From Fidelibacterota bacterium (GTDB taxonomy: Bacteria > Fidelibacterota > UBA8477), in assembly GCA_021734045.1 (NCBI GenBank), contig JAIPJR010000010.1:1-43418 (forward strand): a DNA stretch of 43,418 bases, in the 5' to 3' direction. Positions within the stretch are counted from its first letter, which is position 1. Every line of letters begins with the position of its first letter. This document shows positions 1-43,418 of the stretch, piece after piece. Below the pieces are notes generated by a model. The model saw nothing but the letters and a program-made list of their open reading frames with translations. It did not search any database and was not told where the DNA came from. The position numbers and the translations under genes were made by a program.

Positions 1-2
1 AC

Positions 3-614
3 GCGGGTTCCTTATTGGTGGCCATCTCACTCACCATGAGCAATATCTGGCGCCTGCGGTGGATTAACCTGGGTGGCTCCATATTATTTATGCTCTACGG
101 TCTGGTGATTCAATCCTACCCCGTGGCTGTGGTGAATGCGTTTATTGTGTTGGTGAATCTCTATTACCTGCGGCAAATGGCTCGCAAGAAGGACTATTTC
201 TCACTGCTGCCGGTAGATGCTCATAATTCCCGGTTTATGCAGAAGTTTTTGGAATTCCACAAGCGGGAGATCAAACGCTATTTTCCGGATTTTCGTTATG
301 AACAATTAAATGGAAGTGAAGCCGTCTTTATTCTCCGGAATCTCATCCCGGTAGGGTTGTTCGTGTTTCATGCCCATGACAATGGCGAAATCCATATTGA
401 TCTGGATTATGTGATTCCCGCCTATCGGGACTTGAAAAACGCCCATTTTATGTTTCACCCGGACAATACCTATTTCAGCAAATACAACGCCCACACATTT
501 CTCTTCACACCCCAAAGCCGTTCCATGAAAAAATACGCCCTTCAGATGGGATTCCAGGTTGATACCACCAATCCGGAACAGTACCGGCGTCCTATTCTCA
601 AACCCCTGCACTAG
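3..614 (+). CDS. YgjV-like membrane protein with GNAT-like C-terminal region (5' partial)
   Basis: The frame is open from the first bases of the window, so the true start probably lies upstream; the first possible start inside is a TTG at 15. The N-terminal part has hydrophobic segments (around INLGGSILFMLYGLVI and AVVNAFIVLVNLYYL) resembling the last membrane helices of YgjV-type inner-membrane proteins. The remaining ~130 residues are soluble and look like a divergent acetyltransferase: a beta-strand pair (AVFILRNLIPVGLFVF), the segment DLDYVIPAYRDLK, and a final KKYALQMGFQV stretch typical of GNAT folds. Seen: hydrophobicity and these motifs. Inferred: the fold assignment. No substrate can be proposed. 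The next gene starts 5 bases after the stop, so the two are probably co-transcribed. Confidence 0.6.
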   Translation, partial: AGSLLVAISLTMSNIWRLRWINLGGSILFMLYGLVIQSYPVAVVNAFIVLVNLYYLRQMARKKDYFSLLPVDAHNSRFMQKFLEFHKREIKRYFPDFRYEQLNGSEAVFILRNLIPVGLFVFHAHDNGEIHIDLDYVIPAYRDLKNAHFMFHPDNTYFSKYNAHTFLFTPQSRSMKKYALQMGFQVDTTNPEQYRRPILKPLH

Positions 615-619
615 TCATT

Positions 620-1588
620 ATGCCCCTTATCCAGCCCTCTACCTATCATCCGCCGCCGTTGATGTCCAACGGGCATTTTCAGTCGGTATTTCCAACGCTG
701 GCGCGTCGAATAAACGGTGTGCAGTATGTGCGGGAACGCATTGATACACCGGATGGCGATTTTCTGGATTTGGATTGGTCCCGGGCGGGCAGCCGGAAAG
801 TGGCAATTGTATCGCACGGCCTGGAAGGGCATTCCCGGCGGCATTACGTGCTGGGAATGGTACGGGCGCTGAATGCCCACGGGTGGGATGCCTGTGCCTG
901 GAATTTTCGCGGCTGCAGTGGCGAGCCCAACCGCACGCTGAAATTTTACCACTCTGGTGCCACCTATGATCTGGAAACGGTGGTGAAGCACATCCGGAAC
1001 CTGAAATCTTATACGGAAATCGCGCTCATCGGATTCAGTCTGGGCGGGAATCTGACGCTGAAATATCTGGGGGAACAGCGATCGGCCATACCGAACCAGA
1101 TTTCCCATGCCGTGACATTCTCCGTGCCCCTGGATCTCAGCTCCAGTTCCCGAAAAATTGGCCATTGGACCAATCGGCCATATATGATCCGTTTTCTCCG
1201 CAGTCTGCACCAGAAAATTCGTGAGAAAATGGTGTTATTCCCCCATGAGTTGAGTGACGCTGACTATGGTTCGATTAAGAATTTTAAGGATTTTGACGAC
1301 CAGTACACGGCGCCGTTGCATGGTTTTAAAAATGCGGAGGACTATTGGGAGAAATGTAGTGCCAAGCCGGATTTGAGGGAAATTTCCATTCCTACGCTGA
1401 TTGTGAATGCGCAGGATGATCCCTTCCTGCCGGAGCCGTGTTACCCGGTGGAAGCAGCGCAAACCAATCCCAATTTGTTTTTGGAAATGCCGTTCGCCGG
1501 CGGTCACGTGGGCTTCATGTCATTTAATGACGATGGTGAATACTGGTCCGAGCGTCGGGCGTTGGCATTTCTGGAGATTGGCAGTTGA
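620..1588 (+). CDS. YheT/UPF0017-family alpha/beta hydrolase
   Basis: This 322-residue protein matches the YheT (UPF0017, ABHD1/3-like) family of alpha/beta-fold hydrolases in length and motifs. The N-terminus has the family signature NGHFQSVFP near residues 17-25. The nucleophile elbow is GFSLGG with Ser140, the acid is probably Asp267 in the DDPFLP segment, and the base is His296 in GGHVGF. The start at 620 is supported because the conserved NGH segment lies close behind it; there is no clear Shine-Dalgarno sequence, consistent with translation coupled to the gene 5 bases upstream. Family members are carboxylesterases of largely undefined substrate, probably cytoplasmic. Confidence in the family is high, in the substrate none. 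Confidence 0.88.
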   Translation: MPLIQPSTYHPPPLMSNGHFQSVFPTLARRINGVQYVRERIDTPDGDFLDLDWSRAGSRKVAIVSHGLEGHSRRHYVLGMVRALNAHGWDACAWNFRGCSGEPNRTLKFYHSGATYDLETVVKHIRNLKSYTEIALIGFSLGGNLTLKYLGEQRSAIPNQISHAVTFSVPLDLSSSSRKIGHWTNRPYMIRFLRSLHQKIREKMVLFPHELSDADYGSIKNFKDFDDQYTAPLHGFKNAEDYWEKCSAKPDLREISIPTLIVNAQDDPFLPEPCYPVEAAQTNPNLFLEMPFAGGHVGFMSFNDDGEYWSERRALAFLEIGS

Positions 1589-1630
1589 GCCATCGTGTCT
1601 TTGATAAACCGCCCGATCGCTTACCCGCGT

Positions 1631-1689
1631 GTCATGCTGGACTTGTTTCCGCATCTAAAAACCAGACCCTGGAATGAGTCCGTAGTGAC
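1631..1689. repeat. Degenerate interspersed inverted repeat
   Basis: The 132-base gap between the YheT-like gene and csaA holds two 26-base arms in opposite orientation. The left arm (1631-1656) begins GTCATGCTGGACTTG. The right arm (1664-1689), read on the other strand, begins GTCACTACGGACTC. The arms agree at about 16 of 26 positions. The left arm strongly resembles the dispersed 'GTCATGCTGAACTTGTTTC' palindromic element I know from many bacterial genomes; calling this a decayed copy is an inference. Confidence 0.55.
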
Positions 1690-1720
1690 CACACAACCCG
1701 AATGCTGAGGTATTCATAAC

Positions 1721-2068
1721 ATGCATTTACAGCCATTCATTTCGTATTCGGACTTCGAGAAAGTAGATATGCGCGTGGGGCAAATCGTGCAGGTGGAGCC
1801 ATTCATAAATGCCCGCAAACCCGCGTACAAACTGTGGATCGATTTTGGCGAAACACTGGGCGTGAAACAATCCAGCGCCCAAATCACTGATTTTTACCAG
1901 CCGGAAGATATGCTGAATCGGCGGATTATCGGAGTGGTGAATTTTCCTCCAAAGCAGATCGCAGATTTCATGTCGGAAGTGCTGGTGTTGGGGGTGGATG
2001 TAGCGGGAAAAGGGGTGGTCCTGCTCCAGGTAGCTGATGACGCGGTGGTGGGAAGCCGGGTTTTTTGA
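1721..2068 (+). CDS. csaA: CsaA-like tRNA-binding / chaperone protein
   Basis: The 115-residue product is a stand-alone tRNA-binding OB-fold domain of the CsaA type, about the family's usual length (~110). It shows the family pattern: DFEKVDMRVGQIV near residues 11-23, the ARKPAYKLWIDFG strand, GVKQSSAQIT, and SEVLVLGV followed by a VVLLQV strand. CsaA proteins are cytoplasmic homodimers with export-related chaperone activity in Bacillus; they are related to the C-terminal domain of methionyl-tRNA synthetase. The ATG at 1721 has a plausible GAGG ribosome-binding site 8-10 bases upstream. It ends 25 bases before the convergent lipoprotein gene on the other strand. No anomaly was seen. Confidence 0.92.
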   Translation: MHLQPFISYSDFEKVDMRVGQIVQVEPFINARKPAYKLWIDFGETLGVKQSSAQITDFYQPEDMLNRRIIGVVNFPPKQIADFMSEVLVLGVDVAGKGVVLLQVADDAVVGSRVF

Positions 2069-2093
2069 CTGGATTTTCGTGGAAAATGCCGAC

Positions 2094-2981
2094 TTACAGG
2101 GCGCTGGTCAGTTCCGCAGGTAACGGATTCAGCGGATCAAGTAAATGGCGAAATTCATGGAACGGGATGACGAATTCCAGTGTCCCGAAACTGTACGGCG
2201 CTATTTCATACGGGTTATAGAGGAAGAGGAGTCCCTCTGAAACCAGGGCATAATTTTCACTGAGCCTGAACCGGTTATTTTCGAACCAGAATCCGGCTTC
2301 ATCCAGATCCTGATCTGAAGGAACTTCCCGCTGTCGACGGAAATATTTTTCACCAATCGACCGTAATTCCTGCTCAAAATTGGGAATCAAAATATCTGAC
2401 AAGGAGATTTTTTCACCCGTGTCGGTCCAGTAACTGGCTAACCGGGTGGCACTCATGCCGTGGGCGCCACCGGTGAAGGTGTATTCCATACTTTTCAGGC
2501 TGACTACAGCCGGCAGGTTCAGTAATATCTCCACACGGCGGATCATCTCCCAATTCACCATATAATCGGGAATGTCCTCCCGCATCAGTTGGTAGTCATG
2601 AAAGAATGATTCACTGAAGACATCCAGACCGGTGGCCATCCCGGCGCCGTCGTGAGTTGCCAGAATAAACCGCTGGACAACATCATTTAGAATGCCCAGA
2701 GCCGAATCCTCTAACGGCTCCGTAAAGACCGGGTATTGCATTTCCACACGGACGCAGCCAGTCGTGAGGCTGTCACAATCCCCCATATTTTTGGTGTAAT
2801 CCAAATAATGATAGACCAGGGTATCGGGAGCGGTAATGTGCTGTTGCGTTTGCCGGGGAGCCGATGATGCATCTGCCGGTGCGGCGTCTGGTGCCGAGGT
2901 TTGACACGACCAAATCAGAAAAATGACAATTCCGGGTAGGAGAAGTCGTGTGAATCGAGATAAATATATTGGTAGCATCAT
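2094..2981 (-). CDS. DUF3298 (RsiV-like) domain lipoprotein
   Basis: This 295-residue protein starts with a lipoprotein signal peptide; the lipobox is IWSC with Cys26. After an Ala/Ser/Pro-rich linker it carries a domain with the TGGAHGM signature (about residues 170-180), followed by LASYWTDTGEKISLSDIL and a C-terminal FVIPFHEF strand. This is the arrangement of DUF3298/DUF4163 domains found in RsiV and related periplasmic lipoproteins. In RsiV the domain binds lysozyme; whether this one binds anything similar is unknown. It is the last gene of a five-gene minus-strand run, 21 bases behind the TonB receptor. An attached envelope role, outer membrane or periplasmic, is inferred from the signal peptide. 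Confidence 0.75.
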   Translation of the reverse strand: MMLPIYLSRFTRLLLPGIVIFLIWSCQTSAPDAAPADASSAPRQTQQHITAPDTLVYHYLDYTKNMGDCDSLTTGCVRVEMQYPVFTEPLEDSALGILNDVVQRFILATHDGAGMATGLDVFSESFFHDYQLMREDIPDYMVNWEMIRRVEILLNLPAVVSLKSMEYTFTGGAHGMSATRLASYWTDTGEKISLSDILIPNFEQELRSIGEKYFRRQREVPSDQDLDEAGFWFENNRFRLSENYALVSEGLLFLYNPYEIAPYSFGTLEFVIPFHEFRHLLDPLNPLPAELTSAL

Positions 2982-3002
2982 TTCAATCCCCCGGTCGAAT
3001 AA

Positions 3003-5213
3003 TTAAAAGTGATAGTTGAGGGTGAGGGAGAGATTCCGCTCGGGACCCATATTGCGTTCCAGCTCCACATAGTAGTATTGGAAAATGTTCTCAATACGCA
3101 TTAAAAAATCCCAGTCGTTCTTCGAATATCCAAATCCCGTATTCCAAACATGAATCGGTACGCGACGATCCTGACCCGTGCGTGGATCCTCCTGGAAGAG
3201 CTGGGTTTTTTCCATGCGGCTGGCGTAACGGTATTCCAGTTTCAATGAAATCCCAAACACCCGCGTCCCAATTGTGGAGACCCACTGGTGGCGGTATCGG
3301 TAAGCCAGCGTGTCTCGAACAGCATCGGTGTTATCCAGGGCTACCGGGTCCAGATAGGTATAGCTGGAACCAAGTGTCAGTCCCTGATTCAACCAACTGG
3401 TTACAACACCGGCTTCGGCGCCCCGCACCCGGGCTTTGGTGATATTTTCAAAATGGATGATGCCATTGGCGTCCGGTGTGGGTTCTATCAGATTATCGTA
3501 ATTGTTTTGAAATACCGCCACATCCAATTTCATCTGATCCAGTAATTTTCCGGATGCCGGAACCACCCAGGTGCTGCCAACTTCATAGGAGATGCTGCTT
3601 TCGGAGGTGAGATCCGGATTGGGTTCCACCTTGAAAATACTGAGTTGTGAGCGGGTGAACATTTCGGCGATGGTGGGCACCCGGAAGCCCCAACCAACAC
3701 TGGTTCGAAAGGCCAGTCCGCTCACTGGTCGAACATTGAGTGCGAATTGAGGGGTAATCATTTTGTCCAGGAATTTGCCATCCACGCTGTATTGCTCCCA
3801 GCGGCTGCCAAGGGTGAGCATAATTCGTTGACTCAATTGTTGCTGGGCCAGAAAGTAGAATGCTGCGGACAAACTGCTATGATTACCGAAAATGTCCGCA
3901 TCAATTGCGGCGTGTTGGAAGGTAAGTCCGGCCGTGGTGTTCAGCCGGTCGGTCCAGCTGGCGCTTAATTGGTAATCACTGTACAGTTTTCGTTCCGAGG
4001 AATTATCCGTGTTTGACCCGTGATCCTGCCAATCCACCTGGTAGAGAGCGCCCCGGGTTTTCAACACCACTTTCGGGGAATAGATGTAATTGTACATGGC
4101 ATTCAGATTGAATTTCGTACCATCAATGCGGTCATTTTCCAGCCCCACCGGTGCTTCAAAGGGGTGTGCGGCGCTGCGCCATTGTGAAGAGAGGCCGCCA
4201 TTATCTGCGAGAAAATTGGCATAGAGGGATGCGGAATGGTGGGTCCCAAAGTTGAGCTTAACCTTCCCGGTCAGATTCACGGCATCATACCAACCCAATT
4301 CATTATAGCCGTCGTCGTGTTGGCGCTGTACACGAAACCAGCCATTGTGGGCGGCCATGGATCGAGCGTGACTCAGTTCAGCTGTATAGAAATAGCCGCG
4401 CGTATCCCGCCACTGCCATTCATTAAAAGCAGGATTGCTGTAGGTACCGCCTTTCAATCGCAGCCGGGTCTCTGGCCGGTAGGTTCCACTTCGGGTGATG
4501 ATATTCACCACACCGCCCATGGCGCTGGAACCATAGAGCGCGGAACCGCCTGCTTTGACGATTTCCACCTGCTCGATTTCAGAAGTGGGTACAATTTGCC
4601 AGGTCACATTTCCCGCAGCACTTCCCAGGAGCGGAATGCCGTCCAGTAGGACAAGGGAGCGGGACCCGGCGCCCAGGGTGTACCCGCTTGCACCCCGGAT
4701 ATTCAACTGACCATTCACCGTGCTAATACCTGGCTCGTAGGGCAAAATATCCACCAGATCGATCGCCGCCTGCTCCTGGATTTGCCGGGCACCAATGACG
4801 CTAACGGTTACCGGGGATTCCAGAATATCCTGGGTTTTGCGGGAACTGGTCACCACCACCTGGGGTGAACTTAATACATCCTGATTCAGTGCCACCAGTA
4901 CATGCCAGTCAGTGTCTGATACCACCGGGATGTCCCGGATGGTTTCACGCCGGTAGCCGATCATGCTGATGGTGATGGTGTAGATGCCCGGGTTTAGGCC
5001 GGTTACCCGGAAATGGCCATCAGGTCCCGTAGTGGTTCCCAGGAAGGTGTTTTGCACCAGGATATTCACGCCGGGCAGGGGATCACTGGTTTTAGCATCC
5101 ACAACCTGTCCCGAAATACTGCCTCTTTCCTGAGCAAAAACCGTTGTGCCCAGTGAGAGGCTCAGACTAAGCATGGCGCAGAGTTTCCAAAAGTAATGGT
5201 TTTTTAGAACCAT
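3003..5213 (-). CDS. TonB-dependent outer-membrane receptor with carboxypeptidase-regulatory domain
   Basis: The 736-residue protein has a signal peptide ending VFA-Q near residue 27. A carboxypeptidase-regulatory-like beta domain follows (about 30-115, starting GSISGQVVDAKTSDPLPGV). A plug domain (about 125-240) contains DILPYEPGISTVNG, NIRGASGYTLG, LVLLDGIPLL and GGSALYGSSAMGGVVNI. A ~490-residue beta-barrel ends in an aromatic residue (LTLNYHF), as outer-membrane proteins do. The plug and size resemble BtuB/FepA-like transporters of cobalamin, siderophores or small glycans; the cargo cannot be read from the sequence. The start overlaps the stop of the upstream lipoprotein gene by 10 bases, so translation is probably coupled. 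That upstream lipoprotein may be a surface partner, which is an inference. Confidence 0.92.
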   Translation of the reverse strand: MVLKNHYFWKLCAMLSLSLSLGTTVFAQERGSISGQVVDAKTSDPLPGVNILVQNTFLGTTTGPDGHFRVTGLNPGIYTITISMIGYRRETIRDIPVVSDTDWHVLVALNQDVLSSPQVVVTSSRKTQDILESPVTVSVIGARQIQEQAAIDLVDILPYEPGISTVNGQLNIRGASGYTLGAGSRSLVLLDGIPLLGSAAGNVTWQIVPTSEIEQVEIVKAGGSALYGSSAMGGVVNIITRSGTYRPETRLRLKGGTYSNPAFNEWQWRDTRGYFYTAELSHARSMAAHNGWFRVQRQHDDGYNELGWYDAVNLTGKVKLNFGTHHSASLYANFLADNGGLSSQWRSAAHPFEAPVGLENDRIDGTKFNLNAMYNYIYSPKVVLKTRGALYQVDWQDHGSNTDNSSERKLYSDYQLSASWTDRLNTTAGLTFQHAAIDADIFGNHSSLSAAFYFLAQQQLSQRIMLTLGSRWEQYSVDGKFLDKMITPQFALNVRPVSGLAFRTSVGWGFRVPTIAEMFTRSQLSIFKVEPNPDLTSESSISYEVGSTWVVPASGKLLDQMKLDVAVFQNNYDNLIEPTPDANGIIHFENITKARVRGAEAGVVTSWLNQGLTLGSSYTYLDPVALDNTDAVRDTLAYRYRHQWVSTIGTRVFGISLKLEYRYASRMEKTQLFQEDPRTGQDRRVPIHVWNTGFGYSKNDWDFLMRIENIFQYYYVELERNMGPERNLSLTLNYHF

Positions 5214-5686
5214 ACGGCGCGATCCAGTGGGCGAATGGTTTGCGGTAAAATGGTAACCGGCTGGCTTATGGTGGCCAAGTCCGTATCCAACAGCACCACC
5301 GGAAGATTTCCGCTGGTTTGAAAGGAATCCAGCTTGGTTGCGAAAACGGCCGGCTCAATGGTGAGACCCAAGGTGAGGAAATAGTACGTTCCCGGCAGCA
5401 GTTGGATAAAGTGTTCGATGGAGTCGGTGCGGAATGGGGCAGGGGTGCTGTAATTCACCAGCAAATCGGCGGCCTGACTCACGTCAGACGGAAAACTGCT
5501 CAGGGCTACCAGGGCGGCTCCCTTTATCGAGTCTGGCCAGGCTCCGTTGAAGGTCAGCGTTCCTTCAACACCGGCTACCGGTTCCAATCCTGAAGGCATT
5601 TCGCAGGCAGTGATAACCAAAACAGCGACGATAAGCAGCTTCCTTATCCGGATGGGCAAACTTTCTTCCCGCTTGTGTGAGTTCAT
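5204..5686 (-). CDS. Small lipoprotein of unknown function
   Basis: This gene encodes 160 residues with a lipoprotein signal (LLIVAVLVITAC, Cys28). The mature part begins with a short beta-rich segment (VEGTLTFNGAW) that resembles the first strands of carboxypeptidase-regulatory or transthyretin-like domains. It continues with FIQLLPGTYYFLTLGLTI, and the stretch as a whole looks like one beta-sandwich. I do not recognise a family. The ATG at 5686 lacks a good ribosome-binding site; an in-frame TTG 11 codons on, behind a GGGAAG-like stretch, would give a more usual 18-residue signal peptide and is a real alternative. It sits 8 bases behind the SGNH hydrolase gene and overlaps the TonB receptor by 10 bases, so it is probably a partner of that receptor. 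Confidence 0.65.
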   Translation of the reverse strand: MNSHKREESLPIRIRKLLIVAVLVITACEMPSGLEPVAGVEGTLTFNGAWPDSIKGAALVALSSFPSDVSQAADLLVNYSTPAPFRTDSIEHFIQLLPGTYYFLTLGLTIEPAVFATKLDSFQTSGNLPVVLLDTDLATISQPVTILPQTIRPLDRAVWF

Positions 5687-5694
5687 GGCTAATA

Positions 5695-6969
5695 TTATTG
5701 GAGATGGGTGAGTTTCACCAGGGGAATACTGGCGGAAAAGGTGACATTCATGACCTCAATAAACGCATTGGCGATGACAGCATATCCCAGACTGTTGGGG
5801 TGGAGGCCATCCAGGCTGAAAAGTGTGGTTGCCAGTTTGAGCTGAATATTACCTGAACTGTCAAATCCCAGGAGATCTGGCGTGTAGGTCAAACCATTTT
5901 CAAAGTTATATCCCGCCGTTCGCAGCTCATCGAAAAGGGTATGAATATCCACCAGCGCGTTAAATTTCCCATCGGTGAGCGCGTTGGCGAGGGTCTGATT
6001 ATAAGCCAGGATAATGTCGCGCACCTCCTGCGCCTCACCAGCATCCAGCACCAGCGTATCGCTAATGGCTTGCTGTGGTCCCGGCAGGACGCCGTTATTC
6101 AGGGAGTCTTGCAGGGCATAAAACGCAGGCAGGGCGAAAAACAGCACATAGTCATCTTCGGTGAGTTGTTGCGGTACGCCATCCACAACACCGTAGATGT
6201 AAACTTTTTCATGTGTTTCCGGATGCCTCAAATAGGGCGGAATGCTGGTGAAATAGGGTACCTGTGTGATATCCGGGATATTCGCGGCAATTAACGGTGC
6301 ATCGGTACCGGCGTTAATTCGCATCAGCAAGGTATCCAATTGTGCTGCAAAAAGTTCCGGTGGTGTGTAACCTGCACCACTCATACCCTGTACTGCGGCT
6401 TCCAGGATGTCATTATTCCCGATCCAGATTGTCATCACAGTCGGATCAAGCGTGAGCGCTTCGTCCACAGCACTTCGGCCGTGATTGCGCAGAATTTTAT
6501 CCACAAAATGATTGTCATCTGCTTCGCCTGCTGTGGTGGCTGTGTACATCTGCCGGGTCCGGATGGCCGGAATGCCCAGATTGTTAAACGCGCGATCCAG
6601 ATCCCCATTGGCCTCTGTACCGGCTTGTGAAAAGCGGATGTTCATGGTCAACGGATTGATAACAATCCGGCCTTCAGTGGGTAAAAAGCTGAACCCGGAA
6701 TCCGCCATGAGAGGTTGCTGGAAATCCGCCATCTCCACTACCCGGGCAATGAGATTGGGGAAGCTGTTGCGCTGCGCGGCTTCGTACAGTGCGCCATTGG
6801 AAACGCCGGCCGTGAGGGAGTTGCCCAATGCCACGTAGTGGGTAAAATCTAGATCACCGGTGGCCGGAGGGTCATTATCCCCAGGATTTTTTTCGCACCC
6901 CGAGAGCATGATCAGACCCGTTAAGATTGTCGCCAGAATAAGTAGGTAACGGAATCGGTATGGAAGCAT
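5695..6969 (-). CDS. SGNH/GDSL-hydrolase lipoprotein
   Basis: With the ATG at 6969, chosen because an AGGAG lies about 10 bases upstream, the product is 424 residues. The lipobox is LSGC with Cys25. The SGNH blocks are present: block I is ALGNSLTAG with nucleophile Ser51 (GNS instead of the usual GDS), block III is WIGNNDIL with the oxyanion Asn at 185-186, and block V is DGLHPNSLGY with Asp387 and His390. These enzymes cleave esters of lipids, acetylated glycans or similar substrates; the lipoprotein signal puts this one at the membrane, facing the periplasm or cell surface. It lies 65 bases downstream of the amidohydrolase-like gene and 8 bases upstream of the small lipoprotein, within one operon. 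A TTG further upstream could start translation at 7023 but has no advantage. Confidence 0.85.
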   Translation of the reverse strand: MLPYRFRYLLILATILTGLIMLSGCEKNPGDNDPPATGDLDFTHYVALGNSLTAGVSNGALYEAAQRNSFPNLIARVVEMADFQQPLMADSGFSFLPTEGRIVINPLTMNIRFSQAGTEANGDLDRAFNNLGIPAIRTRQMYTATTAGEADDNHFVDKILRNHGRSAVDEALTLDPTVMTIWIGNNDILEAAVQGMSGAGYTPPELFAAQLDTLLMRINAGTDAPLIAANIPDITQVPYFTSIPPYLRHPETHEKVYIYGVVDGVPQQLTEDDYVLFFALPAFYALQDSLNNGVLPGPQQAISDTLVLDAGEAQEVRDIILAYNQTLANALTDGKFNALVDIHTLFDELRTAGYNFENGLTYTPDLLGFDSSGNIQLKLATTLFSLDGLHPNSLGYAVIANAFIEVMNVTFSASIPLVKLTHLQ

Positions 6970-7034
6970 GAGTAAAAATCTCCTGATTAGGTGAAAAATT
7001 ACAGTCGGATGGGTATGCAACAAAGGGAAAGGTA

Positions 7035-8213
7035 TCAGCTTAGGGGCTGAAGTTTCGCGTTTGAGAAGATGAGGTCATAGGGGTCGCCGATCCCGGATTT
7101 ATCCGTCACCATGAACAGACGAGCTTGTTTACCCGGGTCGATGGAACCGAGTTGGTTTTCAAAACCCAGTGCCACGGCACCATTAATCGTCGCCATTTCC
7201 AAAATTTCGTCAGGCCTGAATCCGTATTCGGCCAGGGCCGACCGCATCTCCTTGCGCAGATCCAGGTGCTCGGCAAAGGTTCCCAGGCACAGGTTGAACC
7301 CCTTCTTACACATGAGAGCGGCCGGGGCTGTACCCAGTTCCCAAACCCGATCAAACCGGGGGTGAAGGCAGATGTGGAAATCCACGGGGTACTCGGACAG
7401 GGCGTCCAAATCTTCTTCGGAAATATGAATCAGATGGCTCAGGATGTTATCAGCCACGGCAAATCCTCCGTCCAGAAGATACTGGATGGGGGAAACCTGT
7501 GGTGGACGCCAGCGATAGTCCATGTCATCACGGCTCAACAGGTATTGATAAATAGCACCATTCCGCCGTGTGAGGAAATATTCTTCGTCGTGACAGACGG
7601 CAATCGGCAGGGCAATTCGTTTTTCCATTTTCGCAATTTCCAGGAGTAACAGCGGTGCGGTCGTGAAGAGAAATTCACCAGACAGGTGGTGATGTGTGTG
7701 CTGTGTATTTTCCCAGTTTTGGAATTTTCGTTTGCTCTGTCGCCAAATCTCGCCGGCATGATAGCCTTTAAAACCGGCAATCGTGTGAAAAATAGCGGAG
7801 TAGATGCCGGAGTTTTCCAAATGACTCCCGATTTCCGGATGGTGCGTGCGAATGCCAACGGCTGCGGTCCCGGCCTCCAGAATATTGCGCAGCGCGCTCA
7901 AAGCCTGACTCTGGTAATCGCTGGCACTCTGACCAGCGGAACGATTTTGGGCGGCGTGGAGCCAGGTAATGAAATTACCCTTGGGGATTTGACCCCGTTG
8001 GCCGGTGGAAAAATCGGGATGGAACAAGGTATTAATCAGTGCGGGGAATACCACCGCATGGTCCAGCGTCGTGACTTTTGACGGGTCGCCGGTGAAGTCA
8101 GATTGCGCACCTAAATCTTTAATAATGCCGTCTTTAATTGAAATAAATCCCCGCTGTACCGGGGGACGAGTAATGGGGACAATCCAGTCAGCGAAAAATG
8201 TTTTATCTCCCAT
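7035..8213 (-). CDS. Amidohydrolase-fold protein with degenerate metal site
   Basis: The 392-residue protein has the layout of amidohydrolases such as SsnA/TrzN and aminofutalosine deaminase: a short N-terminal beta-sandwich (GFISIKDGIIKDLG), a TIM-barrel, and a C-terminal strand set with INGAVALGFENQLGSIDPGK. The catalytic residues are not conserved. The expected NxHxH motif reads NTLFH (Leu63, His65). The expected strand-5 His reads VCHDEE (Cys207). The strand-8 Asp of the LGTDS motif is replaced in LGTFAEH (Phe313). A His remains in ILSHLIH (260/263). It is therefore either non-catalytic or uses another metal arrangement. It opens the minus-strand operon and is divergent from mdh. No signal peptide is seen, so it is probably cytoplasmic, unlike its operon partners. 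Confidence 0.75.
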   Translation of the reverse strand: MGDKTFFADWIVPITRPPVQRGFISIKDGIIKDLGAQSDFTGDPSKVTTLDHAVVFPALINTLFHPDFSTGQRGQIPKGNFITWLHAAQNRSAGQSASDYQSQALSALRNILEAGTAAVGIRTHHPEIGSHLENSGIYSAIFHTIAGFKGYHAGEIWRQSKRKFQNWENTQHTHHHLSGEFLFTTAPLLLLEIAKMEKRIALPIAVCHDEEYFLTRRNGAIYQYLLSRDDMDYRWRPPQVSPIQYLLDGGFAVADNILSHLIHISEEDLDALSEYPVDFHICLHPRFDRVWELGTAPAALMCKKGFNLCLGTFAEHLDLRKEMRSALAEYGFRPDEILEMATINGAVALGFENQLGSIDPGKQARLFMVTDKSGIGDPYDLIFSNAKLQPLS

Positions 8214-8297
8214 GCGACCAATTTAACCGCCCCTTGAGTAAAAGCAAAAAATGCCGTGATGTGGTGGAAAAAACCCGGGTTTATTCGGTGGATTGCC

Positions 8298-8326
8298 TTG
8301 CACACAGCCGGGATTCATGGTAAAAT
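8298..8326 (+). promoter_or_regulatory. Candidate promoter of mdh
   Basis: TTGCAC (8298-8303) and TAAAAT (8321-8326) are separated by 17 bases and point toward mdh, about 67 bases before its ATG. The -10 fits sigma-70 well and the -35 only in part. A 12-base perfect palindrome, AAACCCGGGTTT (8271-8282), lies just upstream. Confidence 0.35.
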
Positions 8327-8392
8327 GGCATAAAAATTGAACACATCAATTGCTGTATCCGGCAAGGAAATTTAAACGTATTGGAGGCTCGA

Positions 8393-9328
8393 ATGGGCAG
8401 AAAAAAAATTGCATTAATCGGCGGTGGACAAATCGGTGGCATTCTGGCATTAATCGCCACCCAGAAAGAATTAGGCGATGTGGTTATTCTGGACATCCCC
8501 GATTTTGAAAATCCGGTGAAGGGTAAAGCCCTGGACATTATGGAATTGCGTCCCCATGATGGCTACGATGCCGAAATTATCGGTACCAGCAACTATGCGG
8601 ATATTGCCGATTCTGATGTGGTGATTATTACCGCTGGCGTTCCGCGCAAACCGGGAATGAGCCGGGATGACCTGTTGGAAATCAACCTCAACATCATCAA
8701 AAATGTGGCTGAGAATGTAAAGAAATATGCCCCGAAGGCATTCGTCATCGTCGTATCCAATCCTCTGGATGCCATTGTGTACGCCTTTTACAAAACCAGC
8801 GGATTCCCGAAAAACCAGGTAATCGGTATGGCCGGTGCCTTGGACAGTGGTCGGTTCCGGGCATTCCTGGCTATGGAAACGGGATATTCTGTTCAAGATG
8901 TCCAGTGTCTGGTGCTGGGTGGTCATGGTGATACAATGGTTCCGCTCACCCGCTTGGCTACCATTGGTGGTATTCCGGCAACTGAACTGATTTCCACCGA
9001 CCGTCTGAAAGCCATTGAGGACCGTACCCGCATGGCGGGCGGAGAGATCGTGAAGTTGTTAGGTAATGGCTCGGCATTTTTCAGCCCAGCCCAGTCGGCG
9101 ATTGAGATGGCCGAAGCCTACCTGAGGGACAAAAAACGCATTATTCCCAGCGCAGCCTTATGTGAAGGGGAGTACGGTGTGAATGGCTTGTTCATCGGCG
9201 TTCCCACGGTAATCGGTTCTGGCGGGATTGAAAAAATCCTGGAAGTTAAACTCACAGATGAAGAAAAAGCCGCGCTGAAAGTGACCGTGGAACATGTGTC
9301 TGGTGTGGTAGCGGAGACAGGCCTGTAG
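8393..9328 (+). CDS. mdh: Malate dehydrogenase
   Basis: This is NAD-dependent malate dehydrogenase of the lactate-dehydrogenase-like type (311 residues), interconverting malate and oxaloacetate in the cytoplasm. The start is the ATG at 8393, directly behind TTGGAGG; the TTG at 8381 is part of that ribosome-binding site. The Rossmann motif is GGGQIGG (residues 10-16). Substrate-loop arginines are Arg85 and Arg91 in GVPRKPGMSRDDLL; the Arg at the first position marks malate rather than lactate specificity. SNPLDAIVY follows, and the catalytic His178 is in LGGHGD. It stands alone, with its own candidate promoter and a strong terminator at 9367-9403. Confidence 0.97.
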   Translation: MGRKKIALIGGGQIGGILALIATQKELGDVVILDIPDFENPVKGKALDIMELRPHDGYDAEIIGTSNYADIADSDVVIITAGVPRKPGMSRDDLLEINLNIIKNVAENVKKYAPKAFVIVVSNPLDAIVYAFYKTSGFPKNQVIGMAGALDSGRFRAFLAMETGYSVQDVQCLVLGGHGDTMVPLTRLATIGGIPATELISTDRLKAIEDRTRMAGGEIVKLLGNGSAFFSPAQSAIEMAEAYLRDKKRIIPSAALCEGEYGVNGLFIGVPTVIGSGGIEKILEVKLTDEEKAALKVTVEHVSGVVAETGL

Positions 9329-9366
9329 GTTCATCTCAGTTAACCCAATTGTCTGCTAAGACGAAT

Positions 9367-9403
9367 AAGCCCTGGTTATCTAACCGGGGCTTATATTTTT
9401 TTT
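9367..9403 (+). terminator. Rho-independent terminator of mdh
   Basis: An 11-bp stem with one G-T pair (AAGCCCTGGTT at 9367-9377, AACCGGGGCTT at 9382-9392) encloses the loop ATCT. It is followed by a run of eight T (9396-9403). It lies 38 bases after the mdh stop. Confidence 0.9.
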
Positions 9404-9445
9404 AAAAAAAGGAGAAAACCTAAAGGCTGTTTAATGTGAATTGTG

Positions 9446-9479
9446 GTCAAATAAGAAGCCCGGCAAAATTGCCGGGCTT
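9446..9479 (-). terminator. Probable terminator of the TlpA-like gene
   Basis: A perfect 9-bp stem (AAGCCCGGC at 9456-9464 and GCCGGGCTT at 9471-9479) is followed on the minus strand by a moderately T-rich CTTATTTG. It sits about 80 bases past the stop of the minus-strand thioredoxin gene. Its stem resembles that of the mdh terminator. Confidence 0.55.
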
Positions 9480-9561
9480 GTCTATTTAAGGAGGGTCTAT
9501 GATATTGCTGCTGTGTGCTTATAGCACATCGGAACCAAAAGGTTCCATAAAAAAATCCGGT

Positions 9562-10059
9562 TTATAACAATTCTTTGATATCCGCTTCAAAAACACTATC
9601 AGCGCGGTAGCCCACATACTTGCGCTGGATGTTACCCTTCCGGTCAATGACAAAGGTCGTGGGAATGCCGTTCACCCCGCCGTAGGCTTTCACAACTTCA
9701 CCGTTTCCGTAAACCACCGGATAGTTAATCTTGTATTCCTGGGCGAAAGGTACAACCGCTTTGGGACCGTTTTGGTCCAGGGAAATGCCAATGATAACCA
9801 GATCATCCTTGTATTTCTCCTGCAGTTTTACAAACCCCGGGATTTCCATTTTACAGGGACCACACCAGGTTGCCCAGAAGTCCACAATGACGATTTTACC
9901 TTCAAATTCGGAAAGCGAAACCGCCTTACCGTTGATATCGGGCAGGCTGAAATCGGGCGCTGTTTGGGCGCTACTTGTGGTGGTACCTAATATGGCGAAC
10001 ACGCCGATTACAGCGATGACGCTGACGACGGCGGTTAACATTTTTTTCTTTTTCTGCAT
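9562..10059 (-). CDS. TlpA/ResA-like thiol-disulfide oxidoreductase
   Basis: The 165-residue protein has an N-terminal hydrophobic segment (residues 8-31, ending SSAQ) that acts as a signal peptide or anchor. A thioredoxin domain of the AhpC/TSA-TlpA type follows. The active site is WCGPC with Cys66 and Cys69, preceded by VIVDFWAT, and the cis-proline loop is GIPTTFVID. The inserted segment GISLDQNGPKAVVPFAQEY is typical of TlpA/ResA. Such proteins reduce disulfides in periplasmic apocytochrome c or other substrates. The ATG at 10059 has a GGAG site 10 bases upstream. It is divergent from the pullulanase gene and has no cytochrome-biogenesis neighbours here, so its partner is unknown. Confidence 0.92.
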   Translation of the reverse strand: MQKKKKMLTAVVSVIAVIGVFAILGTTTSSAQTAPDFSLPDINGKAVSLSEFEGKIVIVDFWATWCGPCKMEIPGFVKLQEKYKDDLVIIGISLDQNGPKAVVPFAQEYKINYPVVYGNGEVVKAYGGVNGIPTTFVIDRKGNIQRKYVGYRADSVFEADIKELL

Positions 10060-10222
10060 GAAAGGCTCTCCTGTTCTGTTGACCTTTGAGATGGGAAAAA
10101 TGCATTGGGTTACAAAATAATGTTCGTGTTACCGACTGAAAGCATAATGGTTCCCGGTAGCCCTTAACAATTGGCGAGACGGTCTGTACGGCTTATGTTA
10201 GCCCTCAAAGGCAGGAGGAGAT

Positions 10223-12355
10223 ATGTCCGTTCCCCACACCGGAGCCAGCGTGCTCTCAGGCATTTCACTCATTTTTCTAATGGCCTGTCAGCCTGTTCCG
10301 GAAACCGATTCCCATACAGCATCTCACACAGGAGTGCCACCCTTGACCAAACCGCTTTTCCAATTGCAATCCGATAAACCGATGGGGCTTACCCTGACGG
10401 ATGACATGGCCACATTTAGAGTATTTGCCCCCAATGCCACCCAGGTATCTCTGGTTCTGTTCCAACAGCACACAGATAAGGCCGGGAATGACATTCCCAT
10501 GCACCGGGATGAAGACGGCGTATGGGAAACCATGCTAAGCTGGCCACAGGACTGGAAATTTTATGGCTACCGCCTGGATGGTCCCCGCACCAATATACAC
10601 ATGTACGATCCATCGGTGGTTGTGGCTGATCCTTACAGCCAGGCGGTGGTGCGCTTTAATCATTACACCTATCCTTCCAAAACACTGATTCCGGAGAATT
10701 CCCCGTACGATTGGGAAGGAGATTCCTGGATCCGGCGACCGTGGGAAGACTACATGATTCTGGAAGCCCATCTGAAAGATCTGACCGCTCATCCATCTGC
10801 GCAAAGCTCCCAATCAGGTTCCTACACCGGCTTGCTGAACAGCTCCCTTGGCGGTCTGAAGCACATAAAAAAAATGGGCTATAATGCGGTGGAGTTTTTG
10901 CCCTTGCACGAATTTGGCTATCTGGAGGTGGATTATAAAAATCCTGATGCGCCGGTTTTTAATGATTGGAATCCGTACGCCAAAAACCACTGGGGATACA
11001 TGACCTCCTACTTTTTCGCGCCCACCTCACGCTACGCTTCCGACGGTTCGGAAGTCAAAGGTGAGTACACCGGGACGACCGGGAAAGCGGTCACCGAGAT
11101 GAAGGACATGGTGAAAGCATTACACCAGAACGGTATCGCTGTGATTATGGATGTGGTGTACAACCATGTATCCCAGTATGATGCTAATCCCCTGAAATAC
11201 ATTGATAAACAGTACTATTTTCGACTGGACGAAAATGGGGACTTTCTCTCCAAAAGCGGTTGCGGCAATGATTTACGCACCGAGAGTCCCATGGCCCGCC
11301 GGCTCATCGTGGAGAGCATTCTTTTTTGGATGAAGGAATACCATATTGATGGATTTCGATTCGACCTGGCGGCAATGATAGACATGGAAACGGTGCAGGC
11401 GATCACCGAAGCAGCCCGGGCAGTGAATCCGGATGTGATTCTTATTGGCGAGCCCTGGGGCGGTGGTGGATACAATCCGGCTGAACTGGCTGAAGCCGGC
11501 TGGGCGTCGTGGAATGATCATTTTCGCAATGCCATCAAGGGGCGTAATCCCAATCCGGAAAACCATGACACCGGATTCATTTTCGGTCAGCTCTGGGACC
11601 ACCATGATTTGAAATTTTACCAGGCGCTCATGTCCGGATATACGCGGGAATTGGGCGGGCATTACCAGGAGCCCCGCCAGAGTGTGAACTATCTGGCCTC
11701 CCATGATGACCACACCCTGGGCGATTTTATTCGGATTGGTCTGGGGGATGTGGGTATCCATGAAACCGTACAACGTCAGGCTATGGCGGAGTTGACCCGC
11801 GAGCAGATACAGACGCATAAACTAGCTGCTCTGGCGCTTTTTACCAGCCAGGGACCGGTGATGGTTCACGAGGGACAGAGTTGGGGTCGCGCAAAAGTCA
11901 TCGCGGAAACCGATGTGGATGAATCGCGGATTGGGCAGTTGGATCACAATTCCTATGACAAGGACAACGCGACCAACTGGCTGAACTGGAATGACGCGGC
12001 ACTGAATCATGAGCTGGTAAATTATTACGCCGGCTTGATTGACATTCGTAAACGCCTGGATCTGCTGCGCGATGCCACACCGGGAATACGGCAATTTTTA
12101 CCTGCTGAAAATGGCCAGTCACTGGCGTTCATGATTCCTGAAAATTCCGGTGGAGATCCCGCTGTGGTGGTGGTTTTGAATGGACATCCTACGGAAAAAA
12201 CAGCAGTGACTTTACCATCCGGTTCCTGGTTGATATTAGCAGATGAAAAACGCGTCGAGACCGGTGGTTTGGGTGTGGTGAAGGGTCGTGTGAGCGTCCC
12301 GGCCGGGTCGGGTAAAATTTTACTACACAAGCGATTCAAGCAGGGCATTGAATAA
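10223..12355 (+). CDS. Pullulanase/isoamylase-type GH13 lipoprotein
   Basis: The 710-residue protein starts with a lipoprotein signal (ISLIFLMAC, Cys22). A CBM48-like beta domain follows (about 55-160, [18 protein letters not shown]), then a GH13 catalytic barrel and a C-terminal beta domain. All four GH13 regions are intact: DVVYNH (Asp310), GFRFDLAAM (nucleophile Asp381), IGEPWG (acid/base Glu410) and ASHDDH (His494, Asp495). The architecture matches type I pullulanases and debranching enzymes that hydrolyse alpha-1,6 bonds in alpha-glucans. The lipid anchor suggests action on imported or surface-bound glycans rather than intracellular glycogen. The ATG at 10223 follows AGGAGGAG. YjbQ follows 34 bases later. 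GlgX or amylopullulanase labels are possible alternatives. Confidence 0.9.
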
Positions 12356-12389
12356 TGGATGTACTCCGCAAAGGCAGGAGGAGGAGATT

Positions 12390-12812
12390 GTGAAATCATT
12401 ACGCGAATATTTGTACCTCAACATTCCGGAGCGAATGGGCTTTCTCAACATCACCTCCAGGGTGGAAGAGGTCGTGGCAAAGAGCGGCGTGAAAGAGGGC
12501 TTATGTTTGGTAAATGCCATGCACATCACCGCTTCGGTTTTCATCAATGACGATGAGCCGGGCCTGCATGAAGATTACAAGCGCTGGCTGGAGTGGTTGG
12601 CGCCTTTCGATCCCAGCCCGGAGAAATACCACCATAATCGAACGGGTGAGGACAATGGCGATGCCCACCATAAGCGGCAGATTATGGGTCGGGAAGTGGT
12701 TGTGGCCATTACCGAGGGAAAACTGGACTTTGGCCCGTGGGAGCAGATCTTTTACGGGGAATTTGACGGCCGGCGCCGGAAGCGGGTACTGGTGAAAATC
12801 ATCGGTGAGTGA
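12390..12812 (+). CDS. yjbQ: YjbQ/UPF0047-family protein
   Basis: I chose the GTG at 12390 because the strong GGAGGAGGAG lies just before it, giving 140 residues, the usual family length; a TTG at 12348 in the same frame has no such support. Conserved features are [19 protein letters not shown], the metal-site region [16 protein letters not shown], and [22 protein letters not shown]0047 members bind a metal through conserved His residues, and some have been reported to have weak thiamine-phosphate synthase activity; the real role is unclear. It follows the pullulanase gene by 34 bases on the same strand and probably shares its transcript. The leader resembles that of the pullulanase gene: both read AAAGGCAGGAGGAG. 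Confidence 0.88.
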
Positions 12813-12878
12813 AAACCTCATCAGCGCCTTCGAACGTCACCCTATTTTAACCCACCAGAATTAATCCCGAAACTTTTC

Positions 12879-12900
12879 ACCGGTTTGTCCAATAACCGGT
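12879..12900. other. Hairpin between convergent genes yjbQ and ybfF-like
   Basis: ACCGGTT (12879-12885) and AACCGGT (12894-12900) form a perfect 7-bp stem that touches the stop codon of the minus-strand esterase. Neither flank has a convincing T run. A role in termination between the convergent genes is only suggested by position. Confidence 0.4.
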
Positions 12901-13664
12901 TATCCGATAAAACCGCGCACAAGTTGTACAAATGCTTCCGGTGCATCCGCATGGACCCAGTGGGTTGCATTGGAAATGGTTTCGATAGTGGCCGATGTGA
13001 AATGGGAATGGATATGTTCCTCATCTTCCGGTAAAATGTAATCTGATTTTCCTCCACGGATGAAACAGGTCGGGATGGTTATCGGCGAACCGGGAAGCGT
13101 GGTAGCATTCAAATTATCATAATTGTCACGCAGGGCGGACAGATTCAGTTGCCAGAAAAACTCACCAGCGGCATCGCGTTTTACATTCTTGAGCAAAAAT
13201 TGTCGGATTGCCGGATTGGGGATTGCGGATTTAAGTGCTTGATCCAGCTCTCTGCGATTGGTATAGGTTTGCAGTTCCAATTTTTCCATGGCTGACAACA
13301 TTTCCAGATGACGCGGTGGGTACGCTCGCGGTGCAATGTCCACAACAACGAGCTTCTGCACATAATCAGGATAATCATCTGCCATGACCATGGCGGTTTT
13401 ACCGCCCATGGAATGTCCCAGGATCACCGCCGATTCCAATCCATGTCGCTGCATGAATTCCACCACATCCCGCGCCATCAATTGGTAAGTCATTACATCA
13501 CAATGCGGTGAAGCGCCGTGATTCCGGGCGTCCAGCGTGAAGACCTTTAGTGAATGGGCCAATGTTTGCGCGGTAGCGAACCAATTGTCTGAGGAACCGA
13601 ATAATCCGTGTAAAATGATAAGGGGTGTTCCGGTGCCGTAGGATTGAAAATGAAGGGGATACAT
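12900..13664 (-). CDS. YbfF-like alpha/beta hydrolase (esterase)
   Basis: This 254-residue alpha/beta hydrolase resembles the YbfF/ABHD11 esterases: HGLFGSSDNW (residues 19-28), LDARNHGASPH, nucleophile elbow GHSMGG with Ser85, acid probably Asp208 in GGKSDYI, and base His238 in THWVHADAPE. YbfF enzymes hydrolyse short acyl esters, including acyl-CoA and palmitoyl thioesters in E. coli; the substrate here is unknown. There is no signal peptide, so the enzyme is cytoplasmic. It is convergent with yjbQ, and its start lies 136 bases from the divergent ptrB-like gene. No strong ribosome-binding site was seen (GGGGGT-like bases lie within the start region). Confidence 0.9.
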   Translation of the reverse strand: MYPLHFQSYGTGTPLIILHGLFGSSDNWFATAQTLAHSLKVFTLDARNHGASPHCDVMTYQLMARDVVEFMQRHGLESAVILGHSMGGKTAMVMADDYPDYVQKLVVVDIAPRAYPPRHLEMLSAMEKLELQTYTNRRELDQALKSAIPNPAIRQFLLKNVKRDAAGEFFWQLNLSALRDNYDNLNATTLPGSPITIPTCFIRGGKSDYILPEDEEHIHSHFTSATIETISNATHWVHADAPEAFVQLVRGFIG

Positions 13665-13800
13665 GGGGGTAGTTTACACACTCACCTTTCAGGGAACAAA
13701 CATTCCGATTGCCCAAAAACAGTAGAAATCCGGCTACTTCCCGATTCTCTCCCGGCGTATATTTTCCGCTGATAATTTTCTTAAACAGGGGGAGCCAATC

Positions 13801-15972
13801 ATGCAAAGGCGGAATTCGGAGAGAATGCATCTGAGAAAACGGAACAGGCTGTTTTTATTAAGCGGTGCGATACTATTAGGGAGTATTATGGTGGCCGGTT
13901 GCGCCGGGCACGTGAAAGATATGAAGAATATGAAACAAATGAAACCGCCGACAGCGCAGCGGATTGCGCGGGTGGATACCACATTGGGTGATGTGCGTAC
14001 CGATTACTATTACTGGCTCAGGGATCGTGAAAATCCAGTAGTGATTACGTACCTGGAGGCGGAAAATAAATACGCCCGGAAAATGATGGCACCCACTGAA
14101 AAACTTCAGGAGCTGCTTTTCCAGGAGCTAAAAGGGCGCATTAAGGAGGATGATCAATCAGTCCCGGTCCGTAAGGGGGAATATTACTATTACTCCCGGG
14201 ACGAAGCGGGTAAACAGTACAGCATTTTCTGCCGGAAAAAGGGGAGTCTGGAAACAGGAGAAGAGGTGCTTTTAGATGAAAATGTCCTGGCGGAGGGATT
14301 TGACTATCACCGGGTACGCACCATGCGGATCAGCCCGGATCATAATCTGCTGGCGTTCGTCACGGATACATCGGGCAACGAGATTTATACGCTGTATGTG
14401 AAAGATTTGCGCACCGGAGAACGACTCCTTGATGTTATTCCCGCTATAGATGGTGATGTGCAGTGGGCCAACGATAATCGCACGCTTTTTTATACCAAGC
14501 AGGATGCAGCCCACCGACCGTATCAGCTGTATCGCCATACGCTGGGAAGTGATGGTATAGATGAGCTGGTTTTCACCGAACCGGACGAACGATTCTGGCT
14601 GGACATTGGCAAGACGAAGGATGAACAGTACCTGCTCATCAATCTGGGGAGTAAAATCACCTCGGAAGTGTGGTTTTTGAGTGCTGATAGGCCAGCCGAT
14701 GCGTTTAAGCTCATCGAAGAGCGCAAGAATGGCCGGGAGTATTCGGTGACGCATCGAAACGGGAAATTTTATATCGTCACCAATGATAACGCCCTGAACT
14801 TCCGGCTCATGCAGACGTCGGTCACCTCACCCGGTTATGCCAATTGGGAAGAGGTTTTGCCCTACGATGAAGCGATTAAGCTGGATTATATCAGCGTGTT
14901 CAAGAACTACCTGGCGTTGTTTGAGCGGGCGGAAGGGTTGAAGCGGATTCGTATTTTAAACCCGGTGAATGGTCGTTTACACACCATTACCTATCCGGAT
15001 GCGGCTTACACGGTCTGGCCCACGGGGAATGTGGAATTTGACACAGATGTCCTCCGGTTTGGATACAGCTCATTGGTTTCCCCTACCACTGTTTTCGACT
15101 TCAACATGACCACGCATGAGCGCCATACACTGAAGGTGGATGAGGTACCCGGGTACGATGCCAGTCAGTACGAATCCAAGCGGGTTTGGGCAACTGCAGC
15201 GCATGGCACTCCGATTCCCATTTCGATGGTTTACAAAAAGGGATTTGTCCAAGATGGCAGCCACCCCTGCTGGCTCTATGGTTACGGCGCATACGGCGCC
15301 AGCATGGACCCCTATTTTTCCACAAACCGAGTGAGTTTACTGGATCGTGGGTTTATATACGCTATTGCCCATGTGCGGGGTGGTGGTGAAATGGGACGTC
15401 AGTGGTATGAGGACGGGAAATTTCTCAGGAAGAAGAATACTTTTACCGATTTTATCAATGCGGCTGAATATCTGATTCAGGAAAATTACACGACCAAAGA
15501 GAAACTGGTGGCCAGTGGTGGTAGCGCCGGTGGTCTGCTCATGGGTGCGGTGGCCAACATGCGGCCGGACCTGTTCCAAGCGATTATCGCCGATGTGCCT
15601 TTTGTGGATGTAATCAATACCATGCTGGATCCCACCATCCCGTTGACCGTGGTGGAGTATGACGAATGGGGTAATCCCCATGAAGAGCAGTACTATGCGT
15701 ATATGAAATCCTATGCACCGTATGAAAATGTACGCCGTCAGGCTTATCCGCACATGCTCATCACGGCGGGATTGAATGATCCGCGGGTGGGGTATTGGGA
15801 GCCGGCCAAATGGACCGCGAAATTGCGTTCCATGAAGACCGACGATAATCTCTTACTGCTCAAAACCAACATGGGTGCCGGACATGGTGGTGCATCCGGG
15901 CGGTACGATTATCTGAAGGAGATCGCTTTTGAATATGCGTTTGCTTTGGATCGTTTGGGGATGGGAGAGTAA
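13801..15972 (+). CDS. ptrB: S9A peptidase (oligopeptidase B-like), lipoprotein
   Basis: The 723-residue serine peptidase belongs to the prolyl-oligopeptidase family, closest in pattern to oligopeptidase B. A beta-propeller (about 75-440) is followed by an alpha/beta-hydrolase domain. The triad is Ser575 (GGSAGGLLMG), Asp660 (LNDPRVGYWEP) and His695 (GAGHGG). The oxyanion and entry region HVRGGGEMGRQWYEDGK is also conserved. Oligopeptidase B cleaves short peptides after basic residues. Unlike the usual cytoplasmic enzyme, this one has a lipoprotein signal with lipobox VAGC (Cys34), so it should act in the periplasm or on the surface. The ATG at 13801 follows GGGGGAG with good spacing. Confidence 0.92.
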   Translation: MQRRNSERMHLRKRNRLFLLSGAILLGSIMVAGCAGHVKDMKNMKQMKPPTAQRIARVDTTLGDVRTDYYYWLRDRENPVVITYLEAENKYARKMMAPTEKLQELLFQELKGRIKEDDQSVPVRKGEYYYYSRDEAGKQYSIFCRKKGSLETGEEVLLDENVLAEGFDYHRVRTMRISPDHNLLAFVTDTSGNEIYTLYVKDLRTGERLLDVIPAIDGDVQWANDNRTLFYTKQDAAHRPYQLYRHTLGSDGIDELVFTEPDERFWLDIGKTKDEQYLLINLGSKITSEVWFLSADRPADAFKLIEERKNGREYSVTHRNGKFYIVTNDNALNFRLMQTSVTSPGYANWEEVLPYDEAIKLDYISVFKNYLALFERAEGLKRIRILNPVNGRLHTITYPDAAYTVWPTGNVEFDTDVLRFGYSSLVSPTTVFDFNMTTHERHTLKVDEVPGYDASQYESKRVWATAAHGTPIPISMVYKKGFVQDGSHPCWLYGYGAYGASMDPYFSTNRVSLLDRGFIYAIAHVRGGGEMGRQWYEDGKFLRKKNTFTDFINAAEYLIQENYTTKEKLVASGGSAGGLLMGAVANMRPDLFQAIIADVPFVDVINTMLDPTIPLTVVEYDEWGNPHEEQYYAYMKSYAPYENVRRQAYPHMLITAGLNDPRVGYWEPAKWTAKLRSMKTDDNLLLLKTNMGAGHGGASGRYDYLKEIAFEYAFALDRLGMGE

Positions 15973-16032
15973 AAATATTTTTGTAGCAGATTTGTCGAAA
16001 AATGAAGAATAAAACCCGGGTAGAACCCGCTC

Positions 16033-16195
16033 GCCGAGCGTGCTGAAATCTCATGCGAATTAAACGGCGCTTTCGGCGAGACCGCCCTACCAAACTTGGA
16101 TCGCCGGGTGACTACTAAATCTATCCCGGCACTAAAAGTTCAACTAGATTAGAAATTAGACGCCGCCCTCGGCCAAGCCGCCCCACCAGTTCGAC
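16033..16195. repeat. Decayed GC-rich repeats in a 352-base gene-free stretch
   Basis: The gap 15973-16324 contains no convincing gene. Two related copies of a 33-base motif lie at 16060-16092 and 16156-16188, identical at about 25 of 33 positions. Both contain a TCGGC core followed by CCGCCC and ACCA. Just upstream (16029-16039) is the dyad GCTCGCCGAGC. A segment GCCGAGCGTGCTGAAATCT (16033-16051) has a near match at 19626-19646 in another gap. This looks like remnants of one or more dispersed repeat families. The region also separates the convergent genes ptrB and the M20 peptidase. Confidence 0.6.
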
Positions 16196-16324
16196 TAACC
16201 CTCGGTGAACCCTGTGGTGACTTCGCTATCCGAGCGGTCCGCGTTAACTTGTCGTGTTGTAGCCCGGCAGTTGCCGGACGAAGACGGATCCGCGGCTAAG
16301 ATTTTTGCCTGCGTTAGTCTGCGG

Positions 16325-17707
16325 CTAAACTTGTTTTATCTCAGACAGTTTATGGTACAAAATGACCAGACTGCGAATCCCCATATGGAAATTCTCCAGG
16401 TCCAAATTCTCGTCCGGTGCATGGGCATTCTGGTCCGGCAGGCCAAATCCCACCAGCAATACCTCCGCGTCCAGCGTCTCCGCCAACATGGGAACGATAG
16501 GAATGGAGCCGCCCTCACGGATCAGGACAGCTTCAGTAGCGAAACCTTCCGCAAGTGCAGATTTGGCAGCCTGAATCGACGGACTGTCAATCCCGGCCAG
16601 ATAGCCGCGACCGCCGTGCATGGCTGTTACCGTCACATCCACGCTTTCCGGTGCAATGGATTTCAGGAAACTGGCAACCTGATCAGAAATTTTTCGCCAG
16701 TCCTGATTGGGAACCAGGCGGCAGGAAAGTTTCGCATGCGCCTCGGCGGGAATCACCGTTTTGGCGCCGGGTCCCTGATAGCCGCCCCAGATTCCGTTAA
16801 TGTCCAGCGTAGGGCGTGCCCACAATTGTTCCAGCCGGGTAAATCCTTCTTCCCCACTCAGTACCGGCGCGCCAATGGATTCAGCAAAATTGGTCTCGTC
16901 AAAGGGCAGGCGGGCAATATTTGCATGTTCTTCCGCTGAAATTTCCACCACATCATCGTAAAATCCGGGTACAGTGACATGTCCCGAATCATCCTTCAGT
17001 GCCGCCAGCATTTTGGTCAGGGCATTGAGTGGGTTCGCCACAATTCCGCCGAAAGAGCCGGAGTGCAAGTCGGCAGAAGAACCCCGCACATCGAGTTGCA
17101 GGTAAGCCAGTCCTCGCAGGCCATAGGTGATGCCGGGAAGTCCTTTTTGCAGCATGGGTGTATCGGAAATGAGAATGTAGTCCGAGGCTAACAGTTCCCG
17201 GTGCGTTTTTACTAATTCTTCAAAATGCTCCGAACCCACCTCCTCTTCGCCTTCCAGAACGATTTTCACATTCAAAGGAAGTTTATTCTCTGATTTCAAC
17301 CAGGCGGAAATGGCCGCCAGATGCATGTAAACCTGACCTTTGTCGTCCACCGCACCCCGGGCGTAGAGTTTTTTTCCGCGAGTATCCGGTTCAAAGGGCG
17401 GACTGGTCCATAATTCCACCGGATCCACGGGCTGGACATCATAATGACCGTAAATCAGCAGGGTCGGTTTGCCGGGCTGGTGCAGCCATTCACCATAAAC
17501 GGCTGGATGTCCCGGTGTGGGAATTGTCTGAACTTTTTGAAAGCCAAGACTGTTCATCCTGCCACTAAGCAGGTCAGCCATTTTTGCCATATCCGGTTTG
17601 TGTTCCGGATCTGAACTGATACTGGGAATGCGTAACCCAGCTTTCAAATCATCTAAAAATGATTCAACATGAGAATCCACATAATTCAGGATGTTCTGCT
17701 TCTGCAT
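16325..17707 (-). CDS. M20 family dipeptidase (carnosinase-like)
   Basis: The 460-residue protein is an M20 metallopeptidase of the CNDP/PepV-like dipeptidase group. The dinuclear zinc site is intact: His88 and Asp90 (GHYDVQPVDP), bridging Asp121 (RGAVDDKGQ), catalytic Glu155 and ligand Glu156 (EGEEEVGS), Asp182 (ISDTPM) and His429 (DQNAHAPDEN). The dimerisation or lid domain starts around residue 195 (RGLAYLQLDVRGSSADLHSG). It should cleave dipeptides and similar compounds in the cytoplasm; there is no signal peptide. It lies 18 bases downstream of the M3 peptidase gene on the same strand, so the two probably form a peptide-degradation operon. Confidence 0.94.
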   Translation of the reverse strand: MQKQNILNYVDSHVESFLDDLKAGLRIPSISSDPEHKPDMAKMADLLSGRMNSLGFQKVQTIPTPGHPAVYGEWLHQPGKPTLLIYGHYDVQPVDPVELWTSPPFEPDTRGKKLYARGAVDDKGQVYMHLAAISAWLKSENKLPLNVKIVLEGEEEVGSEHFEELVKTHRELLASDYILISDTPMLQKGLPGITYGLRGLAYLQLDVRGSSADLHSGSFGGIVANPLNALTKMLAALKDDSGHVTVPGFYDDVVEISAEEHANIARLPFDETNFAESIGAPVLSGEEGFTRLEQLWARPTLDINGIWGGYQGPGAKTVIPAEAHAKLSCRLVPNQDWRKISDQVASFLKSIAPESVDVTVTAMHGGRGYLAGIDSPSIQAAKSALAEGFATEAVLIREGGSIPIVPMLAETLDAEVLLVGFGLPDQNAHAPDENLDLENFHMGIRSLVILYHKLSEIKQV

Positions 17708-17725
17708 ATAAGTTGATTCCTGCGT

Positions 17726-19447
17726 TCAATTTTCTTCCAAAGCGTCCAGTTCTTCCTGGACAAACTGCATCAGTTCACGAATTGTCGCGGCGCTGAAGTC
17801 GAACTTGATTCCCATGGTGCGCCAAACCTCAGGAAGGGCTTTACTGCTACCCAGAGCCAGCCCGTTGATATAACCCGCCAATGCTGCATCCGGATTTTGC
17901 CGGTAATTCCGGTACACCTGGAGCGCACCCAGTTGGGCAATCCCGTATTCGATATAGTAGAATGGCATTCCAAAAATATGGGGTTGTGCCTGCCAGCGAT
18001 TGCGGCGGATATGCTCATATCCTTCCCAGTTTACCAGATCGCTGCTGAAGCGGTCCATGAGAGATTCGAAATAGTCTTCCCGCTCCTGCACCGTATGGTC
18101 GGGATTCAGGTAAATCCAGTGTTGAAATGAATCCACTACAGCGCACCAGGGGAAGAAGCTGATAATCCCCTCCAGGTGCTCGCGGCGCGCCCGCTTATAG
18201 TCCGCCGGGTCGTCGTAAAACCGGGTCCACAAATGGCTGGTGACCAATTCCATGCCCATGCTGGCGGTTTCGGCCATTTCTGACGGCGTATCGCGGTATT
18301 GAACCAAGGACTCGGAATTGGTGAGAAATGTGTGCATGGCGTGGCCCCCTTCGTGCATCATGGTGACCAGATCCCGCTGCGTTCCGGCCGAATTCATGAA
18401 AATGAAGGGCATTCCGGTCACCTCCAGGCCGTAATTATATCCACCCGGTGCCTTGCCTTTCCGGGAATCCAGATCGAACAGGCCGGCGTCGTCCATCGCT
18501 TGCAGATTTTCTCCGAATTCAGGTTTGAGCTTGCTGAAAATCTTCTTGGCGCCGCTTAAGAGCTCGCTTCCCGTTTCGAACGGCTTCAGCGGCTCCTGCC
18601 CGGCCGGTTCACCAATGGGGTCCCAGGGACGGTAATCTTCGGGCGCCAGTCCCAGACGATCCCGGTGACGCTTGTCGATTTCCCGTGCTAAGGGCACCAC
18701 AAATTCCTCCACAGCGGCACTGAATGCCTCGGCGTCACGGGGCGTATAATCGAAGCGCTGCAACCGGTCGTGCTGAAAATCGCGGTAATTCTGATAACCG
18801 GCATTCTCAGCCATTTGCTGCCGGAGTTTGCGCATATCATCGTAGAGTTGATTGGCTTTGTCCTTCACCGCAAGACGTGCTTCCCAAATCGCCAGCCAGG
18901 CCTTCTTGCGTTCCTGTTGGTCAGGGGATTGGAGTTTGGCGTGGGCGCGGGGGATGGGCAGTTCCTCCCCGTCAATCATCGCTGAAAGTCCGCCCATAAG
19001 CTGTTCGTACTGACTGGAGAGTTTACCGATCTCGGCGGTGAGGGGGACATTGGCCTCCCGAAACAGATCCAGTTCGCGTTGTAGCTTTTGTTTGAATTGG
19101 GTGTAGCGCTCCGCCGGCAGATCATTGAGCGCGGGATTGGCAGCGATTTTTTTATCAATGGCGTTAGCGGCCTTTTCTACCTCCGGCGCGATTTTCTCCA
19201 CGAACATATCGTGACGTGCCTGGTAGCCCTTGTTATCCGTGTGACAGGTCATATCAATATATGCCCAGGCATTGGCTTCAAAAAAGACGCTTAAGACTTC
19301 ACTATAATTCACCAGAAAATCTTCTAAATCGCTCACCGAGTTGAGCTCTGTCTTTTGCAGCGCTTCGAAATAGGGCGCCAGGTCATTCCAGCTTGAAATT
19401 TCCAGATCAGGTGGAATCATTTTGTCATTGTTGGTCAATTCACTCAT
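17726..19447 (-). CDS. pepF: M3 family oligoendopeptidase (PepF-like)
   Basis: The 573-residue protein is an M3B-type metallopeptidase. The zinc motif HEGGH lies at residues 365-369 (MMHEGGHAMHTF), with the usual downstream Glu in the SEMAETASMGMEL segment. Other family hallmarks are MPFIFMNSAGTQRDLVT and the C-terminal NWEGYEHIRRNRWQAQPHIF and FYYIEYGIAQLGALQVY stretches. PepF enzymes cleave medium-length peptides in the cytoplasm. The length fits the family (about 560-600). The gene leads a two-gene unit with the M20 peptidase. The ATG at 19447 has a GGAGGC about 8 bases upstream. No signal peptide or truncation is visible. Confidence 0.94.
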   Translation of the reverse strand: MSELTNNDKMIPPDLEISSWNDLAPYFEALQKTELNSVSDLEDFLVNYSEVLSVFFEANAWAYIDMTCHTDNKGYQARHDMFVEKIAPEVEKAANAIDKKIAANPALNDLPAERYTQFKQKLQRELDLFREANVPLTAEIGKLSSQYEQLMGGLSAMIDGEELPIPRAHAKLQSPDQQERKKAWLAIWEARLAVKDKANQLYDDMRKLRQQMAENAGYQNYRDFQHDRLQRFDYTPRDAEAFSAAVEEFVVPLAREIDKRHRDRLGLAPEDYRPWDPIGEPAGQEPLKPFETGSELLSGAKKIFSKLKPEFGENLQAMDDAGLFDLDSRKGKAPGGYNYGLEVTGMPFIFMNSAGTQRDLVTMMHEGGHAMHTFLTNSESLVQYRDTPSEMAETASMGMELVTSHLWTRFYDDPADYKRARREHLEGIISFFPWCAVVDSFQHWIYLNPDHTVQEREDYFESLMDRFSSDLVNWEGYEHIRRNRWQAQPHIFGMPFYYIEYGIAQLGALQVYRNYRQNPDAALAGYINGLALGSSKALPEVWRTMGIKFDFSAATIRELMQFVQEELDALEEN

Positions 19448-19695
19448 TTGAGCCTCCGGGTTTTAAATGCCTGTCTCAGGGGCATTTTGTGTAAAATATT
19501 TGGTGCAGATGGGTATTGGTAATAAAGGGGGAATAGGACATTCAGCATGAGCGGTAAAATTAGACCGATGGGTCGGTATGCCCAAGGCAAATTCGTTGGC
19601 TGAAGTGGAATTTTGGATTAGACTTGCCAGCGTGCTGGTGAAATCTGAAGGCTATTTACAGCAGTTGGTTTTTTATTAGGAGAAAGGAGCCGCTC

Positions 19696-20553
19696 ATGAA
19701 AATCGGAGCGTTTGAAATATCGGAAATCATCACGTCGGAATTCGGGTTGGATGGTGGTGCCATGTTTGGTGTGGTGCCCAAAACATTGTGGAGCCGTCAG
19801 GTGGGGGTAGATGACCAGAATCGTATTGATATGGTGACCCGGACGCTGCTTTTGGAGTCGGCGGACCGGAAAATCCTGGTGGACACAGGGAATGGTGACA
19901 AATGGGCGGAGAAATACAAATCCATCTACCGGATTGACTGGTCCCGGTTCAGTCTGGTTGACGGGTTGGCGAAAAAAGGCATTTCCCCGAGTGATATTAC
20001 CGATGTGATCTGTACCCATCTCCATTTTGACCATGTGGGTGGGAATACGCGGATGGAGAATGATAAACTGGTGCCTGTATTCCCCAGTGCCACCTATTGG
20101 GTGCAGGCGGCGAACTGGGAATTGGCCAATTCACCCACGGAGAAAGATCAGGCCAGTTATTTGTCAGAAAACTGGGGCGTTTTAGCGGAAAACGGGATGG
20201 TAAAAATCCTGGAAAATGAACGGGAATTTCTGGACGGGATTCGGTTTGAAATTGTGAATGGACACACAACGGGTCAGCAGTTACCCATTGTTTCGGACGG
20301 GACGACAACGCTGATGTACGGTGGTGATTTATTTCCCATGAAGCCGCACATCCCGGTGCCGTGGGTGATGGCGTATGACATTGAGCCCATGACAACGATA
20401 GCCGAGAAGAAGCGGGTGTTGCCGAAAATGGTTGAGGAAGATTGGATATTGTTTTTCGAGCATGATCCGAATACGGCTGCGTGTAAAGTGGTTAAGACGG
20501 ATAAAGGTTATTTCGGTGGGGATGCGGTTGAGTTGGATGAAGGTACACGATAA
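19696..20553 (+). CDS. Metallo-beta-lactamase-fold hydrolase
   Basis: The 285-residue MBL-fold protein has the metal motif HLHFDH (His108, His110, Asp112, His113), ILVDTGNG before it, NGHTTGQQ for the next His, YGGDLFP for the bridging Asp and FFEHDP for the last His. The pattern resembles AHL-lactonase or AidC-like and related lactonases, but close relatives have many other substrates. The family is therefore certain and the reaction is not. The ATG at 19696 follows AGGAGAAAGGAG. The 248-base gap upstream contains the inverted repeat ACCGATGGGTCGGT (19564-19577), which might be an operator for this gene or the divergent peptidase gene. Confidence 0.9.
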   Translation: MKIGAFEISEIITSEFGLDGGAMFGVVPKTLWSRQVGVDDQNRIDMVTRTLLLESADRKILVDTGNGDKWAEKYKSIYRIDWSRFSLVDGLAKKGISPSDITDVICTHLHFDHVGGNTRMENDKLVPVFPSATYWVQAANWELANSPTEKDQASYLSENWGVLAENGMVKILENEREFLDGIRFEIVNGHTTGQQLPIVSDGTTTLMYGGDLFPMKPHIPVPWVMAYDIEPMTTIAEKKRVLPKMVEEDWILFFEHDPNTAACKVVKTDKGYFGGDAVELDEGTR

Positions 20554-20577
20554 CAAGATTGATCAAACAATTGGTGT

Positions 20578-20668
20578 GCTTCGACAGGCTCAGCAAGATA
20601 CCAAGCGTTTAAGAAAGAATAACCCCGGAATGTCTCCCTGAGTCCCATCGAAGGGCAAACTGGGGTTA
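20578..20668. repeat. Inverted pair of dispersed CTTCGACAGGCTCAG-type elements
   Basis: CTTCGACAGGCTCAG lies at 20579-20593. A degenerate opposite-orientation copy, CTGAGTCCCATCGAAG, lies at 20638-20653. An outer stem, TAACCCC (20620-20626) and GGGGTTA (20662-20668), surrounds the second copy. The core sequence matches a short palindromic element that I know to be scattered in many bacterial genomes. Position after the MBL gene means the structure could also slow or end transcription. Confidence 0.6.
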
Positions 20669-20744
20669 ATTAAATAGATTCAATCCGGAATACCCTTTGA
20701 CAGGGCTCCGGGAAACATTCTGGAAAAACCGAACCCGGTAAATT

Positions 20745-21704
20745 TTGGCTAAAATTATTCACCACACCACCCTCCAGCCACTCGCGGACGAATTCGGCCT
20801 CCAGAAGATCGGTGTAGCCCGGGCGCAGGCGGTTCCATCTGCTGGCAAGCTGGATGAATGGCTCAAGCGTGGCTACCATGGGGAGATGGCTTACATGGCC
20901 AATCACCTGGAGAAGCGCAAGGACCCGGGTGAATTGCTGCCTGGTGCCCGGTCGGTGATTTCGGTGTTTTTGAATTATTATCAACCGGATTCCGAAGAAA
21001 CCGGTGGCATTTCCGGACACATTTCCCGGTATGCCTGGGGTGAAGATTACCACCATGTGTTGAAGGACAAGCTCTATGCATTGGCGGATCGTATGCATGA
21101 TGCGGTGAGTGCTTCCGAAAGCCGGAAAGCGCGGAATGACGTTTACCGTGTATTTGTGGATTCGGCGCCGGTGATGGATAAAGCCTGGGCGGTTTTGTCC
21201 GGGCTGGGCTGGCTGGGGAAGCATAGCAATGTGATAACGCGGGAATATGGCAGTTGGGGTTTTCTGGGAGAGATTATCACCACGCTTCCCTTTGACCGGT
21301 ATGATGAACCCATGGCTGATCATTGCGGCACCTGTACGGCCTGTATTGATGCCTGTCCCACCGGCGCGATTGTGGAACCCTATGTGGTGGATGGTAGCAG
21401 GTGTATTTCTTATGGCACGATTGAGTTAAAAGCAGGGCAGGAGATGCCCGCAGTGATTCAGGAGAATCTGAACGGCTGGGTATTCGGCTGTGATATTTGT
21501 CAGGATGTGTGTCCGTGGAATTCATTTCAGCAACCAACCCCAGAAAAAGCATTTTCACCACTGCCATTGCTTCGTGGCAAAAGCATTTCTGATTTACATA
21601 AACTGAATTCAGAAGAGTTTGTGAAAGCGTTCAAATCGAGTCCGCTGAATCGCCCGGGATATGAGGGATTTAAACGGAATTTGGATGCCATCAAACCAAG
21701 TTAA
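20745..21704 (+). CDS. queG: Epoxyqueuosine reductase
   Basis: QueG reduces epoxyqueuosine to queuosine in the wobble position of tRNA, using cobalamin and two [4Fe-4S] clusters, in the cytoplasm. Cluster motifs are CGTCTACIDACP (Cys194, 197, 200, 204) and CDICQDVCP (Cys249, 252, 256). The N-terminal GYHGEMAYM and VDSAPVMDKAWAVLSGLGWLGKH are family signatures. The length of 319 is typical. The start is uncertain: an in-frame stop at 20739 leaves only the TTG at 20745 (or ATT just before) for a full-length protein, and no strong ribosome-binding site is seen. Its stop codon overlaps the stop of the convergent gene (the four bases TTAA serve both). Confidence 0.95.
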   Translation: MAKIIHHTTLQPLADEFGLQKIGVARAQAVPSAGKLDEWLKRGYHGEMAYMANHLEKRKDPGELLPGARSVISVFLNYYQPDSEETGGISGHISRYAWGEDYHHVLKDKLYALADRMHDAVSASESRKARNDVYRVFVDSAPVMDKAWAVLSGLGWLGKHSNVITREYGSWGFLGEIITTLPFDRYDEPMADHCGTCTACIDACPTGAIVEPYVVDGSRCISYGTIELKAGQEMPAVIQENLNGWVFGCDICQDVCPWNSFQQPTPEKAFSPLPLLRGKSISDLHKLNSEEFVKAFKSSPLNRPGYEGFKRNLDAIKPS

Positions 21705-22678
21705 GGGAAAAACACACTCCTCAGGTTGGTGGGTCTAAAAGATTTGGATTGATACACAAGGGTCATACCATAATGTGGACTTTCCAAACCATATTGATTC
21801 AAGGTGGCCCAGAGTGACAGGACCCAATGGCGTGCAAAACTTGTTGATCCTAATCCGCCGACCATAAGTCCCTTTTTAAAAAGGGGGCTGAAAACCTTGA
21901 GTGTCGGGAAATAGTAAAACGCACCGCTCGTCAACTGAAGCTGTAACGGAAGGTCAATTTTTGGGATTACCACGCTCTGATTTAGCACCATACCACCACG
22001 AACGAAGCTCACGCCCGTAAACGTTCGCACTGTGGCCGTGGTAAAGCCTGAAAGAGTCGTTTGTTTATAGGTCCAAAGATTTTTCCGGACCCTACCGATA
22101 CCAGTCAGGCCGAGTACGGTCTCGTCCAGATAATCAAGATCAATTAAATCATATCCTTTTTGTTCATGATACCAGTTTTGAAGTCGAGCACCCCCAAAGT
22201 TTCCCTGTGCCATCACACCTAAACCCACCATGAACCAACCCCAATTCAGGTTTTTTTCATTGGTCAGTCGAAGCGCGATCAGATCAGTGCGATAATTACT
22301 TTCGCGGTTGGTTAGGATCGCATAGTAGAGATCGAGATTCGTTTCCTGCCCGGCGTACAAAATGCCATATTGAAACCTGAAGGCAGCAGTAACGCCATCA
22401 TCTTTTCCAGGCGTGATGATTTCGCGGATGTCGTTTTGGTATCCGAAATTGTCGTTCCAATAACTGAGTTTCAGATGAAAATCCTGGAATCGGAAAGGTG
22501 TGTCTGGAAGGACATATTTTTTGGGGGAACCGGTGGTCGTCGTGGAACTATCCAAGGTTGTTACGATTCCACCCTGTACTAGCGTAGGCCAGATCAGAAT
22601 CAACATGAATTTCAATAAAGTGATTTTTAGCGTATCAGAAAAAGATTTGAACACCCAATGCTCCCAGCTGACCCTCAT
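21701..22678 (-). CDS. Putative outer-membrane beta-barrel protein, unrecognised
   Basis: The 325-residue product has a hydrophobic leader (ITLLKFMLILIWPTLVQG, about residues 19-36). Its remainder is rich in alternating polar/aromatic strands and Tyr, Trp and Phe, with an aromatic end (RSVFFP). This is the look of an exported beta-barrel, but I do not recognise a family. It is the last of three consecutive genes of this type and overlaps the preceding one by 44 bases. The ATG at 22678 is inside that gene and lacks a ribosome-binding site, so coupling is likely; an ATG at 22606 would cut the signal peptide short. It is somewhat longer than its two neighbours and shares no obvious sequence with them. 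Confidence 0.65.
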   Translation of the reverse strand: MRVSWEHWVFKSFSDTLKITLLKFMLILIWPTLVQGGIVTTLDSSTTTTGSPKKYVLPDTPFRFQDFHLKLSYWNDNFGYQNDIREIITPGKDDGVTAAFRFQYGILYAGQETNLDLYYAILTNRESNYRTDLIALRLTNEKNLNWGWFMVGLGVMAQGNFGGARLQNWYHEQKGYDLIDLDYLDETVLGLTGIGRVRKNLWTYKQTTLSGFTTATVRTFTGVSFVRGGMVLNQSVVIPKIDLPLQLQLTSGAFYYFPTLKVFSPLFKKGLMVGGLGSTSFARHWVLSLWATLNQYGLESPHYGMTLVYQSKSFRPTNLRSVFFP

Positions 22679-23456
22679 TATCCAATGAGTAATTGTCGCG
22701 TACCACGTACGTGTAGTAAAAACCGACGAATTTCCCCAACCCCTTGCGGAACATGTTGTATTTCAATGTGATCCGATCTTCATATTGATGCGACTGCAAT
22801 TGCCATAAATCGTATTCAACACTGATCCAATAAGCCCATCTATGAAACGCTCCAATGTGGTAGCGTACCCTTGAACTAACTAGTGCAGCGTAGGTATGAT
22901 TTTTTGCAATCCACATGGACTCTTTACCCCGGAGGAAATATCCAAGTGTCAGGTAGGTATCGACTTTATTCAGAAATCGATTCGAGATATTCTGGTACTC
23001 ATTTCTGATGTAGAAATAGTACGATCCTTTTGTTCCGGCACTGACCTGCACAGCGTTCAGCCAAATGGGCCCTTGTTCATTGACTGCACTGATTTGATGA
23101 AATGCCTCATGATCAAAAGTAGTCTGCAAGATCCAGTCGGAAAATTCATACCGCAGGACAGGGGATAACACATATTTGATCCGATCCAACCTGAACTCAC
23201 TGCCCACGTTTGGGCTAATCATGATGGTTCGATTCCCGATCAGAAGCCCGCAATAGAGGGATTTGAATCGAAAAAAATCAGTTTGGGTCAAAAATTCAGC
23301 CCGATAGCCAGGATTTTCACTGTTGGTCTTGTCGAATCCATGCAGGTGTCCCACGATGCCCATATACCCATGGGTCTCCATGAGAAATTGCGCTGAAAGG
23401 GGCAGGGTAAGTATGCCCCACAAGACCACAAATTGTCTGATTTGCATTCCAGACAT
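22635..23456 (-). CDS. Putative outer-membrane beta-barrel protein, paralogue B
   Basis: Starting at the ATG at 23456, which overlaps the previous stop in TGATG, the product is 273 residues. The signal peptide is FVVLWGILTLPLSAQ. The mature part has alternating strands ending GQLGALGVQIFF, with a C-terminal Phe typical of outer-membrane proteins. It is clearly homologous to the gene before it: RLDRIKYVLSPVLRYEFSDW matches RLDRIWYSLAPAIRLEYKDW, the two proteins end in almost the same way, and both carry His residues at the equivalent place (FDHEAFH, IHHDCIH). No known family was recognised. An ATG three codons later (23447) is an alternative start. Confidence 0.65.
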   Translation of the reverse strand: MSGMQIRQFVVLWGILTLPLSAQFLMETHGYMGIVGHLHGFDKTNSENPGYRAEFLTQTDFFRFKSLYCGLLIGNRTIMISPNVGSEFRLDRIKYVLSPVLRYEFSDWILQTTFDHEAFHQISAVNEQGPIWLNAVQVSAGTKGSYYFYIRNEYQNISNRFLNKVDTYLTLGYFLRGKESMWIAKNHTYAALVSSRVRYHIGAFHRWAYWISVEYDLWQLQSHQYEDRITLKYNMFRKGLGKFVGFYYTYVVRDNYSLDNEGQLGALGVQIFF

Positions 23457-24280
23457 CAAAACAATATCCGAATTCCAAGCGCACCCAAGCGGTCCTCAGA
23501 ATCTTTGCTGAAAGTGTCTTCAGGGGTATAGATATAGTAGAAACCCAGAGAATTCACCATGCCTTTCAGGATCAGATGGAAGGAAAATTGGCTTTTGTAT
23601 TCAGTGGATTGATCCAGGTTTACCCACCATTGCTGATCAGTATTAATATAGGAAAACCAGCGCTTTGATGAATATAATGGGTATCTCAGTCGGATTTTTC
23701 CATAGTACTGATAATTATGGTTTCGTCCATCCAATACCGTGCCTTCTGCCTTGATAAACCGGGAGAGGGTTAGGCTGCCATCCAATCGTCGCAAGTATTC
23801 TTCTGCATCCGCCTGATAATAATCCAGAATGTAAAGCGAAGTCGATTCGCGGGTTCCAATCACAAGTTGGAAAGCATTCCACCAGGTTGAGCCGTTGATC
23901 TCATTGAGATTAAGGCGGTGAATACAGTCATGATGGATAATGCCAGAAACCAGCCAATCTTTGTACTCCAGGCGGATTGCCGGTGCCAGTGAATACCAGA
24001 TCCGATCCAATCGCCAAATACCCGGATTGGTTTGCGAAATCTCAGTGGTGGTCCCCAGCGTTGTATAAACAACCAGTCTTCGCATGCGATAAATATCAGC
24101 ATATCCGGTAAAATCAGATCGGTACCCGCCGCTAATCCCACCCCGATCAGGAAATCCATGAAAATAGGATTGCAGGGTAATATTTCCACTGGTAGTCATG
24201 AGAACCTGACCCGAACAAGGGAGTGATATCATGCTAGCCCATAATAGAGCAAAATTGAATCTTGATTTCCATTTTTGCAT
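23456..24280 (-). CDS. Putative outer-membrane beta-barrel protein, paralogue A
   Basis: The 274-residue protein has a signal peptide (FALLWASMISLPCSGQ) and a beta-rich body ending RLGALGIRILF. It opens the three-gene barrel set and is paralogous to the second gene. Shared features include YFHGF versus HLHGF, GYRSDF versus GYRAEF, the RLDRI block, and WWNAFQLVIGTRES versus WLNAVQVSAGTKGS. Length and order of strands agree throughout, so a tandem duplication is the simplest origin. I do not recognise a family; the shape suggests a 10-14-strand barrel, which is an estimate. The ATG at 24280 has no evident ribosome-binding site. The 118-base gap to the aldehyde dehydrogenase gene may hold its promoter. 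Confidence 0.65.
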   Translation of the reverse strand: MQKWKSRFNFALLWASMISLPCSGQVLMTTSGNITLQSYFHGFPDRGGISGGYRSDFTGYADIYRMRRLVVYTTLGTTTEISQTNPGIWRLDRIWYSLAPAIRLEYKDWLVSGIIHHDCIHRLNLNEINGSTWWNAFQLVIGTRESTSLYILDYYQADAEEYLRRLDGSLTLSRFIKAEGTVLDGRNHNYQYYGKIRLRYPLYSSKRWFSYINTDQQWWVNLDQSTEYKSQFSFHLILKGMVNSLGFYYIYTPEDTFSKDSEDRLGALGIRILF

Positions 24281-24398
24281 CAGGCGAAATTAGTCAATAC
24301 GATCAAACCGGGGTATAAATATCGCTATCTGGTTGAAAATAGTTAAGGACAGGACAAGATTTTCAAAAATGTCCGTGTAGGTGTAGCGGACAGGATTA

Positions 24399-25949
24399 TC
24401 ATGATGAGCCTCGGAGAATCTTTTTAAACCCGAACCATTTCACTTTCCAGGTACCACCCCAGATCATTGAAGCACCAACCAGGCGTTGGTAAACAACTTC
24501 CCGCATGGGTAACCACCAGGGCATGGTACTGACGGGTGTAAAATCGGACACGATAAGCCGGGGTTGCGTCATTTCCTCCAGACCCATTTCACCGTGGGTA
24601 CGCCCCAGTCCGCTTTGCTTAAAGCCGCCCCAGGGCAGGTTGGCAATGCCGTGGGTCATGAGGTGATCGTTAATCGTGATTGTACCGGCTTCCAGTTGGC
24701 TGGCAATACGGGATGCCCGCTTGCGATTTTTTGTCCAAACGGAAGCGGTGAGTCCCAGGTTGGAATCGTTGGCCAAATGAATCGCCTCCTCCTCGGAATC
24801 GAACGGCATGATGCCCACCACCGGGCCGAAGGATTCTTCCTGCATGATCCGCATGGAATGGTTCACATTGATAAACGCACGGCCGGGCAGGAAATGGTCT
24901 GATCCGGCAGGGTTCGCTGTCTCACAGAGCAGCTCGGCCCCTCGATTCAGCGCATCGGTGATATGTTCTTCAACGGTGGTTACCTGATTCAGGGTGGTCA
25001 TGGCACCCATATCACTGCTTGCATCCAGGCCTGGTCCAACCTGCAATTGCGTTAATTGATTTTTGAATTGTTGCAGAAATGTCTCATAAATGGCATGTTG
25101 AACATAAATGCGTTCCACCCCGCCACAGCTTTGTCCGGCATTTTGGTAAGCGGCCCAGATGGCACCCCGTACGGCTCGTTTCACAATGGCGTCGGCGCAG
25201 ACGATCATCGGATCGTTGCCACCCAATTCGAGGGAAACCGGTGTAAGTGTCTCGGCCGCTTTTTTCATCAGATATTTACCTACCGGGACACTGCCGGTGA
25301 AGAAGAGTTTGTCAATTCCGCTTTCCAGAAATGCATCGCCTGCCTGGCGACCGGGCAGATTCACCTGGATAAATAAGTCTTTTGGAAATTCACCTGCGGT
25401 AATGATTGCGTTGATCAACTGACCGACCTGGAGGGTTTCGGTAGCCATTTTGAAGAGTACACCATTCCCGGCCACCAGTGCCATGAGAATTTCCGTAAAG
25501 GGAATCTGGAGGGGGTAATTCCAAGGTGAGATTATCCCCACCACACCCCAGGGGACATGCTGGATGCGGTGTTTTTTATAAAGCCCAAACCAGCCAGATC
25601 CACGAATTTGACGATCCTGGAGGACCCGGTGACTGTGTTTGATATAGTAGTCGATCCCCAGAATCGCTGCGAAAATTTCTGTGGCAAAGGCGTCTTTATA
25701 GGTTTTGCCATTATCAGCGGCGATGCGTTTGGCAAATTCATCGGCGTGGGACGCTAAATGGCGTTGCATTTTCCGCAAGTGACGGGTGCGCTTATGGATT
25801 GGTGTGAGAGCCCATTGTTTTTGCGCCGCGCGAATCCGTTCGATTGCCGGCCCAACATCTTCCATTCGGTTTAGCGGGACCCGACCTAATTTGTCCCCGG
25901 TGGCCGGATTGGTGCTGATGGTGAAGGCTGTTGTTTGGTCAGGAGTCAT
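24399..25949 (-). CDS. Aldehyde dehydrogenase with C-terminal hydrophobic extension
   Basis: The 516-residue protein is an NAD(P)-dependent aldehyde dehydrogenase. Key residues are present: Asn144 (SPWNYP), Lys167 (LFKMA), the cofactor loop FFTGS (216-220), Glu241 (LELGGNDP) and nucleophile Cys275 (NAGQSCGG). EESFGPVVGIMPF and LPWGGFKQSGLGR are the usual C-terminal motifs. After the normal end of the fold, about 45 extra residues (PVSTMPWWLPMREVV onward) are rich in Trp, aromatic and basic residues. Such tails occur in enzymes acting on long-chain aldehydes and may hold the protein to the membrane, which is an inference. The gene lies alone on the minus strand between the barrel set and the giant exported protein. 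Confidence 0.93.
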   Translation of the reverse strand: MTPDQTTAFTISTNPATGDKLGRVPLNRMEDVGPAIERIRAAQKQWALTPIHKRTRHLRKMQRHLASHADEFAKRIAADNGKTYKDAFATEIFAAILGIDYYIKHSHRVLQDRQIRGSGWFGLYKKHRIQHVPWGVVGIISPWNYPLQIPFTEILMALVAGNGVLFKMATETLQVGQLINAIITAGEFPKDLFIQVNLPGRQAGDAFLESGIDKLFFTGSVPVGKYLMKKAAETLTPVSLELGGNDPMIVCADAIVKRAVRGAIWAAYQNAGQSCGGVERIYVQHAIYETFLQQFKNQLTQLQVGPGLDASSDMGAMTTLNQVTTVEEHITDALNRGAELLCETANPAGSDHFLPGRAFINVNHSMRIMQEESFGPVVGIMPFDSEEEAIHLANDSNLGLTASVWTKNRKRASRIASQLEAGTITINDHLMTHGIANLPWGGFKQSGLGRTHGEMGLEEMTQPRLIVSDFTPVSTMPWWLPMREVVYQRLVGASMIWGGTWKVKWFGFKKILRGSS

Positions 25950-26031
25950 GGCGGATCCAGTCGGTTTTAGGTTTAGATAAACTTAGAGAATTGCAGGATA
26001 CTACTCAATTTAATAAACAGTTGGTCCGCGA

Positions 26032-26067
26032 GGAAAAAGAAGAGGGACGGCGAACCGCCCCTCTTCT
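26032..26067 (-). terminator. Rho-independent terminator of the giant exported protein
   Basis: On the minus strand AGAAGAGGG pairs with CCCTCTTCT (26059-26067 with 26038-26046). The stem is extended inside by GCGG/CCGT around a TTCG tetraloop and is followed by TTTTTCC. It starts about 38 bases after the stop at 26105. Confidence 0.9.
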
Positions 26068-26104
26068 CGTTAGCTTGATAGTCCAGGTAATCGTTACCTA
26101 TCTA

Positions 26105-29100
26105 TTAACGCATGAGTACCATCTTCCTGGTAGCAGTGAAGTCACTCGCGTTGATACGGTAGATATAAGTTCCGCTACTTACCAGGTTTCCGGTATTGTC
26201 CTTACCATCCCAGGTTACTGTGCGGTAACCGGCAGTCATGTATCCGTTTACCAGCGTCCTGACCGCCTGACCACGAATGTTGTAAATGGTCATGGTCACA
26301 TTGGATGCTTCCGGCAATCCAAAACGAATCTGGGTACTGGGGTTAAACGGATTGGGATAGTTCTGATCCAGGCTGAATTCCGTGGGAATCACACCGGCAT
26401 CCGCGACACTGACGATCATGGTGCTCACGACATTGGAAGCATCACTCACATTGCCGTTGGCGTCGACCGCTTTCACCATATAGTAATAGGTGTGTCCCGA
26501 TGCGATGTCATCATCCACAAAGGAGCTTTCTACCTGCAAAACCGGTGTCACACCAGTGAAATCGGAGCTCTCGCTGCGATAGACCTGGTAGTACTGGAAG
26601 TCGTCATCCAGGTTGGCATCCCACTCCACCGTAACGCCTTCCGGAGAACTGCTGGTAACGGCCAGATTCTGCGGTACTCCCGGGACGATATTATCGATGG
26701 AATACCCGGCCACCGGGTCACTATCCACATAGCTCCACATATCCGCGTGACCGGTAACCAGGAAGGTTGACCAGAAGTTGCCCTGAGGTCCTGTGGTGGC
26801 ATTGGAATCTACCAGCGTGGGTGCCACTACATTGTAGGCTTCCATGTCATTAAAGGCGACATAGTTCACATAATCCCAGATTTGGCCACCCGGAGTCTGG
26901 GTCATTCGCCAAATGCTGAAACCATGGTAGGGACCCCAGTCGGTTCCACCTGAGGTAAACCGCATGCGGACCCAGCGTCCCTGGTCATTGGGTTGATCCT
27001 GGACGAACATGATTTCAGGAGCGGTTGCCCAGTCGTGATAACTCAGAGTGAAGTCCACCTGAACTTCATTGTCATTCACATTGATATTGAACTGGGTGAC
27101 GGCATCATAATCCCAGCGACCTGCGGTGACATCGTACGAGCCATTGGGTACGCCGGCGTAGTATTCACCATCCCAGTTCGTATTCAAATAAAAGGCGATA
27201 TTTGAATCAACACGGCTCTGAATGTACACCCAGGCATCCTGAATTGGGGAATCGCCCTCTTCATCATACACCGTTCCATAGATTGCCCCGTCAAAACCCT
27301 GAAGGGCCACATCTACCTGAACCGTATCATTGTTCACATTGACATTGGTGTTCAAGTAGGGTTGATAATCAGGGTGGTAAACATTCAGGTGGTAATCGCC
27401 ATTCTCTACATCCAGCCAGTAGTTTCCATCCCAATCCGTCCAGGTTTGGTAGCCGATTGGAGATTCGGGGATGAACAGGATGACTTCAGCATCCACAATG
27501 GGTTCCTGCGTCTCCGCATTCACCACCTGCCCAAAGACCGCGCCATCGACGGACATTTCTTCCAGATAGAGGTCCACGGATACATTCCCGCTGACCCATA
27601 CGCTGTCAACAAATGCCGGCAGGTAGCCCTCATGGTAAGCTTCAACCTGGTATAAACCTTCCGGTAGTTCCACGCTGAAGTAACCGTTTTCATCCGATTG
27701 GAGGAAGTGCGAGAAGTCCATGCCGAAAATAGCAATATCCGTGTAGGGTAATGGTGATGGGGGGCCTTCATCACTGAAACCGTAGGTTGTACCGGTTATG
27801 GTACCGCCCACTTCGAACGGTGACAGATAGAAATCCCACTGTACCGATTCGTTATATACATAGATCTCATCCCACTCAGGGAGGTAACCAGGTGCAGTCG
27901 CACCTATCCAGAGGTCACCATTGGGAACGTCCATGTGGTAATAACCGTTTTCATCCGTAGAGGTGGAATTTCCCCAGGTTTCATTTCCCACGTTCACTTC
28001 AGCACCTGGAATGGGCGCGTTTGTGTCATTGTTATACACATACCCTTCCACGGCACTTTCAAAAATCATGGGATCCAGATAAAAATCATACCAGAGCATT
28101 TCACCAGAGATGACAATGGTATCCATCATGGAGAAGAGATACCCTTCAGCACCGGCAACGATTTGGTACATTCCATCCGGCAGGTACAGGGTGTATTCAC
28201 CCGTATCCCAATCGGGTCCAGTGTTATATTCCACGCCGGTACCCATATTCAGAGCCATCACACCTGCGAATGACGTAATGGGTTCCTCGGTTTGACTATC
28301 GTACAGGTACCCGGTAATGCCACCATTGACCGTTATGTATTCGATGACCTCACCAGTAGCCCCCGGCATGACATTAAAATTATCAGAGAGTTTCACCAGG
28401 TTTTCCATGGGACCGTCTATCCACATGTCCAGGTAATAGCCATTATCCACCGGCGTGTAGACCGGGATAGTAAAATTCCCTGACTCATCAGTTATGGTCA
28501 CACCGGTACCAACCATTTCATTCCAGGCAAATGCCACCACATCGGGCAGCGGATTGCCATCCAGCGTAACCTGACCGGTAATGGTGGAGTTGGACCGGAA
28601 GAGTGAAATATCGTGAGTGGCGCCAAATTCATCCACCATGACGAGATCTTCTTCGGGCACCAGGAACTCGGACGCGACCGATTCCCAATCGACACCAATC
28701 CAGTATTCGCCCGGATCAACAGGTGCTTCGTAATACCCGGTCTCATCGGTCCAGACCATCAAGTCATAATTATCAGTATCCACGTAAACACCGGCATCGG
28801 GAATGGGCGTGCCCATTTCATCTGTCACATAACCAGAGATTGAGGAACTGGGCTGACGATAAGTGAAGTCCACCACTGTGCTGGTGCTCCACACCGTTAC
28901 CTCAAGCTCAAAAGGATCAGGCAGCAGCCCGCCTGTGACCATGAGATGGTCGAAAGAACCCATGTAGTACGTCCCGGTATCGGGAACGAAGATGCTGTAT
29001 GTGCCATCATCATTGGTAATGTCGATGTATTCCGGTGGACCATCTTCGGCAAAAGGATCGCTCACCCAGACAACGATTCCCGGCAAGGGGTCACCCGTTC

Positions 29101-30298
29101 CCTCCAAGGTGACGGTTCCGCTTATCTCAAACGGCGTGGGATCCTGATAGAAGCTCACCGGTACGGAAGCATTCTCCCCGCCACTGAAAGCGGCAAAAAT
29201 GAATGTATCGGTAATGGCATTCAGACCCTCCGCCATCTCATCGGTATAGGTGAATCCGAAGACTCCCGGCGTCATATCTTCATCATGGATGTCATTGTCA
29301 CTGAATTCATACATATCAACCGGAATATCGAATTCAGTCAGCGTACCGGAATGGTCACTGTCCCAATAGATAACCAGTTCGCCATACGAGGGATCCGGCA
29401 TGGTCAATTCAAGGTAGGGATTCGATCCGATAGGCAATGTGGCAGTTGAATCACCATTTACAGTCATGACCATGGGGTCGGGCGGTGTGCCGTCAAACGT
29501 CGTCGTCCCATCAGCCTGATACATGTAGTCAAAAGTGAACCATGTATCCCAGGGTCCAACATCCGTCACTTCCAGCACCACATAGCAATTGGTTGTGCGG
29601 GTATAAACAACCCACAAGTTTCCTACTGCGAGCGGTTGACCGTTATTTCCGCCATTCCAGTCCCAGGAGATGGTGGTCCAGATTTGTTCAGGATCATCAA
29701 TTGCCGCAACCTGGCTGACCTCGTCCAGACTACCAGCTGCATCGTAGAAATACAATAAACTGGGATCGTCAAAGTTGGGATAGCCGGACCAGCCTTCATT
29801 CCCAAAATTGGTGCCTTCGTTGCCGGAGATCATCACATCCATCCCCGTGGAATCGGTACCGCCGGTACCATTCTCAAAATTGAAATAGATGAGTGAATCG
29901 GACAAGGACAGCATACCCGAGCCATAGACGACTTCCCGTTGGGAAAGCGGTGTCATGTCATTTGTGGGTATGGTAACCCCCTGCAGACGGTGCAGTTGAA
30001 TCCGTTTTTCCAACTTTGGCCGTGCTGCTTCCTCAGCAGGGGTCGTCGTAAGGCGCTTCTGCAGATTAACCCGCTCCAAGGTTTGAAATTGAGCAGGTGT
30101 TTGTTTTTGTGCTTTTGCGTTAAGCCGGATATTGTTGAGCTGTGTCTGCTCATTTTGCATCTGCCGCAGCTTCACGACCTTGTCCACACTGGTGGATGGG
30201 GTCGTGTCAGAAGTTGCATAGCTCAGAAGCGGCATAAGCATGACAAATCCGGCGACTGTCATGGCACACCAATTTCTAAGATTTTTGTTCGTAAACAT
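26105..30298 (-). CDS. Giant exported multidomain protein with type IX-like sorting tail
   Basis: The ATG at 30298 is chosen because AGGAGG precedes it and a normal signal peptide follows ([16 protein letters not shown], cut near residue 28); the product is 1397 residues. About residues 385-1090 hold eight carboxypeptidase-regulatory (transthyretin-like) repeats of roughly 85-90 residues, each opening with a motif such as [42 protein letters not shown] or [18 protein letters not shown] fibronectin type III domain follows near 1205-1295. The last ~80 residues are a sorting domain ([20 protein letters not shown], ending ATRKMVLMR) like those of type IX secretion cargo. The mature protein is strongly acidic and rich in Asp, Tyr, Trp and Gly. 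No catalytic domain was recognised, so a structural or adhesive surface role is the best guess. It has its own terminator and an unusual leader. Confidence 0.9.
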
Positions 30299-30317
30299 AA
30301 TTCGCCTCCTTGATAAT

Positions 30318-30389
30318 TTTGCGCAAATATCCACAATTATTTGTGGTTTAGGCTGTGATTTGACACACAGCCCGTGCGTTAAATCGCAC
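30318..30389 (-). promoter_or_regulatory. Four consecutive inverted repeats in the leader of the giant exported protein
   Basis: Within 72 bases upstream of the ribosome-binding site lie TTTGCGCAAA (30318-30327), CCACAATTATTTGTGG (30331-30346), GGCTGTG with CACAGCC (30351-30357 and 30366-30372), and GTGCG with CGCAC (30374-30378 and 30385-30389). Linkers are 1 to 4 bases. They could be operators or a row of RNA hairpins in the 5' leader. No known riboswitch was recognised. Confidence 0.6.
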
Positions 30390-30653
30390 AACTCTAAAAC
30401 TGTGTTATTTATGTGTTTACATTGGAGTCCCTCCCGTAGCGATTGAAGTTACGATGAAAATCGTTGACATTCAACAAATACAGGAGATGCAAATTGATGT
30501 TGTTATAACCAGCCGACGAATGGCAGATGGCTCGACCGGGATACAATTGGCCTAACAACCGGCGGGAAAATTCCTTAAACTTTCCGAACATGGAGCCAAC
30601 AATTTTACAGCGTGTTCTTTGCCTTCAAACTGTCCATTCAGGAGAAAAATTCT

Positions 30654-33104
30654 ATGCAAAAACTTGAAACCCGGGATCTATGTGCCCGGTTCGATTCGGA
30701 AAAATTTCCGTTCAAAACAACAGATGAATTGAAGCCGCTTTCGACGGTTATTGGGCAGGAACGGGCAGTACGGGCTTTGGAGCTGGGTCTGGAGATGAAT
30801 GGTCCGGGGTACAATATTTTTGTAGGGGGCTATCCGGGTACCGGTAAAGCGACGATCATCCAAAATATCGCCAAAAAATTTGCCGCTAAGCGTAAAACAC
30901 CACCGGATCTGATTGTGGTGAATAATTTCACCAATGAGTACCACCCGTTGGTTATTGCCTTGAAAGCCGGGCACGCGCAAAGTTTTTCCAAAGAGATGAG
31001 CCGGCTGATTGATTCACTGCGGCAGGATCTGCCAAGGGTTTTTCAGGGTGAACATTACCAGCGTGAGCGCAAACAGGTCACCCGGGAGTTCAACGAAAGA
31101 CGAAATTCACTGATTGATGAATTAAATCGTAAGGCTGAGGAGCAGCATATCCAGGTTCAGTACACCGAAGGGGGTTTTCAGACCATTCCCATAGCAGAGA
31201 AGGAGCCGCTCTCTGAAGAACAGTACAACCAACTGACAGATGCTGAAAAAGAAAAAATCAACGAAGCGATTAAATTTGTCCAAAGTCTCATCGGTGACAC
31301 GCTAAGGGAAATTGCCAGCATTGACCAATTGGCCCAGGATGCGCTGGAGAAGCTGAATGAGGAGATAGGATTGGCGGCGGTTAAACCACGGGTTGACCAT
31401 CTGAAACAGCGCTATCCCCGGCAGCGAGCATTACGCACTTACCTGGATTCGGTTAAGACAGATATTGTCTCCAATTTGGAATTATTTCTCGGACAAGCGG
31501 CTGATGAGACCCAGCCCGTGGAGAATGACGGGCAGGAGGGATTGTTGCCTGCGGAAAATCCCTTCATACGGTATCGCGTGAATATTCTGGTGGACAACAG
31601 CGCACAGAAAGGTGGACCCGTCATCGTTGACACCAATCCCACCTATTATAATGTCTTCGGAAGAATTGAGAAACGAGCGATTTTGGGCGGTCTGATCACC
31701 GATTTTACCATGATACAGGCGGGTTCGTTGCTCCGCGCCAATGGGGGTATTTTAATCCTGGACATTGAAGCGGTGCTGCAGAATCCCTATGTGTGGGACG
31801 CCCTGAAGCGCTCGCTGCGGAATCAGAAGGTTCAGATTGAAGATGTGAACGAACAGTTCGGATTCTCCTCAATCACATCCATGAAGCCCGAACCAATCCC
31901 CCTGACTGTGCGGGTGATTCTCATGGGACGGTCTGACTATTTTCAGTATCTGCAGGGTGTAGACGATAATTTTCGGAAAACCTTCAAAGTGCGGGCTGAC
32001 TTTGATTATGAGGTACAGCGGTCACCATCGGTGGAGCAGGAATATGCTGCCTTTATCGCCCGGGTCTGCAAGGAACGCAAGCTTCCGCCATTTTCCGCAG
32101 ACGGTGTTGCGGCGATTTTAGCTCACGGTTCCCGGCTGGCTGACGACCAGACCAAGCTGAGTCTCCAGTTCGGGGAATTGGTGAGTGTCCTCATGGAAGC
32201 GGCACATTACGGCCAGCGCGGTGACCACAAGACCATTTCCGCCGATGATGTGCACAAAGCAATCGCCGAGAGACGGTTTCGCATGGGGCTGGTGGAGGAG
32301 AAAATTCAGGAGCGCTACGATCGCGGGACCATTTTGGTGGATACCACGGGTGAGAAAGTGGGGCAAATTAATGGTTTGGCGGTTTATAGCGTTGGTGAAT
32401 CCGGATTTGGAAAACCGGTGCGCATCACTGCCACCACTTTCATGGGAAAGTCGGGCGTCATTAATGTGGAACGCATGGCGAAGCTCTCGGGAAAAACCTA
32501 CGACAAGGGTATTTACATCATTTCCGGCTATCTGGGACACATTTTTGCTCAGGAGTATCCGCTCTCCCTTTCCATCAGCATCACCTTTGAGCAAAGTTAC
32601 AGTGGTGTGGATGGCGACAGCGCCAGCTCCACGGAATTATATGCCATTCTGTCCTCGCTGTCTGGATATCCTATTAAGCAGGGTATTGCCGTAACTGGTT
32701 CAGTGAATCAGTATGGCGAAATCCAACCCATTGGCGGTGTGAATGAAAAAATTGAGGGCTTTTTCAAAGTCTGTAGCCAGAAGGGACTCACCGGTGAGCA
32801 GGGCGTAATCATCCCCCAGGCGAATGTGGAGCAGCTCATGTTGAACCGGGAAGTTACGGAAGCGGTGGAGGCTGGAAAATTTTCCATCTTGTCCGTGGCT
32901 AATATCTCTGAGGGGGTTGAAATTCTCACTGGAAAATCGGCAGGTGAGATGAATAAACGGGGTCACTTCCCCCGCCACACTGTTTTTGGTGAAGCGCAGC
33001 GAAAACTGAAAGATTTCCTGGTGAAATCGCTCACCATGAAGCAGCGTCTTGTCCCGGGGAAAAACGGAAATAAGGACGCCTCGGGTTCTGAGGTGACGGA
33101 TTAA
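30654..33104 (+). CDS. LonB-like ATP-dependent protease (COG1067 family)
   Basis: From the ATG at 30654, which follows AGGAGA, the product is 816 residues. It belongs to the Lon-related family with an AAA+ module carrying a long insertion and a C-terminal Lon protease domain. The P-loop near residues 54-65 reads GGYPGTGKATII, with Ala where Ser/Thr is usual after Lys. The Ser-Lys dyad is intact: Ser656 (GDSASSTE) and Lys699 (GGVNEKIEG), 43 residues apart as in classical Lon. The classical Lon N-terminal LAN domain is absent. Such enzymes degrade misfolded or regulatory proteins in the cytoplasm. It is divergent from the giant exported protein and stands alone. The 407-base gap behind it shows no clear terminator. 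Confidence 0.92.
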   Translation: MQKLETRDLCARFDSEKFPFKTTDELKPLSTVIGQERAVRALELGLEMNGPGYNIFVGGYPGTGKATIIQNIAKKFAAKRKTPPDLIVVNNFTNEYHPLVIALKAGHAQSFSKEMSRLIDSLRQDLPRVFQGEHYQRERKQVTREFNERRNSLIDELNRKAEEQHIQVQYTEGGFQTIPIAEKEPLSEEQYNQLTDAEKEKINEAIKFVQSLIGDTLREIASIDQLAQDALEKLNEEIGLAAVKPRVDHLKQRYPRQRALRTYLDSVKTDIVSNLELFLGQAADETQPVENDGQEGLLPAENPFIRYRVNILVDNSAQKGGPVIVDTNPTYYNVFGRIEKRAILGGLITDFTMIQAGSLLRANGGILILDIEAVLQNPYVWDALKRSLRNQKVQIEDVNEQFGFSSITSMKPEPIPLTVRVILMGRSDYFQYLQGVDDNFRKTFKVRADFDYEVQRSPSVEQEYAAFIARVCKERKLPPFSADGVAAILAHGSRLADDQTKLSLQFGELVSVLMEAAHYGQRGDHKTISADDVHKAIAERRFRMGLVEEKIQERYDRGTILVDTTGEKVGQINGLAVYSVGESGFGKPVRITATTFMGKSGVINVERMAKLSGKTYDKGIYIISGYLGHIFAQEYPLSLSISITFEQSYSGVDGDSASSTELYAILSSLSGYPIKQGIAVTGSVNQYGEIQPIGGVNEKIEGFFKVCSQKGLTGEQGVIIPQANVEQLMLNREVTEAVEAGKFSILSVANISEGVEILTGKSAGEMNKRGHFPRHTVFGEAQRKLKDFLVKSLTMKQRLVPGKNGNKDASGSEVTD

Positions 33105-33443
33105 CCAAAATTGTCATCATTTAAATTTTTGATTCAGAACGAACGATTTGTGATGTAGCGCAGGAATTCAATCGCATTCAGTATTGGCATTAAAAATAAT
33201 GTTCACAAATATTTACGGTAGTAATTGTTGATACGCGCAATCCTAAAAGCAGGGTAACAAAATTTCCGGTAAGCGATTTGAAATCCCCTCTCCCCGGTAT
33301 AGATTTGCTGATGCCGATGACTTGTTTTAATACGGAATTTAAGTCACTTAAAAAACACCTGAACAGCGTCGTCGCTAATTCATACAATAACCCCATTCAA
33401 GCCTGCAAAAAATTGGACCGGTCAGTGGTCGAAACCAGGCATC

Positions 33444-33459
33444 TGGCACTTTAATTGTT
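33444..33459 (+). promoter_or_regulatory. Weak sigma-54-like promoter candidate upstream of korA
   Basis: The 407-base stretch 33105-33511 contains no gene I can support. In it, TGGCAC (33444-33449) is followed after 5 bases by TTGTT, near the sigma-54 pattern TGGCAC-N5-TTGCW, with T in place of the -12 C. It lies 53 bases before the korA start. Nothing else supports sigma-54 control. Confidence 0.2.
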
Positions 33460-33511
33460 AACCATTCTCACGCATACATAGATATTCAAAATAGTTTAGG
33501 AGTACGCTTCA

Positions 33512-35362
33512 ATGACAACGAAGGCGATTAAAAGGGTAGACGAGATAACCATTCGTTTCGCCGGTGATTCGGGGGACGGTATGCAGCTTACCGGTACCCG
33601 CTTCACCGAAACCACGGCAATTCAGGGGAACGATCTGCGGACGCTGCCCAATTATCCAGCTGAAATTCGCGCCCCTGCCGGGACATTGGCCGGTGTCAGT
33701 GCATTTCAGCTGAATTTCAGCTCCCACGCCATTTATACACCGGGTGATTCTCCGGATGTTCTGGTCGCCATGAATCCAGCCGCGTTAAAAGTTCATTTGA
33801 AAGATCTAAAGCGCGGGGGCGTCATTCTGGCCAATGCCAATGCCTTCACCGAGCGCAACCTGAAGCTGGCCAACTGGGACAGCAATCCGCTGGAAGACAA
33901 CACGCTGGATGACTATGTGCTCTATTCGGTTGAAATGACCAAGCTGGTTAGCAATGCCCTGGAAGATTCCGGGCTGTCTTCCAAGGACATTGAGCGCACG
34001 AAGAATATGTTCGCCCTGGGGCTGCTCTTTTGGATGTACAATCGCTCCATGGATAGTACGATTAAGTGGCTGGAGGAGAAGTTCAAGAAAGCTCCGGAGA
34101 TCGCCAAAGCCAATGTTGTGGCCCTTAAAACCGGTTACAATTATGGTGATACCACCGAAATTTTTACCACCACCTACCGGGTTGATAAGGCGGAGGTGGA
34201 ACCGGGACGCTACAAAAGCATCACCGGTAATGACGCCATTGCGTATGGATTCGTGGCTGCGGCCAGCCAGGCGGGTAAGGAGCTGTTCCTGGGTTCCTAT
34301 CCCATCACTCCCGCCAGTGAAATTCTCCATGCACTCTCGGCACTCCGCAATTTTGGCGTAAAAACCTTCCAGGCGGAGGATGAGATTGCCGGTATCGCTT
34401 CGGCAATCGGTGCCTCTTTCGCCGGGGATCTGGCTATCACCACCACATCCGGTCCGGGTTTGGCATTGAAATCTGAAGCCATTGGACTGGCCGTGATGAC
34501 GGAATTGCCGCTGGTTATTGTGAATGTGCAGCGAGGAGGTCCCTCCACGGGATTGCCCACCAAAACGGAGCAGGCTGATCTGATGCAGGCGATTTACGGT
34601 CGCAACGGCGAAGCGCCGGTACCGGTAATTGCTGCCCAGTCTCCCGCCGATTGTTTTGACGCAGCTTTTGAAGCGGCGCGGGTTGCCTTTAAATACATGA
34701 CACCGGTGCTGTTACTCTCAGATGGCTACCTGGGTCTGGGGTCTGAACCCTGGCGCATTCCGAACCCGAAAGATTTGCCAAAAATTGAAGTGAAACATCC
34801 AGACAAGTCCATTCTGGATGAAGACGGGGTTTACATGCCTTATCGCCGGGATGACAAAACCCTGGCGCGCCCCTGGGCGATTCCGGGAACACCCGGACTG
34901 GAACACCGCATCGGTGGACTGGAGAAGGAGGATGTAACCGGTAATGTGAATTATGAGCCCCTGAATCATGAGAAAATGATTCACCTCCGGGACGAAAAAA
35001 TCAAACGGGTGGCCAACGAGTATGCGCCCACCCAAATCTCAGGCAATAAAGCGGGCGGTAAGTTGCTGGTATTAGGCTGGGGAAGTACTTACGGTGCTAT
35101 CCATGTGGCGGTTGAGCGGGCACGTGAAAAAGGCTATGATGTGTCACAAGCTCATTTGCGCTGGGTCTTCCCGTTGCCCAATGACCTGGGAGAAATACTG
35201 GATAAATTCGAGCAAATTCTGGTTCCGGAAGTCAATCTGGGTCAGCTTATCAAAATCTTGCGAATGAATTTCCCAAATGAAATGACAGGCTTGGATAAGA
35301 TTCAGGGACAGCCCTTCAAGGCTTCAGAAATCGAAGAGAAAATCTACGAAATGCTCGGTTGA
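33512..35362 (+). CDS. korA: 2-oxoacid:ferredoxin oxidoreductase, fused gamma-alpha subunit
   Basis: The 616-residue subunit carries an N-terminal gamma domain (about 1-195, beginning ITIRFAGDSGDGMQLTG) fused to the alpha domain (about 225-616). The alpha domain contains GSYPITPASEILHAL, FQAEDEIAGIASAIGAS, TTTSGPGLALKSEAIGLAV and NVQRGGPSTGLPTKTEQADL. This is the KorA type. With KorB it forms the CoA-dependent enzyme converting 2-oxoglutarate (or a related 2-oxoacid) to succinyl-CoA with reduction of ferredoxin, in the cytoplasm. The ATG at 33512 follows TAGGAG. korB starts 32 bases after the stop. Substrate choice between 2-oxoglutarate and other 2-oxoacids cannot be read with certainty; the two-subunit layout favours 2-oxoglutarate. 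The direction, oxidative or reductive TCA, is open. Confidence 0.93.
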   Translation: MTTKAIKRVDEITIRFAGDSGDGMQLTGTRFTETTAIQGNDLRTLPNYPAEIRAPAGTLAGVSAFQLNFSSHAIYTPGDSPDVLVAMNPAALKVHLKDLKRGGVILANANAFTERNLKLANWDSNPLEDNTLDDYVLYSVEMTKLVSNALEDSGLSSKDIERTKNMFALGLLFWMYNRSMDSTIKWLEEKFKKAPEIAKANVVALKTGYNYGDTTEIFTTTYRVDKAEVEPGRYKSITGNDAIAYGFVAAASQAGKELFLGSYPITPASEILHALSALRNFGVKTFQAEDEIAGIASAIGASFAGDLAITTTSGPGLALKSEAIGLAVMTELPLVIVNVQRGGPSTGLPTKTEQADLMQAIYGRNGEAPVPVIAAQSPADCFDAAFEAARVAFKYMTPVLLLSDGYLGLGSEPWRIPNPKDLPKIEVKHPDKSILDEDGVYMPYRRDDKTLARPWAIPGTPGLEHRIGGLEKEDVTGNVNYEPLNHEKMIHLRDEKIKRVANEYAPTQISGNKAGGKLLVLGWGSTYGAIHVAVERAREKGYDVSQAHLRWVFPLPNDLGEILDKFEQILVPEVNLGQLIKILRMNFPNEMTGLDKIQGQPFKASEIEEKIYEMLG

Positions 35363-35394
35363 CAATCCGGGATTTTAGATAAAGGATATTTACC

Positions 35395-36414
35395 ATGAGT
35401 GAAGTAAAGACCAATGAGATAAAACTGACGCGTAAAGACTTCGTTTCGTCGTCGGAAGTGCGCTGGTGTCCGGGTTGTGGCGACTATGCCATCCTGGCCA
35501 ACATGCAGCGTGTGCTACCCGACCTGGCAACGAAAAAGGAAAACTATGTCTTTGTGTCCGGGATTGGTTGTTCCAGCCGATTTCCCTACTACATGGATAC
35601 CTATGGATTCCACGGAATCCACGGCCGTGCACCGGCTATTGCCAGTGGTGTGAAGCTGGCGAACCCGGAACTGGAAGTCTGGGTTATTACCGGTGATGGC
35701 GATGGTTTTTCTATCGGCGGGAATCATATGATTCACGTGCTGCGACGGAATATTGATTTGAATATTATCCTGTTTAACAACCGTATTTATGGCTTGACCA
35801 AGGGACAATATTCGCCCACATCACAGTTGGGTATGAAGACCAAATCCTCTCCGTGGGGTTCAGTGGATCGTCCGTTTAATCCCGCTTCGGTAGCCTTTGG
35901 CGCAGAGGCGACCTTTATTGCCCGGGGTATTGATGTGGATGCCAAGGGAATGCAGGATGTTCTGACCCGGGCGCAGAAGCACAAGGGGACGTCGTTTGTC
36001 GAGGTTTATCAGAACTGTATCATTTTTAATGATGGCGAGTTCGAGGATGTCTCCAATAAGAAAACCCGCCCTGATAATGCCCTGTATGTCGAACACGGCA
36101 AGCCCATGGTGTTTGGCAAAGACAATGAAAAGGGAATCATCATCGACGGCAGCCACCCGCGAGTGGTTGATTTAGGTGAGAAGTACACACCTGAGAACAT
36201 CCTGCATCATGATGAGACCAATCCAATTATCACCAACATGTTGCTGCAAATGTCACTGGATGCCAGCTTCCCCACACCGTTTGGCGTCTTGCGGGCGGTT
36301 GACGCACCCACCTATGACGACTTGCTGCATGAACAGATTAACCAGGCTAAAAAGCAACGGGGTGAAGGGACACTGGACACCCTCTTCTACTCGGGAGATA
36401 CCTGGGAAGTCTGA
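35395..36414 (+). CDS. korB: 2-oxoacid:ferredoxin oxidoreductase, beta subunit
   Basis: The 339-residue subunit binds thiamine diphosphate and one [4Fe-4S] cluster. Cluster cysteines are probably Cys25 and Cys28 (RWCPGCGDYA), Cys59 (GIGCSSR) and the Cys in VEVYQNCIIFND. The thiamine-diphosphate motif runs from GDGDGFSIGGNH (residues 100-111) to FNNRIYGLTKGQYSPTS (about 127-143). It is the partner of the preceding gene, 32 bases away, with a GGATAT-like weak ribosome-binding site before the ATG at 35395. A strong terminator follows 33 bases after the stop, so korAB is a two-gene operon. Length and motifs are normal. Confidence 0.95.
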   Translation: MSEVKTNEIKLTRKDFVSSSEVRWCPGCGDYAILANMQRVLPDLATKKENYVFVSGIGCSSRFPYYMDTYGFHGIHGRAPAIASGVKLANPELEVWVITGDGDGFSIGGNHMIHVLRRNIDLNIILFNNRIYGLTKGQYSPTSQLGMKTKSSPWGSVDRPFNPASVAFGAEATFIARGIDVDAKGMQDVLTRAQKHKGTSFVEVYQNCIIFNDGEFEDVSNKKTRPDNALYVEHGKPMVFGKDNEKGIIIDGSHPRVVDLGEKYTPENILHHDETNPIITNMLLQMSLDASFPTPFGVLRAVDAPTYDDLLHEQINQAKKQRGEGTLDTLFYSGDTWEV

Positions 36415-36447
36415 TTCATCATCCCGCAAAACAGCATGGTAACCTTG

Positions 36448-36477
36448 AACCGGCAGGCTTGTTTCTGCCGGTTTTTA
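36448..36477 (+). terminator. Rho-independent terminator of korAB
   Basis: A perfect 9-bp stem, AACCGGCAG (36448-36456) with CTGCCGGTT (36465-36473), is followed by TTTATT after an 8-base loop. The remaining gap to 36675 holds no gene I can support. Confidence 0.9.
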
Positions 36478-36675
36478 TTGTCACACGGGGTGGTGTTTTT
36501 AGGGTGGGTTGAGGACAAGTCTGTTCAGCGCGTTTATGAGAATTTCGGGCAAAACACGACTTATTTTGCCGTTTCTCTGTATGGCTAAGGGATTTCATTT
36601 TCATCCCGGCAGTGTATATTCTCCACCGGATTTAAAGTGGATGGGTGAAGGTGAAAGCTGATACCGGAAAAGCGT

Positions 36676-38835
36676 GTGTTTAAAAAAGAAATAAAAAAAG
36701 AGAGCTTGTTTGTTAAGCGCCTGAAAATTGCCCTGTGGATATCCCTTGGGTTTGCCGGGCTGGTCTTAGCGTTTCTGTTCTATCTCAGCCGGGATTTGCC
36801 CTCCCTGGAGGAGTTAGAGCGGTTTGACCCTGATGTGGTGACGCGCATTATGTCCAAAGATGGGGAAGTGATTCAGGAATTATTCACCACCAAGCGGGTG
36901 CTGGTGAAATTCAATGACATTCCCCAGCATGTGAAAGACGCCCTGGTCTCCACGGAGGATCAGCGTTTTTACACGCATTGGGGGATGAATCCATTTCGTA
37001 CGATTTTCCAGCTGGCCAATAACGTCATCACCGGTCGCACATATGGCGCTTCCACGTTAACGCAACAATTAGCCCGCAACCTTTACAACCAGATCGGATT
37101 TCGCAAAACCTATACGCGCAAGCTGCGCGAACTGATTACGGCGATTCAAATCGAGCGTACCTATACCAAGCAGGAAATCCTGTCCATGTACCTGAACACG
37201 GTTTATTTCGGGCATGGTTTATACGGGATTCAGTCTGCCGCGCATCGTTATTTCGGAAAAGATGCCAAGGATTTGACCATTGATGAGGGTGCAATACTGG
37301 TGGGCATTCTCCGGTCGCCTGCGGTATACTCTCCTTTGAATTACCCTGACCGGGCGGAGCGAGTGCGCAATGTGGTAATTCAAAATATGTACCGGGAAGG
37401 ATTCCTGGGACCGGTGGAGCGGAATTATTACCGGGCAAAACCCATTTTAACTGCTGAAACGGAGGTTTCCGGTCAACGGGAACTGGCACCCTATTTTGGC
37501 GAATATGTGCGCCAAACGATGGAACAATGGGATGAGAAACTGGGTGTGGATTTGTACCGGGACGGATTAACGATAAAGACATCTCTGGATGCGCGCTTGC
37601 AGCGCATCGCCAACCGGGTGGTGCGTCAGCAATTGGAGAGGCTGCAAACCAACGTGACGCAGCGGCTGTTGAGCAGTGATACGACGGAATTGCATAAATT
37701 GCTCACTGGTACCGGATTTTCAGCGGATTCGGTACGTCTAATGTTGATGGATTCCATTCCAGTTGCCCCCCGGCTACGGGACAAGTTAATGGTTCAGGCG
37801 CAACTGGTTGCGCTGGATGTGGAAACCGGCCATATCCGGGCCATGGTAGGGGGAAGAAATTTCAAAGAGTCTAAATGGAACCGATCCACCCAGGCCAGAC
37901 GCCAACCCGGGTCGTCTTTTAAGCTATTTTTATATACTACGGCTATTGATAATGGGTATCCGGTAACCACGGAACTGCTGAATCAGCCGGTTGTCATTCA
38001 CATGAATGATTCGGTGGATTGGCGGCCGAAAAATTACGACGAGAGCACCGGCGGTCTGACCACCTTACGGGAAGCACTCCGGCGGTCTTTGAATTTGGTA
38101 TCGGTACGATTGATTCAGGAATTGGTTAAACCTTCTGCCGTGGTGGAATATGCGCACCGAATGGGTATTTCCACGCCTTTGCGTGCTTTTGACGCATTGG
38201 CATTAGGTACAGAAGCGGTTATTCCCATTGAAATGGCTGCGGCCTATGCAGCGTATCCGCGATTGGGTGTGTGGAAAGAGCCGATTGGTGTGCTTACTGT
38301 ACTGGATCGCTATGGTAGCGTCATTAAGACATTTCCCCAGGAGCAAAAAGAGGTTTTAGGGCGTGGGACAGCGTACATCATGACATCCATGCTGCAGACG
38401 GTGGGGGAGCGGGGCACCGGCCAAACAGCCAGAACCATTTATCGTTTCAACGTCCCCTACGCGGGCAAGACTGGAACCACCCAATCATTTACTGATGCAT
38501 GGTTTGTTGGGTTTACCACCAAATTATCAGTTGCGGTCTGGGTGGGAATGGATGATCCCCAGGTGTCGCTGGGGAATCGCCAATCCGGTGCCGTGGCAGC
38601 GCTGCCAATCTGGGTGCGGTTCATGAAGGCGACGTATGATTCGCTGGGTTGGGTTGGGGAGGAGTTTTCCGTTCCGCAGGGCGATGTGGTGTATAGCAAC
38701 ATCTGTTCAGAAACGCATGATTTGGCCACAACCTATTGTCCCACCGAGAGGGAAGTTTTTTTACCAGGAACGGAACCTAAAAAGTATTGTAATCAGCATG
38801 CATCCACTGCGCCTGTGCGTGATGTAGAGTTTTAG
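36676..38835 (+). CDS. mrcA: Class A penicillin-binding protein (PBP1A-like)
   Basis: The 719-residue bifunctional peptidoglycan synthase has one N-terminal membrane anchor (about residues 18-37) and acts in the periplasm. The GT51 glycosyltransferase domain shows STEDQRFYTHWG (catalytic Glu94), GASTLTQQLARNLY, KLRELITAIQIER and GHGLYGIQSAAHRYFGK. The transpeptidase domain has SSFK (Ser413, Lys416), SLN (471-473) and KTG (598-600). It polymerises and cross-links the wall. At ~720 residues it is shorter than E. coli PBP1A (~850) and lacks the OB-fold insertion. The start is probably the GTG at 36676, because an in-frame stop at 36652 excludes anything much longer; no ATG or strong ribosome-binding site is near. 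Confidence 0.95.
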   Translation: MFKKEIKKESLFVKRLKIALWISLGFAGLVLAFLFYLSRDLPSLEELERFDPDVVTRIMSKDGEVIQELFTTKRVLVKFNDIPQHVKDALVSTEDQRFYTHWGMNPFRTIFQLANNVITGRTYGASTLTQQLARNLYNQIGFRKTYTRKLRELITAIQIERTYTKQEILSMYLNTVYFGHGLYGIQSAAHRYFGKDAKDLTIDEGAILVGILRSPAVYSPLNYPDRAERVRNVVIQNMYREGFLGPVERNYYRAKPILTAETEVSGQRELAPYFGEYVRQTMEQWDEKLGVDLYRDGLTIKTSLDARLQRIANRVVRQQLERLQTNVTQRLLSSDTTELHKLLTGTGFSADSVRLMLMDSIPVAPRLRDKLMVQAQLVALDVETGHIRAMVGGRNFKESKWNRSTQARRQPGSSFKLFLYTTAIDNGYPVTTELLNQPVVIHMNDSVDWRPKNYDESTGGLTTLREALRRSLNLVSVRLIQELVKPSAVVEYAHRMGISTPLRAFDALALGTEAVIPIEMAAAYAAYPRLGVWKEPIGVLTVLDRYGSVIKTFPQEQKEVLGRGTAYIMTSMLQTVGERGTGQTARTIYRFNVPYAGKTGTTQSFTDAWFVGFTTKLSVAVWVGMDDPQVSLGNRQSGAVAALPIWVRFMKATYDSLGWVGEEFSVPQGDVVYSNICSETHDLATTYCPTEREVFLPGTEPKKYCNQHASTAPVRDVEF

Positions 38836-38939
38836 CGGTCAATTCTCTAAGCCGTATTCTTTAATTCTATTTGTGATTAAATCAGTATCGATAATGGGGA
38901 GAATTTCTCTGCCGACTGAGCCGGGGAGTTTTTGCAAGA

Positions 38940-39713
38940 CTAATAGAGGAAGTGTTTAATTTCTTCTCCTTCTGCATCGATTTTGGTCATAGCTTCAATG
39001 CCGATTTCCAAATGCAGATCCACAAATTTCTGGGTGACGCCCCGGTCGGAGGTTTCGGTCTTCACACCCTCGGGAATCATCGGTAAATCACTTACCAGCA
39101 ACAGCGCACCACGGGAGATATTGTTAGCCAGTCCGGTAATAAATATGGTCGCTGTTTCCATATCAATGCCCAGTACCCGGATTTCCCGCAGGTATTCTTT
39201 GAATTTTTCATCGTGTTCCCAGACCCGGCGGTTGGTGGTGTAAACCACACCGGTACGATAATCCAGGTGGTGATTGACCAAAATTTGTGAAACATGTTTG
39301 TGGAGTTTAAACGAGGGGAGCGCGGGCACTTCCGGTCGGAAGTAGTCGTTGCTGGTACCTTCTCCGCGGATGGCGGCAATGGGGAGGATGAAATGGCCAA
39401 TTTCGGTGGATTTTTTCAGTCCACCACATTTTCCCAGAAAGAGAACCCCTTTCGGGGCGACAGCGGAAAGCAGATCCATTACTGTCGCGGCATTGGGACT
39501 GCCCATGCCGAAGTTGATAATTGCCAGGCCGTCCTGATTCACAGCACAACTAAACGCGCGGTCTTCACCATGGACCGGGACCTTGAACATCTGGGCGAAT
39601 TTTATCACATAATTCTGGAAATTGGTGAGGAGGATGTAATCGCCGAAGGCGCCGGACGGCATGCCGGTATAGCGGTAAATCCAATTTTCTACAATTTCAT
39701 TTTTTGTCTGCAT
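38940..39713 (-). CDS. amn: AMP nucleosidase
   Basis: AMP nucleosidase hydrolyses AMP to adenine and ribose 5-phosphate in purine salvage. The 257-residue product is the short form found in Bacteroidetes-like phyla, made of the phosphorylase-like domain alone. Motifs are FGDYILLTNF, INFGMGSPNAATVMDLLS, VLFLGKCGGLKK, RGEGTSNDY, TTNRRVWEHDEKF and IDMETATIF. The ATG at 39713 is chosen because AGGGAGG stands 7-13 bases upstream and the conserved MQTKNEIVENW begins there; an upstream start at 39758 would add 15 residues without support. It is convergent with the penicillin-binding protein gene and divergent from the following lipoprotein gene. Confidence 0.95.
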   Translation of the reverse strand: MQTKNEIVENWIYRYTGMPSGAFGDYILLTNFQNYVIKFAQMFKVPVHGEDRAFSCAVNQDGLAIINFGMGSPNAATVMDLLSAVAPKGVLFLGKCGGLKKSTEIGHFILPIAAIRGEGTSNDYFRPEVPALPSFKLHKHVSQILVNHHLDYRTGVVYTTNRRVWEHDEKFKEYLREIRVLGIDMETATIFITGLANNISRGALLLVSDLPMIPEGVKTETSDRGVTQKFVDLHLEIGIEAMTKIDAEGEEIKHFLY

Positions 39714-39831
39714 GTAATGCCTCCCTGGGGAACCAGTCTGTTCAACAATCGCGTGCAAATATAACGGGTGGTGTCCATCAGGACAGCCCTTTCACGATCG
39801 GCAGCCTGATTTATCGCTTGGAATCGGTAAG

Positions 39832-39856
39832 TCATGGTGGAAAATTCCACCAATGA
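39832..39856 (+). promoter_or_regulatory. Hairpin enclosing a start codon
   Basis: TCATGGTGGAA (39832-39842) pairs with TTCCACCAATGA (39845-39856), giving 11 pairs with a single one-base bulge and a two-base loop. The right arm contains the ATG at 39853 of the next gene. In RNA it would hide that start; in DNA it could be an operator. Confidence 0.5.
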
Positions 39857-40542
39857 CTCAAAACCACGGATTTCACCGTCAGAATTTTCGGCGAATGATT
39901 CGTCTTACTGCGATGATCGGGCTGCTGCTCGCCATAACAGCATGCACTTCCCATCCTCTCATCATGCCGGAGCCATTAAAGCCCGGTGAACGCTTCGCCG
40001 GCTACATGCTTTCCGTGGAAAATGCCTTGCCCCAATATGTTTTTCGGTGGGGTTTAAGTGAGCGGGCTGATCTCGGGTTACGCCTCGGCCTGCCGCCCAC
40101 ACAGGGGAATGGCATTGACTTGTCCTACAAATTAATTGAGTTAAATGACCGGATCCACCTGGTGAATCTGGGTGGCAGCATTGGTGTGGATCAGAACAAT
40201 AATGTGAGTGTCACATACCTCAATTCGAAGAAAAGCCCCCGGAAGGAGAAAATCCGGCAGGGGCGGAAGGTCTTCTACAAAGTTTCAAATACCCAATTCA
40301 ACTACCGTTACTTTGGGATGCGCTATCTGTTAATTCCCAGTGGCATGATTGGTGATCGGGTTCACCGGTTCGGATTTCTCTATGGTTTGAACCGTAACCA
40401 TCGCTGGGGAGCAGAGTTGGGTTATTTTCATGATTTCGCCGGTGGCGAAAAGTTGACTCCGCTGGGCAGACCTTCGGAGCATGCAGCGATAACCGGTCTG
40501 TCAGTTCGTTTCTGGATTGGCGGGCTGAAAGTGTTGGATTAG
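39853..40542 (+). CDS. Hypothetical lipoprotein
   Basis: The 229-residue protein has a lipoprotein signal ending AITAC (Cys31). The body is beta-rich with several amphipathic strands (YVFRWGLSERADLGLRLGL, VHRFGFLYGLNRNHRWGAEL, ITGLSVRFWIGG). That suggests a small outer-membrane barrel or lipocalin-like sheet, but I do not recognise a family. The ATG at 39853 gives a rather long n-region and lies in a hairpin. An ATG at 39895 (MIRLTAMIGLLLAITAC) would give a normal 16-residue signal peptide. Neither has a clear ribosome-binding site. It is divergent from amn and 244 bases from the next gene. Confidence 0.6.
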   Translation: MTQNHGFHRQNFRRMIRLTAMIGLLLAITACTSHPLIMPEPLKPGERFAGYMLSVENALPQYVFRWGLSERADLGLRLGLPPTQGNGIDLSYKLIELNDRIHLVNLGGSIGVDQNNNVSVTYLNSKKSPRKEKIRQGRKVFYKVSNTQFNYRYFGMRYLLIPSGMIGDRVHRFGFLYGLNRNHRWGAELGYFHDFAGGEKLTPLGRPSEHAAITGLSVRFWIGGLKVLD

Positions 40543-40582
40543 AAGGGAATACGCGTGATACGAGCGTCATTTTCAGAATTGT

Positions 40583-40641
40583 GGAATTCGGGGACAGAAA
40601 ATGTCACAAAAATATTTCATTTTTGTGACAGTCTGAATTCC
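40583..40641. repeat. Large nested palindrome (REP-like element)
   Basis: TGTCACAAAAAT (40602-40613) and ATTTTTGTGACA (40619-40630) form a perfect 12-bp stem with a 5-base loop. An outer pair, GGAATTC (40583-40589) and GAATTCC (40635-40641), surrounds it. The left flank GGAATTCGGGGACAG resembles ends of REP-like elements linked to REP-associated tyrosine transposases; that link is from memory and is an inference. It lies 146 bases before the last gene and could also be an operator. Confidence 0.6.
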
Positions 40642-40654
40642 TCCGGGAATCCGC

Positions 40655-40683
40655 TTGGTTTGAAATGGGGCTCCGTCTATATT
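40655..40683 (+). promoter_or_regulatory. Candidate promoter of the last gene
   Basis: TTGGTT (40655-40660) and TATATT (40678-40683) are 17 bases apart and point to the gene at 40787, leaving a leader of about 95 bases. The -10 is good and the -35 poor. The palindrome at 40583-40641 ends 14 bases upstream. Confidence 0.3.
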
Positions 40684-40786
40684 CGCGTCCAGAAAAGGCC
40701 GAAAAACAAGGGTTTTAGCTGTTTTAAGGAGCATGCGGCGATCAGTCGCACCTTTTTGTTAATAGCAGATAATTAAGGAGTTACCC

Positions 40787-43418
40787 ATGAAGAAATTGGT
40801 ACCGGTTCGGTGGATCATCGCAGGACTGATGCTTTTCACCTCAGTAGCGTTTGCTGATGCAAAAATGCGTTCTACCGATGGATTGCAGTCTGCGGTGGAT
40901 GGTACAAAAGCGATTAACTGGCAGGCTGAGACAGTCGCCCCAACCAATACGCGGGATATTGATCTTGCGTATCATGATGGCTCCTTCGAGGGGCAGTTGG
41001 GTGTGAATGGCGGCGGTGCCGGTTTTGGTGTTCGTTTCACCCCGCCCGGCCCGGTGTTTCTCACGGGGCTTACACTCTATTTTCAGGGTGATGCCGGTGT
41101 AACTGCCGGAGTGGTCAGCGTGTACGCGGACCCGGATGCCAGCAAATATATTTGGTGATGAATTAACTGATTCACCAGCGTGTACGCGGACCCGGATGCC
41201 AGTGTGGCCGGACCGCCCACTGCTCCCACAGCCCCTGGTGATCCGGCGGCATTGTGGGAATCGGATCCCATGGATCTCTCCAGTCCTGATGGCAGTCTTG
41301 TCACCATCACGATTCCACTGGAAAATGTCCCTGTCAATGGCGGTGATTTTTATGTGGTGGTCTGGGATGACGGTGGCTTTATGGGTATAGCCAATGATCT
41401 TCAAATGAACCATTTGGACCGGAACTGGGTAACCCTGGGTGCCTGGTCCACCTTGAATGACGCAACGGCCGGGGATCCCACACTAACGGGTAATTTTGGC
41501 ATTACCGCCACCTACATGCCTCAGGACATTGAGGGCTCTTACATGGTGGTGGCGCCCACGACGCTGAATTTTGGCGTCCTGCAAATTGATGACGGTGCGG
41601 TTACACAGGATGTAACCATCTCAAATTTGGGTAACGCTCCTTTCGATATAACCGCTATCAATATTACCGGCGCTGACTTAACGACAAATTTAACGGCTCC
41701 GGTTACGGTTGCTGCCGAAACGGCTGTGACCATGGAAGTGACACTAACACCTACTGCTGAAGGCCCGTTTACCGGTTCAGTTGATCTTACCTCCGACGCT
41801 GACAATGCAACCTCAGCCACAGTGGATGTTTCCACTATGGTGTATGACGGATTCCCCGAATTCATGGTTTGGAATCCGTCCGGCTCTATCAGCGGTTCGG
41901 CTTTCGTAAGTACCTTGGAAGGACTGGGGTACACAGCATTTGAAACCACGGACATTTTTCAATTTGGTCCCCCGGTGGGTGCCGGATATACGGCTGTCTT
42001 CGTGACGCTGGGCATTTTTTCCGACAATTACGAACTGGTCCCGGGAAGCGCTGAAGTTGGTGCTCTGGTTGATTATGTTAATGCCGGTGGTGCCATTTAT
42101 ATGGAAGGTGGCGATACCTGGGCTTATGATGATGCCACAGCATTGCACGCCGTGTTCAATATTGATGGTGTGTCCGATGGTTCGGGAGACCTCACCTCTG
42201 TTGAAGGTGCTGATTTTGCCGAGGGAATGGATTACGCTTATTTCGGCGGAAACAGTTTTATGGATCATTTAGCGCCATTAACAGAAGAGTCCGTTACCAT
42301 TCACGTCAATCCGGCGGACGGATTTGGCTGTGGTGTTGCGTTTTTATCGCCCAATGGAAATACCATTGGGACTTCCTTCGAATTTGGCGGGTTGGAAGAT
42401 GGCGCTTCTACCAAGGCTGAGCTTCTCCAGGCTTACCTGGATTTCTTCGCGCTGCCTTACACAGATATTGTGAATCCGCATATCTCAGGTGTGACGCGTT
42501 TTGACTTCACCATGGATACGGCGGGACCGTATGTGATTGAAGCATTAATTACTGATAATACAGAATTGGCCGCAACATCACTGTATTACACCACTGACGG
42601 GAACACCTATACAGAAGTTCCTATGACGGACATGGGTGACGATGTGTACAGCGGTGATATACCGGGACAACCGGTAGGGACCACAGTTGGCTACTACGTG
42701 ATGGCTGAGGACACCAGTGGAAATTCCGCAGTTATGCCGGAAGAGGGTACCTATGCATTTAGTGTATTGTCTGCACTGCCCCCCGTGAACTTGCGGGCGG
42801 AATCCGGTTTGGACGGCCATTCTGTGCTGAATTGGGATCCCCCGGGAACCACAGCTCCACCCCAGTTGGATTGCGCTGATTACGTGATTGACGAGCTCCC
42901 CTATCAGGCTACTGGTACAACTGTGGGTATGGGCGATGACTTTGATGTGAATTTGACTGACAATGAAGATGTGGCTTATCAGCTCTATCTGCCGGACCCG
43001 TCGGTGATCACAATATCGTTGTGTGGCGGGACGGATTACGACTCCAAGCTGGAAGTATTCATGGATGATTGTAGTACCTCGACCGGTTACTACAACGATG
43101 ATGCTTGTGGTTTGCAATCGGAACTCTCCAACATAGAGCTGGATGCCGGAACCTACCTGATTGTTGTGGACGGTTTTAGCAGCGCGGCCGGTAATTACAC
43201 ACTGGATGTGACTTATTCTACTGCTGCCCGGAGCAATTTGGCTCAGCAGATTGACGATCTGGGATACGAGGTTCAGAAAATCCGCAGTGCTGAGCTAATG
43301 CCGGAAGAGATGGACATGAGTTCCGCCAGCCGTCATTACTACGAGCGGAATATCGTTATGGTACGCGAAATGGTGGACTATGGCATTTACCGCTCCACCA
43401 CCTCGCCGGTCATGCTGG
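40787..43418 (+). pseudogene. Large exported multidomain protein, frame interrupted by a 60-base insertion (3' partial)
   Basis: The ATG at 40787 follows AAGGAG and begins a signal peptide (IIAGLMLFTSVAFADA). Reading stops at TGA 41156 after 123 codons, but the same frame is open again from 41177 to the window end (747 codons). The stops lie in a 60-base insertion bounded by a 27-base direct repeat; without one unit the frame is continuous. Downstream domains are a choice-of-anchor-D/ASPM-like beta domain (LNFGVLQIDDGAV... ISNLGNAPFDI, about 41560-41840), a Rossmann-like segment (about 41860-42450, YVNAGGAIYMEGGD), a Tyr-rich beta domain (LYYTTDGNTYTEVPM), and a fibronectin-like segment followed by a pre-peptidase C-terminal-like domain (YDSKLEVFMDD ... 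AGTYLIVVDGFSSAAGNYTL). It resembles surface or secreted proteins of FCB bacteria, but no catalytic residues are recognised. It may be a pseudogene, a reversible allele or an assembly fault. Confidence 0.7.
41116..41202 (+). repeat. 27-base direct repeat with 33-base spacer inside the last gene
   Basis: Copies at 41116-41142 and 41176-41202 are identical over 27 bases; both begin CAGCGTGTACGCGG. The 33-base spacer starts with the palindrome CAAATATATTTG (41143-41154) and contains three in-frame TGA stops (41156, 41159, 41168). The 60-base period is a multiple of three. Confidence 0.97.

Follow-up and report, generated by a model that had tools for sequence, protein, structure and literature searches.

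A 33-bp phage-like insert with 27-bp flanking duplications in a giant adhesin gene of an uncultured Neomarinimicrobiota bacterium: a probable off-target CRISPR spacer integration

A gene for a giant secreted protein of an uncultured marine-type bacterium is interrupted by 33 bp that resemble phage tail or structural genes, and this insert is flanked by two exact copies of a 27-bp stretch of host coding sequence. We propose, with a probability of about three in four, that the gene was inactivated by off-target (non-canonical) integration of a CRISPR spacer by Cas1–Cas2. The host genome is a metagenome bin of Neomarinimicrobiota (2.54 Mb, 119 contigs, 92% complete), and the window, i.e. the whole stretch of DNA analysed here, is one entire contig (C71) of this bin with a length of 43,418 nt.

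RESULTS

Structure of the insertion and of the disrupted gene

The positions of the features are listed in Table 1. The two 27-mers have the sequence CAGCGTGTACGCGGACCCGGATGCCAG and form an exact repeat with a period of 60, and the 33-bp insert between them has the sequence CAAATATATTTGGTGATGAATTAACTGATTCAC. The open reading frame from the ATG at 40787 stops at 41158 after 123 codons, and the same frame reopens at 41180 and continues for 746 codons without a stop as far as the window end. An earlier sequence-only reading had reported identical 27-base copies around 33 bases with three in-frame TGA codons, a period of 60 and a frame open downstream to the end of the window, all of which agreed with our direct reading. 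It had also described a 60-base duplication-plus-spacer; the 27-base duplicate and the 33-base insert are correct, but 60 bases were not duplicated, because the insert is foreign. An alternative split into 28 + 32 bp is possible if positions 41201–41203, now AGT, read AGC in the ancestor. This split needs one later C-to-T change at 41203, where the relative L027 (see below) has C as part of AGC.

Table 1. Features of the disrupted locus in the window and intergenic repeats of the host genome
Feature	Position	Strand	Remarks
5΄ part of disrupted gene (signal peptide and 123 codons)	40787..41158	+	Terminated by the first TGA codon within the insert; in L027/L028, the intact orthologue has its start at the homologous ATG
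Copy 1 of 27-bp target-site duplication	41116..41142	+	Single copy in L027 and L028
33-bp insert (putative spacer), phage tail/structural-gene fragment	41143..41175	+	Encodes (S)NIFGDELTD(S)(Q/H) in its own frame
In-frame TGA codons	41156–41158, 41159–41161, 41168–41170 (span 41156..41170)	+	Codons 124, 125 and 128
Copy 2 of 27-bp target-site duplication	41176..41202	+	Exact match to copy 1
Rest of disrupted gene, choice-of-anchor D / ASH domain	41180..43418	+	Open up to the contig end
Intergenic repeats in host genome	L153 5701–6090, L163 2066–3760, L124 9087–9790, L159 176–780, L265 18993–19790		

In a scan of 2.15 Mb of the 2.54-Mb genome, coding DNA contained no second exact local 27-nt repeat of comparable type; therefore, the 27-mer repeat is not due to chance. 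The genome also contains long, near-identical tandem and interspersed repeats in intergenic regions, with units of 104, 243, 224, 366 and 63 nt, which are unrelated to the insert. The two 27-bp copies could later be reduced to one by recombination, and we saw no sign that this has occurred or been selected.

The orthologue in CG1_02_48_14 (L028/G002) has 2,982 residues and carries Cleaved_Adhesin, choice-of-anchor J, dockerin and T9SS-type C-terminal sorting domains. Judging from the interrupted frame, the insert has probably inactivated an adhesin gene of ~2,980 codons, and this giant secreted protein would not be made. The missing remainder of the gene was not found elsewhere in the host bin, and the contigs of both the window (at 43418) and the same-genus MAG Tobar14m-G39 (L027, at 10018) end inside this gene, which suggests that its downstream part is hard to assemble or variable. 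The minus strand of the window (26105–30391) encodes another large secreted protein of T9SS type, which has carboxypeptidase-regulatory-like repeats.

Empty sites in relatives and selection on the gene

Comparison with relatives had been suggested in the sequence-only reading, and it revealed the uninterrupted site. Tobar14m-G39 (L027/G001), the closest relative, has one copy of the 27-mer region without the 33-mer, and in CG1_02_48_14 the 27-bp stretch is likewise single and the filler absent. The window and L027 share about 82–89% DNA identity, and across ~2.4 kb of common coding sequence there is no indel besides the 60 bases. The gene is open in L027, in L028 and in those of the more distant orthologues that were checked for their frame, and the insert is absent from every relative examined. 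Judged from these orthologues, the site was uninterrupted and single-copy before the insertion.

We then compared substitutions on the two sides of the insert. The pairwise dN/dS between the window and L027 was 0.047 before the insert and 0.046 after it; with L028 as outgroup, nonsynonymous to synonymous changes numbered 19:87 on the window branch and 15:70 on the L027 branch (Fisher P = 1). Low dN/dS on both sides, together with the lack of an excess of amino-acid changes on the window branch, indicates that the event was recent, in which case the gene would have been under selection until very recently, or that the insert is not fixed. These values support the earlier claim of recent inactivation. 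An old pseudogene is ruled out by the lack of relaxed selection and of any other indel in the shared coding sequence; homologues with many other disabling changes, which had been named as evidence against the sequence-only reading, were not seen among the orthologues that were checked for their frame.

Origin of the insert

A 22-mer of the insert, CAAATATATTTGGTGATGAATT, matched four viral contigs in IMG/VR, and the exact match grows to 29 contiguous nucleotides in two of them (L275/L276). A degenerate scan for the amino-acid motif encoded by the insert found 22 contigs (L273–L294). In these contigs, all 33 nt of the insert align without gaps to phage genes (best 30/33, in L273–L276), and these genes encode GSNIFGDELTDxQQFTGS. 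The three mismatches to L275/L276 fall only at nt 30–32, i.e. the codon of the variable residue x, and nt 33 is the C of the next Q/H codon. The ORF in L273 matches a PHROG tail-spike family, the ORF adjoining the L275 gene matches tail-fibre families, and the sole INPHARED match is a protein of Microcystis phage Mel-JY01 that is annotated as structural. L273–L294 encode phage structural proteins of giant size in which SGSNIFGDE/QFTGS repeats occur by the dozen; most of these proteins have no PHROG family.

As a control, the reversed 22-mer gave 0 matches. For shuffled 33-mers, the best match within these phage loci was 23/33; since these loci were picked for the motif, the reversed-pattern control is the fairer one. 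No second copy of the insert was found in the host genome, and the motif was seen in no further genome among 22 related ones. Searches for an exact protospacer with a 28-mer and two inner 20-mers gave no matches, and BLAST of the whole insert against phages and plasmids returned only chance-level AT-rich matches. The one match of a scan for the Ser variant (L303) was attributed to chance, as no open ORF covers it in the matching frame.

Other sources of the filler were also considered. Copying from the host genome was rejected: the best match (20/21 nt) lies upstream of a tRNA-Leu gene in L103 and does not extend over the remaining part of the insert. This region (L103, 1481–1530) contains a hairpin, TTTGGTG...CACCAAA, just upstream of the tRNA-Leu gene, and the nucleotides that it has in common with the insert are probably shared by chance. 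An insertion sequence, MITE or other mobile repeat was rejected as well, given the lack of inverted ends and of a second copy in the genome. The explanation ranked first in the sequence-only reading, a recent duplication with filler DNA that silenced the gene, was thus right in its description and in the recency of the event, but it missed the identity of the filler, a fragment of a phage tail gene, and with it the likely mechanism.

Integration by Cas1–Cas2 and alternative explanations

The 33-bp (or 32-bp) insert is of spacer size for type I-E systems (32–33 bp), and the flanking duplication of exactly 27 bp (28 possible) is within one base of the 28-bp I-E repeat, although not identical to it. 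A geometry of 28 + 32 would correspond to type I-F, and 27 + 33 has one base less than I-E. We propose the following pathway. A Cas1–Cas2 integrase, probably with I-E or I-F geometry, would capture a 32–33-bp fragment of a phage tail or structural gene. Two staggered transesterifications ~27–28 bp apart would join this fragment to the inside of the host gene, not to the leader end of a CRISPR array, and gap filling would duplicate 27 bp on either side of the insert, as the repeat is normally duplicated. We favor this mechanism because a phage fragment of 32–33 bp with a target duplication of 27–28 bp is the expected product of the integrase; Cas1–Cas2 is the probable agent, and its subtype may be I-E or I-F. 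In E. coli type I-E, the protospacer measures 33 bp; the repeat, made up of 28 bp and one further base that stems from the spacer, is cut in a staggered manner and then duplicated (PMC10011333). Low-level integration by Cas1–Cas2 outside arrays occurs in vitro (PMC6895254), and a passage of PMC11788318, citing Nivala 2018, describes such integration in vivo when Cas1–Cas2 is overexpressed.

We searched for CRISPR components in the host and its relatives. Cas1, I-E Cas2, Cas3 above the cut-off and I-E repeats were not found in the 92%-complete MAG or in its two congeners (G000–G002; bins 82–92% complete), and no CRISPR array was found in 2.15 of the 2.54 Mb of the host genome. CRISPR loci are often lost in binning, and the bin misses ~8% of the genome; the missing cas genes therefore lower, but do not remove, the case for Cas1–Cas2. 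Elsewhere in the same order, cas1–cas2 are present in G004, G005, G007, G011 and G015, and the type I-E arrays have 29-nt repeats and spacers of 32 nt in all 40 distinct cases. Several Neomarinimicrobiota relatives (L182–L186) have such I-E (29/32) arrays; among these loci there are also one I-C-like array with a 32-nt repeat and one array with a 37-nt repeat and two cas1–cas2 pairs.

The insertion site itself was compared with these systems. On scoring, the likeness of the 27-mer to the I-E repeats of the order was not above background (38% of the 27-mers in the window were as alike), and a resemblance suggested by eye was not borne out. No IHF-like site was found beside the 27-mer, and the array spacers of the order did not match the phage contigs identified above. 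As PAM triplets, the phage genes related to the insert would give TTG or ATG on one side and (T/C)TC on the other, the exact protospacer not being among them. A CRISPR array proper was rejected, as the 27-mer is host coding sequence and there is a single spacer.

The same product, foreign filler with a flanking target duplication, could arise in an infected cell by repair of a staggered break, if overhangs of ~27 nt were filled in and end joining or template switching sealed the break around a phage fragment. Such repair needs no Cas1–Cas2, which was not found; however, Ku was not found either, which makes capture by classical NHEJ less likely, and the host genome offers no further copy of the filler as a template. 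Moreover, break repair sets neither filler nor overhang length, whereas both observed lengths are within one base of the CRISPR values. We regard it as unlikely. Less likely still is an artefact of assembly or strain mixture, in which the 60 bases would exist in no real chromosome. The genome comes from a metagenome bin of 119 contigs, and 27 could be an assembly k-mer length; nevertheless, an artefact would have to import a phage fragment and then resume exactly at the start of the same 27-mer, and neither a similar structure in 2.15 Mb nor a further indel across the 2.4-kb shared coding region was seen.

The sequence-only reading had also raised two functional explanations, neither of which gained support. 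An ON/OFF phase switch of the surface adhesin is very improbable: direct repeats of 27 bp placed 33 bp apart can recombine, and the gene is of surface-adhesin type and still under purifying selection, but the 33 bp, once deleted, cannot be regenerated, so that the switch would be one-way. In addition, the filler is phage DNA, all relatives examined lack the insert and no ON/OFF pair was observed. Translational bypassing as in phage T4 gene 60, with ribosomes skipping 60 nt from a codon in one 27-mer to its match in the other, is scarcely credible, since despite identical take-off and landing sequences and a weak hairpin (TGGTGA...TCACCA) within the gap, the repeat and gap are recent and lineage-specific, over 141 nt the region is no more stably folded than shuffled sequence (z –0.96), over 39 nt its folding is weak, and the gap is accounted for as phage DNA.

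DISCUSSION

CRISPR arrays are considered to be almost the only target of spacer acquisition. If off-target integration by Cas1–Cas2 is the correct explanation of this locus, the CRISPR machinery also causes mutations in host genomes under natural conditions, and the phage origin of such a mutation can be traced. The locus provides a search signature, namely a 27–29-bp duplication around 31–34 bp of phage-like DNA that is single-copy in relatives, which can be counted across public genomes. Counting would show the error rate of the integrase and whether new arrays begin in this manner. A more far-reaching view would regard the CRISPR integrase as a natural insertional mutagen with a selectable effect, the phage spacer having silenced a giant adhesin (possibly one to which phages attach) or given rise to a new CRISPR locus; we consider this speculative and improbable.

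The locus can be compared with several known systems. In phage tail and structural proteins with the GSNIFGDELTDxQQFTGS motif (IMG/VR L273–L294; Mel-JY01), which the insert resembles through the ungapped alignment described above, the motif is repeated in its own frame, whereas in the bacterium it is a 33-bp orphan outside the phage frame. The IS1202-type elements produce target duplications of ~27 bp and are thus alike in duplication length, but an insert of 33 bp falls far below the size of such an element and lacks inverted repeats at its ends. The I-E arrays of the order (G004, G005, G007 and G008) are similar in the length of the spacer (32, or 33 with the PAM-derived base) and of the repeat (28–29) and in that the repeat is palindromic; they differ in having a period of 61, whereas the insert locus has a period of 60 and its 27-mer is ancestral coding sequence, single-copy in relatives.

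The closest parallel is off-target integration by Cas1–Cas2. Nivala, Shipman and Church (2018, Nat Microbiol 3:310) reportedly found natural off-target spacer integrations in Yersinia pestis and Sulfolobus islandicus, and passages of PMC11788318 and PMC9456107 cite that study for non-canonical integration. The present locus shares with those cases a single, spacer-sized foreign insert outside arrays, with duplicated flanks of about repeat length. It differs in that the site is unlike the I-E repeats of the order, has no IHF-like motif and lies in a bin in which cas genes were not detected, and in that the insert is found in a natural, uncultured Neomarinimicrobiota genome, inside a coding gene that it inactivates. 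It is probably a rare further gene-disrupting case of off-target integration, from an uncultured phylum and with an identifiable phage gene family as its source.
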